From NCBI RefSeq assembly GCF_019679455.1, contig NZ_JAIEZQ010000001.1:1488001-1552000 (forward strand): a DNA stretch of 64,000 nt, written 5' to 3'. A program made the translations under genes and the position numbers. The stretch's first letter is position 1. Each line of letters begins with the position of its first letter. Below are positions 1 to 64,000 of this stretch, piece after piece. Under the pieces are notes generated by a model. It was not told the DNA's origin and made no database searches. It worked only from the letters and a program-made list of their open reading frames with translations. Origin of the DNA: Nocardioides jiangsuensis. Lineage in GTDB: Bacteria; Actinomycetota; Actinomycetes; Propionibacteriales; Nocardioidaceae.

Positions 1-2
1 TC

Positions 3-383
3 CTCCTCGTCGGCGACTCCGGCGGGATGGTGAACCCGTTCAACGGCGAGGGCATCGACTACGCCCTGGAGTCCGGCGAGATGGCCGCGCGCACGGTGCT
101 CCAGGCGCTCGCCCGCCCGGAGGGTCCGCAGCGCGAGCGGGTCCTCGAGGGGTACGCCGCGGCGCTGGAGGCGGAGTACGGCGGGTACTTCACGCTCGGC
201 CGCGTCTTCGCCAAGATGATCGGCAACCCCACCTTCATGAAGCAGGCCACGAAGTACGGCCTGCCCCGCGAGGCGCTGATGAAGTTCATGCTCAAGCTGA
301 TGGCCAACCTCACCGACCCGCGGGACGGCGACATGGCGGACCGCGTCATCAACGCCCTGAGCAAGGCCGCACCGGCCGCCTAA
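3..383 (+). CDS. Geranylgeranyl reductase family FAD-dependent oxidoreductase, C-terminal part
   Basis: Only the last ~126 codons are in the window; the frame is open to the left edge. The fragment starts with the motif GDSGGMVNPFNGEGI, the FAD/substrate segment typical of geranylgeranyl-reductase-like flavoproteins, followed by a helical C-terminal region. Family members saturate double bonds of polyprenyl chains; in actinobacteria a related enzyme (MenJ) partly reduces the menaquinone tail. It lies 38 bp upstream of nuoA in the same direction, and a polyprenyl diphosphate synthase lies after nuoN, so a role in menaquinone maturation is a reasonable inference. The exact substrate cannot be told from this fragment. 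Confidence 0.8.
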   Translation, partial: LLVGDSGGMVNPFNGEGIDYALESGEMAARTVLQALARPEGPQRERVLEGYAAALEAEYGGYFTLGRVFAKMIGNPTFMKQATKYGLPREALMKFMLKLMANLTDPRDGDMADRVINALSKAAPAA

Positions 384-421
384 GCACGCAAGCCACGAGA
401 CAGACAGGAGGGTTCGTAGCG

Positions 422-781
422 ATGGAGCTGTACATGCCCGTCGTGGCGCTCGGCATTATCGCGACCGGGTTCGCGGTGTTCTCGATCGTCATGAGCGCCG
501 TCGTGGGGCCCAAGCGGTACAACCGGGCCAAGCTCGACTCGTACGAGTGCGGCATCGAGCCCACCCCGCAGCCTGTCGGCGGTGGCCGCTTCCCGGTGAA
601 GTACTACATCACCGCGATGCTCTTCATCGTCTTCGACATCGAGATCATCTTCCTCTACCCCTGGGCCGTGGCGTTCGACAACATGGCCGTCTTCGGGCTG
701 GTCGAGATGATCCTGTTCATCCTTACCGTCTTCGTCGCCTACGCCTACGTGTGGCGTCGTGGCGGCCTCGAGTGGGACTGA
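422..781 (+). CDS. nuoA: NADH-quinone oxidoreductase subunit A
   Basis: Small membrane subunit of proton-pumping complex I (119 aa, normal family length). Three hydrophobic helices are visible at about residues 5-27, 63-85 and 90-112. The loop after helix 1 carries YECGIEP (41-47), the conserved Cys-containing loop near the quinone site. A good ribosome site (CAGGAGGG) lies about 10 bases before the ATG. First gene of the complete nuoA-N operon, close behind the geranylgeranyl reductase gene and probably cotranscribed with it. Confidence 0.96.
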   Translation: MELYMPVVALGIIATGFAVFSIVMSAVVGPKRYNRAKLDSYECGIEPTPQPVGGGRFPVKYYITAMLFIVFDIEIIFLYPWAVAFDNMAVFGLVEMILFILTVFVAYAYVWRRGGLEWD

Positions 782-790
782 GAGTGACCC

Positions 791-1341
<551 letters not shown>

Positions 1342-1345
<4 letters not shown>

Positions 1346-2106
1346 CGCCCAAGGAACCCGGCGAGTTCGACGAGGTCACCCCCGGCACCGACCCGGACGC
1401 CACCGACCTGATGCCCGAGAACACGCTGCCGGTCGAGCCCGGCGCGCTCGGCCCCGAGGTGGTCGACGTACGCACCGGCATGTTCGGCGTGCACGGCTCC
1501 GGGGACACCTCCGGGTACGGCGGCATCGTCCGGCCGGTCGCGATGCCCGGCGGCACCCCCCGGCCGTACGGCGGCTGGTTCGACGAGCTCGCGACGAGCT
1601 TCGAGTCCGCGCTCGCCACCGCCGGCTTCACCGACGCGATCGAGAAGGTGGTCGTGCACCGTGGCGAGATCACCTTCTTCATCCGCCGCCACGACCTGCT
1701 GAGGGTCGCGGAGACGCTGCGCAACGACCCGGCCCTGCGCTTCGAGTTCTGTTCTGGCGTCTCCGGCGTGCACTACCCGAACGACAAGGACCGCGAGCTG
1801 CACGCGGTCTACCACCTGCTGTCGATGACCCACAACCGCCGGATACGGCTCGAGGTCACCTGCCCCGACAGCGATCCCCACATCCCGTCGGTGGTCGCGA
1901 TCTACCCGACCAACGACTGGCACGAGCGCGAGACCTACGACTTCTTCGGCATCGTCTTCGACGGGCACCCGTCGCTGACCCGCATCGAGATGCCCGACGA
2001 CTGGCCGGGTCACCCGCAGCGCAAGGACTACCCCCTCGGTGGCATCCCCGTGGAGTACAAGGGCGCCACCATCCCACCGCCGGACCAGCGGAGGTCGTAC
2101 AGCTGA
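1342..2106 (+). CDS. nuoC: NADH-quinone oxidoreductase subunit C
   Basis: 30-kDa-type subunit of the complex I peripheral arm. I chose the GTG at 1342, which overlaps the nuoB stop as GTGA, giving 254 aa; a longer in-frame ORF exists upstream but lies inside nuoB. The first ~90 residues are an acidic, Pro/Gly-rich extension common in actinobacterial NuoC. The conserved core then follows, with the hallmark [14 protein letters not shown] near residue 195 and [11 protein letters not shown] near the C-terminus. The gene overlaps nuoD by one base (TGATG). Confidence 0.95.
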
Positions 2107-3470
2107 TGAGCCAGACCACCCAGGGGACCCAGGACCCCTACGCACCGCACGAGGCAGGCGCCTCCGACACGACGACCGGCAAGGTCTTCACCGTCACCGG
2201 CCAGGACTGGGACGACGTCGTCTCCGGCCTCGCCGAGGAGGGCGAGGAGCGGGTCGTCGTCAACATGGGACCGCAGCACCCGTCCACGCACGGCGTGCTC
2301 CGGCTGATCCTCGAGCTCGAGGGCGAGACGGTCACCGAGGCCCGCTGCGGCATCGGCTACCTGCACACCGGCATCGAGAAGAACATGGAGTTCCGCTCCT
2401 GGACGCAGGGCGTCACGTTCTGCACCCGGATGGACTACCTGTCGCCGTTCTACAACGAGATGACCTACGTGCTCGGCGTGGAGCGGCTCCTCGACATCGA
2501 GGACGACATCCCGGAGAAGGCCCAGGTCATGCGGGTGCTCCTGATGGAGCTCAACCGGATCTCCTCCCACCTCGTCGCGATCGCCACCGGCGGCATGGAG
2601 ATCGGCGCGCTGACCGTGATGACGATCGGCTTCCGCGAGCGGGAGCTGGTGCTCGACCTGTTCGAGCTGATCACCGGCCTGCGGATGAACCACGCGTTCA
2701 TCCGGCCCGGCGGCGTCGCCCAGGACCTGCCCCCGGGCGCGCTCGACGAGATCCGCGACTTCATCGCGCTGATGAAGAAGCGGCTCCCCGAGTACGCCGA
2801 CCTGTGCAACGCGAACCCGATCTTCAAGGCCCGCCTCGACGGCGTCGGCCACCTCGACCTCGCCGGCTGCCTCGCGCTCGGCATCACCGGGCCGGTGCTC
2901 CGCTCGACCGGCTACCCGTGGGACCTGCGCAAGACGCAGCCCTACAGCGGCTACGAGGACTACGACTTCGAGGTCGTCACCCGCGACAGCATGGACGCCT
3001 ACGGCCGGTTCCGGATCCGTCTGGACGAGATGTGGGAGTCGCTCAAGATCGTCGAGCAGGCCGCCGACCGGCTCGCCGGGCTCGAGGGCGCGCCGGTGAT
3101 GGTCGCCGACAAGAAGATCGCCTGGCCCAGCCAGCTCGCGATCGGCAGCGACGGCATGGGCAACAGCCTCAACCACATCCGGCACATCATGGGCGAGTCC
3201 ATGGAGGCCCTGATCCACCACTTCAAGCTGGTGACCGAGGGCTTCCGGGTGCCGGCCGGCCAGGCCTACGTGCCGATCGAGTCGCCGCGCGGCGAGCTCG
3301 GCGCGCACGTCGTCTCCGACGGCGGCACCCGGCCGTTCCGGGCGCACTTCCGCGACCCCTCGTTCACCAACCTGCAGGCGACCTCGGTGATGAGCGAGGG
3401 CGGCATGGTCGCCGACGTCATCGTCGCGATCGCCTCGATCGACCCCGTGATGGGTGGAGTGGACCGATGA
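2106..3470 (+). CDS. nuoD: NADH-quinone oxidoreductase subunit D
   Basis: 49-kDa-type subunit, related to the large subunit of [NiFe] hydrogenases, that forms the quinone pocket together with NuoB. The product is 454 aa. The signature [15 protein letters not shown] is at about residues 55-70 and contains the His that contacts quinone. [12 protein letters not shown] and the C-terminal [11 protein letters not shown] are also present. The ATG overlaps the nuoC stop and its own stop overlaps nuoE. This is the only nuoD in the window; the second nuo cluster has none. Confidence 0.97.
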
Positions 3471-4309
3471 CCCTGAACCACGACCCCGCGCTCGACGCCG
3501 GCTCCGGCCGCCTGCCCGAGGAGACGCTGCGCGAGCTGCGCGCGATCGGCGCCCGCTACCCGCAGGCGCGGTCGGCGCTGCTGCCGATGCTGCACCTCGT
3601 GCAGAGCGTCGAGGGACGCGTGACCTCGCGTGGCATCGAGGCCTGCGCGGACATCCTCGGCATCTCCGCCGCCGAGGTCTCCGGCGTGGCGACCTTCTAC
3701 ACGATGTACAAGCGCCGCCCGGTCGGCGACTACCACGTCGGCGTCTGCACCAACACGCTGTGCGCGGTGATGGGCGGCGACGAGATCTTCGAGCGGCTCA
3801 AGGGCCACCTCGACGTCGGCAACGACGAGACCACCGACGACGGCAAGGTCACCCTCGAGCACCTCGAGTGCAACGCGGCCTGCGACTACGCCCCGGTGAT
3901 GATGGTCAACTGGGAGTTCATGGACAACATGACCCCGCAGTCGGCCACGCAACTCGTCGACGACCTGCGCGCGGGCACGGAGGTCCGCTCCACGCGCGGG
4001 GCCCGCATCTGCACGTGGCGGGAGGCCGAGCGCGTGCTCGCCGGCTTCCCCGACGACCGCGCCGACGAGGGCCCGGCCGCGGGACCGGCCTCGCTGGTCG
4101 GCCTCGGCATCGCCCGCGAGCGCGGCTGGAAGGCCCCCGAGGGCCGCACCGCCGCGGGCACCACCAGCGGCACGCCCGGCGCGACCGCCGCCGCGGAGCA
4201 GGCCGACACCAGCCGTGCGGAGTCGGAGACCAAGGTCGAGCAGTCCCCGACGGACACCGTGGGCGGCAAGGGCGACGAGACCTCGACCGGTGAGGGGAAG
4301 AAGCGCTGA
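3467..4309 (+). CDS. nuoE: NADH-quinone oxidoreductase subunit E
   Basis: 24-kDa-type subunit of the NADH-dehydrogenase module, binding [2Fe-2S] cluster N1a. Ligands are visible in CTNTLC (Cys94, Cys99) and CNAACD (Cys135, Cys139). The start at ATG 3467 overlaps the nuoD stop as ATGA. The product is 280 aa against about 160-220 for typical NuoE. The extra ~90 C-terminal residues are low-complexity (Ala, Gly, Thr, Glu) and probably disordered. It overlaps nuoF by one base. Confidence 0.95.
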
Positions 4310-5619
4310 TGACGGACATGCTGACCCCGGTGCTCTCCGACAACTGGGACACCGAGCGGCCGTGGACCCTGGAGTCCTACGAGCAGACCGGCGGGTACGC
4401 CGCGCTCGACACCGCCCTGGGCATGGGCCAGGACGCGGTCATCGACCTGGTCAAGGAGTCCGGCCTGCGCGGCCGGGGCGGCGCGGGCTTCCCGACCGGC
4501 ATGAAGTGGGGCTTCATCCCGCAGGGCGACGGCAAGCCGCACTACCTGGTGGTCAACGCCGACGAGTCCGAGCCGGGCACCTGCAAGGACATCCCGCTGA
4601 TGATGGCCTCGCCGCACACCCTGGTCGAGGGCGTGATCATCTCCTCCTACGCGATCCGCGCCAACCACGCGTTCATCTACGTCCGCGGCGAGGTGCTGCA
4701 CGTGGTCCGCCGCCTGCAGCGTGCGGTCCAGGAGGCCTACCTGGCCGGGCACCTCGGCCAGAACATCCACGGCAGCGGCTACGACCTCGAGCTGACCGTG
4801 CACGCCGGCGCCGGCGCCTACATCTGCGGCGAGGAGACCGCGCTCCTCGACTCGCTCGAGGGCCGCCGCGGACAACCCCGCCTGCGCCCGCCGTTCCCCG
4901 CCGTGGCCGGCCTGTACGCCGCGCCGACGGTGATCAACAACGTCGAGTCCATCGCGTCCGTGCCGTGCATCGTGCGCAACGGCGCCGAGTGGTTCGGGTC
5001 GATGGGCACCGAGAAGAGCAAGGGCATGACGCTCTACTCCCTCTCCGGCCACGTGAAGCGTCCCGGGCAGTACGAAGCGCCGCTCGGGATCACCCTGCGG
5101 CAGCTGCTCGACCTCGCCGGCGGCGTCCGGGAGGGGCACGAGCTGAAGTTCTGGACCCCGGGCGGGTCGTCCACCCCGATCCTCACCGCCGAGCACCTCG
5201 ACGTGCCGCTCGACTACGAGGGGGTCGGCGCGGCCGGCTCGATGCTGGGCACCAAGGCGCTCCAGATCTTCGACGAGACCACCTGCGTGGTCCGCGCGGT
5301 GCTCCGCTGGACGGAGTTCTACAAGCACGAGTCGTGCGGCAAGTGCACCCCGTGCCGCGAGGGCACCTGGTGGCTGGTGCAGACCCTGGCCCGCCTCGAG
5401 CAGGGCAAGGGCAGCGAGCAGGACCTCGAGAACCTGCTCGACACCTGCGACAACATCCTGGGCCGCTCGTTCTGCGCGCTCGGCGACGGCGCCACGAGCC
5501 CGATCACCTCGTCGATCCAGCACTTCCGGGACGAGTACGTCCGTCACCTCACCGAGGGCGGCTGCCCGTTCGACCACGCCGCGTCCACCCTCTTCGCCCC
5601 CGCGGGAGCCACTGCATGA
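4309..5619 (+). CDS. nuoF: NADH-quinone oxidoreductase subunit F (NADH/FMN site)
   Basis: 51-kDa-type catalytic subunit that oxidises NADH through FMN and cluster N3. The NADH/FMN glycine-rich segment [15 protein letters not shown] is at about residues 57-71. Ligands of the [4Fe-4S] cluster N3 are Cys343, Cys346 and Cys349 in [13 protein letters not shown] and Cys389 in SFCALGDGA. Length is 436 aa, as expected. Start and stop overlap nuoE and nuoG. With nuoE and nuoG it makes this first complex a true NADH dehydrogenase, unlike the second cluster. Confidence 0.97.
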
Positions 5620-8039
5620 GCGTCTCCACCAACCGGCCGGACGCCGGTGCCGTCGAGAAGGCCGACCTGGTCACGGTGACCATCGACGACGTCGAGGTCA
5701 GCGTCCCCAAGGACACCCTGGTGATCCGCGCCGCCGAGCAGATCGGCGTGCAGATCCCGCGCTTCTGCGACCACCCGCTGCTGGCCCCGGTCGGCGCCTG
5801 CCGCCAGTGCCTGGTCGAGGTGCCCGACGCCGGCAACGGCAGGCCGATCCCGAAGCCGCAGGCCTCGTGCACCCTGGCCGTCGCCGACGGCATGGTGGTG
5901 CGCACCCAGGCCAGCTCGCCGGTCGCCGACAAGGCACAGCAGGGCGTGATGGAGCTGCTGCTGATCAACCACCCGCTCGACTGCCCGGTCTGCGACAAGG
6001 GCGGCGAGTGCCCGCTGCAGAACCAGGCGATGTCCAACGGCCGCGGCGAGAGCCGCTTCGTGGAGACCAAGCGCACCTTCCCCAAGCCGATCAACATCTC
6101 CGCGCAGGTGCTGCTCGACCGCGAGCGGTGCGTGCTGTGCGCCCGCTGCACCCGCTTCTCCGAGCAGATCGCCGGCGACCCGTTCATCGCGCTGGTCGAG
6201 CGGGGTGCCCTGCAGCAGGTGGGCATCTACGAGAAGGAGCCGTTCGAGTCCTACTTCTCGGGCAACACGATCCAGATCTGCCCCGTCGGCGCGCTGACCT
6301 CGGCGTCGTACCGCTTCCGGGCCCGCCCCTTTGACCTGGTCTCCTCGCCGTCGGTGTGCGAGCACTGCGCCTCGGGCTGCGCGCTGCGCACCGACCACCG
6401 GCGCGGCAAGGTCACCCGCCGCCTCGCCGGCTTCGACCCCGAGGTCAACGAGGAGTGGAACTGCGACAAGGGCCGCTTCGGCTTCATGTACGCCCGGCAG
6501 GCGGACCGGCTCACCCACCCGCTGGTGCGTGACGAGGACACCGGCGAGCTCCGCCCGGCGTCGTGGCCCGAGGCGTTCGCCGTCGCCGCCCGCGGTCTCG
6601 CGGCCGCCGGCTCCGTCGGCGTGCTGACCGGTGGCCGGCTCACCGCCGAGGACGCCTACGCCTACGCGAAGTTCGCCCGGGTCGCGCTCGGCACCAACGA
6701 CATCGACTTCCGGGCCCGACCGCACTCCGCGGAGGAGGCCGACTTCCTCGCCTCCACCGTGGCCGCGCGGCCCGGCGTCACCTACGCCGACCTCGAGCGC
6801 GCCCGGACCGTCGTCCTGGTCGGCTTCGAGCCCGAGGACGAGTCGCCGATCGTGTTCCTGCGGCTGCGCAAGGCCGCCCGCAAGGGGCTCAAGGTCTTCT
6901 CGGTCGCGCCGTTCACCTCCCGCGGCCTGCAGAAGATGCACGGCACGCTGGTCCGCACCGCCCCGGGCGCCGAGGCCGAGGCCGTCGAGGCGCTCGCCCA
7001 CGACGGCGAGGTCGCCCTCGACGCCGGCGGCGTGATCCTGGTCGGCGAGCGGATGGCCGGCGTACCCGGTGCGCTGTCCGCGGTCGCCGCTCTCGCCCGT
7101 ACGACCGGCGCCCGGCTCGCGTGGGTGCCCCGCCGGGCGGGTGACCGCGGCGCGGTCGAGGCAGGCTGCCTGCCGAACCTGCTCCCCGGCGCACGCCCCG
7201 TCGCCGACGCGGCCGCCCGGGTCGACCTCGGCACGGTCTGGGGGACCACGGTGCCTACCGAGCCCGGCCGGGACGGCGACGCGATCGTGGCCGCGGCCGT
7301 GGCCGGTGAGCTGCACGGCCTCGTCGTCGGCGGCGTCGAGCTCGCCGACCTGGCCGACCCGGCCGCCGGTCTCGCCGCGGTGCGGGCCGCCCGGTTCGTG
7401 GTCAGCCTCGAGGTCCGGGCCAGCGAGGTCTCCCCGCACGCCGACGTGGTGCTGCCCGTCGCCCCGGTGACCGAGAAGTCCGGCACCTTCGTCGACTGGG
7501 AGGGCCGGGTCCGCACGTTCGACCACGTCTTCCGCGAGCCCGGCTCGCTGCCCGACGTCCGCGTCCTGGCCGGGATCGCCGAGGAGATGGGTGCCGACCT
7601 CGGTTTCCGGACCATCGAGCAGGCCCGCGCCGAGATGACCGAGCTCGGCCCCTGGGACGGCGACCGCGTCGCGGTCCCCACCGTGTCCCCCTCGGGCTCC
7701 GACGCTGCCGCGGCGCGGCGGCCTGACGAGCACGTGCTCGCGACGTGGAAGCTCCTGATCGACGACGGGCGGATGCTCGACGGCGACGAGTACCTCAAGG
7801 CGACCGGCCGCCGTCCGGTGGCGCTGGTGTCCGCGGGCACGCTCGCGGGCCTCGGGGTCACCACCGGCCAGCTCGTCACCCTCTCCTCGGAGCGGGGCTC
7901 GGTGGAGCTGCCCGTCGGCGTCGCCGACCTGCCCGACGGGGTGGTGTGGGCGCCGGAGAGCTCGGGCGGGATCCGCCTCTCCCGCGATCTCGGTGCCGGG
8001 GCCGGCGCCGTCGTCCGTCTCGAAGGAGGCCGCGCATGA
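5616..8039 (+). CDS. nuoG: NADH-quinone oxidoreductase subunit G
   Basis: 75-kDa-type iron-sulfur subunit of 807 aa. The start is ATG 5616, overlapping the nuoF stop as ATGA; the frame stays open upstream but inside nuoF. The N-terminus has the [2Fe-2S] region (FCDHP ... [10 protein letters not shown]). It is followed by the His/Cys and Cys-rich clusters ([27 protein letters not shown]) and [11 protein letters not shown] at the start of the molybdopterin-oxidoreductase-like domain that fills the rest. Family members have lost molybdopterin and use this domain structurally. The stop overlaps nuoH. Confidence 0.95.
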
Positions 8040-9364
8040 CCAGCTCGCTCGTGAGCCAGGGGGACCTGGTGCTCGCCGCCGAGGACCTCTCGATGTTCGG
8101 CCAGGACCCGTGGTGGCTGGTCGTCATCAAGGCGGTGCTGATCTTCCTGGTGCTCGTGCTGCTGACGCTGTTCAACATCTGGTTCGAGCGGCGCGTGGTG
8201 GCCCGGATGCAGCACCGCATCGGCCCGAACGTGCACGGCCCCTTCGGCCTGCTGCAGAGCCTCGCCGACGGCGTGAAGCTCGCGCTGAAGGAGGACATCA
8301 TCCCCAAGGCTGCCGACAAGGCGGTCTTCCTGCTCGCCCCGGTGCTCTCGGTGGTGCCCGCGTTCCTGGCGTTCGCGGTGATCCCGTTCGGTCCCGTCGT
8401 CGACGTGCCGTTCACCGACGACATGACCACCCCGCTGCAGCTGACGGACATGCCGGTGGCGGTGCTGTTCGTGCTCGCGGTCGCCTCGATCGGCATCTAC
8501 GGCATCGTGCTCGGCGGCTGGTCGAGCGGGTCGACGTACTCCCTGCTCGGCGGCCTGCGCAGCTCGGCGCAGATGATCTCCTACGAGGTCGCGATGGGCC
8601 TCGCCCTGGTCGCCGTCTTCCTGTACGCCGGCTCGATGTCGACCAGCGCCATCGTGGACGCGCAGGAGCGGATCTGGTTCGGGCTGATCCTGATCCCGTC
8701 GTTCGTGATCTACGTGATCGCGATGGTGGGGGAGACCAACCGCGCCCCCTTCGACCTCCCCGAGGCCGAGGGTGAGCTGGTCGGCGGCTTCCACACCGAG
8801 TACTCCTCGCTGAAGTTCGCGCTGTTCTTCCTCGCCGAGTACGTCAACATGACCACCGTCTCGGCGCTGGCCACCACCTTGTTCCTCGGCGGCTGGCGCG
8901 CCCCGTGGCCGCTGTCGGCGGTCAACGACGGCATGTTCAACGAGGGCTACTGGCCGGTGCTGTGGTTCCTCTCCAAGATCCTGCTGTTCATCTTCTTCTT
9001 CATCTGGCTGCGCGGCACCCTGCCGCGGCTGCGCTACGACCAGTTCATGGCGTTCGGCTGGAAGCGGCTGATCCCGGTCTCGCTGGCCTGGATCGTGGCG
9101 GTGGCGACGATCCGCTCGCTGAGCCTCGACGGCGGCTTCGACCGGACCTACCTGCTCGGCGCGCTCGGCGTGGTCGCGGTCCTCTTCCTCGTGCTCTTCT
9201 TCCTCGGCGGCGAGGAAGAGGAGGAGCAGGCGGAGGCCGAGGAGCGGCCGTTCGACGCCTTCGCGGGCGGCTACCCGGTCCCGCCGATGCCGCACCAGGT
9301 CGCGCAGGCCCGGAGCCAGAGCCCCACTGTCGCCTCGAGCACCGCTTCGGAGGGATCCGCGTAA
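8036..9364 (+). CDS. nuoH: NADH-quinone oxidoreductase subunit H
   Basis: Membrane subunit forming the heel of complex I and part of the quinone channel. Start ATG 8036, with GGAGG six bases before it, overlapping the nuoG stop. The product is 442 aa with about eight or nine helices. Conserved segments include [29 protein letters not shown] and AEYVNM. The last ~55 residues form an unusual soluble tail, starting with an acidic run ([13 protein letters not shown]) and ending Ser/Ala-rich. The NuoH of the second cluster (320 aa) lacks this tail. Overlaps nuoI by one base. Confidence 0.96.
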
Positions 9365-9918
9365 TGCCCACACTCAAGGAACAGTTCTGGGACCCGGTGG
9401 CGGGTTTCGGGGTCACCTTCCGCACCATGTTCAAGAAGGTCGTCACCGAGCAGTACCCGTTCGACAAGAAGCCGACGGCGCCCCGGTTCCACGGCCGGCA
9501 CCAGCTCAACCGCTGGCCCGACGGGCTCGAGAAGTGCATCGGCTGCGAGCTGTGCGCCTGGGCCTGCCCGGCGGACGCGATCTACGTCGAGGGCGCCTCG
9601 AACACCGAGGACGAGCGGTACTCCCCGGGGGAGCGCTACGGCCGCGTCTACCAGATCAACTACCTGCGCTGCATCCTGTGCGGGCTGTGCATCGAGGCGT
9701 GCCCGACCCGCGCGCTGACGATGACCAACGAGTACGAGCTTGCCGACAACAACCGCGCGGACCTGATCTACGAGAAGCAGGACCTGCTCGCGCCGCTGCT
9801 GCCCGGCATGGAGCAGCCGCCGCACCCGATGCTGCTCGGCGACGACGACGGCGACTACTACCGCGGCAACCTGCGGCCCCGTACCGCCGAGACGCACGAG
9901 AGCGAGGAGCACCGGTGA
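9364..9918 (+). CDS. nuoI: NADH-quinone oxidoreductase subunit I (2x[4Fe-4S])
   Basis: Ferredoxin-like subunit carrying clusters N6a and N6b. Two classic motifs are present: [12 protein letters not shown] and [12 protein letters not shown]. The product is 184 aa, starting at the ATG that overlaps the nuoH stop (TAATG); the long upstream frame extension lies within nuoH. Its stop overlaps the GTG start of nuoJ. Confidence 0.97.
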
Positions 9919-10733
9919 TCGGATTCTGGCTGCTGGCGCCGGTCATGGTGGCCGCTGCCCTCGGCATCCTGTTCACCCGCAAGGCCGTGCACGCCGCGCT
10001 GCTGCTCGCCGTGGTGATGATCGGCCTCGCGGTGATGTACGCGCTCCAGGACGCCCCGTTCCTGTTCGCGGTGCAGATCATCGTCTACACCGGCGCGATC
10101 TTGATGCTGTTCCTGTTCGTGCTGATGCTGGTCGGCGTCGACGCCTCCGACTCGGTGGTGGAGACGATCAAGGGTCAGCGGCTGATGGCCACGGTCGTCG
10201 GCCTGCTCTTCGGCGCCGTCCTGGTGGTCGGGGTCGCGCAGGTCACCGTCGGCGCGGTCACCGGCCTCGACGAGGCCAATGCCGAGGGCAACGTCCCCGC
10301 GCTGGCGCAGCTGCTGTTCTCCACCTACGTCTTCGCCTTCGAGGCGACCAGCGCGCTGCTGATCACCGCCGCGATCGGCGCGATGGTGCTCGCGCACCGG
10401 GAGCGGCTCACCCCGAAGGTCGGCCAGGCCGAGCGTGCCGCTCAGCGGATGCGCGACTACGTCGACCACGGCAAGCACCTCGGCCCGCTGCCCTCGCCGG
10501 GTGTCTACGCCCGGCACAACGCGGTGGACACCCCCGCGCTGCTGCCCGACGGCTCGGCCGCCGAGACCTCGGTCTCCCGCACCCTCACGGCCCGCGGCAC
10601 CGTCCGCTCCGCCCCTGCCCTCGCCGACGACGTCACCGTGCTCTCCCGCCAGATCGGCCACGACGGCCGCCGCGACGGGGAGAGCGGTACGACGGGCAAC
10701 GGCCGCGACCGCGAGCCGGGGGACCAGGCATGA
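9915..10733 (+). CDS. nuoJ: NADH-quinone oxidoreductase subunit J
   Basis: Membrane subunit with five predicted helices in the first ~170 residues. The pi-bulge helix region is visible as [19 protein letters not shown]. The GTG at 9915 overlaps the nuoI stop. The product is 272 aa, longer than typical NuoJ (165-220). The last ~90 residues are a soluble, Arg/Gly-rich tail with no recognisable domain. Its stop overlaps the ATG of a small ORF at 10730 that leads into nuoK. Confidence 0.93.
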
Positions 10734-10786
10734 CCCACGCAGACACCCGTCCGTCGCGCCCACACCTCCGGGGAGGAACCGCATGA
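10730..10786 (+). CDS. Putative 18-codon coupling ORF between nuoJ and nuoK
   Basis: A very small ORF ([18 protein letters not shown]) that starts at an ATG overlapping the nuoJ stop (ATGA, 10730-10733) and ends at a TGA overlapping the nuoK ATG (ATGA, 10783-10786). It therefore fills the nuoJ-nuoK gap exactly. The likely nuoK ribosome site (GGGGAGG) lies inside it. The peptide resembles nothing I know and may have no function; the ORF could serve only to keep ribosomes moving from nuoJ to nuoK. It may also be chance. Confidence 0.35.
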
Positions 10787-11082
10787 GCGAGACGCCGTTC
10801 ATCGTCTTGTCCGCGATCCTGTTCACGATCGGCTGCGTGGGTGTGCTCACCCGCCGCAACGCGATCGTGGTGTTCATGTGCGTCGAGCTCATGCTCAACG
10901 CGTCCAACCTGGCGCTGATCACGTTCGCCCGGGTGCACGGCAACCTCGACGGCCAGGTCGCGGCGTTCTTCGTCATGGTCGTGGCCGCGGCCGAGGTGGT
11001 CGTCGGGCTCGCCATCATCATGACCATCTTCCGCACCCGTCGCTCGGCCTCGGTCGACGACGCGAGCCTGCTGAAGTACTGA
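10783..11082 (+). CDS. nuoK: NADH-quinone oxidoreductase subunit K
   Basis: Small three-helix membrane subunit of 99 aa (MrpC-like). Conserved [20 protein letters not shown] contains the membrane Glu used in proton transfer, and a second Glu sits in [11 protein letters not shown]. Start ATG 10783 has a clear GGGGAGG site 6-7 bases upstream; the longer frame upstream is within nuoJ. It is followed by a 13-bp gap before nuoL. Confidence 0.97.
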
Positions 11083-11095
11083 AAGGCACCGTGTC

Positions 11096-13051
11096 GTGAC
11101 GTTTCTGGCATCTGCACTGTCGACGAGCGCGTCCGTCGAGCCCCACGTGCCCGTGGTGGACCCGGCGGCGGCCGACGGGGTGTTCTCGCTGCTGTGGCTG
11201 GTCATCGCGCTGCCCGCGCTGGGGGCGGCGGTGCTGCTCCTCGGCGGGCGCCGTACCGACGCCTGGGGGCACCTCCTCGGTGTCGCCACCGTGGCCGGCT
11301 CGTTCGTGCTCAGCCTGGTGGCCTTCGTCGGCCTGCTGGGCCGGGGCGCCGATGACCGCGCCTTCACCCAGCACCTCTACACCTGGATCGAGGCCGGCGG
11401 GTTCCGGGTCGAGGCGTCGCTGCTCTACGACCCGCTCTCCGCGCTGTTCCTGCTGCTGATCACCGGGGTCGGCGCGCTGATCCACCTCTACTCGGTCGGC
11501 TACATGGCGCACGACCCACGCCGTCGCCGGTTCTTCGCCTACCTGAACCTGTTCGTCGCCGCGATGCTGGTGCTGGTGCTCGCCGACGACTACGTGGTCC
11601 TCTTCCTCGGCTGGGAGGGCGTCGGCCTCGCGTCGTACCTGCTGATCGGCTTCTGGCAGCACAAGCCGTCCGCGGCCGTGGCCGCCAAGAAGGCCTTCGT
11701 CGTGAACCGGGTCGGTGACCTGGGCATGGCGCTCGGCATCATGCTGATGTTCGCCACCTTCGGCAGCACCGCGTTCGCCGAGGTCTCCCGGGTCGCCACG
11801 GAGGCGACCGACGGCGTGCTCACCGCGCTCGGCCTCCTGCTGCTGCTGGCCGCCTGCGGCAAGTCGGCGCAGGTGCCGCTGCAGTCCTGGCTGCTCGACG
11901 CGATGGAGGGCCCGACCCCGGTGTCGGCGCTGATCCACGCGGCGACGATGGTCACCGCCGGTGTCTACCTGGTCGTCCGGTCGAACTTCATCTACGAGAA
12001 CGCCCCCGTGGCACAGACCGCGGTGGTCGTCGTCGGCGCGGTCACGCTCCTGTGGGGTGCGGTCATCGGTTGCGCCAAGGACGACATCAAGAAGGCGCTC
12101 GCCGGGTCGACGATGAGCCAGATCGGCTACATGATGCTCGCCGCGGGCCTCGGTGTCGCCGGCTACGCGTTCGCGATCTTCCACCTGCTGACCCACGGCT
12201 TCTTCAAGGCCAACATGTTCCTCGGCGCCGGCTCGGTGATGCACGGCATGGACGACGACGTCGACATGCGGCACTACGGCGCGCTGCAGAAGGCGATGCC
12301 GGTCACCTTCCTGACCTTCGCGATGGGCTACCTCGCGATCATCGGGTTCCCCGGGTTCTCGGGCTTCTGGTCCAAGGACAAGATCATCGAGGCCGGGTTC
12401 GAGGACAACCTGGTCGCCGGCCTGGCCGCCCTGCTCGGCGCCGGGATCACCGCGTTCTACATGACCCGGCTGATGCTGATGACGTTCTTCGGCGAGAAGC
12501 GCTGGGAGAAGGGCGTGCACCCGCACGAGTCGCCCAAGGTCATGACGGTCCCGCTGATCGTGCTCGCCGCCCTGTCGGTGCTCGGCGGCGTCATGCTGCT
12601 CGGGGACTGGATCGTCGGGTTCCTCGCGCCGGTGGTCGGGGAGGCCGAGCACCACACGCCCGCCGTGCCGCCGATCGTGATGACCCTCGTCGTGGTCGCC
12701 GTCGTCGCCGTCGGTGTCGCCACCGCCTGGCTCCTGGTGGGGCGCCGCGAGGTGCCGCGTACGGCGCCGCAGCGGGTGTCGGTGTTCACCCGGGCGGCGC
12801 GAGCCGACCTGTACGGCGACGCGATCAACGAGGCCCTGTTCATGCGCCCCGGCGACCGCTTCGTGGGTGACCTGGTGACCTTCGACAACGCCGGCGTCGA
12901 CGGCGCGGTCAACGGGACCGCCGCCGCGTTCGGCGGGATGTCGGGCCGGATGCGCCGCTGGCAGAACGGCTTCGTCCGCTCGTACGCGCTGTCGGTGCTC
13001 GTCGGCGCGCTCGTGGTCCTGGTCGCGATGCTGGCGGTGAACCTGGCATGA
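11096..13051 (+). CDS. nuoL: NADH-quinone oxidoreductase subunit L (proton pump)
   Basis: Largest antiporter-like membrane subunit, 651 aa, with the long lateral helix expected near the C-terminus. Conserved features include [16 protein letters not shown], the pump-channel segment [21 protein letters not shown] and [15 protein letters not shown] use the GTG at 11096, with GAAAGG about nine bases upstream; another GTG at 11091 is out of frame. The stop overlaps an ATG (13048) that opens a 35-codon ORF leading to nuoM. Confidence 0.96.
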
Positions 13052-13155
13052 CCCCCATCCCCCGTAACTGCTCGCTCCGCTCGCACCCGCGCGGGGAACC
13101 CGGGATCGCGAGCCCCACGTTGGTACTCGACTCGAGGCTGGTGTCGTCGCTGTGA
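13048..13155 (+). CDS. Putative 35-codon coupling ORF between nuoL and nuoM
   Basis: The ATG overlaps the nuoL stop (13048-13051). The frame runs without a stop through the 100-bp gap and ends at a TGA (13153-13155) that overlaps the GTG start of nuoM as GTGA. The peptide begins [16 protein letters not shown] and resembles nothing I know. No strong ribosome site is visible before nuoM, so re-initiation after this ORF could help nuoM translation. The gap contains an inverted motif (CTCGCTCCGCTCG, then CGCGCGGGG) and may be an inserted repeat that kept the frame. Confidence 0.35.
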
Positions 13156-14699
13156 GCTTTCCCTGGTTGACCGTTCTCATGGCGGTGCCGCTCGTCGGCT
13201 CCGTGGTGGTGGCGCTCCTCCCCGCCCGGCTCGGAGGCGCCCTCACCAAGCAGGTCGCCTTCGGTGTCTCCCTGCTCACCCTCGGGATCGCCGCGGCCGT
13301 CGGCGCCGGCTACGACGTGGGCGGTGGCTTCCAGTACACCGAGGAGCACGAGTGGATCGCCGCCTTCGGCGCCCACTACGCGCTCGGCGTCGACGGCATC
13401 GGGCTCACGCTGGTGCTGCTCACCGCGATCCTGACCCCGGTGGTGATCCTGGCGTCGTGGGACGACGGCGACGCCGGCCGCTGGGGCGTGAACGCGTTCT
13501 TCGCCTGGATGCTGGCGCTCGAGGGCCTGGCCATCGGTGTCTTCGCCGCGACCGACGTGTTCTTGTTCTACGTGCTGTTCGAAGCCACGCTGATCCCGAT
13601 CTACTTCCTGATCGGCGGCTTCGGGGGAGCCCGGCGCTCCTACGCCGCGGTCAAGTTCCTGCTCTACTCCCTGCTCGGCGGCCTGCTGATGCTGGCCTCG
13701 GTGATCGGCCTGTACGTGGTCTCCGCGGACAGCGAGACCGGGCCGACGTACCTGCTCTCCGAGCTGAGCCGGATGGAGATGGACCAGAACGTCGGCCGCT
13801 GGCTGTTCCTGGGCTTCTTCATCGCGTTCGCGATCAAGGCGCCGATGTTCCCGGTGCACACCTGGCTGCCAGACGCCGCGTCCGAGGGGACGCCCGGCAC
13901 CTCGGTGCTGCTGGTCAGCATCCTGGACAAGATCGGCACCTTCGGGATGATCCGGTTCTGCCTGGGCCTGTTCCCCGAGGCCTCGCAGTGGGCGACCCCG
14001 GTCGTCGTCGCGCTCGCGGTGGTCTCCGTGCTGTACGGCGCCCTGGTGGCCGTCGGCCAGGACAGCATCCCGCGCCTGATCGCGTACACCTCGGTGTCGC
14101 ACTTCGGCTTCATCGTGCTCGGCATCTTCGTGATGAACACGCAGGGCCAGACCGGCTCGACGCTGTACATGTTCAACCACGGCCTCTCGACCGCGGCGCT
14201 GTTCCTGGTCACCGGATTCCTGATCCGGCGCCGCCGGTCGCAGCTGATCAGCGACATGGGCGGCGTGGAGAAGGTCGCCCCGGTCCTGGCCGGGGTGTTC
14301 CTCGTGGCCGGACTGGCGTCGTTGTCGCTGCCCGGCCTGTCGCCGTTCATCTCCGAGTTCCTGGTGCTCGTCGGCACCTTCGTCTACTCGTGGTGGGTGG
14401 CCGTCATCGCGACGCTCGGCATCGTCCTGGCCGCGCTCTACATCCTCGTGATGTACCAACGCACGATGACCGGCGTGCCGGTCCCGGCCGTGGTCGGGAT
14501 GAAGGACCTCACCCGCCGCGAGATCTCGGCGCTCGCGCCGCTGCTCGTGCTCATCGTGGCGCTCGGCTTCTTCCCGCAGCCGCTGACCGCGATCATCAAC
14601 CCAGCCGTCGAGGACACCCTGCAGCAGGTAGGCGTGTCCGACCCCGCCCCGGACGTCCCGGTCACCGCCGGCCCGGGTGAGGAAGAGGAGAGCCACTGA
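13152..14699 (+). CDS. nuoM: NADH-quinone oxidoreductase subunit M (proton pump)
   Basis: Antiporter-like subunit of 515 aa with about 14 helices. Typical features are LFEATLIPIYFLIGGFG (with the channel Glu), IKAPMFPVHTWLPDAASEGTP and SVSHFGFIVLGIF. Start GTG 13152 is preceded by a 100-bp gap without a clear ribosome site. It overlaps nuoN by one base (TGATG). The second cluster has a paralogue at 35743-37296. Confidence 0.96.
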   Translation: MSFPWLTVLMAVPLVGSVVVALLPARLGGALTKQVAFGVSLLTLGIAAAVGAGYDVGGGFQYTEEHEWIAAFGAHYALGVDGIGLTLVLLTAILTPVVILASWDDGDAGRWGVNAFFAWMLALEGLAIGVFAATDVFLFYVLFEATLIPIYFLIGGFGGARRSYAAVKFLLYSLLGGLLMLASVIGLYVVSADSETGPTYLLSELSRMEMDQNVGRWLFLGFFIAFAIKAPMFPVHTWLPDAASEGTPGTSVLLVSILDKIGTFGMIRFCLGLFPEASQWATPVVVALAVVSVLYGALVAVGQDSIPRLIAYTSVSHFGFIVLGIFVMNTQGQTGSTLYMFNHGLSTAALFLVTGFLIRRRRSQLISDMGGVEKVAPVLAGVFLVAGLASLSLPGLSPFISEFLVLVGTFVYSWWVAVIATLGIVLAALYILVMYQRTMTGVPVPAVVGMKDLTRREISALAPLLVLIVALGFFPQPLTAIINPAVEDTLQQVGVSDPAPDVPVTAGPGEEEESH

Positions 14700-16312
14700 T
14701 GTCATCGGCCGCCGTGCTCGCTGCTGAGTTCCAGGCTCCGAGCTTCGAGTACAGCCTGCTCTCGCCGCTCCTGGTGATCTTCGGGGTGGCGATCACGGGC
14801 GTGCTCGTCGAGGCCTTCGCCCCGCGCGGGTCGCGCTACCTGCTGCAGGCCGTGCTCGCGGTCCTCGGTGTCGTCGGCGCCCTCGTGGCGACCGTCATCG
14901 TGGGCCTCAACCTCGTGTCGCGCGGCGGCGGGACCGCGCACGGCTCGATCGCCGCCGAGGGCGCCATCGCCGTCGACGGACCGTCGATCTTCATCTGGGG
15001 CACGGTGCTCGTGCTCTCGCTGGTCAGCGTGCTGCTCTTCGCCGAGCGCCGGCTCGAGGGCGGCGTGCTCTCCTTCGCCGGCCAGGCCGCGGCGCTGCCG
15101 GGCACCGAGGCCGAGCGCGAGGCCTCCACCCGGGGCCTCGAGCACACCGAGGTGTTCCCGCTGATGATGTTCGCGGTGGGCGGCATGATGCTGTTCCCCG
15201 CCTCGAACGACCTGCTCACGATGTTCGTCGCGCTCGAGGTGCTCTCGCTGCCGCTGTACCTGCTGTGCGGGCTCGCCCGGCGCCGGCGGCTGCTGAGCCA
15301 GGAGGCCGCGCTCAAGTACTTCATGCTCGGTGCCTTCAGCTCCGGCTTCTTCATCTACGGCATCGCGCTGGTCTACGGCTACGCGGGCTCGATGAACTTC
15401 GCCGCGATCAGCGCCGCGGTCTCCGGCCGCGCCGGCGGCGAGGGCCTGCTGCTCGGCGGCATCGCGCTGCTCGCGGTCGGGATGATGTTCAAGGTCGGCG
15501 CGGCGCCGTTCCACGCCTGGACCCCCGACGTCTACCAGGGCGCCCCCACCGCGGTCACCGCGTTCATGGCGGCCTGCACCAAGGTGGCCGCGTTCGGTGC
15601 GCTGCTGCGGCTGTTCTACGTCGCCTTCGGCGGCGCCCGCTGGGACTGGACGCCGATGGTGTGGGTGATCGCGATCCTCACCATGGTGGTCGGTTCGGTG
15701 CTCGCGCTGTCCCAGACCGACGTGAAGCGGATGCTGGCCTACTCCTCGATCGCCCACGCGGGCTTCCTGCTCACCGGCTTCGTCGGCGCGCAGCAGGTGG
15801 CCGACGTGGGCATCGGCGAGATCACCTCGCTGCAGGCGGTGCTGTTCTACCTGGTCACCTACGGCTTCACCACGGTCGCCGCGTTCGCCGTGGTGACCGT
15901 GGTCCGCGACGCCGGTGGCGAGGCCACCCACCTGTCCCGCTGGTCCGGGCTGGGCAAGGAGTCCCCGGTGGTCGCCGGTGTCTTCGCCGTCCTCCTGCTC
16001 GGCATGGCGGGCATCCCGCTGACCAGCGGATTCACCGGAAAGTGGGCGGTGTTCACCACCGCGCTGGCCGGCGGCGCGTGGCCGCTGGTGGTCACCGCGG
16101 TGCTGTTCAGCGTGGTCGCGGCCTTCTTCTACGTGCGGGTGATCGTGCTCATGTACTTCTCCGACCCGGTCGGCGAGGGACCCACCGTGGCGACCCCCAG
16201 CATCCTGACGACTATCGTGATCGCCGTGGGCTTCGCGGCGACGCTGGCCCTGGGCGTCGTACCCGGCCCGGTCCTGGACCTGGCCGCCGCCGCCGGAGAG
16301 TTCATCCGCTGA
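14699..16312 (+). CDS. nuoN: NADH-quinone oxidoreductase subunit N (proton pump)
   Basis: Third antiporter-like subunit, 537 aa. Diagnostic segments are LFVALEVLSLPLYLLCG in the NuoN form, KVGAAPFHAWTPDVYQGAPT and KRMLAYSSIAHAGFLLTG. The helix-rich profile is normal. This is the last gene of the complete complex I operon; 43 bp separate it from the polyprenyl synthase gene, close enough for cotranscription. Confidence 0.96.
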   Translation: MSSAAVLAAEFQAPSFEYSLLSPLLVIFGVAITGVLVEAFAPRGSRYLLQAVLAVLGVVGALVATVIVGLNLVSRGGGTAHGSIAAEGAIAVDGPSIFIWGTVLVLSLVSVLLFAERRLEGGVLSFAGQAAALPGTEAEREASTRGLEHTEVFPLMMFAVGGMMLFPASNDLLTMFVALEVLSLPLYLLCGLARRRRLLSQEAALKYFMLGAFSSGFFIYGIALVYGYAGSMNFAAISAAVSGRAGGEGLLLGGIALLAVGMMFKVGAAPFHAWTPDVYQGAPTAVTAFMAACTKVAAFGALLRLFYVAFGGARWDWTPMVWVIAILTMVVGSVLALSQTDVKRMLAYSSIAHAGFLLTGFVGAQQVADVGIGEITSLQAVLFYLVTYGFTTVAAFAVVTVVRDAGGEATHLSRWSGLGKESPVVAGVFAVLLLGMAGIPLTSGFTGKWAVFTTALAGGAWPLVVTAVLFSVVAAFFYVRVIVLMYFSDPVGEGPTVATPSILTTIVIAVGFAATLALGVVPGPVLDLAAAAGEFIR

Positions 16313-16355
16313 CCCTTCCGCCTCGGCGGGAGCGACGAGAAGGAGCACCACCGCG

Positions 16356-17360
16356 GTGACGTCATCACCCGCGTCGTCCCTGGCGCTGCCCATCCTGGAC
16401 TCCGAGCTGGAGTCCCGGCTGCGCGCGCGCATGCAGGAGGTCGAGGACGCCCTCGAGGACGCCATCCAGAGCGAGGCCGCGTTCGTCACCGAGGCGGCGC
16501 GGCACCTGATGCACGCCGGCGGCAAGCGGTTCCGGCCGCTGCTGGTGCTGCTCGCGGCGGAGACCGGTGACCCGGCCGGCGACGGGGTGGTCACCTCGGC
16601 CTGCGTAGTCGAGCTGACCCACCTGGCGTCGCTGTACCACGACGACGTGATGGACGAGGCCGCGCTGCGCCGCGGCGCGGAGTCCGCCAACGCCCGCTGG
16701 GACAACCTGGTGGCGATCCTCACCGGCGACTTCCTGTTCTCCAAGTCCTCCGAGCTCACCGCCCGCCTCGGCGCGGACGCGGTGCGGATCCAGGCCGAGA
16801 CGTTCACCCGCCTCGTCGAGGGGCAGATCCTGGAGACGCTGGGCCCCGGCGAGGACGAGGAGCCGCTCGCGCACTACCTGCGGGTGGTGGCCGGGAAGAC
16901 CGGCTCGCTGATCGCGACCTCCGCCCGCTACGGCGCGCGCTTCAGCGGGGCCCCGCTCGAGGTCGAGGAGGCGCTGACGGCGTACGGCGAGCGCGTGGGC
17001 ACCGCCTTCCAGCTCTCCGACGACATCCTCGACATCGCCAGCGAGTCCGACGAGTCCGGCAAGACCCCCGGCACCGACCTGCGCGAGGGCGTGCCCACCC
17101 TGCCGGTGCTGATCGCCCGGCAGTCGAGCGACCCGGCCGACGCGCGGCTGCTCGAGCTGCTCGCGGCGGACCTCACCGATGACGCCCTGCACGCCGAGGC
17201 GCTCGACCTGCTCCGCAAGCACCCGGCGATGGACGAGGCGCGGGCCTACGTCATCGAGCGGGCCAACGAGGCGCGCGAGCTGCTCAAGGTGCTCCCCGAG
17301 GGGCCGGTCCGTGACGCGCTCGACGCGTTCGCGGCGATCATCGCCACCCGCACCTCCTAG
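16356..17360 (+). CDS. Polyprenyl diphosphate synthase (trans-isoprenyl transferase)
   Basis: Builds long-chain all-trans polyprenyl diphosphate from IPP, most likely the menaquinone side chain given its position after nuoN. The product is 334 aa. HAGGKRFRPLLVLL (about 49-62) is the IPP-binding region, YHDDVMDEAALRRG (about 92-105) holds the first Asp-rich motif, and LSDDILDIASES (about 219) the second. GTG start with AAGGAG about 12 bases upstream. Chain length cannot be fixed from sequence alone. The gene ends 27 bp before a strong terminator. Confidence 0.9.
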   Translation: MTSSPASSLALPILDSELESRLRARMQEVEDALEDAIQSEAAFVTEAARHLMHAGGKRFRPLLVLLAAETGDPAGDGVVTSACVVELTHLASLYHDDVMDEAALRRGAESANARWDNLVAILTGDFLFSKSSELTARLGADAVRIQAETFTRLVEGQILETLGPGEDEEPLAHYLRVVAGKTGSLIATSARYGARFSGAPLEVEEALTAYGERVGTAFQLSDDILDIASESDESGKTPGTDLREGVPTLPVLIARQSSDPADARLLELLAADLTDDALHAEALDLLRKHPAMDEARAYVIERANEARELLKVLPEGPVRDALDAFAAIIATRTS

Positions 17361-17387
17361 GACCCGGTCCACCCGGAGACACAGGCG

Positions 17388-17430
17388 AAGCCACGTCCCG
17401 GCCGTTGCGGCGGCCGGGACGTGGCTTTTT
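17388..17430 (+). terminator. Rho-independent terminator after the nuo/polyprenyl synthase operon
   Basis: A perfect 17-bp stem (17388-17404 with 17411-17427, left arm AAGCCACGTCCCGGCCG) with a six-base loop TTGCGG, followed by TTTTT on the plus strand (17426-17430). It lies between the convergent polyprenyl synthase and phoX genes. It should end plus-strand transcripts; the minus strand has almost no T run. Confidence 0.93.
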
Positions 17431-17448
17431 CTCGTGGGTGGTGCGGGG

Positions 17449-19512
17449 TCAGCTCTCGTAGGCGACGATCACGCTCGGCCGCGGGAACGAGTCCGTGTGC
17501 GGCCAGGTGCTCGACGGCTGGTCGAAGCTCGCGCCGTCGGTCTCACCGGGGTGCTGTACCGCCGCGAAGACGCTGAGCTGGTCCTCGCTGACCAGCGGGC
17601 CGCAGGTCTCCGCGCCGACCGGGACGGTGAGGAACTGCTCGACCTTGCCCCGCTCGGCGCCGGCCACCGGGACCCGGAACAGGCCGTCGTTGGAGCCCAG
17701 CGAGTTGCCGTCGGTGGAGATCCACAGGTTGCCGAGCGCGTCGAAGGCGACGTTGTCGGGGCAGCTGACCGGGCTGACCTGCTCCTTGGGGTAGCCGGCG
17801 AAGTAGGTCTCCGGGGCCTCCGGGTCGCCGCACACCAGCATCAGGCCCCAGGTGAACGCGGTGGAGGTGTGGTCGCCGGCGTCCGGGGTGACCTCGAGGA
17901 CGTAGCCGTTGCGGTTGCCGCTCGCCGAGGTCAGCGGCGCGCCGAGCTCGGAGCGGACCATGCTGGAGGTCAGCGGGTTCGCCTCGTCCGCGGGGTACTT
18001 CTTGCCCCGGTCGGAGTTGTTGGTCAGTGCGCAGTAGACGCGGCCGTTGACCGGGTTCGGCTCGATGTCCTCGGGACGGTCCATCTTGGTCGGGCCGACC
18101 TTGTCGGCGGCGAGCCGGGTGTCGACGAGTACGTCGACCACGCTCATCCCGTCCACGAACGACTCGGTGTCGCTGGCCAGCGCGATCCACTCGCCGAGGC
18201 CGTCGTACTCCGGGGCGGCGTCCGCGGCCTCGTCGGTGAAGCGGGCGACGTACAGGGTGCCCCTGCTGAGCAGCGTCAGGTTGTGCTTGCGGGCGGCCTG
18301 GGTGTCGCGGGGGTCGTACTTCTCGGCGGAGACGAACTTGTAGATGTAGTCGCCCCGCTCGTCGTCGCCCATGTAGACGACCGCGCGGCCGTCGCGGGCG
18401 ATGGTGGCGTTGGCGCCCTCGTGCTTGAACCGGCCGAGCATCGAGTGCTTGCGCGGGGTCGACCTCGGCTCGAGCGGGTCGACCTCGACGATGTAGCCGA
18501 AGCGGAACGGCTCGTGCGGCTCGGCGGTGAGGTCGAAGCGCTCGTCGACGTCGCTCCAGCCGCGGCCGTCACCGGCGAGGCCGTAGCGGGCGTAGGAGGC
18601 GGCGTACCGGCTGTCGAGCGTGCCCGACTTGTCGAAGTAGCCGTTGAAGTTCTCCTCGCCGGACAGGATCGTGCCCCAGGGCGTGGTGCCGCCGGCGCAG
18701 TTGGCGAAGGTGCCGAGGACGTTCTTGCCGGACGGATCGGCGCTGGTGCGGAGCCGCTCCGTGCCGGCGGCGGGGCCGTCGACGAGGAACGGCGTGTTCG
18801 CGGTGATCCGGCGGTTGAGCCGGGCGCCGCGGTGGTTCGACCGCTTCCAGGAGCCCGGCTTCCGGCCACGCTCGATCTGCACGACGGACATGCCGTGCGA
18901 GGCGATCGCGATCCTCTTGACCGTCGCGTCGTCGTAGACGCCGGCGGGGAACATCAGCTCCTCGTCGGTGTACTCGTTGTTGGCGACGAGCACGGCGCTG
19001 CCGGCGGTGAGCGGGACGACGCCGACGTAGTCGCAGTTGTAGCCGAACTGGCGCTCCGCGGACGCCGGGGTCTGCGCGAACGCGTCGAACGCGGGGGCGT
19101 CGGCGGTGACCGGGTCGCCCCAGCGGACCAGGACTTCGTAGGTGTAGCCGCGGGGGACCGTGACGTTGTCGCGGACGTTCGGGGCGACCGGCGTGAAGTC
19201 GGCCGAGCCGATGCCGGCCGCGGCGGCGCCGGCGCGCCGGGCCGCCGGGGCGGGGGTCGCGGCCGCGGCGGCCGACGGGTTGAGCAGCCCGCCGAGGACC
19301 AGCGCGCCGGCGCCGACACCGCCGGCCTTCAGGACCGAGCGGCGGGCCAGGGCGCCCTCGACGAGCGAGGAGAAGTGGGGGTTGTCCGACGTGTTCGGGA
19401 CGGGCTTGTCGCAGGCGTTGCCGCACCGGTAGTGGCAGGTCATGCTGCTGCGCGAGCCGTGCGGTCCCGAGTTCAGCAGCGGCAGGAGCCGCAGGCCGTT
19501 TCTGGGGGTCAA
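17449..19512 (-). CDS. PhoX family (DUF839) secreted phosphatase, Tat-exported
   Basis: Calcium-dependent phosphomonoesterase family, probably releasing phosphate outside the cell. The product is 687 aa. A twin-arginine signal (LARRSVLKAGG followed by a hydrophobic stretch and ATPAPAA) lies about 60-90 residues in. The N-terminus has the YRCGNAC and PNTSDNPHF blocks common in actinobacterial members; MERPEDIEPN-like text (DRPEDIEPNP) and SGEENFNGYF are core motifs. The start shown is TTG 19512 with AAGGAG eight bases upstream; ATG 19443 is an alternative giving 664 aa. A PHO-box-like sequence lies about 70 bp upstream, so phosphate starvation probably induces it. Confidence 0.88.
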   Translation of the reverse strand: MTPRNGLRLLPLLNSGPHGSRSSMTCHYRCGNACDKPVPNTSDNPHFSSLVEGALARRSVLKAGGVGAGALVLGGLLNPSAAAAATPAPAARRAGAAAAGIGSADFTPVAPNVRDNVTVPRGYTYEVLVRWGDPVTADAPAFDAFAQTPASAERQFGYNCDYVGVVPLTAGSAVLVANNEYTDEELMFPAGVYDDATVKRIAIASHGMSVVQIERGRKPGSWKRSNHRGARLNRRITANTPFLVDGPAAGTERLRTSADPSGKNVLGTFANCAGGTTPWGTILSGEENFNGYFDKSGTLDSRYAASYARYGLAGDGRGWSDVDERFDLTAEPHEPFRFGYIVEVDPLEPRSTPRKHSMLGRFKHEGANATIARDGRAVVYMGDDERGDYIYKFVSAEKYDPRDTQAARKHNLTLLSRGTLYVARFTDEAADAAPEYDGLGEWIALASDTESFVDGMSVVDVLVDTRLAADKVGPTKMDRPEDIEPNPVNGRVYCALTNNSDRGKKYPADEANPLTSSMVRSELGAPLTSASGNRNGYVLEVTPDAGDHTSTAFTWGLMLVCGDPEAPETYFAGYPKEQVSPVSCPDNVAFDALGNLWISTDGNSLGSNDGLFRVPVAGAERGKVEQFLTVPVGAETCGPLVSEDQLSVFAAVQHPGETDGASFDQPSSTWPHTDSFPRPSVIVAYES

Positions 19513-19545
19513 GGTGGTGCTCCTTGGGTCTCGTAGTCGTCCGTG

Positions 19546-19600
19546 ACGCTAGGAAGACAAGGCGATCCCGAGGGATAGCCGGGGTGGACGCCGGGTGAAC
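19546..19600 (-). promoter_or_regulatory. PHO-box-like operator and promoter of phoX
   Basis: On the minus strand two adjacent 11-bp direct repeats are seen: GTTCACCCGGC (19600-19590) and GTCCACCCCGG (19589-19579). They match the actinobacterial PhoP box (GTTCACC plus four bases, repeated every 11 bp). A TAnnnT -10 box (TAGCGT, 19551-19546) follows 27 bp downstream, so the repeats cover the -35 region, as expected for activation. The 189-bp gap 19513-19701 holds nothing else that I recognise. Confidence 0.65.
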
Positions 19601-19701
19601 AAATGCCACGAACCGCGCATCGTTCACCGGGCGTCGCGGCGCTCTACGCCGGGCTGGTCGACCGCGCGGTGGCGGGACTCTCGCAGGGTGCCCGCGCGGG
19701 A

Positions 19702-20610
19702 CTAGAGGGCGCTGGCCTCGGCTGTGAGCCGGAGCTGGCGGCGCCGGTAGGTCAGCGCCTCGAAGGTGAAGATGGCCAGCGCCAGCCACACCAGCGTGAA
19801 GCCGACCCAGCGCATCGCGGGCATCGGCTCGCCGAACAGGAAGACGCCGAGCGCGAACTGGATCGTCGGGGCGACGTACTGCAGCAGCCCGATCGTGGTC
19901 ATCGAGACCCGCGTCGCAGCGGCCCCGAAGCAGATCAGCGGGATCGCGGTGACCACGCCGGTGCCCACGATGAGCAGCACGTGGCCGGCACCCTCGGTGG
20001 TGAACGTCGAGGTGCCCTGGGCGCCGAGCCAGAGCAGGTACCCCGCGGCGACCGGGGCGAGCACCAGCGTCTCGACGGTGAGGCTCTCCACCGCGCCCGT
20101 GTTGGCCTTCTTCTTCGCCAGGCCGTAGCTGCCGAACGAGAACGCGAGGACCAGCGCGACCCAGGGCGGCCGGCCGTACTCCACGGTGAGGCCGACCACG
20201 GCGACGGTGGCGATCCCCATCGCCACCCACTGCATCGTGCGCAGCCGCTCGCCGAGCACCACCACGCCCATCAGCACGGTCACCAGCGGGTTGATGAAGT
20301 AGCCCAGGGACGTCTCGACGACGTGGCCGTTGTTCACGCCCCAGATGTAGGTCCCCCAGTTGACCGCGATCACGACCGCGGCGAGCGCGAGGATCCCCCG
20401 GGTGCGGGGCGAGGTGAGCACCTTGCGGAGCTGGCGGCGCCGGCCCAGGGCGAGGATCAGGCCGGCCATCACGGCCATCGACCAGAAGATCCGGTGCGCC
20501 AGGATCTCGATCGCGCCGGCCGGCTCGAGCAGCGGCCAGTAGAGCGGGAACAGGCCCCACATGGCGTAGGCGGCGAAGCCCAGGAGGAAGCCGCGTCGAG
20601 TCTCTGCCAC
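19702..20610 (-). CDS. rarD: RarD/EamA family transporter
   Basis: Ten-helix drug/metabolite-type permease in the cytoplasmic membrane, 302 aa. The N-terminus GFLLGFAAYAMWGLFPLYW and the blocks EILAHRIFWS and GYFINPLVTVLMG are typical of the RarD subfamily, which is two EamA repeats in tandem. The transported substrate of RarD proteins is not established. It is transcribed toward phoX with a 189-bp gap that contains the phoX promoter, so the two are probably separate units. Confidence 0.88.
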   Translation of the reverse strand: MAETRRGFLLGFAAYAMWGLFPLYWPLLEPAGAIEILAHRIFWSMAVMAGLILALGRRRQLRKVLTSPRTRGILALAAVVIAVNWGTYIWGVNNGHVVETSLGYFINPLVTVLMGVVVLGERLRTMQWVAMGIATVAVVGLTVEYGRPPWVALVLAFSFGSYGLAKKKANTGAVESLTVETLVLAPVAAGYLLWLGAQGTSTFTTEGAGHVLLIVGTGVVTAIPLICFGAAATRVSMTTIGLLQYVAPTIQFALGVFLFGEPMPAMRWVGFTLVWLALAIFTFEALTYRRRQLRLTAEASAL

Positions 20611-20779
20611 GCCGGAAGCCTAACCGAGGCGTAAGGGGCAAAAGAAATGTTTGCCACTGACCGAGACGCGGGCTGCCTCAGACGGGTGGGGTGCTTGCGG
20701 ACCTTCGGCCCGGGCATGCCGGCCCCCACCCGCCTACCGTCGGAAGAGGGCGGGTGCGCCCCGCCGTCGAGGAGGTCCC

Positions 20780-21517
20780 ATGGTGGTTCGACGACTACTC
20801 GGGCCGTTCGCAGGCCGGGGACCCCTGCCCGCCCTGCTGGTGCTCGCGGCCCTGGTCCTGGCCCTGCTCCCGGGGCGGGCGGCCGTGGCGGACGAGGAGC
20901 CCCAGGAGCCGGTGGTGCCGTTCCTGGCCACCGAGGTGACGAGGTCGGCGGCGCGGACGGTCACGTACGGCGACCGGGTCGCCGTCGAGGGGCAGGTCGT
21001 GTTCACCGACCCGCTGGGTGAGACGAGGTACGCCGTGGACGACGCCGAGGTCACCCTCGAGCGCCGGTACCTGCGGGAGGACACCTGGACCTCGGTCGGC
21101 ACCGGCGTCACGGACGGGGACCTGCCCGTCTACCGGTTCGAGGAGAGGGCGGTCCGGAGCGCCGCCTACCGGGTCACCTACGCCGGGGACGCGACATTCC
21201 TGCCGTCCTCGGCGCAGGCCACGGTCCGGGTCCGCCGCGCGGCCACCTCCACGGTGACCGAGCCGCGGGACGAGGTCTTCCGGCTCCGGGGCAGGGTGTT
21301 GCCGACGTACGCCGGCCTGGTGTACCTGACGCGCCGGAGCTGCGCGGACTGCGGGTGGACCACGGTCGGCTCCGAGCGCGCCACCGAGGACGGCAGGTAC
21401 CGGTTCGCGCTCACCCTGCCCGAGACGGGCACGCGCTGGTTCCGGGTGCGGGTACCGGCGAGCCAGGCGTACCTGGTCGGCTACTCGCAGACCTGGCGGC
21501 TCGTCCGGGCCCGGTGA
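20780..21517 (+). CDS. Secreted protein of unknown function with Ig-like beta repeats
   Basis: I chose ATG 20780 because GAGGAGG lies five bases before it and a signal peptide follows at once (LLGPF ... LPALLVLAALVLALLPG, cleavage near AVA-DEE). The 245-aa product has two beta-rich segments. The first (about 50-150) has the GDATFLPSSAQATVRV ending typical of bacterial Ig-like repeats. The second has a CADCGW pair of cysteines that could form a disulfide. I see no catalytic motif. It lies alone between rarD and korB, which is convergent with it by only 3 bp. Confidence 0.7.
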   Translation: MVVRRLLGPFAGRGPLPALLVLAALVLALLPGRAAVADEEPQEPVVPFLATEVTRSAARTVTYGDRVAVEGQVVFTDPLGETRYAVDDAEVTLERRYLREDTWTSVGTGVTDGDLPVYRFEERAVRSAAYRVTYAGDATFLPSSAQATVRVRRAATSTVTEPRDEVFRLRGRVLPTYAGLVYLTRRSCADCGWTTVGSERATEDGRYRFALTLPETGTRWFRVRVPASQAYLVGYSQTWRLVRAR

Positions 21518-21520
21518 GGG

Positions 21521-22609
21521 TCACACGACCGTCCAGGTGTCCCCGCTGTTGAGCAGCCCGGCGAGCGCCTGCCGCGTGTCGGTCTCCCCGGCGGCCGCGG
21601 TCTGGATCTGCTCGCGCGCCAGGTCGTCGTACGTCGGATGGTCGACCTGCCGGAAGATCCCGATCGGCGCCTGGTTCAGGTAGCCCGCGTCCGTGAGCCG
21701 CGAGAGCGCGAACGCCGTCGTGGGGTCCTCGGCGTGCGCGTCGTGCACCAGCAGGTTCTCGGCCGGCTCACCGTCGGGGTTGTCCGGCCCGGCGACGTCG
21801 ACGACCCGCAGCGTGCCGGTCGCCGGGTCGCGGACGACGCCCTTGGAACCCTCGGTGCCGAACCGGACCGGCTCACCGTGGACGAGCGGGATGATCGCGT
21901 CGGCCTTCGTGTCGTTGTCCTTGATCGCGTCGAACGCGCCGTCGTTGAAGATCGGGCAGTTCTGGTAGATCTCGACCAGCGCCGTACCCCGGTGGGCCGC
22001 AGCGGCCGACAGCACCGAGGTGAGGTGCCTGCGGTCGGAGTCGATGGTGCGCGCGACGAACGTGCCCTCCGCGCCGAGCGCGAGCGAGACCGGGTTGAAC
22101 GGGTTGTCCAGCGAGCCCATCGGGGTCGACTTGGTGACCTTGCCCAGCTCGGAGGTGGGGGAGTACTGGCCCTTGGTGAGGCCGTAGATCCGGTTGTTGA
22201 ACAGCAGGATCGTCATGTTCACGTTGCGGCGCAGGGCGTGGATCAGGTGGTTCCCGCCGATGGACAGCGCGTCGCCGTCCCCGGTGACCACCCACACCGA
22301 CAGGTCGCTGCGCGAGGTGGCCAGACCCGTCGCGATCGCCGGCGCGCGGCCGTGGATCGAGTGCATGCCGTAGGTGTCGAGGTAGTACGGGAACCGCGAC
22401 GAGCAGCCGATGCCCGAGACGAAGACGATGTTCTCGCGCTTGAGGCCGAGGTCGGGCAGGAAGCCCTGCACGGCGGCCAGCACGGCGTAGTCGCCGCAGC
22501 CGGGGCACCAGCGGACCTCCTGGTCCGACGTGAACTCCTTGCGGTTCTGCGGCGCGTCCGCGGCGGGGACGTCACGCAGGCCCGGGAACGGGAGAGACTC
22601 CGTGGTCAT
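21521..22609 (-). CDS. korB: 2-oxoacid:ferredoxin oxidoreductase, beta subunit
   Basis: Thiamine-diphosphate subunit that with KorA converts 2-oxoglutarate (or another 2-oxoacid), CoA and ferredoxin to acyl-CoA, CO2 and reduced ferredoxin. It has VRWCPGCGDYAVL near residue 33, which supplies a cluster/ThDP-site Cys pair, and the ThDP motif GDGDALSIGGNHL with NNRIYGLTKGQ. The product is 362 aa. The ATG overlaps the korA stop (ATGA); the longer in-frame ORF lies inside korA. The 2-oxoglutarate preference is inferred from the actinobacterial family, not shown here. Confidence 0.9.
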   Translation of the reverse strand: MTTESLPFPGLRDVPAADAPQNRKEFTSDQEVRWCPGCGDYAVLAAVQGFLPDLGLKRENIVFVSGIGCSSRFPYYLDTYGMHSIHGRAPAIATGLATSRSDLSVWVVTGDGDALSIGGNHLIHALRRNVNMTILLFNNRIYGLTKGQYSPTSELGKVTKSTPMGSLDNPFNPVSLALGAEGTFVARTIDSDRRHLTSVLSAAAAHRGTALVEIYQNCPIFNDGAFDAIKDNDTKADAIIPLVHGEPVRFGTEGSKGVVRDPATGTLRVVDVAGPDNPDGEPAENLLVHDAHAEDPTTAFALSRLTDAGYLNQAPIGIFRQVDHPTYDDLAREQIQTAAAGETDTRQALAGLLNSGDTWTVV

Positions 22610-24525
22610 CGGGCTGCCTCCTTCTCGGCGGTGTCGGCGTCCCCGAGGGGGTCGCCGGTCGAGGTGGTGGCCTCGACGAGGTCGGTGATCGCGTCGGCGA
22701 GCTCGGCGGCGCGCAGCGGCAGGCCGCGCACGTGGTTGTAGCCCACGACGTCGACGAGGTACCGGGCGCGCAGCAGCATCGACAGCTGGCCGAGGTTCAT
22801 CTCGGGGACCATGACGGCGTCGTACCGCTTCAGCACGTCGCCGAGGTCCTTCGGGAACGGGTTGAGGTGACGCAGGTGGGCCTGGGCGACGTGCAGCCCG
22901 GTCTTGCGGACCTGGCGCACCGCGGCGCCGATCGGGCCGTACGTCGACCCCCAGCCCAGGACCAGCACGTCGGCCTCGCCGGAGGGGTCGTCGACCTCGA
23001 GCGGCGGGATCGTGTCCGCGATCCGCTCCACCTTGGCCTGGCGGGTGCGGACCATCAGGTCGTGGTTCGCCGGGTCGTAGGAGATGTTCCCGTGCCCGTC
23101 GCCCTTCTCGAGGCCGCCGATGCGGTGCTCGAGGCCGGGTGTGCCCGGGACGGCCCACGGACGGGCCAGCGTGTCCTCGTCGCGCAGGTAGGGCCAGAAC
23201 TCCTCCTGGCCCTTGGCGCCGGTGTGGTTCGGCTCGGTGGCGAACTGCGGGTCGATCATCGGCAGGTCGTCGGTCTCGGGGATCCGCCACGGCTCGGAGC
23301 CGTTGGCCAGGTAGCCGTCGGAGAGCAGCATCACCGGGGTGCGGTAGGTGACCGCGATCCGGGTCGCCTCGACCGCGGCGTCGAAGCAGTCCGCGGGGGA
23401 CCGGGGCGCCACGATCGGGATCGGGGCCTCGCCGTTGCGGCCGAACATGGCCTGGAGCAGGTCGGCCTGCTCGGTCTTGGTGGGCAGGCCCGTGGAGGGG
23501 CCGCCGCGCTGGACGTCGACGACGAGCAGCGGCAGCTCCATCATCACCCCGAGGCCGATCGTCTCGGACTTCAGCGCGATGCCGGGGCCGGACGTGGTGG
23601 TCACGCCGAGCGCGCCGCCGAACGCCGCACCGAGGGCCGCGCCGACGCCGGCGATCTCGTCCTCGGCCTGGAACGTGGTCACGCCGAACCGCTTGTGCTT
23701 GCTCAGCTCGTGGAGGATGTCGGAGGCCGGGGTGATCGGGTAGGAACCGAGGAACAGCGGCAGGCCCGACTGGGTGGACCCGGCGACCAGCCCGTAGGCC
23801 AGCGCGAGGTTGCCGGTGATGTTGCGGTACGTGCCCGACTCCATCGGCGCCGGCTTGATCTCGTACTGGACGACGAACGCCTCGGTGGTCTCGCCGAAGT
23901 TCCAGCCCGCCTTGAACGCGGTGACGTTGGCGTCGCGGATGTCGGGCGCCTTCGCGAACCGCCGCTCGAGGAACGTGATCGTCGGCTCCGTGGGGCGGCC
24001 GTACATCCACGACAGGAGGCCGAGCGCGAACATGTTCTTCGCGCGGCCGGCGTCCTTGCGGGACAGCCCGAACTCCTTGACCGCCTCGACGGTCATGTCG
24101 GTCAGGTCGAACGCGTGCACGGCGTACTCGTCGAGCGCGTCGGTCTCCAGCGGGTTCTCGGCGTAGCCGGCCCGGTTCAGGTTCCGGGTGGTGAAGTCGT
24201 GGCTGTCCACGATCACCGACGCACCCGGCTTGATGTCGCCCAGGTTCGCCTTGAGCGCCGCGGGGTTCATCGCCACCAGCACGTCGGGGGAGTCGCCCGG
24301 GGTGAGGATGTCGTGGTCGGCGAAGTGCACCTGGAACGACGAGACACCCGGGAGGGTCCCGGCTGGGGCGCGGATCTCGGCGGGGAAGTTCGGCAGCGTC
24401 GAGAGATCGTTGCCGAACGTCGCGGTCTCCTGCGTGAACCGGTCCCCCGTCAGCTGCATGCCGTCACCGGAGTCGCCCGCGAAGCGGATGATCACGCGGT
24501 CGAGCTGCTTGACCTGCTTGGTCAC
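22606..24525 (-). CDS. korA: 2-oxoacid:ferredoxin oxidoreductase, fused gamma/alpha subunit
   Basis: 639 aa with the gamma domain first (about 1-190, IRFAGDSGDGMQLTGDRF) and the alpha pyrimidine-binding domain after it (GSYPITPASDILHEL, EDEIAGVGAALGAAFGG, TSGPGIALKSE). This fused arrangement is usual for two-subunit KORs. GTG start with AAGAAGG about ten bases upstream. The pair serves the oxidative TCA branch in actinobacteria that use KOR instead of, or beside, 2-oxoglutarate dehydrogenase. It is divergent from the sulfate transporter. Confidence 0.92.
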   Translation of the reverse strand: MTKQVKQLDRVIIRFAGDSGDGMQLTGDRFTQETATFGNDLSTLPNFPAEIRAPAGTLPGVSSFQVHFADHDILTPGDSPDVLVAMNPAALKANLGDIKPGASVIVDSHDFTTRNLNRAGYAENPLETDALDEYAVHAFDLTDMTVEAVKEFGLSRKDAGRAKNMFALGLLSWMYGRPTEPTITFLERRFAKAPDIRDANVTAFKAGWNFGETTEAFVVQYEIKPAPMESGTYRNITGNLALAYGLVAGSTQSGLPLFLGSYPITPASDILHELSKHKRFGVTTFQAEDEIAGVGAALGAAFGGALGVTTTSGPGIALKSETIGLGVMMELPLLVVDVQRGGPSTGLPTKTEQADLLQAMFGRNGEAPIPIVAPRSPADCFDAAVEATRIAVTYRTPVMLLSDGYLANGSEPWRIPETDDLPMIDPQFATEPNHTGAKGQEEFWPYLRDEDTLARPWAVPGTPGLEHRIGGLEKGDGHGNISYDPANHDLMVRTRQAKVERIADTIPPLEVDDPSGEADVLVLGWGSTYGPIGAAVRQVRKTGLHVAQAHLRHLNPFPKDLGDVLKRYDAVMVPEMNLGQLSMLLRARYLVDVVGYNHVRGLPLRAAELADAITDLVEATTSTGDPLGDADTAEKEAAR

Positions 24526-24818
24526 GCTGTCGCCTTCTTTCCGCGGACCGGCCCTCCGTCTCGCGGGGGCCGCAGCCCGTTACTTAGGTTGCCCTTCCTC
24601 CGTCACTCTACGACCGCACCCCAGCCCGGACACGCGAAGTCCAGATCACGGGCGGATACGCCCATTGTGTCGCGGATCACTCCTGTAGCGCTGCGGTTTT
24701 CTTTGCCAACTCGTCGGCGCGCCTTCCGGCGAGACCGACCACTTAAGTCTCCAAAGTCGAGTAGTTTAGGTAACTCAAGTGACCAACGCTCGCGAGCGTG
24801 GACGAAGGAAGAGACACC
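24526..24818. promoter_or_regulatory. Divergent korA / sulfate-transporter intergenic region
   Basis: 293 bp with no gene. Near korA is TTAGGTTGCCC (24583-24593), which resembles one half of a DtxR/IdeR iron box; the other half is poor. Nearer the transporter are two octamers, ACTTAAGT (24741-24748, a perfect palindrome) and ACTCAAGT (24773-24780). They flank TAGTTT (24762-24767), a possible -10 box. These look like regulator sites, but I cannot name the regulator. Confidence 0.35.
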
Positions 24819-25841
24819 ATGAACTTCAAGAGCAAGGCCGGGGTCGCCGCATCGGTAGCGGGGTTGCTGACGCTGGCGGCCTGCGGGGGTGGCGCGGGTG
24901 CGAGCAGCGGTGAGGCGGGGTCGAGCTCGCTGGGCCTCGTCGGGTTCTCCGTGCTCGAGGCGGCCAACAAGCCGATCATCGAGGGCTTCGAGGCGACCGA
25001 GGAGGGGAAGGGGGTCGGGTTCGAGACCTCGTACGGCGCCTCCGGCGACCAGAGCCGCGCCGTCGAGGCCGGCCTCGACGCCGACTACGTGCACTTCTCG
25101 CTGGAGGGCGACGTCACCCGCCTGGTCGACGCCGGACTGGTCGCCGACGACTGGAACACCGGCCCCACCGACGGCATCGTGACGCAGTCGGTGGTGGCGC
25201 TCGTGGTCCGCGAAGGGAACCCCAAGGACATCCAGGGCTGGGACGACATCGTCAAGCCAGGCGTCGAGATCATCACGCCCAACCCGGGATCGTCGGGTTC
25301 CGCCCGCTGGAACATCCTCGGCGCCTGGGGCCACGTCATCGCCTCCGGTGGCAGCGAGGACGACGCCAAGGCGTTCCTCACCAAGTTCTTCGAGAACACC
25401 GTCGCCCTGCCGGGCAGCGGCCGGGACGCCACCACCGCCTTCAGCAGCGGCAACGGCGACGTCCTGATCTCCTACGAGAACGAGGCGATCCTGGCCCGCG
25501 CCGCGGGCGAGGAGTTCGACTACGTCATCCCGGACGACACCCTGCTCATCGAGAACCCCGGGGCGGTCCTCGAGGACGCGGACCCGAAGGCGCAGGCGTG
25601 GCTGGACTACCTCCTCGGCAAGGAGGCGCAGACCGAGTACGCGAAGAGCGGTTTCCGGCCCCTGGTGGACGTCGACGTCGAGGTGGAGGGTGCGAACGAC
25701 CCGGGCAACCCGTTCCCCGAGCCGCCCCGGCTGCTCACCATCGAGGAGGACTTCGGAGGCTGGAGCGAGACCGCCGACAGGTTCTTCGACGAGGAGACGG
25801 GCATCGTTCCCGCCATCCAGAAGGCGACCGGCAAGGAATGA
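24819..25841 (+). CDS. Sulfate ABC transporter substrate-binding lipoprotein
   Basis: Periplasmic-type (here membrane-anchored) sulfate/thiosulfate-binding protein. ATG 24819 is chosen because GAAGGAAGAG precedes it and a lipoprotein signal follows, with lipobox LAAC and Cys22. The mature protein has the sulfate-binding-family segment SYGASGDQSRAV, VVREGNPKDI and NPGSSGSARWN. Length 340 aa. It overlaps the permease gene by four bases and leads a four-gene operon (binding protein, two permeases, ATPase). Confidence 0.9.
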   Translation: MNFKSKAGVAASVAGLLTLAACGGGAGASSGEAGSSSLGLVGFSVLEAANKPIIEGFEATEEGKGVGFETSYGASGDQSRAVEAGLDADYVHFSLEGDVTRLVDAGLVADDWNTGPTDGIVTQSVVALVVREGNPKDIQGWDDIVKPGVEIITPNPGSSGSARWNILGAWGHVIASGGSEDDAKAFLTKFFENTVALPGSGRDATTAFSSGNGDVLISYENEAILARAAGEEFDYVIPDDTLLIENPGAVLEDADPKAQAWLDYLLGKEAQTEYAKSGFRPLVDVDVEVEGANDPGNPFPEPPRLLTIEEDFGGWSETADRFFDEETGIVPAIQKATGKE

Positions 25842-26686
25842 GTACGGTCGTCACCAGGGTCCCGGGGCGGGTGGCTCGCAGGCGCCGCTCGCCCCGGACG
25901 GGTGCGCTCGGTGTCACCTCCGGCCTCGGGCTCGGGGTCGCGATGCTCTGGTTCAGCCTGCTGGTCCTGATCCCGCTCACCGCCGTGGTCGCCACGACGG
26001 TCGGTGGCGGCTGGGACAGCTTCGTCGCGGCGCTGACGAACGAGCAGACTGCCGCCGCGGTCCGGCTCACCGTCGAACAGTCGCTCCTGGTGACCGCGGT
26101 GAACGTGGTCATGGGTACGGCGATCGCCTGGGTGCTCGTGCGCGACCGCTTCTGGGGAAGGGCGGCGCTCGATGTGGTCATCGACATCCCGTTCGCCCTG
26201 CCGACGATCGTTGCTGGCCTGGTCCTGCTCGCGCTCTACGGCCCGGGAAGCCCGCTCGGTGTGGACGTCGCGAACACCGGCAGCGCCGTCTTCCTCGCCC
26301 TGGCGTTCGTCACGCTGCCCTTCGTCGTTCGCACGGTGCAGCCTGTTCTCGAGGAGCTCGAGCACGACGCCGAGGAGGCCGCCGCCTCGCTCGGTGCCAC
26401 CGGGCTGACGACCTTCCGGCGCATCATCCTGCCGAGCCTCGCGCCGGCCATCGCGGCGGGAGCCGCGCTGTCCTTCGCGCGTGGGATCAGCGAGTACGGC
26501 TCGCTGGTCCTGCTCAGCGGCAACCTGCCGCTGAAGACCGAGGTCGCCTCGGTCCGCGTGCTCACCTACGTCGAGAACGGAGATCCCGCGGCGGCGGCCG
26601 CCGTCGCGACGATCATGCTGGCCGTCGCGGTCACCGTCATCGTGCTGCTCGACGTCCTCCAGCGAAGGGTGGCGCGTCGTGGTTAG
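25838..26686 (+). CDS. cysT: Sulfate ABC transporter permease CysT
   Basis: First of two membrane permeases (282 aa, six helices). Its ATG overlaps the stop of the binding-protein gene (ATGA). The permease-ATPase contact loop (EAA motif) reads EEAAASLGATGLTTFRRI at about residues 182-199, followed by SFARGISEYGSLVLLSGN, which is typical of CysT. It overlaps cysW by eight bases. Confidence 0.92.
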   Translation: MSTVVTRVPGRVARRRRSPRTGALGVTSGLGLGVAMLWFSLLVLIPLTAVVATTVGGGWDSFVAALTNEQTAAAVRLTVEQSLLVTAVNVVMGTAIAWVLVRDRFWGRAALDVVIDIPFALPTIVAGLVLLALYGPGSPLGVDVANTGSAVFLALAFVTLPFVVRTVQPVLEELEHDAEEAAASLGATGLTTFRRIILPSLAPAIAAGAALSFARGISEYGSLVLLSGNLPLKTEVASVRVLTYVENGDPAAAAAVATIMLAVAVTVIVLLDVLQRRVARRG

Positions 26687-27488
26687 GACTCCGGCACCAC
26701 TCCGCTGGCTGCTCCGCGTGGTCACCATCGGCTACCTGTTCATGCTCATCGCCTGGCCGGTCTCGCTCGTGGTCCGCACCACCTTCGAGGGCGGCCTGGC
26801 CAACCTCCAGACGGCGCTGAGCGACCCGGAGGTCGTCCACGCCCTGCAGATGACCGGGATCGTGGCCGGAGTCGCGGTGGTGGCCAACCTGCTGTTCGGG
26901 GTCGGCATCTCGCTGCTGCTGGTGCGCTACGAGTTCCCCGGCAAACGAGTCCTGTCGACGCTGATCGACGTACCCCTCTCCGTCTCGCCCGTGGTCGTCG
27001 GCCTGGCGCTGCTGCTGGTCTACAACAGCCGCGACGGCTGGCTCGGCCGGCCGCTCGACGCCGCCGGACTCCAGGTCATCTTCGCCACGCCCGGGATGGT
27101 GATGGCGACGGTGTTCGTAGCGCTGCCGCTGGTGATCCGCGAGGTCGTCCCGGTCCTCGAGGAGGTCGGCGACGAGCAGGAGCAGGCGGCGCGCAGCCTC
27201 GGCGCGAACGGCGTCCAGACCTTCTGGCGGGTCACGCTGCCGAGCATCAAGTGGGCGGTGGTCTACGGCGTCGTGCTCAGCCTCGCCCGCTCCCTGGGCG
27301 AGTTCGGCGCCGTGAAGATCGTCTCCGGGAACGTCGTCGAGAAGACCCAGACCACCACGCTGGTGGTCGAGCAGACCTACCAGAACTTCGAGCAGGGCAC
27401 CGCCTACGCGGCCGCGTTCCTCCTCGCGTTCGCCTCCGTGCTGTGCATCGTCATCGTCTCCATCCTGCGACCCAAGGACCCGGCATGA
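26679..27488 (+). CDS. cysW: Sulfate ABC transporter permease CysW
   Basis: Second permease (269 aa) with the EAA loop [20 protein letters not shown] at about residues 167-186 and the [13 protein letters not shown] segment usual for CysW. GTG start within the end of cysT. Its stop overlaps the cysA ATG (ATGA). It forms a heterodimeric channel with CysT. Confidence 0.92.
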
Positions 27489-28468
27489 GTATCGAAGTAG
27501 CGGGGGTCAGCAAGCGTTTCGGCGACTTCGTGGCTCTCGACGACGTCTCCGTCACCATCCCCTCCGGGCAGCTCACCGCGCTGCTCGGGCCGAGCGGCGG
27601 TGGCAAGTCCACGCTGCTGCGGATCATCGCTGGCCTGGAGTCCTCCGACACCGGCACGATCCACATCGAGGGCACGGAGGCCACGCACCTGCCGGCACAG
27701 AAGCGCAACGTGGGCTTCGTCTTCCAGCACTACGCCGCCTTCAAGCACATGAGCGTGGCCAAGAACGTGGCTTTCGGTCTCGAGATCCGCAGGAGGCCGA
27801 AGAACGAGGTCAGGGCGAGGGTGGACGAGCTCCTCCGGCTCGTGCACCTGCAGCAGTTCGCGCACCGGCTGCCCGCACAGCTCTCCGGGGGCCAGCGGCA
27901 GCGGATGGCCCTCGCCCGGGCGCTCGCGGTCGAGCCGACCGTGCTCCTTCTCGACGAGCCGTTCGGTGCACTCGACGCGAAGGTCCGCAAGGAGCTGCGG
28001 GACTGGCTGCGCCGGCTCCACGACGAGGTACACGTCACCACCGTCTTCGTGACCCATGACCAGGAGGAGGCCCTCGAGGTCGCCGACGAGATCGTCGTGA
28101 TCAACGAGGGGCGCATCGAGCAGGTCGGCACCCCGGACCAGCTGTACGACGAGCCGGCGAACGACTTCGTGATGAGCTTCCTCGGCCCGGTCACCCGGCT
28201 CGACGGTGAGCTGGTCCGGCCTCACGACCTCGACGTGCTCGACCACGACCGGGTCCTCGGCGCGACCCCGGGGACGGTGACCCGGGTGGTCCGGGTCGGG
28301 TTCGAGGTGCGGCTGGCCGTGCGCACAGCGGTCGAGCCGGACGTGAGCGTCGTGCTCACGCGCGCGGAGGCCCGCGGGCTCGGTGTGGACGTCGGGTCGC
28401 CGGTGTGGCTCGTGCCGACCCGGGGGGCCACCACGGTCCCGGTGATGCCGAGGGCGACCGCGGGCTGA
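27485..28468 (+). CDS. cysA: Sulfate ABC transporter ATP-binding protein
   Basis: Energises sulfate import. Walker [10 protein letters not shown] (about 36-44), Q-loop FQHYAAF, signature LSGGQRQR, Walker [13 protein letters not shown] and switch His in THDQEEAL are all intact. A TOBE-like C-terminal region follows. Length 327 aa, a little short for CysA (about 350). The start overlaps cysW, and the longer upstream frame is inside cysW. Last gene of the operon. Confidence 0.93.
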
Positions 28469-28518
28469 CGGAGCGGGCGCGGGCTGACGGAGCGGGCGCG
28501 GGGGTCCCGCTCCGTCAG
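28461..28518. repeat. 19-bp tandem duplication and hairpin at the cysA/ldt junction
   Basis: A 19-bp unit (CGGGCTGACGGAGCGGGCG) occurs twice without a gap at 28461-28479 and 28480-28498, starting over the cysA stop. The segment CTGACGGAGCGGG (28484-28496) pairs perfectly with CCCGCTCCGTCAG (28506-28518), giving a 13-bp stem. The first copy can pair with the same right arm. No T run follows on either strand. The hairpin overlaps the stop of the convergent ldt gene and could slow polymerase from both sides. Confidence 0.6.
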
Positions 28519-29630
28519 GACCAGTAGACGACGACCTTGTCGCCGATCTGCACCTGCTCGAACAGTGAGGCGATCGCGTCGTAGTCGCGGACGTTCACGC
28601 AGCCGTGCGAGCCGCCGTTGTAGCCGTTGGCCGCGAAGTCGGGCGAGTAGTGCACGGCCTGGCCGCCGCTGAAGAACATCGCGAACGGCATCGAGGTGTC
28701 GTAGAGCGAGGAGACGTGGTCGCGCGACTTGTAGCTGATCGCGAACTGCCCCTCGCGGGTCTCCATGCCCTCCTGGCCGAAACGCACGTCGAGCGTGGTG
28801 AGCACCTTGCCGTCGACCACCCAGCGCAGGCTGTTGCTGGACTTGTCCACGCACAGTGCCCGGCCGGTCAGGCACCGCGGGTCGAGGGTCGAGCCCTCGG
28901 CCGGGTCCGGGGGACGGTTCGCGAGCTCGTCGGCGGTCGGCTCGGCGGTCATGCCGCGCAGCAGGTCGAGCGTGCGCTGGTCCACCTTGCCGGTGACCGG
29001 GATGGCCCGCTTGGCCTGGAAGCCGCGCACCGCCTCCACGGTCTGGTCGCCGTAGGTGTCGCCGACGTCGCCGAAGAACCAGGCGATCTGGCGCAGCCGG
29101 GCCTGGATCTCCCGCACCTCGGGGGAGACGTCGCCGGCCTCGAAGAGCGCCGGGCCCGCGCGGTTGAACATCTCGTCGCCGGTCGGCTGGCGGGTCATCG
29201 CGGCCAGCCGGTTCCAGGTGCGGTCGAAGACCGCCCCGGTCACCTCGAACCCGCGCTTGTCCTGGAAGCCGCGGACCGCCGCGACGGTCTGCTGGTCGAC
29301 GACGCCGGTCATCGGCGGGGTGTACCAGGCGAGCTGCGAGAGCCGGGCCTGGAGCTCGCGCACCCGGACACCGCGGTCGCCCTGCTCCAGCAGCGGCTCG
29401 GGCTCCGGCTTCGGGGTCAGCACCTTCACGTCCTCCACCGGCTGGGTGGGGGTGGCCGGCCGGGTGGACTCCGGCCGCGCCGGTCGGGTGGGCTCCGTCG
29501 TGGACGCGGTCAGTGCCGCCGTCCCGGTCGCCTGGCTGAGCGTGATCACGCCGAACGCCGCTACCGCGGACACGGCCAGCACCACCAGCGAGGTGATGAG
29601 GGCCCGTGCGATCTTTCGTCCCCGTCGCAT
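28515..29630 (-). CDS. L,D-transpeptidase (YkuD) with two peptidoglycan-binding domains
   Basis: Cell-wall enzyme forming 3-3 or protein-peptidoglycan links. I chose ATG 29630, with GGGAGG about eight bases before it, rather than a TTG 90 bases upstream. The 371-aa protein has an N-terminal membrane anchor (about 9-32), a Thr/Pro-rich linker, two PG_binding_1 repeats (around VRVRELQARLSQL and VREIQARLRQI), and a C-terminal YkuD domain with the catalytic SHGCVNV (Cys344). Acts outside the membrane. Convergent with cysA. Confidence 0.9.
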   Translation of the reverse strand: MRRGRKIARALITSLVVLAVSAVAAFGVITLSQATGTAALTASTTEPTRPARPESTRPATPTQPVEDVKVLTPKPEPEPLLEQGDRGVRVRELQARLSQLAWYTPPMTGVVDQQTVAAVRGFQDKRGFEVTGAVFDRTWNRLAAMTRQPTGDEMFNRAGPALFEAGDVSPEVREIQARLRQIAWFFGDVGDTYGDQTVEAVRGFQAKRAIPVTGKVDQRTLDLLRGMTAEPTADELANRPPDPAEGSTLDPRCLTGRALCVDKSSNSLRWVVDGKVLTTLDVRFGQEGMETREGQFAISYKSRDHVSSLYDTSMPFAMFFSGGQAVHYSPDFAANGYNGGSHGCVNVRDYDAIASLFEQVQIGDKVVVYWS

Positions 29631-29832
29631 GTCGTACGTCCTCCCGAGTGGACCTGCCCCTGTGGCGTCCTCTCTTGCACAAACAGACGCCGTACGTCGG
29701 CGGATGGTTGCTTTCGTCAAGGGCTAGGTCGGACCCCAGCACCGTACCTACGCAAAGTGCGCATGTGAACGAGCCATGCCGCACGACGTGCGCGGGCGGT
29801 GCAGGGTCGGTGCGGGTCGGCACCCGGGGCCC

Positions 29833-29845
29833 TAGACTCGCCCCG
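29833..29845 (+). promoter_or_regulatory. Leaderless promoter of the second nuo operon
   Basis: A TAGACT hexamer (29833-29838, TAnnnT type) is followed by exactly six bases and then the GTG of nuoA2 (29845). Transcription would therefore start at the first base of the start codon. No ribosome site precedes the GTG. The same geometry is seen at the merR gene (39798-39803). The 214-bp divergent gap between ldt and nuoA2 has no other gene. Confidence 0.55.
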
Positions 29846-30210
29846 TGGCGGACTACTACACGGCTTACCTGCCGCTGCTGGCGATTCTCGCCCTCGGCGT
29901 GGGCCTCGTGGTGGCCATGTTCACCAGCAACCGGCTGCTGCGGCCGACCCACCGGACCGCGGAGAAGATGCTCACCTACGAGTGCGGCGTCGACCCCGTC
30001 GGCGAGGGCTGGGCGCAGAGCCACGTGCGCTACTACGTCTACGCCTACCTCTACGTGATCTTCGCCGTGGACGCGGTCTTCCTCTTCCCGTGGGCCACGG
30101 TGTTCGGCGGCCTCGGCTGGATCTCCGTCGGGGAGATGGGCGTCTTCATCGGCTTCATCGCGGTCGGCCTCGTCTACGCGTGGCGGAAGGGGGTGCTGAC
30201 GTGGACCTGA
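29845..30210 (+). CDS. nuoA: Complex I subunit A, second cluster
   Basis: 121 aa with three helices and the Cys loop TYECGVDP, so functional residues are kept. Start GTG 29845 is supported by the leaderless promoter just before it. First gene of a ten-gene partial complex I operon (A-B-C-H-I-J-K-L-M-N) in which nearly every junction overlaps. It overlaps nuoB2 by ten bases. Confidence 0.92.
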
Positions 30211-30818
30211 CCTCCTCCACGCCCGGGGCGGTGGCGCCGACCGTCACCGACCTGGGCATGCCCCACCACGGGCCCGCGCCGAGCCTGGGCGGGCTGCAGA
30301 AGCTCGCGCCGAAGCCGGCGCGGTACCTGCTGAACTGGGGGCGGAAGTACTCCCTGTGGGTGTTCAACTTCGGGCTCGCCTGCTGCGCGATCGAGTTCAT
30401 CGCCACGTCGATGGCCCGCCACGACTTCATCCGGCTCGGCGTGATCCCGTTCGCGCCCGGCCCGCGCCAGGCCGACCTGATGGTGGTCTCCGGGACGGTC
30501 ACCGACAAGATGGCGCCGGCGATCAAACGGCTCTACGAGCAGATGCCCGAACCCAAGTACGTGATCTCGTTCGGCTCCTGCGCGAACTCCGGTGGTCCCT
30601 ACTGGGACTCCTACTGCGTGACCAAGGGCGTGGACCAGGTCATCCCGGTCGACGTGTACGTGCCCGGTTGCCCGCCGCGCCCCGAGGCGCTGCTGCAGGG
30701 CATCCTCAAGCTCCAGGAGAAGATCGACGGCGAGTCGCTGCCCGACCGGTACCGCCGCGACGACGCCGCGTCGGTGACGCGCGGGCTCGTCGCACCGCCG
30801 CCCGGGGCGGTCACGTGA
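30201..30818 (+). CDS. nuoB: Complex I subunit B, second cluster
   Basis: 205 aa. All N2 cluster ligands are present: Cys61-Cys62 in GLACCAIEF, Cys127 in GSCANSGG and Cys157 in VPGCPPRPE. The N-terminus is about 24 residues longer than in NuoB of the complete operon. GTG start at 30201 inside the end of nuoA2, with GGAAGGGGG upstream. Keeping the N2 site suggests that this complex still passes electrons although nuoD is missing here. Confidence 0.93.
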
Positions 30819-31576
30819 GCCGCTCCACCGAGCTCTGGCCGGGACGCGTCCGGGCCGCCTTCGCGGAGACCTTCGGGGACGCGGCCACGGTCGACGACGG
30901 GTTCGGCCCGGTCACGGTCGACGTACCCCTCGAGCACTGGGTGGCCGCCGTCGAGGTCGCCCGCGACGGCCTCGACTGCACCTTCTTCGACTGGTTGTCC
31001 GCGGTCGACGAGCTCACCGACGGGTTCCGGGTGGTGTGCCACCTGGCCGACCACCGCCCCGGCGCGGTCGACCACCTCGTGCTGCGCACCCTGGTCGCGC
31101 GCGACGCCGCGTCGGTGCCCTCGGTGGCGCACCTGTTCGCCGGAGCCCGCTGGCACGAGCGCGAGACGCACGAGATGTTCGGCCTCGACTTCACCGTCGA
31201 GGGCGACCCGCTCCCGCTGGAGAAGCTGCTCCTCCCCGAGAACTTCGAGGGCCACCCGCTGCGCAAGGACTTCGTCCTCGCCTCCCGCGTCGCCAAGCCC
31301 TGGCCCGGCGCGAAGGAGCCGGGGGAGAGCGACGCGGGGCACGCGGCCGCCGCCGGGCGCCGCCGTACCCGCCCCGCCGGCGTCCCCGAGCCCGAGCAGT
31401 GGGGGCCCCGGGAGCCCGGCAGCCCCGCCCCCGACCCCCTCGCCGCGGCCACCCCCAGCGGCCCCGCCGCACGACCCCGCCGCACGCCGCGCGCCGCCTC
31501 GCGACCGGACGACGGAGGGGGCGCGGCCGTGGACGGGCCCGGCAGCCCCGGCCAGGGGGGTGGAGAGGATGGCTGA
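30815..31576 (+). CDS. nuoC: Complex I subunit C, second cluster, with long low-complexity tail
   Basis: 253 aa, GTG start overlapping the nuoB2 stop (GTGA). The conserved core with [16 protein letters not shown] and [10 protein letters not shown] ends near residue 165. The rest is a Pro/Arg/Gly/Ala-rich tail of about 85 residues without a domain. I looked for a fused NuoD part and found none. It overlaps nuoH2, so nuoD, E, F and G are absent from the place where they would stand. Confidence 0.88.
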
Positions 31577-32531
31577 GCTGGTCGAGGTGCTGCTGCGCGT
31601 GGCCGTCGTGCTGCTCGCCTTCCTCGTCGTCCCGCTGCTCGTCGGCCAGGTCGAGCACAAGGCCATGGCACACATGCAGTCGCGGGTCGGCCCGATGTAC
31701 GCCGGCGGCTTCCACGGCTGGGCGCAGCTCGTCGCCGACGGGGTGAAGTTCGTGCAGAAGGAGGACGTGGTCCCCGCGGCCGCGGACCGGACCGTGTTCA
31801 AGATGGCCCCGGCCGTCGCGCTGCTGCCGTACCTGGTCGCGATGGTCGCGATCCCGATCGGCCCCGGGCTGGTCGGCCAGGACCTCGACATCGGCCTGTT
31901 CTTCGTGGTCGCCGTGATGGGCGTGGGCGTGGTCGGCACCCTGATGGGCGGCTGGTCGAGCGCCAACAAGTTCAGCCTGCTCGGCGGGATCCGGGTCGCC
32001 GCGCAGCTGATGGCCTACGAGCTGCCGTTCGTGCTCGCCGCCGCGTCGGTGGCGATGGCCGCCGGCACCCTGTCGCTGACCGGCATCGTCGAGGCGTGGA
32101 ACCCGTGGTGGCTGCTCTGGCAGGCCCCCGCGGCGCTCGTCTTCTTCGTGGCCGGTCTCGCCGAGCTGCAGCGCCCGCCGTTCGACATCCCGGTCGCCGA
32201 CGCCGAGCTCGTCTTCGGCCCGTACACCGAGTACGGCGGGCTGCGGTTCGCGCTGTTCATCCTCGCGGAGTACGCCGGGATCGTGGTGCTCTCCGCGCTC
32301 ACCGCGGTGCTGTTCCTCGGCGGGTGGCACGGGCCGTGGGAGGACCAGGTCGGCTGGCTGTGGACGCTGGCCAAGACCGGCCTCGTGGCGTTCGTGGTGG
32401 TGTGGGTGCGGGTGGCCTACCCGCGCCTGCGGGAGGACCAGCTGCAGCGGCTGGCCTGGCAAGGACTGGTCCCGCTGGTGCTCTTCCAGCTGGCGGTCAC
32501 GGCGATCGGAGTGGTGGTGATGAGCTCGTGA
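31569..32531 (+). CDS. nuoH: Complex I subunit H, second cluster
   Basis: 320 aa (from ATG 31569; a GTG at 31560 would add three residues). Conserved [16 protein letters not shown] and [17 protein letters not shown] match NuoH, and Glu residues in the quinone-channel loops are kept. It lacks the acidic C-terminal tail of the first NuoH. Overlaps nuoC2 by eight bases and nuoI2 by four. Confidence 0.92.
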
Positions 32532-33055
32532 GCTTCCCCGGCAAGGGCCTCCTGAAGGGCCTGGCGGTGACCATGCGCACGATGACGAAGCGGTCGGTCA
32601 CCGCGCACTACCCGGACGCGCTCCCGGAGCTGCCGCCGCGCAGCCGCGGGGTGATCGCGCTGATCGAGGAGAACTGCACGGTCTGCATGCTGTGCGCCCG
32701 CGAGTGCCCGGCGTGGTGCATCTACATCGACTCCCACAAGGACACGATCCCGGCGACGACCGAGGGCGGCCGGGACAAGAGCCGCAACGTCCTGGACCGG
32801 TTCGCGATCGACTTCTCGATCTGCATGTACTGCTCGATCTGCGTGGAGGTCTGCCCCTTCGACGCGCTGCACTGGAGCCCGGAGTTCGAGTACGCCGAGC
32901 TCGACATCCGCGAGCTGACCCACGAGAAGGAGCGGCTGCGGGAGTGGATGTGGACGGTGCCCGCACCGGCCGCGCTCGACGAGGGCGCCGAGCCCGCGAA
33001 GGAGATCACCACCGCGCAGAAGGCCGCGGAGCGGCAGGGACGGCCGACGCCGTGA
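32528..33055 (+). CDS. nuoI: Complex I subunit I, second cluster (2x[4Fe-4S])
   Basis: 175 aa ferredoxin-like subunit with [12 protein letters not shown] and [12 protein letters not shown], both [4Fe-4S] motifs complete. GTG start in the GTGA overlap with nuoH2. Since NuoE, F and G are missing, this subunit would be the electron entry point of the second complex, for example from ferredoxin; that is inference. Confidence 0.93.
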
Positions 33056-33567
33056 CGGTGGTCGAGGTGCTGTTCCTGCTGCTCGGCCTGGTCGCGGCCG
33101 GGTCGGCGCTGCTGGTCGTGACCACCCGGACGATGGTGCACGCCGCGCTGTGGCTCGTGGTCACGCTCGGCGCGGTCGCGGGGATCTTCCTGCTGCTCGC
33201 CGCGGAGTTCGTGGCGTGGGTGCAGATCCTGATCTACGTGGGCGCGGTCGTCGTGCTCCTGCTGTTCGCGCTGATGCTGACCAAGGCGCCGACCGGGCCG
33301 CAGCCCGACCTCGACGCCCGGCGGGCGCTGCCCGCGGTCGCGGTGGCGGGGCTGGTCCTCGCGGTGCTCGGCACCACCGTCGTGGCCGGCTTCCACGGGG
33401 TCGAGCTCGACCTCGACGGCGCGGTCGTCGGGTCCGCGCAGACCACCGGCGCGACGATCTTCCAGCAGTGGGTGCTGCCGTTCGAGGTGCTGAGCGTGCT
33501 GCTGCTCGCCGCCCTCGTCGGGGCGATCGTGCTCTCGCGCGGGACCGGCCGCCGGGGCGGTGAGTGA
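33052..33567 (+). CDS. nuoJ: Complex I subunit J, second cluster
   Basis: 171 aa, five helices, with the [19 protein letters not shown] segment that marks the flexible third helix of NuoJ. GTG start overlapping the nuoI2 stop. It has no long C-terminal tail, in contrast to the first NuoJ. Overlaps nuoK2 by one base. Confidence 0.92.
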
Positions 33568-33899
33568 TGCCGCTGTGGTGGCCGTTGCTGCTGTCGAGCC
33601 TGCTCTTCGCGATCGGCGTGTACGGCGTCCTGGTGCGCCGTAACGCGGTGCTCGTGCTGATGGGCGTGGAGCTGATGCTCAACGCGGTGAACCTCAACCT
33701 GGTGGCCTTCGACGCCTACTTCCGCGACGTGCTGCACGGCGGCCAGACGTTCGCGCTGTTCGTGATCGTGATCGCCGCCGCCGAGATCGGCCTCGGCCTC
33801 GCCATCGTGCTGCTGGTCTTCCGCACCCACGGGCAGATCGACGTGGACACCATGCGCGAGCTCGCCGACCGCGAGGAGCCGGCGGTGGCCGAGCGATGA
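33567..33899 (+). CDS. nuoK: Complex I subunit K, second cluster
   Basis: 110 aa, three helices. [20 protein letters not shown] keeps the conserved membrane Glu, and the second Glu is in [11 protein letters not shown] use ATG 33567 (TGATG overlap with nuoJ2); a GTG three bases earlier is also possible. Overlaps nuoL2 as ATGA. Confidence 0.93.
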
Positions 33900-35746
33900 T
33901 CTGGGTGGTGCTGCTGGTGGTCCTGGTCCCGTTCACGTCGGCCGGGCTGTCCCTGCTCGTCGGCCACGGCGGGGAGGTGGCGGAGCGGGGGATCGCGGTC
34001 GGTGCCGGCGCACTCGGCCTGGCGCTGGCCGGCGTGGTCGCCTTCCCGCACCTCGGCGACGCCACCCCGCTCGCGCACGTCTTCGCCGCCACGACCGCGG
34101 CCGGACCGCCGATCGAGCTCGCGTTCTACGTCGACCCGCTCAGCGCGGTGCTGCTGCTCCTCGCGCACACGGTGGCGTTCCTCGTCCAGGTGTACTCGCT
34201 GGGCTACATGCACGGCGACCCGCGCTACCCGTCGTACGCCGCGCTGGTCTCGCTGTTCACCGGCGCGATGACGCTGGTCGTGGTCGCCGACGACCTGTGG
34301 GTGCTGCTCGTCGGCTGGGAGCTGATGGGCGCCTGCTCCTACTTCCTGATCTCGCACCACTGGGAGCTCCCCGAGGCCCGGGCCGGGGCGGTCAAGGCGT
34401 TCCTGATGACGCGTACGGCGGACCTCGGCCTGTTGTTCGCGATCCTCGTGCTCGGCCTGCGCTTCGACAGCTACCGGATCAGCACCGTGATGGCCGCGAT
34501 CGCCGACGGGGGCTTCGGCCGCGACGACCTGTGGCTCCCGGCGGTGCTGCTCACCGCGGCCGTGGTCGGCAAGTCCGCGCAGTTCCCGCTGCACACGTGG
34601 CTGCCCGACGCGATGCCGGGCCCCACGCCGATCTCGGCGCTGATCCACGCCGCGACGATGGTCGCCGCCGGGGTGTTCCTGGTCGCCCGCACCTACCCGC
34701 TGTTCCTCAGCGCCCCGGCGGCGCTGAACCTGCTCGCTCTCGTCGCCGCGGTCACCATGCTCCTCGCCGCGTTCTACGCGCTGTTCACCTCCGACCTCAA
34801 GCGGGTGCTGGCCTGGTCGACGGTGAGCCAGCTCGCCTACATGTTCGGCGCGCTCGCGGTGGGCGCGTGGTCCGCCGGGGTGCTGCACCTGCTCGCGCAC
34901 GGCGCGTTCAAGGCGCTGCTGTTCCTCGCCGCGGGGGCGGTGGTGCACGCGGTCGGCTCGACGTCGATGACCGCGATGGGCGGGCTGCGCGACAAGCTGC
35001 CGGACACCTTCCTCACGATGAGCATCGGCTTCGGGGCGCTGGCCGGCGTCGTCCCGCTGGTCGGCTTCTTCACCAAGGACGCGGTCATCGGCGCCACCTG
35101 GGACGCCGCGCTGCACGGGCGGCTGGTGTGGCCCTGGCTGGCGTGGCTGCTCTTCGCCTCCGCGGTGGTCACCGCGGTGCTCACCGTCGCCTACTCCCTG
35201 CGCGCCTGGCTGATGGTCTTCCTCGGCAGCCCCGCCGGCGCCGACCTGGCCGAGGGCGAGGTGCCCGAGATCGCGGAGGCGCCGCCGTCGATGAAGGTCC
35301 CGCTGTACCTGCTGGCGTTGCCGACCGCCCTCGGCGGCCTGGTCGTGGTCTACCCCGAGGCGGTCCTCGGATCCGGCGAGTACCACCTGCTGCACCCGGA
35401 GCTGGGGCTGGTGATGACGGTCCTCGTCGCGCTGACCGCCGCGGTCGTGGTCCGGGCCTGGCGCCGCAGCGGAGGCCGCGACCCGTGGCGGCCCCGGGTC
35501 CTGCCGCAGCCGCAGGTGGACCGGGTCTACGACATCGGGCTGGTCCGCCCCGTGATGCGCCTGGCCCGGCTCGCCCGGGCCGGTGACCGCGACGTGATCG
35601 ACGCCTACGCCGACGGCGCCGCGGCGGGCGCGTGGGGCCTGGGCCGGGTGCTTCGGCTGGCGCAGAACGGGAACGTCCAGGGCTACCTGATGGTGGTCGT
35701 GGTCGGTGCCTGCGCGCTCGCGGTGGTGGCCGGGGTGGTCGCGTGA
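33896..35746 (+). CDS. nuoL: Complex I subunit L, second cluster
   Basis: 616 aa antiporter-like subunit. Segments [40 protein letters not shown] and [13 protein letters not shown] are typical of NuoL-type proton channels, and a C-terminal amphipathic/lateral helix region is present. ATG overlaps the nuoK2 stop and the stop overlaps the nuoM2 GTG. Confidence 0.93.
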
Positions 35747-37296
35747 GGACCGCCGTCGCCCTGAACGGGCTGCTCGCCGTGCCCGCGCTCTTCGCGCTGC
35801 TCACCGGCCTCCTCTCCCGGCGCGAGCGGGCGGCCGTCGCCGCCGCGGTGACCGGGTCGCTGGTCACCCTCGCCTGGTCGGTGTGGACGGTGTCGTCGTA
35901 CGACGGCGGCCTGACGCCGGGCAGCACGGTCGACGTGGACTGGGTCGCGAGCATGGGCATCGGCTGGCGCCTCGGCGTGGACGGGATCTCCGCGCCGCTG
36001 GTGCTGATGACGACGCTGATCTTCGCCTGCTGCCTCGTGGCGCTGGTGCGGCACGACCCGCCGGGTGGCGGCCGGGTCGGGCTCGCGGTGCTGCTGCTGG
36101 TGATCGAGTCCGGCGTGCTCGGCAGCTTCCTGGCGCTCGACATGGTGCTGTTCTTCGTCTTCTTCGAGGTCGCGCTGATCCCGATGTGGTTCGTGATCCA
36201 CACCTGGGGCGACGAGCACGACGAGCCGGGCCGGCACCGCGCCGCCGTACGGTTCCTGGTCTTCACCGTGACCGGCTCCGCGCTGATGCTGGTCGGCTTC
36301 CTGGTCGCCCGCACGCGCACCGGCACCTTCGACATCGTGGGGACCGCCGCGTCGTACGACGCCTCCGGCCCGCTCGCGCTGACCGCCAGCCTGCTGGTCG
36401 CGCTGGGCCTCGCGGTGAAGACCCCGCTGTGGCCGCTGCACATCTGGCTGCCCGACGCCCACTCCAAGGCCCCCACGGTCGGGTCCGTGGTGCTCGCGGC
36501 GGTGCTGCTCAAGCTCGGCACCTACGGCTTCGTCCGGTTCTGGATGCCGCTCACCTCGCCGGAGTGGCTGCTGGTGCCCGTGGTCGCGGCGCTGGCCGTG
36601 GTCGGCATCGTGTACGCCGCGCTGGCGTGTCTCGCGCAGACCGACCTCAAGCGGCTGATCGCCTACTCCAGCGTGGGCCACATGGGCTTCGTGGTGCTCG
36701 GCGCGGCGACGTTCACCGTCGACGGCGTGCAGGCGGCGGTCTACGCCAGCGTCGCGCACGGGCTGATCACCGGCTTGCTGTTCTTCGTCGCCGGCGCGAT
36801 CAAGGACCGCTACGGCACCACCGACCTCGCCCGGCTCCGGGTGCTCTACGGCCGGGTCCCGCGGCTGGCCGGGGTGTTCGCGTTCGCCGCGATGGCCTCC
36901 CTGGGCCTGCCCGGGCTGGCCGGGTTCTGGGGCGAGATGCTCGCGATCCGGTCCGCCGTGGACCCGGCCGCCGCGCTGCCCGGGACGACGTACGCCTGGC
37001 TGGCGTTCGTCGCCGCGCTCGGCATCATCCTCACCTCGGCCTACTTCCTCGCGGTGATCCGCGGCATGCTCCAGGGCGGCCCGGTGCGGCCGGTGCACGG
37101 CGTCGACGCGACCGTCGAGCTCGTCGCGCCGGCCGTGGCCGACGACGTCTCGGCGGTGCGGACCCCGGACCTGCACGCGCTGGAGTGGGTGGCGTGGTCG
37201 CCGCTGCTCGCTCTCACCCTGGTCCTCGGCGTCGCGCCCGGACTCCTGCTCACGCCGGTCGGTGACGCCGTCGCCGCGTTCTTCGGAGGGCTGTGA
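35743..37296 (+). CDS. nuoM: Complex I subunit M, second cluster
   Basis: 517 aa with about 14 helices. FFEVALIPMWFVIHTWG holds the channel Glu, and VKTPLWPLHIWLPDAHSKAPT and YSSVGHMGFVVLGAA are standard NuoM blocks. GTG start in the overlap with nuoL2. The last base is shared with the nuoN2 ATG (TGATG). Confidence 0.93.
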   Translation: MRTAVALNGLLAVPALFALLTGLLSRRERAAVAAAVTGSLVTLAWSVWTVSSYDGGLTPGSTVDVDWVASMGIGWRLGVDGISAPLVLMTTLIFACCLVALVRHDPPGGGRVGLAVLLLVIESGVLGSFLALDMVLFFVFFEVALIPMWFVIHTWGDEHDEPGRHRAAVRFLVFTVTGSALMLVGFLVARTRTGTFDIVGTAASYDASGPLALTASLLVALGLAVKTPLWPLHIWLPDAHSKAPTVGSVVLAAVLLKLGTYGFVRFWMPLTSPEWLLVPVVAALAVVGIVYAALACLAQTDLKRLIAYSSVGHMGFVVLGAATFTVDGVQAAVYASVAHGLITGLLFFVAGAIKDRYGTTDLARLRVLYGRVPRLAGVFAFAAMASLGLPGLAGFWGEMLAIRSAVDPAAALPGTTYAWLAFVAALGIILTSAYFLAVIRGMLQGGPVRPVHGVDATVELVAPAVADDVSAVRTPDLHALEWVAWSPLLALTLVLGVAPGLLLTPVGDAVAAFFGGL

Positions 37297-38834
37297 TGGT
37301 GGACCTCGGCGGTGGCGTCCAGGCGATCGACTGGCTCGCGGTGGCCCCGGTGCTCGTGGTCGCGTGCGCCGCGGTCGTCGTGCTGCTCGCCGACGCGTTC
37401 GCGGGCCCGCCCCGGTCCCGGAGGCAGGCGCTCGTGCCCGCCGCGCTCACCCTGGCCGGCGTGGCCGCGGCCGCCGTCCCCGCGGTGCGGCTGTGGGGGG
37501 AGCGACGCTCCACGTTCTGCGTCGGCGGCGTCCTGGAGGGGCCCGCGGCGTGCTCCTTCGTGGTGGACCCGGTGACCCTGGTGTTCTGGGGGGTGGTGCT
37601 CTTCGGGACCGCGGTGGTCGCGCTGCTCGGAACCGCCGCCGTGGCCGAGGGCCGCACCCCGCAGGGGGAGTGGAACTTCCTGCTGCTCTGCTCCGCGACG
37701 GGCGCGATGGCGATCGCCGCCTCCCGCGACCTGGTCACCCTGGTGGTCGCGCTCGAGGTGGTCTCCCTGCCCGCGTTCGCGATGGTCGGTCTGCGCCGGG
37801 ACGATCCCCGCGCGGCCGAGGCGTCGATGAAGTTCTTCCTGGTCTCGGTGGTCTCCACCGCGGTGATGCTGATGGGTGTCTCGCTGGTGTACGGCGCCAC
37901 CGGGTCGATGTTCCTCACCCAGGTCGACCAGGCCCTCGTCACCGGCGCCGGGCCGCGCGAGGTGGCCGTGGCCGGCGCCCTGCTCACCGTGGTGGGCCTG
38001 GCGTTCAAGGTGGCCGCGGTGCCCTTCCACATGTGGGTGCCCGACACCTACGTGGGGGCGCCCGTCGCGGTCGCGGCCTACCTCTCGGTGGTGTCCAAGG
38101 CGGCCGGCTTCGTCGGGCTGATGCTGGTGCTCGGCCTCGGGCTGCGGGACCTCGCACCGGTCTGGGCCCCGCTCGTGGCGGTGCTCGCGGCGCTGACCAT
38201 GACCGTCGGCAACGTGCTGGCGCTCGGGCAGCAGCACGCGGTGCGGCTGCTCGCCTGGTCGTCGGTGGCGCAGGCCGGGTACATGCTGGTGCCGTTCGCC
38301 GCGGTCGGCGCGGCCGGCGCGGCCGGCTCGGCCGGCGCGGCCGGCTCCGGGGCGGGCGGCCTGGAGCCGCTCGGCGCCTCGGTGGGGTACCTCGCGATCT
38401 ACGCGTTCGTCAACCTCGGCGCGTTCGCCGTCGCCGCGGTCGTCGGCACCCGGCACCCGCGGCAGCGGCTGACCGACTACCGCGGGCTGGTCCGCGAGGA
38501 GCCGCTGGCCGGGTGGGCGCTGGTCTTCGCGCTGGTCGCGCTGGCCGGCCTGCCGCCGGGCGTGGTCGGCCTGCTCGCGAAGGTCGTGGTGTTCTCCTCC
38601 GTGTCGAGCGCGGTCACCTGGCTCGCGGTGGTGATGGCCGTGAACGTCGCGATCGGCCTCGTGTACTACGCCCGCTGGCTGGTGGAGCTGTTCCGTCCCG
38701 CGGAGGTCCCGGGCCGGTCGACGTACGACGTGCCGAACGGGGTCGGTGTCGCGGTCGGGATGACCTTCGCCGCCGGTGTCGTGCTCTCGGTGTTCCCGGG
38801 CCTCCTCCTCGACCCCGTCCTCGCCATCTTCTGA
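37296..38834 (+). CDS. nuoN: Complex I subunit N, second cluster
   Basis: 512 aa antiporter-like subunit with VALEVVSLPAFAMVGL, KVAAVPFHMWVPDTYVGAPV and VRLLAWSSVAQAGYMLVPF. ATG 37296 follows GGAGGG by five bases (a GTG three bases upstream is possible). A short Ala/Gly repeat (38310-38350) lies in a loop near residue 345. Last gene of the partial complex I operon; tandem 22-bp repeats begin ten bases after the stop. Confidence 0.92.
   Translation: MVDLGGGVQAIDWLAVAPVLVVACAAVVVLLADAFAGPPRSRRQALVPAALTLAGVAAAAVPAVRLWGERRSTFCVGGVLEGPAACSFVVDPVTLVFWGVVLFGTAVVALLGTAAVAEGRTPQGEWNFLLLCSATGAMAIAASRDLVTLVVALEVVSLPAFAMVGLRRDDPRAAEASMKFFLVSVVSTAVMLMGVSLVYGATGSMFLTQVDQALVTGAGPREVAVAGALLTVVGLAFKVAAVPFHMWVPDTYVGAPVAVAAYLSVVSKAAGFVGLMLVLGLGLRDLAPVWAPLVAVLAALTMTVGNVLALGQQHAVRLLAWSSVAQAGYMLVPFAAVGAAGAAGSAGAAGSGAGGLEPLGASVGYLAIYAFVNLGAFAVAAVVGTRHPRQRLTDYRGLVREEPLAGWALVFALVALAGLPPGVVGLLAKVVVFSSVSSAVTWLAVVMAVNVAIGLVYYARWLVELFRPAEVPGRSTYDVPNGVGVAVGMTFAAGVVLSVFPGLLLDPVLAIF
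38310..38350 (+). repeat. 18-bp imperfect tandem repeat inside nuoN2
   Basis: A GGCGCGGCCGGCTCGGCC-like unit is repeated a little over twice. It encodes an AAGAAGSAGAAGSG linker between helices of NuoN2. The first NuoN has no such stretch at the same place. Probably a slippage-prone loop expansion with little effect on function. Confidence 0.6.
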
Positions 38835-38843
38835 GCCCCGACC

Positions 38844-38909
38844 TTCGGCGTTGAGAGGTCACTCGTTCGGCGTTGAGGCGTCAGTCCGTCGGCGTCGAGA
38901 GGTCACTCG
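38844..38909. repeat. Three tandem 22-bp repeats at the nuoN2/merR convergent junction
   Basis: Three contiguous units of exactly 22 bp at 38844-38865, 38866-38887 and 38888-38909. The shared pattern is TTCGGCGTTGAG followed by (A/C)-variable GG/GCG and TCACTCG or TCAGTCC. They fill the gap between the convergent nuoN2 (ends 38834) and merR (ends 38919). Related units occur at 41036-41183. Function unknown; a role in transcription termination or as a processed RNA is possible. Confidence 0.8.
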
Positions 38910-38918
38910 GTCGGAGCA

Positions 38919-39791
38919 TCAGGGCCGCGCACGGTCGACGTAGGTCAGCATCCGGTCGAACATCGAGGTCGCCTCGCGCAGGTCGGCCGAGACCTCCCGC
39001 GGTGCCCACTCCGGGGGCGCGGGCAGCTCGTCGGCCCGCTCGGGAGCGAGCTCGCGGGCCAGGGTGAGGGCGATCCGCGCGGCCTCCCGTACGACGGTGG
39101 GGTCGAGGCTCCACACGGCCTCGAAGCGGCGGTCGGCGTCGCGGACGGCCTGCTGGCCGGGGACCTCCCACGCCGACAGGAACGCCGGGAAGTCCGGAGC
39201 GTCGCAGACCAGGAACCACTCGCGGCGCATGGCCGCCCGGTCGGGCAGGTGGACCCGCAGCGGCGTGCCGGCGCCCGACTCGTGCGGGGCCGTGAGGGCG
39301 GCGAAGACGACGGCGGCGTGCGCCGTACGGGACAGCTCGCGCCAGCGGGCCTCGGCCTGCCGGAGGAAGCGCTCGTCCTGGAAGCCGGCGACCAGCAGCG
39401 GCTCGCGGGAACGTGCGCAGCACTCGTCCTCCATCGCGTGGGTGAGGGCGAGCAGCGTGGACTTGCGCAGGGTCCGGGTGACCAGGGCGGGGTGGCGGCG
39501 GCGGACGCCGGCGAACACCGAGTGGTCGGTGGCCGCGGACTCCCGGGTCGTCGCCGCGATGGCGGCCTCGAGGGTGAGGCCGCGGGCGCGGTGCTCGAGG
39601 ACCTGGCGCACCTGGCTGACGTGGTGCTCGGTGTAGCGGCGGTGCCCGCCGGGACGCCGTACCGGCTCGGGGAAGCCGTGCCGCGTCTCCCAGGTGCGCA
39701 GTGTCGCCGCCGACAGCCCGGTGCGCTCCGCGAGGTCGCTGATCGAGAAAGCCGCCGCGGGGTCTTGCGGAATCTTCTGCACCGTGTCCAT
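38919..39791 (-). CDS. MerR-family regulator with C-terminal DICT sensor domain
   Basis: 290 aa. Residues about 14-80 form the MerR winged helix (FSISDLAERTGLSAATLRTW, then HRRYTEHHVSQVRQVL). The rest resembles the DICT domain, a sensor found with diguanylate cyclases and MerR regulators; ligand unknown. The ATG at 39791 sits six bases after a TATGCT box, so the mRNA is probably leaderless. A perfect 9-bp dyad just upstream suggests autoregulation. It is divergent from the small ORF/FHA pair and convergent with the second nuo operon. Confidence 0.82.
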   Translation of the reverse strand: MDTVQKIPQDPAAAFSISDLAERTGLSAATLRTWETRHGFPEPVRRPGGHRRYTEHHVSQVRQVLEHRARGLTLEAAIAATTRESAATDHSVFAGVRRRHPALVTRTLRKSTLLALTHAMEDECCARSREPLLVAGFQDERFLRQAEARWRELSRTAHAAVVFAALTAPHESGAGTPLRVHLPDRAAMRREWFLVCDAPDFPAFLSAWEVPGQQAVRDADRRFEAVWSLDPTVVREAARIALTLARELAPERADELPAPPEWAPREVSADLREATSMFDRMLTYVDRARP

Positions 39792-39797
39792 GCTAGA

Positions 39798-39837
39798 AGC
39801 ATAAATCTAAACAGGCTGTTTAAGAAAGAGCCTGTTT
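39798..39837 (-). promoter_or_regulatory. merR promoter with 9-bp dyad operator
   Basis: On the minus strand TATGCT (39803-39798) is a -10 box six bases before the merR ATG. Upstream is a perfect inverted repeat, AAACAGGCT (39809-39817) and AGCCTGTTT (39829-39837), with an 11-base spacer. It covers the -35/-10 spacer region where MerR-type regulators bind. It could also control the plus-strand gene starting at 39886. Confidence 0.6.
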
Positions 39838-39885
39838 TCCGTGGCGGCGGCCGGTCCGGCCCCCGCACCAGCAGGAGGTAGTGAG

Positions 39886-40125
39886 ATGACCGAGAACCGT
39901 GTGCTCCAGCCGGACGTCGTGGACTGGACCGACCTGGGGCGTCAGATGTGGACGTTCCTCACCGGCCGCGACGCCGCGGTCAACTACAGCTTCGTCGACA
40001 TGACCGTCGAGGTGCCGCGCGACACCGGGGTCGACGCCCCGCGGGCGACCTGGAAGATCGACGGGACGCTGCGGATCACGACCAGTGACAACGAGACCGC
40101 CCGGCTGCGCGAGCGGGGGAACTGA
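39886..40125 (+). CDS. Small conserved-looking protein of unknown function
   Basis: 79 aa from ATG 39886, with GCAGGAGG nine bases upstream; the frame is open further upstream but without a better start. The protein is soluble. It has an N-terminal amphipathic segment (DWTDLGRQMWTFLTGRDA) and then alternating beta-like residues ending in IDGTLRITT. I do not recognise the family. Its gene is three bases before the FHA-domain gene and probably in one operon with it. Confidence 0.6.
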   Translation: MTENRVLQPDVVDWTDLGRQMWTFLTGRDAAVNYSFVDMTVEVPRDTGVDAPRATWKIDGTLRITTSDNETARLRERGN

Positions 40126-40128
40126 GCG

Positions 40129-41034
40129 ATGGCCGGGCGGCTCCTGGTCGACGCCGACATCCGGATCTCCCTGATCCCGGGCAGGTCCGGCGAGCCCGCC
40201 GTGGAGGCGCGGCTGCGCGGGTCGGGAACCCGGCTGGAGCTCGCCGTGGACAACCCGCAGGCGCTGGCGGACCTGCGCGGGCGCCGCATGGTGGCGGGTA
40301 TCGCGGACCAGCTCGCGCACGACGGGCTCACCGTGCGGGTGGTCGCGGACGGCGCCGAGCTGATGGTGCTCGGGGTGCCGCGCACGTCGTGGCTGCAGCG
40401 GCGGGTCACCGGCTCCCGGCACGTGAAGGTGCATCGACGCGGAGCCTTCGCTGCCCTGGCGCTGCGTCGCCCCGCCGGAGGCGCGAGCCCGGTGCTGCCC
40501 AGCGGTGACCTCGGGCCGCCGCCCACGCCGCTGCCGCTGGCGCCGACGTTCCTGCGCCGGCGTCGCGGACCGGTGACCACCACCCACGACCCCGAGGGCG
40601 GGGGCGATCCGCGCCTCGTCGCGCCGCCCGGGCACTGGCCGTGGGACGTGCCGGCCGTCTTCCACCTCCGGCACGGCGTGACCACGATCGGCAGCGACCC
40701 GGCCAACGACATCGTGCTCGAGGGGCTCGACCCCTACCACGCGGAGATCCGCCGGAACGCCGACGACGAGTACGTCGTGGTCCACCTCGGCCGGTCCGGT
40801 CTCAGCCGCCTCAACGGCGAGCCGGTCCGCGAGCGCATCCTGCGCACCGGGGCCCGGCTCGAGGTCGGCGAGTGGACGATGGTCTACGCCCGTGAGGAGT
40901 ACGCCGACCACGGACGCCCGTACGGCGGCCGGGTGGGCGGCGAGGTCGGCCACCAGAAGGCTCAGCCCCCGTTGCGCGCGGTCCCGAACGTCGCGAGCTT
41001 CGACCGGAGTCCCCGTCCCGACAACGACCGGTGA
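40129..41034 (+). CDS. FHA-domain protein
   Basis: 301 aa. The C-terminal half (about 165-260) is a forkhead-associated domain, which binds phosphothreonine: TTIGSDPANDIVL, YHAEIRRN, LGRSGLSRLNGEPV, LEVGEWTMVYAREE. The N-terminal half has weak beta-rich text without a known domain, followed by a Pro-rich linker. FHA proteins act with Ser/Thr kinases in actinobacteria; no kinase is next to it. ATG start three bases after the small ORF. Ends two bases before the first of the 22-bp repeats. Confidence 0.8.
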   Translation: MAGRLLVDADIRISLIPGRSGEPAVEARLRGSGTRLELAVDNPQALADLRGRRMVAGIADQLAHDGLTVRVVADGAELMVLGVPRTSWLQRRVTGSRHVKVHRRGAFAALALRRPAGGASPVLPSGDLGPPPTPLPLAPTFLRRRRGPVTTTHDPEGGGDPRLVAPPGHWPWDVPAVFHLRHGVTTIGSDPANDIVLEGLDPYHAEIRRNADDEYVVVHLGRSGLSRLNGEPVRERILRTGARLEVGEWTMVYAREEYADHGRPYGGRVGGEVGHQKAQPPLRAVPNVASFDRSPRPDNDR

Positions 41035-41035
41035 G

Positions 41036-41183
41036 GAGCCTGTTGAGAGGTCAGTCGTGCGGTGTCGAGAGGTCAGTCGTGCGGGCACGAGGGGTCAGTA
41101 GTTCCGCGGCCGCCGTACGACAGACGCCTCAACGCCTCACGACTGACGCCTGAACGCCGAAGGAGTGACGCCTCAACGACGGG
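41036..41183. repeat. Mirror array of 22-bp repeats (3 direct, 16-bp spacer, 3 inverted)
   Basis: Three direct units (41036-41057, 41058-41079, 41080-41101) share GAGAGGTCAGTCG-type cores. After a 16-bp spacer (41102-41117) come three units in the opposite direction (41118-41139, 41140-41161, 41162-41183) with GACGCCTCAACG-type cores. All are exactly 22 bp and without gaps. Opposing units match at about 42 of 66 positions by hand count, so the transcript could fold into a long imperfect hairpin. Same family as 38844-38909; this array also fills a convergent junction (FHA gene / yajQ). Confidence 0.8.
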
Positions 41184-41211
41184 GGCGAGGGGGTCGGGGG
41201 TCGAGGGACGG

Positions 41212-41703
41212 TCAGCGGTAGTTGTTGAACTGCACCGCGAAGTCGTAGTCCTGCTCCTTGACCAGGGCGATCACGGACTGCAGGTCGTCGCGCTTCTTGC
41301 TCGAGACGCGCAGCTCGTCGCCCTGCACCTGGACCTTGACGCCCTTGGGGCCCTCGTCGCGGATCAGCTTGCCGATCTTCTTGGCGTGCTCCTGGCTGAT
41401 CCCCTCCTTGAGCGCGACGGTGATCTTGGTGTCGCGGCCGGACTGGCGCGGGTCGCCGGCGTCGAGGATCTTCAGCGACTGGTTGCGCTTGATCAGCTTG
41501 TCCTTGAACACGTCGAGCACGGCGAGCGCGCGGTCCTCGGCGTTCGCGGTGATCTCGACCGCCTGGTCGCCGGACCACTCGATGGTGGCGCCGGTGTTCT
41601 TGAAGTCGAAGCGCTGGGTCAGCTCACGCTGGGCCTGGTTCAGGGCGTTGTCGATCTCCTGGTGGTCGAGCTTGCTCACGATGTCGAACGACGAGTCGGC
41701 CAT
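41212..41703 (-). CDS. yajQ: YajQ family nucleotide-binding protein
   Basis: 163 aa, the usual length for this two-domain RNP-like family (UPF0234). [23 protein letters not shown] at the start (conserved SFDIVS), QRFDFKNT, and the C-terminal [12 protein letters not shown] are diagnostic. Members bind nucleotides, in some bacteria cyclic di-GMP, but the role in actinobacteria is not settled. ATG with GGAGGAAC upstream. Divergent from tRNA-Tyr. Confidence 0.93.
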
Positions 41704-41734
41704 GACGGCGGTTCCTCCAGGAGCTCAGGGGCGA

Positions 41735-41764
41735 TTTAGTCCTCGGGTGGTGCTGCTGTATTCT
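41735..41764 (+). promoter_or_regulatory. Possible tRNA-Tyr promoter
   Basis: TATTCT at 41759-41764 is a plausible -10 box, with the weak -35-like TTTAGT at 41735-41740 18 bases before it. The box ends 38 bases before the mature 5' end of the tRNA, a sensible leader length. The -35 match is poor, so confidence is low. Confidence 0.35.
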
Positions 41765-41802
41765 TTCGTGTCGCTGAGCCACAGGCCAACTGGGGTCAGC
41801 AT

Positions 41803-41885
41803 GGCAGGTTGCCCGAGCGGCCAATGGGAGCGGACTGTAAATCCGTCGGTGTATACCTACGCAGGTTCGAATCCTGCACCTGCCA
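41803..41885 (+). tRNA. tRNA-Tyr (anticodon GTA)
   Basis: 83 bases, a class II tRNA with a long variable arm. Acceptor arms GGCAGGT (41803-41809) and ACCTGCC (41878-41884) pair, with discriminator A. The anticodon stem-loop CGGACTGTAAATCCG gives anticodon GTA. T arm GCAGGTTCGAATCCTGC. CCA is not encoded. The 3' half of this gene is duplicated 9 kb away at 50848, making it the likely integration site of an island. Confidence 0.96.
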
Positions 41886-41935
41886 CACACACGAAGGGTC
41901 CTGACCAGCGCAGACGCGGGTCGGGGCCCTTCGTC
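41841..41935 (+). repeat. Left copy of the tRNA-Tyr direct repeat (attL-like)
   Basis: 95 bases covering the 3' 45 bases of tRNA-Tyr, from the base after the anticodon loop, and the following terminator. It matches 50848-50943 with about five differences: one substitution in the variable arm, one in the terminator and three single-base indels. Phage-like and ICE-like elements use the tRNA 3' end as attB and restore it on integration, which is the pattern seen here. Confidence 0.75.
41891..41934 (+). terminator. Hairpin downstream of tRNA-Tyr
   Basis: 16-bp stem (41891-41906 with 41919-41934, left arm ACGAAGGGTCCTGACC, two G-T pairs) and a loop of about 12 bases. No T run follows, but the place just after the tRNA suits a terminator/processing element. 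A slightly damaged copy lies at the right island border. Confidence 0.6.
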
Positions 41936-42241
41936 GTTGTCCGGCCGCGTCCGACCAGAACCGGCTGTTTGCGGCTGTCCGTGGAGAATGCGTTGGGAAG
42001 TTCGGAGACACCCCCGCGGACCTGCCTGGAGTGTGGGCCAGAAGGAGGCTGCAAATCGGGCGGTCGTCATCGGCAGCGGCCGGAGCTGGATCGCGTGGCA
42101 CAGGCGCGGCTTCCTCGCGCTTGTCGCCAACGCGGCTGACAGACGAAGCGTTCCGAGTTTGGCCGTAGAAGTCGCGTCCAGACGCAGCGGAAAGACGCAC
42201 TACGCGCAGTGACTCAGATCGTGCGTTGACCGGCTGGGCGG
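41936..42241. other. Gene-poor gap after tRNA-Tyr
   Basis: 306 bp without a convincing gene. Short open frames exist on both strands, but none has a ribosome site or recognisable content, and no integrase remnant was found here, where one would be expected. At 42187-42203 lies one copy of a motif (GCGGAAAGACGCACTAC) that recurs after other genes of the island. Confidence 0.6.
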
Positions 42242-42541
42242 TCAGTTGGGAATGCCTGCTCTCGCATCGAGCTGTTGGCGCTTGAAGCCCGCGATGTCAA
42301 GGATTGGCGTCGCTCGCGCGATCTGGTCTCGGACCCGCTGCAGCTGCAATGAGGCGCGGTGGGCATCTTCGGACTCCCACACCTCGGTGACCCAGACGCC
42401 GTCCGCGTCGGTCTCGTCGATCGCAACCAGATACAGCCGACATCCGGGCATCCGCGCGTCGTGCTCACCCTCTGCCAGCAGGGCCAGCAGTTCGTCGCGC
42501 TTCCCCGGCCTGGCGGCCAGGCGACCATGCAGCATGAACAT
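42242..42541 (-). CDS. Antibiotic biosynthesis monooxygenase (ABM) domain protein
   Basis: 99 aa, one ferredoxin-like ABM fold: start MFMLHGRLAARPGKRDELL, then PGCRLYLVAIDETDADGVWV and EVWESEDAHRASLQ. The family includes small cofactor-free monooxygenases and many proteins of unknown role, so the substrate is open. Start at ATG 42541 or 42535. Stands alone on the minus strand within the putative island. Confidence 0.78.
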   Translation of the reverse strand: MFMLHGRLAARPGKRDELLALLAEGEHDARMPGCRLYLVAIDETDADGVWVTEVWESEDAHRASLQLQRVRDQIARATPILDIAGFKRQQLDARAGIPN

Positions 42542-42662
42542 GCCCGGATGCTAACGGCGTTCCATCTGGCAACTGTGACGGCACTCGGTCCCTTGGCTAA
42601 TTCGCATCAGGTGCGGATGGGGCACGTGCCCTGCCGGGCGCCCGATGAGGATCGACCCGGGG

Positions 42663-43100
42663 TCAGCTCGTCTTCAGCTCCTCGGCAAGCATGACGATGA
42701 TGCCGCTGGGGCCGCGGACGTAGGTGAGCTTGTACATGTCCCCATAGGTCGCCACGCCGCGCAGTGGGTGGCAGCCGTGCCTCGCGGCGCTCTCGAGGGC
42801 CTCGTCGATGTCGTCGACCGAGAAAGCCACGCGGTGCATGCCGATCTCGTTAGGGCGGGTGGGCTCCGTCTCGATCGCGTCGGGGTGGATGTACTCGAAG
42901 AGCTCGAGACGACCGTTGCCGTCTGGCGTCTGGAGCATGGCGATGTGGGCGTGGTTGCCGTCGAGGCCGACGGCTGTGTCGGTCCACTCTCCACTGACAG
43001 TGTCACGGCCGAGGACGGTAAGCCCGAGGTCGGTGAAGAAGGCGATCGTCGCTTCGAGGTCGCGGACGGCGATCCCGACGTTCTCGAGCTTGATGGGCAT
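42663..43100 (-). CDS. VOC family (glyoxalase-like) protein
   Basis: 145 aa from ATG 43100. Two beta-alpha-beta-beta-beta units of the vicinal-oxygen-chelate fold: IKLENVGIAVRDLEATIAFF ... and GMHRVAFSVDDIDEALESAA ... . Possible metal ligands are His/Glu in the usual places (LELFEYI, MHRVAFSV). Members are glyoxalases, dioxygenases or resistance proteins; the role is not clear here. A frameshifted copy lies at 47442-47825. Confidence 0.8.
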   Translation of the reverse strand: MPIKLENVGIAVRDLEATIAFFTDLGLTVLGRDTVSGEWTDTAVGLDGNHAHIAMLQTPDGNGRLELFEYIHPDAIETEPTRPNEIGMHRVAFSVDDIDEALESAARHGCHPLRGVATYGDMYKLTYVRGPSGIIVMLAEELKTS

Positions 43101-43459
43101 GCGTTGCACGTTACCGAGTGAAGCGCGATTCGCTCGAAGTCAGCTGGCTGCCGGTTTCGGGTCGGCCGTGGCCAGGGACCCATTTCGTAGACTCCAGCCT
43201 TCGGTTCTCGGTCTACCTCTGGTGTGAGGGCTCGGAACCTGACCGGTCCTCCGGACGCCGCGTCTGGGTTACCGGGTCGAGCTCCCTGCTGCTGTGCCGT
43301 GAAACGGAACCTTGCCCGAGAGCGCGTCGCGCGCGACCAGCGGCTTGCGAGACAGATGCTGGATGAGTCCGCCGGCGGCGGAGTTACGCAGCCGCTCACG
43401 CGGCGAAAAGACGCAACTTCTGGTGGAGCGGGCGACTCGCACCCGCGCGACTAACGCGG
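43101..43459. other. Gap between VOC and GNAT genes
   Basis: 359 bp with no supported gene. The part nearest the VOC gene (to about 43175) is homologous to the sequence beside the VOC pseudogene at 47826-47886. At 43402-43420 lies another copy of the recurring motif (GGCGAAAAGACGCAACTTC), about 40 bp past the GNAT stop. Confidence 0.55.
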
Positions 43460-44071
43460 TCAGGCGGACGCGATCGTGCGAGTCATGACGCAGTTCTTCT
43501 GCCCCTTGGGCCGCTCGTAGGTGAAGCCGGCTTCCTCGTACATCTTGCGGGTGCCGTTGTAGAGGAAGGAGGACGACATCTTCTTGCCCTCCGGCTGCTT
43601 CGACATGTCGTGCGGGTAGCCCTCGACCACCCCGCCACCGGCCTTGGCGACGAGGTCGAGAGCGCCGCGTAGGGCCAGCGCCGCGACCCCGTGCCGCCGG
43701 TAGCGACGGTCCACAAAGATGCACGTGATCCGGTAGTCCGGAGGGCGTCCCAGTCCCGCCTCGTACTCTTGACGGTGGTGGATGTTGGGCAGTTCCTCGG
43801 GCGGTCCGTACTGTGCCCAGGCCACCGCCTCGTCGCCATCGAAGACCAGCGCTGCGTGTGCACGCCCCTCCGCAACCATGCGGCACTTGAGGTCGCGGTT
43901 GCTCTCGTAGGTGCGGTCCTTATCGCGGGACAGCGTGTGGAACCAGGTGCACCAACACCCGCCGAACACGCCGTTGTGCCGTGCGACCAACTCGGCGAAA
44001 GCGGGCCAGGTGTCGGGCGCCAAGGGCCGGATCGTGAGGTCATCCACGTCCATCGAAGTCTCGGCGGGCAT
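43460..44071 (-). CDS. GNAT family N-acetyltransferase
   Basis: 203 aa. Acyl-CoA site visible as CIFVDRRYRRHGVAALAL (R/Q-x-x-G-x-G/A region) near residues 110-127. An N-terminal GGCWCTWFH block marks a subfamily of cytosolic GNATs with conserved Cys/Trp. Substrate unknown; such genes are frequent passengers of islands. ATG 44071. Stands alone, with long gaps on both sides. Confidence 0.82.
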   Translation of the reverse strand: MPAETSMDVDDLTIRPLAPDTWPAFAELVARHNGVFGGCWCTWFHTLSRDKDRTYESNRDLKCRMVAEGRAHAALVFDGDEAVAWAQYGPPEELPNIHHRQEYEAGLGRPPDYRITCIFVDRRYRRHGVAALALRGALDLVAKAGGGVVEGYPHDMSKQPEGKKMSSSFLYNGTRKMYEEAGFTYERPKGQKNCVMTRTIASA

Positions 44072-44317
44072 GCAGTCAGGTTAGGGCGAATTTCGGACGA
44101 TCACCTGCCGGATTTGTTAACAGCACCGGCCGCAGTCAGGAGCCGAGGTCCAAGCGGCTCCACTCCGCATCACTGCAGTCCAACCATCGCGCCTGCGCAC
44201 TATGGGTCCCCACGCGCCGGCAGGTGGCGGAAAGGCGCACTTCCCGTCTGCTCTGCAAGTTCCCTCAACGCGGCAGGTCCGGGCGATTGAAGCCTTGGGA
44301 CGGTCGCCCGGTGCTCG

Positions 44318-45121
44318 CTACCCGGGATGAGGCGCGTGGGCTCGACAGAATTCGCGCACGGCGTCGTTCACTCGCTCGGGTCGCTCGAGATTGCTCAGGT
44401 GGCCTGCGTCCTCGATCACGACGAGTCTCGTGTCCGCTATCGCCTCCTCGAACTGGTGGGCGACGGTGAGCGGCGAGCGCGCATCCAACTGTCCCCAGAT
44501 CAGCAGCGTGGGCACGGATACGTGACGCAGTAGGTCGCTCAGGTCGGCCTCGGCCATGATGGCCAGCTGGCGCCCGAGGGTGGCGGGTCGGACGTCGGCG
44601 GCGATGGCGGAAAGCAGCGGCACCAGCCTCGGTGGCGGATCGGTGGCGAAGAGTCCAGGGAGCGTGGGGTCGAAGTGCTCGTGCGGCGCGGCGAGCATCT
44701 GGCGCGCGCCGGCAACCCGCGCTTCGACCTCGTCTGCGGGCAGCGATCCCTTCCAGCCGGCGTAGGTGTCGATCATGATCAGGGTGGCGACGCAGGTCGG
44801 GTGGCGACGGTAGAGCTCGAGCACCACGGTGCCACCCCAGGACAGGCCGGCGATGTGCGCGGGCCCGAGCCCAAGCGCTTCGATGAGTGCTGCGAGCACG
44901 TCCGCAAAGCCTGTCAGCCCGAAGTCCTCCGGCAGGTCTGACGACCGGCCAGCCCCTGGTTCGTCCCATGCCACAACCGTGAACTCGTCGGCCAAACCGG
45001 CAAGCTGTGGTTGCCAGATGCGGCTGTCCTCAGCTGCACCGTGGACAAAGACCAGGGGCGGCCCGGCACCGACCCGCTGGTAGGCGATCTCGAGCCCGCC
45101 CGCCTCGACAAACTCCACCAT
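44318..45121 (-). CDS. Alpha/beta-fold hydrolase
   Basis: 267 aa from ATG 45121; an ORF extends 38 codons upstream but the conserved domain begins here (MVEFVEAGGLEIAYQRVG). Oxyanion segment FVHGAAED, nucleophile GLSWGG (Ser near 98), acid in IWGQLDARSP and catalytic His in EDAGHLSNLERP. It resembles small esterases/haloperoxidase-like hydrolases; the substrate cannot be told. Confidence 0.85.
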   Translation of the reverse strand: MVEFVEAGGLEIAYQRVGAGPPLVFVHGAAEDSRIWQPQLAGLADEFTVVAWDEPGAGRSSDLPEDFGLTGFADVLAALIEALGLGPAHIAGLSWGGTVVLELYRRHPTCVATLIMIDTYAGWKGSLPADEVEARVAGARQMLAAPHEHFDPTLPGLFATDPPPRLVPLLSAIAADVRPATLGRQLAIMAEADLSDLLRHVSVPTLLIWGQLDARSPLTVAHQFEEAIADTRLVVIEDAGHLSNLERPERVNDAVREFCRAHAPHPG

Positions 45122-45391
45122 CGAACGGTACTCCGCAGAGCCCCGATGCGTGGTTCCCCGCAGCGAGGCCATTGCGACATCAGGAGGCCCGTCGGAACGC
45201 CCGCCTCGGAGGCACGACCGCGCGATCACCAGCATGACAACCAGGTCCGCGAAAAGTCTGCATGGTCGGCAGGCGCCGGTATGACGCGAGGTCAGGGTTC
45301 AGGGCTGAGTCGCCGTCGTGGCTCAGGGTATGAAAGACCTGCCAACACTCAGAGGACGCCTATCGTCCGGAATCGGTGCGAGGCTGTGGGC

Positions 45392-46507
45392 ATGACCACT
45401 TCGACCGACTTCTCGGTCACTTGGAGCCAGGCGCTGGCCTGGCGGTTGGAGCGACACCTGCTCGACCCGGTCGGGTCCGAGTCGGTGGCCGACGTCGTAC
45501 GCCGGCTCGGTGCGGTGCTGTCGATGGATGAGTCCCTCGCCGAGCTCGCCGTGCGGACCCGTCGTACGAGGTCGCGGTCCGGCGAGCTTGCGAAGGCGCT
45601 GGCGGACGGGACAGTGATCAAGGCGTTCGCGTTCCGCGGGTCGATGCACTACCTCTCGCCCGAGGACGGCGGCATCTACCTCGCGCTCCGATCGGCCGGG
45701 CGGCAGTGGGAGTTGCCGAGCTGGGTGGAGTACTACCGGCTCAACGCATCTGACTGGCCCGACTTCCGGGCGGCCGTGCGCGAGGCGCTTAGCGATGGGC
45801 CGTTGACCATCTTCGAGCTCGGTGACGTGCTGACGAGACACCGCGCGTACCGGCACCTGAAACCGGTCTTCGACGAGGGCGCGGGCACGCTGGTCAAGCC
45901 GCTGACGTGGCAAGGGGACATGAGCTTCGGGCCACCCCGCGACGGGCAGCACACGTTCCAGCGCCTCGACCTCAACCCGAGGTGGACGGGCGTCCCCGAC
46001 CTCGACGACGCGGGTCCTCGGGCCATCACGGCTTACCTCCGGATCTACGGACCGGCGACGTGCGACCACATCCACTACTGGCTCGGCAACGGCCTGAGTG
46101 CCGGCCGCAAACGGCTCAACGGCTGGCTGTCTGAGCTCCGCGACCAGCTGGTCGCGGTCGACGTCGAGGGCACCACGGCGTACGTCGTTGGCGAGGATGT
46201 CGACTCCATCGTCGCCGCGCGGCCCTCGAACGCGGTGCGGTTCCTTCCGGGGCACGACCAGTGGGTGATGGGACCCGGCACCAAGGACGTCCACGTCACC
46301 CCGCAGTCCCAACGGGTTCTCGTCACCCGCAAGGCCAACTTGGTGATCGTCGGCGGTGTCGTCTGCGGGACATGGGTGCGGAAGGGCGACGAGCTCATGG
46401 TCGTCTGGCGCGACGAGCGGCGGCGACCCGAGCGGGCCATCGAGCAGGAGGTCGAGCGACTGGCCGTCATCCTCGGCCGCGACCTGCACCTGAGACTGAC
46501 CTCGTAG
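45392..46507 (+). CDS. Winged-helix DNA-binding (HTH_42/AlkZ-like) protein
   Basis: 371 aa from ATG 45392, with TATCGT (45361-45366) as a possible -10 box close before it. The three winged-helix layout of the HTH_42 family is visible (SVADVVRRLGAV; GPLTIFELGDVL; YGPATCDHIHYWLG; FLPGHDQWVMGPG). AlkZ/YcaQ relatives are DNA glycosylases that use a Gln-x-Gln/Asp motif; the matching place here reads LSMDES, so glycosylase activity is doubtful. Confidence 0.72.
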   Translation: MTTSTDFSVTWSQALAWRLERHLLDPVGSESVADVVRRLGAVLSMDESLAELAVRTRRTRSRSGELAKALADGTVIKAFAFRGSMHYLSPEDGGIYLALRSAGRQWELPSWVEYYRLNASDWPDFRAAVREALSDGPLTIFELGDVLTRHRAYRHLKPVFDEGAGTLVKPLTWQGDMSFGPPRDGQHTFQRLDLNPRWTGVPDLDDAGPRAITAYLRIYGPATCDHIHYWLGNGLSAGRKRLNGWLSELRDQLVAVDVEGTTAYVVGEDVDSIVAARPSNAVRFLPGHDQWVMGPGTKDVHVTPQSQRVLVTRKANLVIVGGVVCGTWVRKGDELMVVWRDERRRPERAIEQEVERLAVILGRDLHLRLTS

Positions 46508-46952
46508 CTGCCATCGAAGTGTCACCGGCTCCTGGTCACTTGACTGCCCGAGAGTGTTTGCGGCGGTGCTCGTCTCCAGCAGCGCGCTAGCGATGCCCGT
46601 CTAGCAGAACCGGACGCCGGTCGCGGTGACCAGTGCGGGGAGACGAGACTGCCGGAGAGGGAAGTGCGGTTGGGGGGACTCTGTCCGGTAGGTGGCGGAG
46701 TGACGCACCCATTGGTAGTGCCTGTAATCACCTGCTGCGGGGACCTGACAGCCAAACGCGAAAGGACCATCACGGGCCCCGCCGTGCATCAGAATCTGTA
46801 GTTGTGGTTAAGGGAAAGCGACGAGTTCCAGCACCGTCCGTCGAACAGGGGTCAACCCATCCGGGATGAGGCGGTGGCTGCTCGGCGGCCACAGGGTTGA
46901 CTCTGGAACCGATCGCTGCGTTGCTCGACCTGACCCTGAAGGGAAGCCTGCT
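46508..46952. other. 445-bp gap without a supported gene
   Basis: No frame with a credible start, ribosome site or domain. The sequence is visibly less GC-rich than the core genome. A weak copy of the recurring motif (CGCGAAAGGACCATCACG) is at 46757-46774. The last bases hold the ribosome site (AAGGGAAG) of the next gene. Confidence 0.5.
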
Positions 46953-47435
46953 GTGACGACGAAGAGTGACTTTAGTGAGGACGAGTGGTCCCGAATCGTG
47001 CGGGCACCGTTGGTGGCCGGGATGGCGATCACGCTCGCCGACCCCGGCGGCCCCATCGAGGCCACGAAGGAAACGGTCGCGACGCTCAAGAGCTCTACGA
47101 ACCCTCCGAGCCGTGAGCAACTGCTAGCCGAGGTGGCCCTTGAGATTCAAGCCATGACGCAGCAGAAGCGGAGTCCGCTCAGCGGGTACCGACCCGCGGC
47201 GGACGGGCCTCCCGCGGGGGTGCAGGTGCTTGAGGAACTGCGCGCCGTGCAGACACTGGTCGCCGCCAAGGCGCAACCCGACGAAGCAGCAGCGTTCGGG
47301 CAGTGGCTGGTCGCCGCTGCGCGGGCCGCGGCCGATGCCGCTAAGGAAGGCGGTTTCATGGGGTTCGGCGCACAGCAGGTCAGCGACCGCGAGGAGGCCA
47401 TGCTGAACCAGGTCCGCACGGCCGTTTCCGGGTGA
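46953..47435 (+). CDS. Hypothetical helical protein
   Basis: 160 aa from GTG 46953, supported by AAGGGAAG seven bases upstream. The N-terminus FSEDEWSRIVRAPLVAGMAI is followed by ITLADPGGPIEATKE, and the rest is mainly Ala-rich helix with GGFMGFGAQQVSDREEAML at the end. I have seen this FxxxEW...P..AG pattern in widespread uncharacterised proteins, but I cannot name a family or function. It ends next to the VOC pseudogene. Confidence 0.6.
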   Translation: MTTKSDFSEDEWSRIVRAPLVAGMAITLADPGGPIEATKETVATLKSSTNPPSREQLLAEVALEIQAMTQQKRSPLSGYRPAADGPPAGVQVLEELRAVQTLVAAKAQPDEAAAFGQWLVAAARAAADAAKEGGFMGFGAQQVSDREEAMLNQVRTAVSG

Positions 47436-47441
47436 CCCTCC

Positions 47442-47825
47442 CGTAGGTGAGCTTGTACACGTCCCCATAGGTCGCCACGCCGCGCAGTGGGCGGCAGCCG
47501 TGCCTCGCGGCGATCTCGAGGGCTTCGTCGATGTCGTCGACCGAGAAAGCCACGCGGTGCATGCCGATCTCGTTAGGGCGGTGGGCTCGGTCTCGATCGC
47601 GTCGGGGTGGATGTACTCGAAGAGCTCGAGACGACCGTTGCCGTCTGGCGTCTGGAGCATGGGCGATGTTGGCGTGGTTGCCGTCGAGGCCGACGGCTGT
47701 GTCGGTCCACTCTCCACTGACCGTGTCACGGCCGAGGACGGTAAGCCCGAGGTCGGTGAAGAAGGCGATCGTCGCTTCGAGGTCGCGGACGGCGATCCCG
47801 ACGTTCTCGAACTTGATGGGCATGC
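47442..47825 (-). pseudogene. Frameshifted, truncated copy of the VOC gene
   Basis: Nearly identical over about 380 bp to 42719-43100, and weaker similarity continues to about 47886. Compared with the intact gene, one base is missing near 47580 (AGGGCGGTGGG) and extra bases occur near 47660 (GGAGCATGGGCGATG). Both break the frame. The 3' end is lost: the last ~16 codons (IIVMLAEELKTS part) are replaced by the end of the preceding gene. A recent partial duplication within the island is the simplest explanation. Confidence 0.85.
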
Positions 47826-47887
47826 GTTGCCTCTTACCCAGCCAGCGCGATTCGCTCAGGTCAGCTGGCGGCTGGTTCTGCCGCGGG

Positions 47888-48679
47888 TCAGGCCGGGACT
47901 GAGATCCCCTGCAGCCAGGCCTGCCAGGCCGGCTCTTCGCGCCGCACGTAGTCCGCTGCGTCTGCGGAGAACAGGTACGCCCGTACGCCCGCCGTCGCCT
48001 TGCCGCCGCCCTCGTCCCACGCGAAGACGCTGAGCATCCCGGGCACCGGCGCGGTGAGCCGGACCAGCGTCTGCCGCTCGTCGACGCGCTCGACCGTGCC
48101 GGTGGCGCCGCGCACCTCGACCGTCGCGCCCTCGTCGCCCAGCCCGAGTGCGTCGTGCAGGGTCGACCAGAGCGCCTCCGCGTCGCCGGGGTGGGAGGCG
48201 GTGACCTCCAGGTGTGTGGCCTCCTGGCCGGGGAAGTGCGACAGGTAGAGGCGCAGGTTGTCGAAGAACGGCATCCAGCCGGGGCCCATGGTGTCCCAGA
48301 ACTCCGACTCCCAGGCGGCGCCGGTCCCGAAGCCGCTGCTGGTGACGCGCACGACGCAGGTGCCACCGGACTGTGCCTCGACGAGGAACTCCGACGTCAG
48401 CGGGCTGAGCGCATCCGGGTCCTTGCCCATGAGGGCGGCCCAGTCCTCCTCGTAGACGAGGCGGCGCGGCGGCTCCCATGCGGTGACCCGGCCGTCCGAG
48501 CCCATCTCGGGGCCCATGGTGAAGTGCAGGGAGCCGCCCTCGCGCTCCTCCATGTCGGTCGGCGCGAACCAGGCGCTCATGCCCTTGGCGGTGGCGATGG
48601 CTTGCCAGACCTGCTCCGGGGTGCCCGGGACCTCGACGCTGAACTCCAGGCGGTACGGGACGTTCGGGGTCGTGCTCAT
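47888..48679 (-). CDS. SRPBCC (AHSA1-like) domain protein, two-domain form
   Basis: 263 aa, about twice the size of a single AHSA1 domain. Residues 1-150 are a standard SRPBCC fold (YRLEFSVEVPGTPEQVWQAI, GMSAWFAPTDMEER, FFDNLRLYLSHFPG). Residues 155-263 look like a second, degenerate unit. The ATG overlaps the stop of the ArsR-type gene (ATGA), a pairing common for this family, so the regulator probably controls it. Ligand unknown. Confidence 0.82.
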   Translation of the reverse strand: MSTTPNVPYRLEFSVEVPGTPEQVWQAIATAKGMSAWFAPTDMEEREGGSLHFTMGPEMGSDGRVTAWEPPRRLVYEEDWAALMGKDPDALSPLTSEFLVEAQSGGTCVVRVTSSGFGTGAAWESEFWDTMGPGWMPFFDNLRLYLSHFPGQEATHLEVTASHPGDAEALWSTLHDALGLGDEGATVEVRGATGTVERVDERQTLVRLTAPVPGMLSVFAWDEGGGKATAGVRAYLFSADAADYVRREEPAWQAWLQGISVPA

Positions 48680-49254
48680 GTGCTCTCCTCAGGAAGTGGG
48701 TGGGCGGCGACGAGGAGCCGGTGCGGGCGCCCGTCGTCGTGGTGGTAGCGAGCGGCCAGGTCGAGCACCGCGGCGGTCAGGTCGTCCGCGAAGGCGGCCC
48801 GGTCGGCGGCCGAGCGGAAGCCGATCTGCGTGTCGATGGTCAGCGTCGGCAGGCGCTTGCCGGACGCGCCGGCCCGGCGCGCCAGGGCGCCGACCTCGCG
48901 CACAAGCCGACCGGCCAGCGCGACGAGGTAGCCCGCCGACAAGTGGTCGGCGTTGGCGTCCGGGTCGGCCGCGGCCGCGCTGAGGGCCGCCGGCGACACG
49001 ACGTACGACGCCGCCGACGCCTGCAGCACCCGCTCGGTGATGCCCCCGTGCCGGCGCTCTCCGGACAGCGCCACCAGGCCGTGCGCCTCGAGCGCCTTGA
49101 GGTGGTAGTTGACCTTCTGGCGCGTGATGCCGACTCTGGCGGCGAGCCCGGCGGCGGAGGCCGGGACGGCCAGCTCGCCGAGCAGCCGGGCCCGGACTGG
49201 ATCCAGCGCGGCGGCGGCTGCCTCCGCGCTTTCGATGACCTCGACGTCCTGCAT
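48676..49254 (-). CDS. ArsR-type helix-turn-helix regulator
   Basis: 192 aa from ATG 49254. The winged-helix region (ALDPVRARLLGELAV, GLAARVGITRQKVNYHLKAL, HGLVALSGERRHGG) is at about residues 15-80. The C-terminal part holds a helical segment of unknown role. No Cys metal site is seen. Translationally coupled to the SRPBCC gene downstream. It likely represses its own operon. Confidence 0.82.
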   Translation of the reverse strand: MQDVEVIESAEAAAAALDPVRARLLGELAVPASAAGLAARVGITRQKVNYHLKALEAHGLVALSGERRHGGITERVLQASAASYVVSPAALSAAAADPDANADHLSAGYLVALAGRLVREVGALARRAGASGKRLPTLTIDTQIGFRSAADRAAFADDLTAAVLDLAARYHHDDGRPHRLLVAAHPLPEEST

Positions 49255-49324
49255 ATCGCCACCATGCTCTTGACTAGAAAAGTTGTCAAGGGTGCTTGTG
49301 GCCACGGCGGTGATGAGGACGGCG

Positions 49325-50284
49325 TCACTGAGTGAGGTTCACCCGACCGGCCGCGGCGAGGACCCGCAAGGCATTCAGGGTCACCATCAGGTTGGGTTCG
49401 CCGGCGCCACCCCAGTCGACTACCTCGGGAGGCTTCCTGCTGTCGCCCGTGCGCCACCACTGTGCCTGCGCGTTCCACCGTCCGTCCGGCCTGCGCTTCT
49501 TCTCGAGCAGGTCCAAGGCATCGGCTGCCCGCGGGTCGCCGCACCGGCCCCCGCGCGCGATGACGATCAGGGCGGAGAGCACGTCGTAGTGCCAGTACGA
49601 CGGGTAGGGCATCGCCAGCCAACGGGCATTGATCGGCTTGTCCGTGCCGCCCCGCCGAAACACCCGATGCTGGAGGAACAGCTCAACGGCCAGCTCTGCG
49701 GCCTCGCGGGCACCGGCGTGACCGGTGGTCGTGGCGTACTCCTGCAGGCCCCAGGCTGTGCGCAGCGACTCGTGGAACGACGACCGGTGCCCGTCGGCCT
49801 GGTTGTCGCAGTTCCATCCGCCGTCTGGCCACTGCCAGGAGATGATGGCCTCGGCAAGTCGTCGGGTGCGTTCGTCTCCTGCGAGTCCGAGCCGCGTACA
49901 CGCGCCGAGCGCGTTGCCATGGACGCTGGCGTGCGAACGCGGCAGCCCGTTGACCACCCGTGGCGGGTTCCTCAGACCGTTGACGACCCAGGCGAGGACA
50001 TGTTCAGCGGCGGCTGCGACGCGCGGGTCGCTGACCGGCGCCGCGAGCTCGGCCAACGAGACCAACCGCCAATGCGCGCCGGTCCACTTGCGGTACGGAT
50101 CGCCTCCGAACCCGCCGTCCTCCTGCTGCCCGGCAAGCAACGCCGACTGCCACGGCCCGGCCGTGGGGGCTGCTAGGCCAGAAAGCGAGTCTTCTCCCAG
50201 CAGATCGCGACGGGCCAGGTATCGCACCGACGGCTCCTCCGCCGTGAGCAGCCACGCCAACGCGTCCGCAGTCTCGGTGTCCAC
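49325..50284 (-). CDS. Alpha/alpha-toroid protein (prenyltransferase/squalene-oxidase-like repeats)
   Basis: 319 aa, GTG start. Repeated QEDGGFGG, WPDGGWNCDNQ and RPDGRWNAQAQWW segments are the QW-type repeats of the (alpha/alpha) toroid fold used by terpene cyclases and prenyltransferases. The DxDD catalytic motif of squalene-hopene cyclases is absent, so it is probably not a cyclase. I do not know its function. Stands alone inside the putative island. Confidence 0.65.
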   Translation of the reverse strand: MDTETADALAWLLTAEEPSVRYLARRDLLGEDSLSGLAAPTAGPWQSALLAGQQEDGGFGGDPYRKWTGAHWRLVSLAELAAPVSDPRVAAAAEHVLAWVVNGLRNPPRVVNGLPRSHASVHGNALGACTRLGLAGDERTRRLAEAIISWQWPDGGWNCDNQADGHRSSFHESLRTAWGLQEYATTTGHAGAREAAELAVELFLQHRVFRRGGTDKPINARWLAMPYPSYWHYDVLSALIVIARGGRCGDPRAADALDLLEKKRRPDGRWNAQAQWWRTGDSRKPPEVVDWGGAGEPNLMVTLNALRVLAAAGRVNLTQ

Positions 50285-50423
50285 GGCGGCAGACTGTCAG
50301 ATCACTCGACCGGTGGGGCCCACTGCTGACGAGTCCGCGGCGACCCCCCATCCGAAACGGTGCTCATCGCGAAAGCGTCGGAAAGGGGCACCTTGCAAGC
50401 GGCGCTCGAAGGTCGGGCGTTCG

Positions 50424-50660
50424 TTAGTGGTCCTCGCCCCAGTTGGCGATCAGTACGGCCACCGGCGGAAGCACCGCGGCGACGACAGACATGGCGACAG
50501 CCGCTGTCGTGGACCACAGCCGGACCACGTTCCACGCCAGCACAATCAGTGCCAGACAGGTGCCCATCAGGGCGAAGTACCAGCGTTGGCGGCGACGCAG
50601 GCGCGCGCCCTGCGCCTCGGCGACGTCGCTGACGGAAAGGCGCCGGCGGTCTCGTCTCAT
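50424..50660 (-). CDS. Small two-helix membrane protein, DUF3099-like
   Basis: 78 aa from ATG 50660. A basic N-terminus (MRRDRRRLSVSDVAEAQGARLRR, written here only as its basic character) is followed by two hydrophobic helices, about 28-46 and 52-70 (MGTCLALIVLAWNVV; AVAMSVVAAVLPPVAVLIAN). The pattern matches the actinobacterial DUF3099 family, whose role is unknown. Last gene before the right border of the putative island. Confidence 0.55.
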   Translation of the reverse strand: MRRDRRRLSVSDVAEAQGARLRRRQRWYFALMGTCLALIVLAWNVVRLWSTTAAVAMSVVAAVLPPVAVLIANWGEDH

Positions 50661-50847
50661 CACTCCTACCTTGCCACTCTGCCATGCCCGCCTCCACCAG
50701 AACTGGGAGCGGATGGCACTTCGACAGGAGCACGGGCGCCGGCATGGTGAAGCGGTGGGTGACGGCGCGGCGTGGGGAAACCGTGCGGAAATGGGACGGG
50801 GGAGCGGTGAACCCACAGGTCAACGAGTGGGCATCGGCGTTCGGTAG

Positions 50848-50943
50848 ATCCGTCGGTGTATACCGACGCAGGTTCGAATCCTGCACCCTGCCACACACAC
50901 GAAGGGCCCTGACCAGCGCAAGACGCGGGTCGGGGCCTTCGTC
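50848..50943 (+). repeat. Right copy of the tRNA-Tyr direct repeat (attR-like), degenerate
   Basis: 96 bases matching 41841-41935. Contains the T arm GCAGGTTCGAATCCTGC and the acceptor 3' strand with one inserted C (CACCCTGCC), then the terminator with one lost C. The upstream sequence has no 5' tRNA half, so it is a fragment and not a second tRNA gene. It lies 17 bases beyond the ugd stop and its hairpin may end ugd transcripts. Confidence 0.8.
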
Positions 50944-50959
50944 CTCGCCGGTGGCGGCG

Positions 50960-52324
50960 TCAGGGTGCAGGCGCGAGTACGTCTGGTCCGACGCGGTGGC
51001 CGTTGTTCCGGGCGCCCAGGGAGCGGAAGGACCAGCCGGCCCTCCGCCAGCGCTCGGCATCGAGCGTGTTGCGGGCGTCCAGGATCCGGGGCTCCGCCAC
51101 GAGGGCGTGCAGCCGGTGCGGGTCCAAGGACGCGAACTCCGTCCACTCGGTGAGGTGCAGCACCAGGTGTGCTCCGTCGACGGCGGCCTCGACGTCGTCG
51201 ACGTAGGTGAGGGCAGGGACGACCCTGGCGGCCGTGACGTTCGCACGCGGGTCGTACACGGCCACGTCCGCACCCTGCAGGTGCAGCCGCGCCGCGACGT
51301 CGAGCGCCGGTGAGTCGCGTACGTCGTCGGTGTCGGGCTTGAACGCCGCACCCAGGACGGCGACCCGTCGGGCGAGCACGCTGCCCCGGCACTCCTCGAG
51401 TGCCAGGGCCACCGTCCGCTGACGCCGCCTGGTGTTGATCCTGTCCACGTGGTCGAGGAAGGCGAACGCCTCCTCCGCGCCGACGTCGGCAGCGCTCGCG
51501 GTCAGGGCGCGGAGGTCCTTGGGCAGGCAACCCCCTCCGAACCCCAGCCCGGGGGCGAGGTAGCGGTGGCCTATCCGCAGGTCGTAGCCGAGGGCCTTCG
51601 TGAGGGCCAGCACGTCCCCTCCGGCGGCCTCGCAGAGCTCGGCCAGTGCGTTGGCGAAGGAGAGCTTCGTCGCCAGGAACGCGTTGGCGGCCAGCTTCAC
51701 CAGCTCGGAGGTCGCGGGATCGGTGACGACCACCGGTACGTCGGCGTCCAGGAGGCCCCGGTAGATGCCCCGGAGCGTCCTCTCCGCCGCGGTCGACGTC
51801 AGCCCGAAGACGAGCCGGTCGGGCGTCAGCGTGTCGTCGACCGCGTGCCCCTCACGCGTGAACTCCGGGCTCCACGCCACCTCCACCGCGACCCCGGGCG
51901 GAGCCAGCCGGTCACAGAGCTCGCCCAGCTGCGCGGCGGTGCCGACGGGCACCGTGGACTTTCCCACCACGAGCGTCGCCCGGGTCAGGCGGGGCACGAG
52001 GTCCGCGACGGCGGAGAAGACGTGACTCGTGTCCGCAGCGGCTCCGTCCGGTCGCTGCGGTGTCCCGACGCAGACGAAGTGCACGTCGGCGTGGTCGGCG
52101 AGCTCGGCGAGGTCGGTCGTGAACCGGAGCCGGCCGGAGGAGGTGTGCCGGTACAGGAGGTCGGCCAACCGCGGCTCGAAGAACGGGAGAACACCGGCGT
52201 CGAGCGCCTTCACCTTGGCGGCGTCGACGTCGGCTGCCACCACGTCGTGCCCGAGCTCGGCCAGACAGGCCGCCTGGGTCGCGCCGAGGTACCCCGCGCC
52301 GATGACTCCGAGGCGTGCGCCCAT
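50960..52324 (-). CDS. UDP-glucose 6-dehydrogenase
   Basis: Oxidises UDP-glucose to UDP-glucuronate with 2 NAD+. 454 aa from ATG 52324, with GGAGGGGG about eight bases upstream. NAD-binding GAGYLGATQAACLAELGH at the N-terminus, FVCVGTPQRPDG, the catalytic GFGGGCLPKDLRAL (Cys near 262), and AFKPDTDDVRDSPAL. Divergent from the UDP-glucuronate decarboxylase gene, so both probably supply nucleotide sugars to the glycan genes that follow. Confidence 0.92.
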   Translation of the reverse strand: MGARLGVIGAGYLGATQAACLAELGHDVVAADVDAAKVKALDAGVLPFFEPRLADLLYRHTSSGRLRFTTDLAELADHADVHFVCVGTPQRPDGAAADTSHVFSAVADLVPRLTRATLVVGKSTVPVGTAAQLGELCDRLAPPGVAVEVAWSPEFTREGHAVDDTLTPDRLVFGLTSTAAERTLRGIYRGLLDADVPVVVTDPATSELVKLAANAFLATKLSFANALAELCEAAGGDVLALTKALGYDLRIGHRYLAPGLGFGGGCLPKDLRALTASAADVGAEEAFAFLDHVDRINTRRRQRTVALALEECRGSVLARRVAVLGAAFKPDTDDVRDSPALDVAARLHLQGADVAVYDPRANVTAARVVPALTYVDDVEAAVDGAHLVLHLTEWTEFASLDPHRLHALVAEPRILDARNTLDAERWRRAGWSFRSLGARNNGHRVGPDVLAPAP

Positions 52325-52649
52325 CCGAAGACCCCCTCCGTGCTCTGTGAAGAGCCGGCGACCACCCGGGAAGGGTTGGTCGGGTGAGCACGTCTGCCCG
52401 AGCACCGTGCAGTGTCACCTCGAGTATCGGACGGCGGGGTCCGTGCCCTCAACCCGCGCGCATGACCATCTGTCGAACGACCCGAGCGGTTCACCCGGAC
52501 ACCGCCGATCCGGGTGGCGACGGCACCTCGCTCCCGGCTGCGTGGGTGGGCTCACACGGTCGCGCGGGCGCGGCACCATGACGCGGATGGGCGGTGGTCC
52601 TGACACGACGGCTGCGCTGTACTTGGGGTAGCCACACTCTGGGGGGGGC
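52325..52649. promoter_or_regulatory. Divergent ugd / UDP-xylose synthase intergenic region
   Basis: 325 bp with no gene; it must hold promoters for both directions. A single GGTTCACCCGG is present, but without the second PHO-box half 11 bp away, so I do not call it a PHO box. No clear -10/-35 pair stands out. A G-rich tract (GGGGGGGG) directly before the ATG at 52650 may serve as ribosome site. Confidence 0.4.
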
Positions 52650-53612
52650 ATGACTGGGAAACGCATGGTGGTCACGGGAGGGGCGGGGTTCCTCGGGTCG
52701 CACCTTTGTGAGCGGCTGCTCGAGGACGGCCACGCGGTGCTCTGCGTCGACAACTTCCTGACCGGGGTGCCGGACAACGTCGGCCACCTCCTCGGCGACG
52801 ACGGGTTCGTGCTCCGACGCGTGGACGTGAGTGAGCCGATCCACGTCGACGGTCCGGTCGATGCCGTGCTCCACCTGGCCTCGCCCGCCTCGCCCGTCGA
52901 CTACCTCCGGCTGCCGATCCACACCCTGAGGGCGGGCTCTCTCGGAACGTTGAACGCCCTGGAGCTCGCCGCGGAGAAGCACGCCCGGTTCCTTCTGGCG
53001 TCCACTTCGGAGACGTACGGCGACCCGCAGGTGCACCCGCAGCCGGAGACCTACTGGGGCAACGTCAACCCCGTCGGGCCGAGGTCGGTCTACGACGAGG
53101 CCAAGCGCTTCGCCGAGGCGTCGACCGCGGCGTACCGCAGGAGCATGGGTGTGAACACGGGGATCGTCCGCATCTTCAACACCTACGGTCCGAGGATGCG
53201 GCCGCACGACGGGCGGGCGATCCCGACGTTCATCGACCAGGCACTCGCCGGCCGGCCGCTGACCGTGGCCGGCGACGGCTCGCAGACGAGGTCCGTGTGC
53301 TACGTCGACGACCTGATAGACGGGCTCGTGCGGATGCTCGACGCCGACCACCCGGGGCCCGTCAACATCGGCAACCCTCACGAGCTGACGGTCCTCGAGC
53401 TCGCGGAGACGGTCCTCGAGCTCACCGGGTCGCGATCCGAGATCTGCTACGTGCCCCGTCCCGTCGACGACCCCGTCCTCCGACGGCCCGACATCACGGT
53501 CGCGCGTACCGCCCTGGGCTGGGAGCCGGAAGTGGGGCTCACGGACGGGCTGCTGCGCACGATCGCGTGGTTCCGGGACTGCTCCGCGGTCCTCCAGGCG
53601 GCGGCACGGTAG
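52650..53612 (+). CDS. UDP-glucuronate decarboxylase (UDP-xylose synthase) type SDR
   Basis: 320 aa extended short-chain dehydrogenase. [17 protein letters not shown] at the N-terminus binds [13 protein letters not shown] and the catalytic STSETYGDP with YDEAKRFAE (Tyr-x-x-x-Lys) follow; [10 protein letters not shown] and [18 protein letters not shown] are typical of UDP-glucuronate decarboxylases. It would convert the product of the neighbouring dehydrogenase to UDP-xylose. A role as another UDP-sugar epimerase is less likely. Confidence 0.88.
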
Positions 53613-53688
53613 CCACCGGGCCAAGCCGCAGACGAACTTGCCTGTCGGTCCACGAGTGGCGCCGACCCAAGATCCTGCAGAAGCGAGC

Positions 53689-54648
53689 CTAAGGAAGGAA
53701 GCCCAGCCGCGCGCCGATCGTGCGAAGCTCCTCGAAGCGCCACTGAATCGAGTCGCGAGGCGTTGACCGGACCGCGATCCAGCGGAAGTGGAGATAGAGG
53801 CGTGCCATGTCCAGTCTCGACTGGGAGTCGGAGGGTGGCCCGGCAGGCCAGCGCGCATGGGCATATGCGGCGCAACAGGCTTCCACGACGTCTGGCTGCC
53901 ATCGCTCGACGAGGCTGGCGAGATCGATCTCGCCGGCCGCCAGGGCAGTCGACTCCCAGTCGATCGGTCGGATGTCTCCCTCGTGCACGAGCACGTTCCG
54001 GGGGTAGAACTCCCCGTGTATGGGAACAAGCTCTCCCTCCGTCAGGAGGTCGAGCGAGCGTTCGAACCCCTCCTTGATCGGCTCCAGCTGAGCGTCGTGA
54101 GGTCCGGCACGGGCAACGGAGTCCGCTGCGCGCTGCGACCAGCCGAGGTAGTAGTCGTGTCCATGCCGTCTGGCCAGCGAACGCGGCGGCTCCAGTCGCC
54201 GTTGTGTGACGAGCAGCTGGAACTCCGCGATCCACACCGCGGTCCGCAGCAGGGACAGCCGCCAGTCCCGGGTCTCGTTGACCCGGAGGGCGTCGTCCAG
54301 GTACTCGATGACAAGCAGGGCGTGGTTCCCCGTTCCGTCGGTCCACGCCCCGTAGAAGCGTGGTGTCGAAACGCCCGCTCGAGCGAGTAGCTGCCGGTAG
54401 ACCTCCGCCTCGTAGGCGACGCCGAGTCGGTGCCCGTGGGAGCCGTCGCTCGCGCCGGACTCGTGCTTGCAGAAGAGGCGCACGACCTGCTTGTCGGCCA
54501 GCCGGCACGTCACGATCTCGGCCGGGAACGTAGCTACATACGCGTTGGGTCGCCGGTCGAGGACGAGTGCCTCGGCGTCACCGAGCGCGACGCGAAGGCG
54601 GTGATTGAGCGTCCTCAGGTCCGGCAGCTGGGCTGCGGTGCCCGTCAT
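53689..54648 (-). CDS. APH-like phosphotransferase with Glu at the catalytic base position
   Basis: 319 aa aminoglycoside-phosphotransferase/choline-kinase fold. The beta3 Lys region (VVRLFCKHES) and the helix Glu (YEAEVYRQL) are present. The catalytic loop reads IHGEFYPRN, with Glu where most family members have Asp, and the metal-binding loop reads PIDWES. Its ATG overlaps the stop of the ABC-kinase fusion (TGATG), and GGAGG lies in the fusion gene's tail. Probably phosphorylates a sugar or lipid intermediate; it is not evidence of antibiotic resistance. Confidence 0.8.
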   Translation of the reverse strand: MTGTAAQLPDLRTLNHRLRVALGDAEALVLDRRPNAYVATFPAEIVTCRLADKQVVRLFCKHESGASDGSHGHRLGVAYEAEVYRQLLARAGVSTPRFYGAWTDGTGNHALLVIEYLDDALRVNETRDWRLSLLRTAVWIAEFQLLVTQRRLEPPRSLARRHGHDYYLGWSQRAADSVARAGPHDAQLEPIKEGFERSLDLLTEGELVPIHGEFYPRNVLVHEGDIRPIDWESTALAAGEIDLASLVERWQPDVVEACCAAYAHARWPAGPPSDSQSRLDMARLYLHFRWIAVRSTPRDSIQWRFEELRTIGARLGFLP

Positions 54649-57401
54649 CAGACCTCCATGCCCAGGACACGCATCGACTCACCCAGGTGGCGACGGTAGT
54701 CGCCGATCCTGCGAACACCGCGATACGGCCATGCCGTGCACAACCCGCTGCATTCCCAGTCGATCGACGCCACCAGGCGGAAGATCCGCCCGACCGTGAA
54801 GGCGAGCCTGGCGTGCTCACCTGCGGATCTGCCGCCAGGAAGCTGATCGAGTATCCACGGGATCTCCTCCCAGCGGTTCTCGACCGCAAACTCCTCCAGG
54901 TCCGGGACCGGCACCCCCCACCCCGCGGTCTCCCAGTCGAAGGCGACGAACTGAGGCTCCCCGGAGAGTCTGCGAATCCGGGCGTTCTTGGGGACGAGAT
55001 CGCCGTGGACGAGGCCCGGCCGGAGACCCTCGAGCGGGGCACCGGCGATGTCCCACTGGTGCTCCAACAGCAGGCAGCGCTCCACGGCAGCCGACAGCCG
55101 CGATCTTCCTTCCGGGTCGATCCTGGGGTTTCCCTGCGCCTTCGACATCGCCTCGATCACGCTGCCCAGACGGCTGCGGTAATGAGCAGGTCCGCGGTCG
55201 GGCAGCACCAGGTCGAGGCGCATCTCGGAGGTGGCCGAGTGGAGGGCTCCCAGCCAGCGTGCTGCGAGCCCACGGTGCTCGAAGGTCGCGGGGGTGTAGA
55301 CATCTCCGTCCACGTCTTCCATGAACAGCCAGCACTGGTCCTCGTCGTGGGCGGGGACGACCCCGTAGAAAGCCGGGCCGCAGCCAGGAACCGCGGGGAG
55401 GACGTGCTCGTACACGACTGGCTCGACCGCAGCTGCGGAGAGGCGCTTGGCGATGACGTCGCGTCCGCCCGGACCACAGCCGTGGAGGCAGCAGACCTCG
55501 GGCTCGTCGTGGTGCCTCTTCAGCACCTCCACGCGCCTCGGCAGCGGTGACCTCGTCCCGAGACCCCTCCAGGCGTCGGCGACATCCGCGAAGAGATCCG
55601 GAGCGGCGGGCTCGCTGACGTCGCCGCTCTTGACGACGCGGGCACGTCCTGACGACACCCCGTCGGTCATGCGGGCAACCCGGCCTCCGGCGAGCTCGAT
55701 CCGCTGGTCGCACCCCTCGAGCGTGCCCAGCCGGTGCGCGATCAGGAAGGTGGTGCGCCCCTCCATGAGCCGGTACATCGCCTCCATGATCGCCTTCTCG
55801 GTGCGGACGTCGACCGCGCTGGTCGGCTCGTCGAGGACGAGCACCGGGGCGTCCTTGAGGAAGGCCCGTGCCAAGGAGATGCGCTGGCGCTCACCGCCGG
55901 AGAGGCGCACGCCGCGCTCGCCGACGAGGGTGTCGAAACCGTCCGGCAGGGCCGCGATGAAGTCGTGGGCTCCGGCGGCGGCGGCAGCAGCGGTGATCTC
56001 CTCGAACGACGCCTCCGGCCGTGCGTAGGCGATGTTCTCGCCGATGCTCGTCGAGAACAGCAGCGGCTCCTGCAGGACGACGGCGAACTGCCTGCGCAGG
56101 TCGACGAGGCGATAGTCACGCAGGTCGACGTCGTCGAGGAGGATCCGCCCCTCGGTGGGGTCGTAGAAGCGGTTGAGCAGGCTCACCAGTGTGGTCTTGC
56201 CGGCCCCGGTGGCTCCGGACACGCCCACGCGCATGCCGGGCCGGACGTGCAGCGAGACGTTCTCCAGGACGGGACGCTGGGCGTCGTACCCGAAGGAGAC
56301 GCCGTCGAGGACGAGGTCGCCGCGCGCGCGGACCAGCGCACGTGCCCCGGGGCGCTCCCGCACGTCGGGCTGCTCGTCGAGCACGGCGAAGGCACGCTCC
56401 GCGCTCGCGAGGTGGCCCTGCAGCGAGCCCGCCTTCTTGCTCATGGTCCGCAACGGTGAGTACAGCTGGGCGAGGTAGGACATGACGAGGACGAGCTCGC
56501 CGACGGTGATCACACCTGCCTGCACGTGCAGTGCGCCCACGAAGAGGACCACGGCACTGCCCACGGCGGTCGTGAGGCCGACCAGGAGCGCGTAGCGGCC
56601 CGACACCACGGCGTAGTGGACGCGCGCCCACATCCCCTCGTGGAACCTCCGGGTGAACCGCTGCTCCTCGTGCTCCTCCTGACCGAAGGCCTGCACCACC
56701 CGGGTCGCCGCGAGCGTCTCCTGGGCCATGGACATCGCCCCGCTCTCCAGGCGCTTGACGCGCCGCGACTGGGTGCGGAGCCGGGCACGGTAACGCCAGG
56801 ACACGGCGAGGAGGACCGGGGAGACGGCGACCGCGACGAGCGCCAGCTGCCAGTCGATCACCGCGGTCACGTAGAGCATCGACACGAGGGTGAACGTCGC
56901 GGTCAGGAACGACGGGATCGAGTCCACGGCGATCTGCTGCACGGCGAGGGCGTCGTACTGGATCCGGTACGTGGAGTCGCTCGTCCCTCTCAGGTCGTGG
57001 TAGGAGACGGAGAGCCGCTGCAGATGGCGGAACAGGCGGGTACGGAAGTCGAGCAGCAGCCGCTCACCGGTGAGGGCGCGGACGACCGCGGTGCCGAGGC
57101 TCTGCAGCTGCGTGAGCAGCGCAACGGTCACGAACAGCAGGGAGGCGGCGAGGAGGAGCGCCGTGTCGGAGCCGGCCGGGAGGACCGGCTCGAGGACCGG
57201 CGGCACGGGCTGGGCGCCGAGCACGCTGTCGACCACGATCTTGAGGGGCACCGGGGCGAGCAGCGCGAGCGGCACGGCCAGCATGCTCAGCGCGTAGAGG
57301 CCCGCGATCCACAGCCGGTAGGGCCGCAGCTCCCGCCCCAGGCGTCGGAGGAGCTGACGCTCGCCGTACGACGTCCCGCCCTCGCGCCGCGCGCCGGTCA
57401 T
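54648..57401 (-). CDS. ABC exporter (TMD-NBD) fused to an APH-type kinase
   Basis: 917 aa. Residues about 25-320 are a six-helix ABC-exporter membrane domain; 350-600 are the ATPase with Walker A GATGAGKTT, signature LSGGERQR, Walker B VLVLDEPTSAVD and switch His in IAHRLGT. Residues about 620-917 are an APH-fold kinase: VIAKRLSAAA (Lys), VVYEHVLP (Glu), catalytic GLVHGDLVPKN and FDWETAGWG, all intact. ABC half-transporters of this type export lipids, glycolipids or peptides. Start overlaps the GH/GT stop (ATGA) and stop overlaps the free kinase: one coupled operon. Confidence 0.88.
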   Translation of the reverse strand: MTGARREGGTSYGERQLLRRLGRELRPYRLWIAGLYALSMLAVPLALLAPVPLKIVVDSVLGAQPVPPVLEPVLPAGSDTALLLAASLLFVTVALLTQLQSLGTAVVRALTGERLLLDFRTRLFRHLQRLSVSYHDLRGTSDSTYRIQYDALAVQQIAVDSIPSFLTATFTLVSMLYVTAVIDWQLALVAVAVSPVLLAVSWRYRARLRTQSRRVKRLESGAMSMAQETLAATRVVQAFGQEEHEEQRFTRRFHEGMWARVHYAVVSGRYALLVGLTTAVGSAVVLFVGALHVQAGVITVGELVLVMSYLAQLYSPLRTMSKKAGSLQGHLASAERAFAVLDEQPDVRERPGARALVRARGDLVLDGVSFGYDAQRPVLENVSLHVRPGMRVGVSGATGAGKTTLVSLLNRFYDPTEGRILLDDVDLRDYRLVDLRRQFAVVLQEPLLFSTSIGENIAYARPEASFEEITAAAAAAGAHDFIAALPDGFDTLVGERGVRLSGGERQRISLARAFLKDAPVLVLDEPTSAVDVRTEKAIMEAMYRLMEGRTTFLIAHRLGTLEGCDQRIELAGGRVARMTDGVSSGRARVVKSGDVSEPAAPDLFADVADAWRGLGTRSPLPRRVEVLKRHHDEPEVCCLHGCGPGGRDVIAKRLSAAAVEPVVYEHVLPAVPGCGPAFYGVVPAHDEDQCWLFMEDVDGDVYTPATFEHRGLAARWLGALHSATSEMRLDLVLPDRGPAHYRSRLGSVIEAMSKAQGNPRIDPEGRSRLSAAVERCLLLEHQWDIAGAPLEGLRPGLVHGDLVPKNARIRRLSGEPQFVAFDWETAGWGVPVPDLEEFAVENRWEEIPWILDQLPGGRSAGEHARLAFTVGRIFRLVASIDWECSGLCTAWPYRGVRRIGDYRRHLGESMRVLGMEV

Positions 57402-59959
57402 CGTCCCAGGCCTCCCGGTGCGGCGTCACCGGCGTCACCACCGGTGCCCTTGGGAGTCGTGGCCGGCACCCGGACCGCGGCGACGGCGACGGCGGTGGCC
57501 CGTCCGCACTCGACGGCGAGGCGCAGCGCCACCGCGGTGAGCAGGACCGCCAGGACGCCCGTGGCGACGACGGCCCCGCCGGCCGCGGTCACCGCCGCCA
57601 ACCCGGCGAGCGCGACGCACAGGACGACGGCGGTCCCGGAGCAGCGCGGCCACGCCAGGTAGCGGGTCAGCTGGCGTCCGCCGCCGTGCTCCTCCACCGC
57701 GATCCGCAGGCGTGCCGCCCCGAGCAGGCCGCCGCCCACGTGCAGGTCCCACCGGTCGAAGTCACCACCCCGGTGGAACGCGGCGCCGGCGGAGCGGAGC
57801 GCATCCTCGACCCGGCGCACCCACGCGTCCGGCGGCTCCCCGTGCTCGCTCCAGACCTCGAGCGAACGCCGTCGCGGCAGCGTCGGGCTCCGGCCGCCAC
57901 GAGCGCGCCAGGGGGTCAGGCCGTGCCTGACGCGTCCGTCCAGCCGGGCGACCGGCTGCGCGAGGTAGAGCCCGGCGACGAGGGCGCGCAGGCGCAGCGT
58001 CTCCCAGCGCGAACGGGGAGCGGTGGGGAACCGCGCCCGTGCGGCGCCGCGGACCGCCTGCGTCAGGAGCGGCGCCAGACACGCGGCGAGGACGGGCAGG
58101 GCCAGGAACAGCGGCGGCCAGGTGACCCCCAGCAGGGAGACCGCGGCGAGCGCGGCGATCCCCAGGTACCACTCGGGCATCAGGGGGAGCGAGGCGAGAG
58201 TCCCGTCCGCCGGACGGTAGAGCTGCTGGAAGGGGCTGCTGCCCCAGGTGCCGTAGTACACCCGCCAGCGACGCGGAGGCGGGAGGTTCACACCGCGCCC
58301 GTACAGCCGACCGCTCCAGGCCAGGTGACCGGGAGCGTTGTACCGCTCGGGCCACTTGCGCTCGAGCAGCGCCTCGGCCCGGCCGTAGCCGCGCTGCTGC
58401 CGCCAGTACATCCGCAGCGAGTTGCGCCGGTGGTGCCACACGACGGCGGCGGGGTTGAAGCCCAGCGTCCAGCCGCGCTCCTGCAGTCGCCAGCAGAGGT
58501 CGACGTCGTCGCCGGCGGTCCGGAACCGCGGGTCGAAACCGCCGACCGCCTCGAGGCACTCCCGGCGGAAGGCCATGTTGCAGCCGGGGATGTGCTCGGC
58601 CTCCCGGTCCGAAAGCAGCACGTGGACCGGACCGCCGGGCGCGTTCGCCACGCAGTCCGCGATCGCGCCGTCGCCCGCGGGCGGGAGGTTGGGGCCGCCG
58701 ACGCCGGCGTGGTCGGTCGTGCGGAACGTGAGCGCGAGCAGGGTCAGCCAGTCCGGGTCCGGCCGGGCGTCGTCGTCGGTGTAGGCGACGACGTCACCGG
58801 TCGCCGCGGTGAGGCCGGTGTTCCGTGCGGCGCTCAGGCCGCGGTTCTCGGTGCTGATCACCCGGTACGGGTACGCGGCGGCGATCGCGGCCGTCCCGTC
58901 CGTGGACCCGTCGTCGACCACGATCACCTCGTAGTCCGGGTAGTCGAGCTTCAGCAGGCCGTCGAGGCAGTCGCGCACGGTCGCCTCGCCGTTGTAGGTG
59001 CACACCACCACCGACATCCGGGGCCAGTCGGCGCCGGGCGCGGGCGGCATCCGGGCGAACGCCGCGCTCACCGATGCCAGCGCGGGCTTCGGTCGCCGGT
59101 CGCGCGTCGTCAGGCCGAAGTCCCAGTCCTCGATGTCGTGACCGCCGCGGTGCCACTCGTCGGTCCAGCCGAAGACGAAGGCGCCGGCGCAGCCCGCATC
59201 CGCCGCGGTCTCGACCTGCCAGCGCAGCACGCGGGCCTGCTCGTCGAGGCCGTGACGGCGGCTGTCGAGCCCGATCTCGGCCATGACCAGGGGGGAGTCA
59301 CCGGCGAGGTTCTGCAGCCGCGCGAGGTAGGCCTCCAACGGCTGCCGGTCCTCGAGGTAGACGTTGAACGTGGCCAGGTCGAGGAACGGCAGCTCCAGGT
59401 ACTCCGTGGTGGGGAAGTTGACGTAGGTGACGAGGCCACCCGGGTCCTCCTCCTTCGTCGCCACGTAGAGCCGCTCCAGGAACCGCTCGACCGGGCGGCG
59501 GCCGTGCCAGCGCACGATCGAGGCGGGGATCTCGTTGCCGACCGTGTAGCAGAGGATCGCGGGATGGCCGGCGCACGTCCGGACCATGTCGCGCACCCGG
59601 TCCTCGATCGCGCGAGCGCGGGCCCGGTCGTCCAGGAAGGTCACGTGCTGCTCCCACGGCAGACCGACCATCACCCGCAGGCCGTGGGCGGCGGCGCTGT
59701 CGAGCACCCACCGGGGCGGGACGACGTAGGTCCGGACCGCGTTCATCCCGTGCGCGGCGATCGCGGCGAAGTCCGCCTCGACCACCTCCGGCAGGGGGAA
59801 CTCGCAGCCCTCGTCGCGCGGCCTGAAGGTTCCGTAGGTCACGCCCCGGGCATAGAACTTGTCCTCCCCGTCGAAGAGGAACTTCCCCCGGACGGAGAGG
59901 CGCGGCAGGAGGTCGTCCCCTGACCGTGGTCGGGGAGGTGACGACCCGAACATCCCCAT
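57398..59959 (-). CDS. Glycoside hydrolase / family 2 glycosyltransferase fusion
   Basis: 853 aa from ATG 59959 (GAGGGGG upstream); the longer frame lacks support. Residues about 20-320 form a TIM-barrel glycosidase of the GH2/GH5 type, with acid/base Glu in TVGNEIP and nucleophile Glu in VMAEIGLDS. Residues about 330-600 are a GT2 domain: VVVCTYNGEATV, VVDDGSTDGT, YTDDDARPDPDW, GCNMAFRR, GDDVDLCWRLQERG. Membrane helices follow (about 655-700 and 795-830). It likely builds and trims, or transfers, a surface glycan. First gene of the three-gene operon with the ABC-kinase and the free kinase. Confidence 0.85.
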   Translation of the reverse strand: MGMFGSSPPRPRSGDDLLPRLSVRGKFLFDGEDKFYARGVTYGTFRPRDEGCEFPLPEVVEADFAAIAAHGMNAVRTYVVPPRWVLDSAAAHGLRVMVGLPWEQHVTFLDDRARARAIEDRVRDMVRTCAGHPAILCYTVGNEIPASIVRWHGRRPVERFLERLYVATKEEDPGGLVTYVNFPTTEYLELPFLDLATFNVYLEDRQPLEAYLARLQNLAGDSPLVMAEIGLDSRRHGLDEQARVLRWQVETAADAGCAGAFVFGWTDEWHRGGHDIEDWDFGLTTRDRRPKPALASVSAAFARMPPAPGADWPRMSVVVCTYNGEATVRDCLDGLLKLDYPDYEVIVVDDGSTDGTAAIAAAYPYRVISTENRGLSAARNTGLTAATGDVVAYTDDDARPDPDWLTLLALTFRTTDHAGVGGPNLPPAGDGAIADCVANAPGGPVHVLLSDREAEHIPGCNMAFRRECLEAVGGFDPRFRTAGDDVDLCWRLQERGWTLGFNPAAVVWHHRRNSLRMYWRQQRGYGRAEALLERKWPERYNAPGHLAWSGRLYGRGVNLPPPRRWRVYYGTWGSSPFQQLYRPADGTLASLPLMPEWYLGIAALAAVSLLGVTWPPLFLALPVLAACLAPLLTQAVRGAARARFPTAPRSRWETLRLRALVAGLYLAQPVARLDGRVRHGLTPWRARGGRSPTLPRRRSLEVWSEHGEPPDAWVRRVEDALRSAGAAFHRGGDFDRWDLHVGGGLLGAARLRIAVEEHGGGRQLTRYLAWPRCSGTAVVLCVALAGLAAVTAAGGAVVATGVLAVLLTAVALRLAVECGRATAVAVAAVRVPATTPKGTGGDAGDAAPGGLGR

Positions 59960-60141
59960 GACAGCGCGGCCCCCTCGTGCATCGGCGACACCGGCGTCGC
60001 TGCCGGACGACCCGACGCAACCCGCAGCCCCATGCCTCCCCATTGGATCGTCCGGGAGGGCCTCACCGGAATGGCTCAGGGGGAGCCTCGATGCCGGGCG
60101 GACGGATGGCCCGACCTGACCCCCGGCGACGCGCGAACGGG

Positions 60142-61701
60142 TCAGCCGGCCATGGCCTGCCACGCCTCCCGGAGAGCCTTCTTGTCGACCTTGCCGTAGA
60201 CGGTGAGCGGCAGCTGGTCGACCTGGTGGACGGCCTTGGGTCGCTTGTACGCCGACAGCGAGCCGCGGCACTGACGCGTCACCTCGGTCTCGTCGAGCGT
60301 CACGCCCTCGGAGGCGACCACGAACGCCACGACCGCCTCGCCCCAGTCGGGATGAGGTACGCCGACGACGGCGGCCTGCGCGACGCCCTCGACCTCACGG
60401 AGGGCGGCCTCGACCTCGCTGCAGTAGACGTTCATCCCGCCGGTGATGATCATGTCGTTCTTGCGGTCCAGCAGGTAGAGGTAGCGCTCCTCGTCGAGGT
60501 AGCCGATGTCACCGGTGCGCAGCCAGCCGTCCTGGAGCGTGCGGGCGGTCGCCTCGGGCAGGCCGTGGTAGCCGCTCATCGTGTAGGCGGTACGCGCGAC
60601 GACCTCGCCCTCGGCGCCGGCCGGGCAGTCCCGGCCGTCCTCGTCGACGATGCGGACCTCGGCCATCGCAGTGGGCTGGCCGCAGCTGCGCAGCCGGTGC
60701 CGGTGCTGCTCGTCGGTGACGTGCGCCTCGCGGGTGAGCCTCGTGATGAAGTTGGGCGCCTCCGACTGACCGTAGAGCTGCATGAAGACGGGACCGAACC
60801 GGTCGAGCCCCTCCGCGAGCCTCTCCGGCGACATCGGCGCGGCGCCGTACAGGATCGTGCGCAGCGACGACAGGTCCCAAGCTCCCTCGGCGGCCCGGTC
60901 CAGCAGGCGGTAGATCATCGTCGGCACCATGAACAGGAAGCTCACCCCCTCCTCGGTCACCGCGCGCAGCACCGCGGTGGCGTCGAAGCCCCGCTCCACG
61001 TGGCTGACCGCCCCGGCCAGCAACGCCGTCTGGAGCAGGAAGCCCGCGCTGTGCGGCAGCGGCGAGGAGAGCAGCAACCGCTCCTCGGAGCGGATCTCGG
61101 TCTCGATGCGGTGCGCGAGCAGGTTCAGCGCGAGCTGCTGCTGCAGGTGTACGACGCCCTTGGGACGTCCCGTCGTCCCGCCCGTGTAGAGCATCAGCCC
61201 CACGTCGGTCGCGGAGACCTCGACCGCGGGCGGGTCTTCCGACCGTCCGGCCAGGGCGGTGGACCACGGCAGGGCGTCCGGAGGTGGCGCCTCGTCGGCG
61301 TCGAGCGCGACCACCGTGCGCAGTGCCTCTCCCGCGCGCAGACAGGACATCGCGACGTCGAGCTGCGAGCTGGACGCCACGGCGACGACGGCCCCGCTGT
61401 CGCGGAGGATGTAGGTGGCCTCGCCGGGCGAGAGCATGTCGTTGAGCGGCACCTTCGCTGCGCCGAGCTTGACGACCGCGAGGTCGGCGACCACGTACTC
61501 GGCGCAGTTGGACATCATCAGCGCCACCGGCGTCCCCGGTGCGACACCGAGGGCGAGCAGGGCGTGGGCAAGCCGGTTGGCCGCCCGGTCGAGGTCGCCG
61601 TAGGTCCAGGCGGTCCCGTCCACGACGACCGCGGGGCGCGCGGCGTGCTTGGCCAGGGCCCCGGCCATGAGGGTCTGCAGGGTCAGGGGGAGGTCGTTCA
61701 T
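60142..61701 (-). CDS. Acyl-CoA synthetase (AMP-forming)
   Basis: 519 aa from ATG 61701, overlapping the thiolase stop (ATGA). ANL-family motifs: YTGGTTGRPKG (P-loop), YGQSEAP, GWLRTGDIG, LLDRKNDMIITGG, and the C-terminal Lys in TVYGKVDKKAL. Converts a carboxylic acid, ATP and CoA to acyl-CoA. Last gene of a minus-strand operon with thiolase, SDR and MFS transporter; the acid used is not known. Confidence 0.9.
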   Translation of the reverse strand: MNDLPLTLQTLMAGALAKHAARPAVVVDGTAWTYGDLDRAANRLAHALLALGVAPGTPVALMMSNCAEYVVADLAVVKLGAAKVPLNDMLSPGEATYILRDSGAVVAVASSSQLDVAMSCLRAGEALRTVVALDADEAPPPDALPWSTALAGRSEDPPAVEVSATDVGLMLYTGGTTGRPKGVVHLQQQLALNLLAHRIETEIRSEERLLLSSPLPHSAGFLLQTALLAGAVSHVERGFDATAVLRAVTEEGVSFLFMVPTMIYRLLDRAAEGAWDLSSLRTILYGAAPMSPERLAEGLDRFGPVFMQLYGQSEAPNFITRLTREAHVTDEQHRHRLRSCGQPTAMAEVRIVDEDGRDCPAGAEGEVVARTAYTMSGYHGLPEATARTLQDGWLRTGDIGYLDEERYLYLLDRKNDMIITGGMNVYCSEVEAALREVEGVAQAAVVGVPHPDWGEAVVAFVVASEGVTLDETEVTRQCRGSLSAYKRPKAVHQVDQLPLTVYGKVDKKALREAWQAMAG

Positions 61702-62870
61702 CGCAGCCGTTCCAGGATGCTCGCGTAGTTGGCGACGGCGGTGCCGCCCATGTTGAAGACGCCGGCCCGGGTGGCATCGGGGACCTGCATCGCGCCCGCG
61801 GCCCCGGTGAGCTGCATCGCGGCGAGGACGTGCTGGGACACGCCGGTGGCGCCGATCGGGTGGCCCTTCGACTTCAGGCCGCCGGACGGGTTCACCGGCA
61901 GCTTCCCGTCCCGGTGCGCCCAGCCCTCCTCGACCACGACCCGCCCCTCGCCGGGGGCGCACAGCCCGAGCATCTCGTACTCGATGAGCTCGGCGATCGT
62001 GAAGCAGTCGTGGATCTCGAGCAGGTCGAGGTCCCACACGGTGGCCCCGGCGGTGGCCAGCGCGCTCTGCCAGGCCCGGCGGCCGGCCTCGAACACGACG
62101 GGGTCGCGCCGCGACAGCGGCAGGTAGTCGTTGCGCTGGGCGATCGCCCGGACCGCGACGGCCGGTGCCTCCGCCGGAGCCGCGCCCGCGCGGGTCAGCA
62201 CGAGGGCGGCCGCCCCGTCGGAGATCGGGGAGCAGTCGGTGCGCCGGAGCGGGCCGGCCACCACGGGGTTGCGGTCGGAGACGGTGTCGCAGAACTCGAC
62301 GCCGAGGTCCTTGCGGAGCTGTGCGAACGGGTTGTGCACGCCGTGCCGGTGGTTCTTCGCGGCGATTTCGGCGAGCACGGTTCCGTGGTCGCCGTACCGG
62401 GCGAAGTAGGCCTCGGCGATGCGCGCGAAGATCTCGGCGAAGCCGACCGGTGAGTCGGACCCGGCGCGGTCGTAGTCCGCCCCGAGCAGCGCCCGCCCCG
62501 CGGTGCGCGGGTCGCCGTCGGTCATCTTCTCGACACCGACGACGAGCACGGTCCGGGCGTCTCCCGCCGCGATGGCGCGCACGCCCTGGAGCACGGCGGC
62601 CGACCCGGTGGCGCAGGCGTTCTCGACGCGGGTGGCCGGCGTGAACCGGAGGTCGTCGTCGGCCTGCAGGACCAGCGAGGAGGAGAAGGTGAGCGGGCTG
62701 AGCCCCCCGTTGTAGTGGCCCAGCACGATCTCGTCGACGTCGGCCGGCGCGAGGCCGGCGTGAGCGATCGCGTCACGCGCGACGGTGGTGACCAGGGACT
62801 CCACCGTCTCACCGGTCAGACGGCCGAACGGGGTGTGCGACCAGCCGATCATGTCGGCACGGCGTTCCAC
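61698..62870 (-). CDS. Thiolase family protein (acetyl-CoA acetyltransferase type)
   Basis: 390 aa, GTG start (ATG six codons later is possible). Active-site Cys in ENACATGSAAVLQ (near residue 87), the NPSGGLKSKGHPIGATG segment with the catalytic His, and GGTAVANYA near the end. The pattern resembles SCP2-type thiolases. Would cleave a 3-ketoacyl-CoA in the same pathway as the neighbouring synthetase. Starts three bases after the SDR stop. Confidence 0.88.
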   Translation of the reverse strand: MERRADMIGWSHTPFGRLTGETVESLVTTVARDAIAHAGLAPADVDEIVLGHYNGGLSPLTFSSSLVLQADDDLRFTPATRVENACATGSAAVLQGVRAIAAGDARTVLVVGVEKMTDGDPRTAGRALLGADYDRAGSDSPVGFAEIFARIAEAYFARYGDHGTVLAEIAAKNHRHGVHNPFAQLRKDLGVEFCDTVSDRNPVVAGPLRRTDCSPISDGAAALVLTRAGAAPAEAPAVAVRAIAQRNDYLPLSRRDPVVFEAGRRAWQSALATAGATVWDLDLLEIHDCFTIAELIEYEMLGLCAPGEGRVVVEEGWAHRDGKLPVNPSGGLKSKGHPIGATGVSQHVLAAMQLTGAAGAMQVPDATRAGVFNMGGTAVANYASILERLR

Positions 62871-62873
62871 GGG

Positions 62874-63725
62874 TCAGCTCCCGTCGACCGGAGCGGTGAC
62901 GCTCATCGAGTCGGTCATCGGGATCACGGCGGCCAGCCCGCCGTCGACGGGGATGTTCGTCCCGCTGATGAACCGCGCCCGGTCACTGGCCAGGAACCGG
63001 ACCAGCTCGCCGACGTCCCACCCGCTGCCCTCGACCCCGCCGGCGCCGACCGGGGCGACGTTGCGGCGCCGGACGCGGTCCTCCTCGCTCAGCCCCTGGG
63101 AGTGGACCATCGGCGTGTGCAGGAAGCCCGGCACCAGGGCGTTGACCCGGATCCCCTCGGGGCCGTGCATCGCGGCCATCGCACGGGTGAGGTTGGTGAC
63201 GGCACCCTTGGTGGCGCTGTAGATGACCGAGGGGTGCGCGCCGAGGACGCCGGCGATCGACGAGGTGTTGATGATCGACCCGCCGCCCCGCTTCCGCATG
63301 TGTGGGATGACGAAGCGGGACATCAGCACCATCGAGGTGACGTTGATGTCGAAGCAGCGGTCCCAGGCGTCCAGGTCCACGTCGACGACCGAGCCGCTGG
63401 GGCCGACGATCCCGACGTTGTTGAACAGCACGTCCACACCGCCCCACGCGTCGACCACCGCCGCGACGACCGCCTCGCAGTCCTCTACCCGGGACACGTC
63501 CGCGGGCAGCACGAGGCACTCGCCGCCGGCACCTTCGACCAGCTCGCGGGTCTCGGTCATGTTCTCGGCGACCGAGTCGACGAGCGCGACCTTCATGCCG
63601 GACTGGGCGAGCAGGACGGCGGCCGCACGGCCGTTGCCGATGCCCGAGGCGCGGGAGCCGGCGCCGGCGATGATGGCGACCTTGCCGGCGAGGTCGTCGG
63701 GGCGGGCCTGTTCAGGGGCGTTCAT
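62874..63725 (-). CDS. Short-chain dehydrogenase/reductase
   Basis: 283 aa classical SDR. NAD(P) site GAGSRASGIGNGRA (with a three-residue insertion against the usual TGxxxGIG), NNVG, catalytic Ser in INTSSIAG and Tyr/Lys in IYSATKGAV. C-terminal NIPVDGGLAAVIP. Probably the hydroxyacyl or alcohol dehydrogenase step before the thiolase. ATG 63725 with GGAAGGAAT upstream (CCTTCC on the plus strand). Confidence 0.88.
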   Translation of the reverse strand: MNAPEQARPDDLAGKVAIIAGAGSRASGIGNGRAAAVLLAQSGMKVALVDSVAENMTETRELVEGAGGECLVLPADVSRVEDCEAVVAAVVDAWGGVDVLFNNVGIVGPSGSVVDVDLDAWDRCFDINVTSMVLMSRFVIPHMRKRGGGSIINTSSIAGVLGAHPSVIYSATKGAVTNLTRAMAAMHGPEGIRVNALVPGFLHTPMVHSQGLSEEDRVRRRNVAPVGAGGVEGSGWDVGELVRFLASDRARFISGTNIPVDGGLAAVIPMTDSMSVTAPVDGS

Positions 63726-63764
63726 GGGATTCCTTCCGTGGTTCGGTCGGGGCGCGGGAGCGGT

Positions 63765-64000
63765 CTAACGGGGGAGGGGCTCGCCGTGGGTCTCGCGGAG
63801 GCTGAGGTAGGTCAGCAGGGACACGGCGGCGCAGGCCACGAGGTACCAGCCGAAGAGGGCGCCGTGGCCCGAGCTCTGCAGCCAGGTCGCGATGTAGGGT
63901 CCGGTGCCGCCGAAGACCGCCATCGCGATGTTGTAGGGCAGGCCGATGCCGGTCGCCCGGACGCGGGCGGGGAACAGCTCCGACATCACCGCGGCGGACA
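63765..64000 (-). CDS. MFS transporter, C-terminal part (metabolite:H+ symporter type)
   Basis: Only the last ~78 residues are inside; the frame is open at the right edge. MSELFPARVRATGIGLPYN and FGGTGPYIATWL are characteristic of the MHS branch of the major facilitator superfamily, which takes up organic acids and related compounds. It would be the first gene of the catabolic operon with the SDR, thiolase and acyl-CoA synthetase; 39 bp separate it from the SDR gene. Confidence 0.85.
   Translation of the reverse strand, partial: SAAVMSELFPARVRATGIGLPYNIAMAVFGGTGPYIATWLQSSGHGALFGWYLVACAAVSLLTYLSLRETHGEPLPR

Follow-up and report, generated by a model that had tools for sequence, protein, structure and literature searches.

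Dispersed 22-bp repeat arrays at gene 3' ends in Nocardioides jiangsuensis and a candidate partner nuclease with AbiEi-like and Vsr-like halves

The 22-bp arrays and their placement

The window analysed here is a 64,000-bp stretch of the Nocardioides jiangsuensis genome (contig NZ_JAIEZQ010000001.1, positions 1,488,001 to 1,552,000). Within it, two junctions of converging genes carry tandem repeats, namely that between a nuoN-like gene and a gene for a MerR-type regulator, and that between a gene for an FHA-domain protein and a yajQ-like gene. The features, in window coordinates, are as follows.

37296-38834, + strand: nuoN-like gene, 512 aa, whose 3' end bears the first array
38850-38915, + strand: array in the nuoN/merR junction, three 22-bp units (GTTGAGAGGTCACTCGTTCGGC / GTTGAGGCGTCAGTCCGTCGGC / GTCGAGAGGTCACTCGGTCGGA)
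38919-39791, - strand: gene for a MerR-HTH and DICT-domain regulator, convergent with nuoN
40129-41034, + strand: gene for an FHA-domain protein, whose 3' end bears the second array
41042-41107, + strand: three 22-bp units in direct orientation, of which the third is degenerate, located 7 bp past the stop of the FHA-domain gene
41108-41111, no strand: spacer GGCC, 4 bp, separating the facing arrays
41112-41177, - strand: inverted array with three 22-bp units, at a distance of 34 bp from the stop of yajQ
41212-41703, - strand: YajQ-like gene, whose 3' end bears the inverted array

An earlier note on this DNA had described nine units of exactly 22 bp, and all nine are present, at three array sites, with the two shared cores that it named (GTYGAG and GTCASTC). 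The three direct units that it placed in the nuoN/merR junction start 15 bp past the nuoN stop and end 3 bp short of the merR stop. The mirror array at the FHA/yajQ junction likewise consists of three direct and three inverted units as described, but the spacer between them is 4 bp rather than 16 bp, a length that depends on where the unit boundaries are placed. Two other repeats occur in the window: a perfect 19-bp tandem repeat (CGCGGGCTGACGGAGCGGG, 2.3 copies) at 28459-28502, which bears no relation to the 22-bp family, and a nine-base CGCGGCCGG repeat (5 copies, 91%) at 38300-38345 inside nuoN, which encodes an Ala/Gly stretch.

The consensus unit in the source genome (referred to as G000) is GTYGAGRSGTCASTCGTKCGGC. 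The exact 15-base core GTYGAGRSGTCASTC has 158 copies in this 3.97-Mb genome, and the same pattern read backwards has none. A matrix scan of the sequence stretches around arrays (39 loci plus the window) recovered 218 units in 66 arrays, versus one match in the reversed sequence used as a control, and the spacing from unit to unit was exactly 22 bp in 151 of 152 cases; most arrays have three or four units. Arrays are held by about 50 gene junctions across the chromosome. The 22-bp units form a true dispersed family at gene 3' ends.

The restriction to convergent junctions that the window had suggested to the earlier note does not extend to the genome, as arrays lie at 24 convergent, 26 co-directional, and 2 divergent junctions in the G000 loci. 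Arrays are nonetheless enriched at convergent junctions, with 24 of 61 occupied versus 26 of 248 co-directional and 2 of 61 divergent ones, although the selection of loci around arrays biases this background. The corresponding placement in other array-rich genomes is 51 convergent, 36 co-directional, and 1 divergent. Copies were not found equally within genes and promoters; arrays are nearly absent from both, and none lies inside any called gene body in the G000 loci scanned. The first unit often starts 3-28 bp downstream of a stop codon or provides the stop codon itself. In the latter case the array overlaps the last codons of the gene (GT-TGA-G, distance -5), which often ends in -PR* because CCTCGTTGA is read. 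Some arrays run antisense to the gene they follow. Where two arrays face each other within 400 bp, the order is + then - in all 13 pairs of G000 and in 25 of 25 elsewhere, and the opposite order occurs in neither set. A pyrimidine tract (CCCCCTC-like) is located upstream of most first units in G000.

The motif CCGTACGG / GTACGGC and short GC hairpins occur frequently in spacers beside arrays and between facing ones (L041, 4718-4761; the centres in L044, L058, and L063). More distant facing arrays enclose other genes in L045, L059, L060, L066, and L074 (MerR-like, GNAT, and transporter-like; several in L045 and L074), which may have been captured or may simply be located between two array sites. 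The GNAT gene between facing arrays in L066 is common to G000 and G002, a genome of the same genus. A mobile cassette carrying arbitrary cargo between arrays was rejected as a general reading, because acVLRF1 (L041) occupies the same place without arrays in G003, also of this genus.

Within arrays, conservation is best in the first unit; the last unit is the most degenerate and has a linker of its own, often GTTCCGG. The earlier note had proposed that the repeats act as bidirectional terminators or RNA-processing elements, and that the mirror array could form an imperfect hairpin. RNA of 41036-41183 can indeed fold (-76.1 kcal/mol, z -4.2), but hairpin formation does not look selected, because the complementarity of facing arrays is below chance. 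Compared at three mirror positions, facing arrays of one junction scored 0.70, 0.72, and 0.77, versus 0.74, 0.76, and 0.83 for arrays of different junctions, with about 0.4-2.4% of shuffles equally low. Many arrays, moreover, lack a mirror partner. An intrinsic bidirectional terminator would have a stable GC hairpin with a U-run after it in both directions; the observations here are one mirror array that folds well, many arrays that are unpaired, and a mirror complementarity below chance. No match above the gathering score was found in the arrays with Rfam. Two other candidates were set aside. For a role in providing a stop codon in every reading frame (22 = 1 mod 3), the TGAC of the reverse strand is indeed conserved, but species with CGAG have lost the sense TGA, and for Tn7-type ends or plasmid iterons, suggested by the 22-bp spacing, no associated transposase or replication gene was found.

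A recurrent gene between facing arrays

When the genes at G000 array 3' ends were sought beside the arrays of other genomes, a single gene recurred. It is located outside the window (G000:C2:206814-207716, L061), encodes a product of 301 aa, and sits between two facing arrays, with rlmB and a DUF4032-like gene as its neighbours. One array-flanked homologue was found in each of ten array-bearing genomes (11 searched); in two of these ten the strict core pattern marks one flank, and a tandem-repeat search reveals the second. Other paralogues in array-bearing genomes are without this repeat core.

A profile built from nine flanked proteins has matches in 257 of the 346 Nocardioidaceae genomes searched. 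Among the 30 best nuclease loci, the majority have inverted 21-22-bp tandem repeats around the gene, with a unit private to each locus. Under uniform flank scoring (period 21-22, threshold 0.65), arrays were present on both sides of 27 of 42 nuclease loci versus none of 149 control genes, and on at least one side of 38 of 42 versus 10 of 149. Units on the left and right flanks of one locus have a similarity of 0.80, versus 0.52 between different loci. The 30 loci occupy about 11 distinct chromosomal locations, and those at one common location carry very different units.

Some nuclease paralogues are flanked by 29- or 32-bp units, and repeats of 32, 29, 21, and 60 bp accompany distant AbiEi/DUF559-like paralogues in L274 (1263-1382 and 2415-2503), L284 (2490-2595), L286 (1400-1466 and 2501-2560), and L287 (880-1321). 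Judging from these sequences, the pairing of gene and repeat may extend well beyond the 22-bp group. The protein and its close relatives were not found in phage records, and plasmid collections contained no close relative, only remote ones.

The AlphaFold2 model of the 301-aa protein (pLDDT 88) contains the winged-helix DNA-binding domain and the second domain characteristic of AbiEi. Its N-terminal ~195 residues match an AbiEi antitoxin (Foldseek, 6y8q, E 5.8e-7, 195 columns), and the PADLOC AbiEi model matches the N-terminal half (E 1.7e-14). The model also matches the catalytic domain of I-Bth0305I (Foldseek, 3r3p, TM 0.74 by target, E 0.044), which we infer from Pfam positions to correspond to the C-terminal part. 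Pfam itself gave only weak matches (MTES_1575, AbiEi_4, and DUF559). Six residues (E196, E200, D232, E243, D245, and H250) are invariant in the nine flanked proteins and may include the conserved E, D, H, and D of a Vsr-like catalytic domain. On the basis of the model, the protein is predicted to have two halves, one AbiEi-like and DNA-binding, the other a Vsr-like (I-Bth0305I-like) nuclease. Conservation reaches its minimum around the recognition helix (27% versus 61% for the nuclease; 46% versus 65% between G000 and G002), a sequence pattern that fits a shifting choice of target combined with unchanged catalysis.

Different units at shared sites in related genomes

Arrays of the G000 core were not found in G001 or G003, both of the same genus, and G002 gave two matches to a relaxed pattern (three copies of GAGNNGTCA in 22-bp phase). 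With this relaxed pattern, arrays were detected in Sinomonas as well as in many Nocardioides and their relatives. Their distribution is patchy (31 of 346 Nocardioidaceae genomes), the linker sequence is specific to each array-bearing genome, and some of the matches outside actinobacteria are probably unrelated repeats. Sinomonas atrocyanea (Micrococcaceae) has GTTGAGGAGTCACCTCC arrays together with a flanked homologue of ~35% identity (L155, L160, L211, L213, L223, L225, and L269), hinting at either transfer or great age.

The flanks of the nuclease gene also allowed the unit of other genomes to be read. The unit TYGAGRCGTGCASTTTTCGC from the G002 gene has 60 copies in G002 and none in G000, G001, or G003; likewise, the unit GTTGATTCNTCCYTCGTGGC from the gene in G250 has 41 copies in that genome, none in G000, and one two-mismatch match in G201. 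As the pairing of gene and repeat had predicted, each of these cognate repeats is dispersed in its own genome, as is the G000 repeat with its 158 exact cores, and both show the 22-bp spacing and facing pairs seen in G000. The same pyrimidine tract as in G000 precedes the arrays of G002.

Although their units differ, G000 and G002 share array junctions (7 of 23 sampled G002 sites, with ~0.3 expected, P about 2e-8). At aat (L050) and in L066, the array starts at the same base in both genomes after near-identical coding sequence, and the units are different. The nuclease gene lies between rlmB and the DUF4032-like gene in both, whereas these two genes abut in G003 with no insert. No array was present in the ten G003 regions examined, and its pgl/rbpA junction has a hairpin where G000 has arrays. 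The simplest reading of these comparisons is that the sites were inherited and the unit was then replaced throughout a genome. That arrays were inserted independently at hot spots is a less likely reading, given starts that agree to the base at two of the sites. Across all loci, protein divergence and unit divergence were not significantly correlated (Mantel 0.12, null maximum 0.23), and unit similarity rises only above ~65% protein identity.

A putative two-part element and its alternatives

We consider it probable that the arrays form the cis component of a REPtron-like chromosomal element in two parts, with the gene for the AbiEi-like/Vsr-like nuclease as its trans component. Genome comparison establishes, as sequence patterns, that nuclease loci are paired with a repeat, that this cognate repeat is scattered through its own genome and lies at gene ends, and that orthologous sites in one genus carry different units. 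For the activity behind these patterns, we infer a series of steps in which one protein molecule would bind each 22-bp unit (about two helical turns) through its N-terminal half, the nuclease would nick or cut at the arrays or beside them, and repair templated by other arrays would spread and homogenise them. Unit and protein specificity would change together through this repair-driven homogenisation. Insertions would be tolerated chiefly at 3' ends, as the damage there is slight, and the arrays may in addition contribute to transcription termination. Neither target-site duplications nor excision products were observed, and a host function could account just as well for array positions having been kept so long.

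Such a host function is central to the alternative that the arrays are transcription terminators or RNA-processing elements, with an AbiEi-type protein or another factor acting as a roadblock and the nuclease gene being incidental. The location of arrays within a few bases of stop codons, the pyrimidine tract that precedes first units in two species whose repeats differ, the superior conservation of the first unit, the hairpin at the orthologous pgl/rbpA junction of G003, and array positions apparently kept since the ancestor of G000 and G002 are all consistent with termination. However, this alternative would leave unexplained why one gene family, in many genomes, lies between inverted arrays of a private repeat, and why the repeat changes genome-wide. 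The arrays antisense to the preceding gene, the two in divergent junctions, and the low complementarity of facing arrays also argue against it, and on balance we regard it as unlikely.

We give still less credence to the arrays being inert remains of a cut-and-paste transposon, whose full element would be array-nuclease-array, with facing pairs as deletion derivatives, single arrays as solo ends, and a nuclease that only mobilises, with no homogenisation. The invariable + then - order of the 13 and 25 facing pairs, the rlmB/DUF4032 site that is full in G000 and empty in G003, and the roughly 11 chromosomal locations among 30 nuclease loci agree with such an origin, but neither a transposase domain nor a target-site duplication was seen, and the common positions with wholly different units in G000 and G002 would need homogenisation or selection after insertion. 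That nuclease and arrays constitute a defence or addiction module, in which the array-held protein cuts DNA that lacks or disrupts arrays, is very improbable, for although defence-associated AbiEi models match the N-terminal half (PADLOC, E about 1e-14), no AbiEii-type (DUF1814) toxin gene was recognised beside the nuclease gene in L061, and dozens of dispersed arrays are not known from such modules.

The favoured two-part element resembles REPtrons (REP/RAYT, PMC8266576) in that one chromosomal gene adjoins inverted copies of its own repeat, the repeat is dispersed in extragenic DNA and differs in sequence between lineages, and neither system is found on phages or broadly on plasmids. Unlike the REPtron enzyme, a Y1 HUH protein (TnpA_REP), the partner here is a predicted AbiEi/Vsr-like nuclease, in which no Y1 HUH tyrosine transposase was detected with Pfam or Foldseek; and instead of a GTAG-tagged hairpin there are non-palindromic 22-bp units in tandem arrays, the consensus unit having neither a palindrome nor a GTAG-type tag. 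Because the HUH enzyme and the tagged palindrome are absent, we do not class the element as a REPtron.

Type IV toxin-antitoxin AbiEi antitoxins (S. agalactiae AbiEi, M. tuberculosis Rv2827c) have a two-domain fold similar to that of the first ~195 residues and reportedly bind several repeats at a time, each of 23 bp (PMC7319586), a length comparable to the 22-bp unit. Their sites, however, are inverted repeats in one promoter rather than direct tandem arrays genome-wide, and the protein studied here is fused to a predicted nuclease, with no toxin gene recognised beside it in L061. The C-terminal domain resembles Vsr-like (EDxHD) homing endonucleases (I-Bth0305I; Pfam MTES_1575 / DUF559) in structure, and MTES_1575 weakly in sequence, but it is associated with no intron or intein, its gene lies between its own arrays, and the sites are many and non-homologous. 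The TAACTGA heptamers of Beggiatoaceae and Cyanobacteria (PMC4679880) are also short repeats in direct orientation, with 2-6 copies at each of many intergenic sites and a patchy occurrence across distant lineages, but their 7-bp units precede start codons, with no partner gene reported in the abstract. A search of open-access full text found no description of this repeat/nuclease pair. As far as that literature shows, neither component belongs to a described repeat/enzyme pair.

Taken at sequence level, the comparison suggests an undescribed self-spreading or self-homogenising DNA element. A bolder claim, which we advance tentatively and hold to be possible rather than probable, is that it represents an undescribed class of drive element in actinobacteria, in which an AbiEi-Vsr-like nuclease would recognise its own 22-bp tandem repeats and, through cutting and templated repair, rewrite all of them in the genome when its DNA-binding specificity shifts. 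The proposed concerted evolution of about 50 dispersed sites has a logic comparable to PRDM9 hotspot turnover. If this is true, a DNA target and a role could be assigned to many genes annotated only as AbiEi-like or DUF559 (with a match in 257 of the 346 Nocardioidaceae genomes searched), and the task of REP/RAYT elements would have been solved a second time with independently built parts. The element would further provide a bacterial case of dozens of dispersed sites changing sequence together with one protein, and the protein-DNA specificity would be readable from the paired loci by comparison alone.
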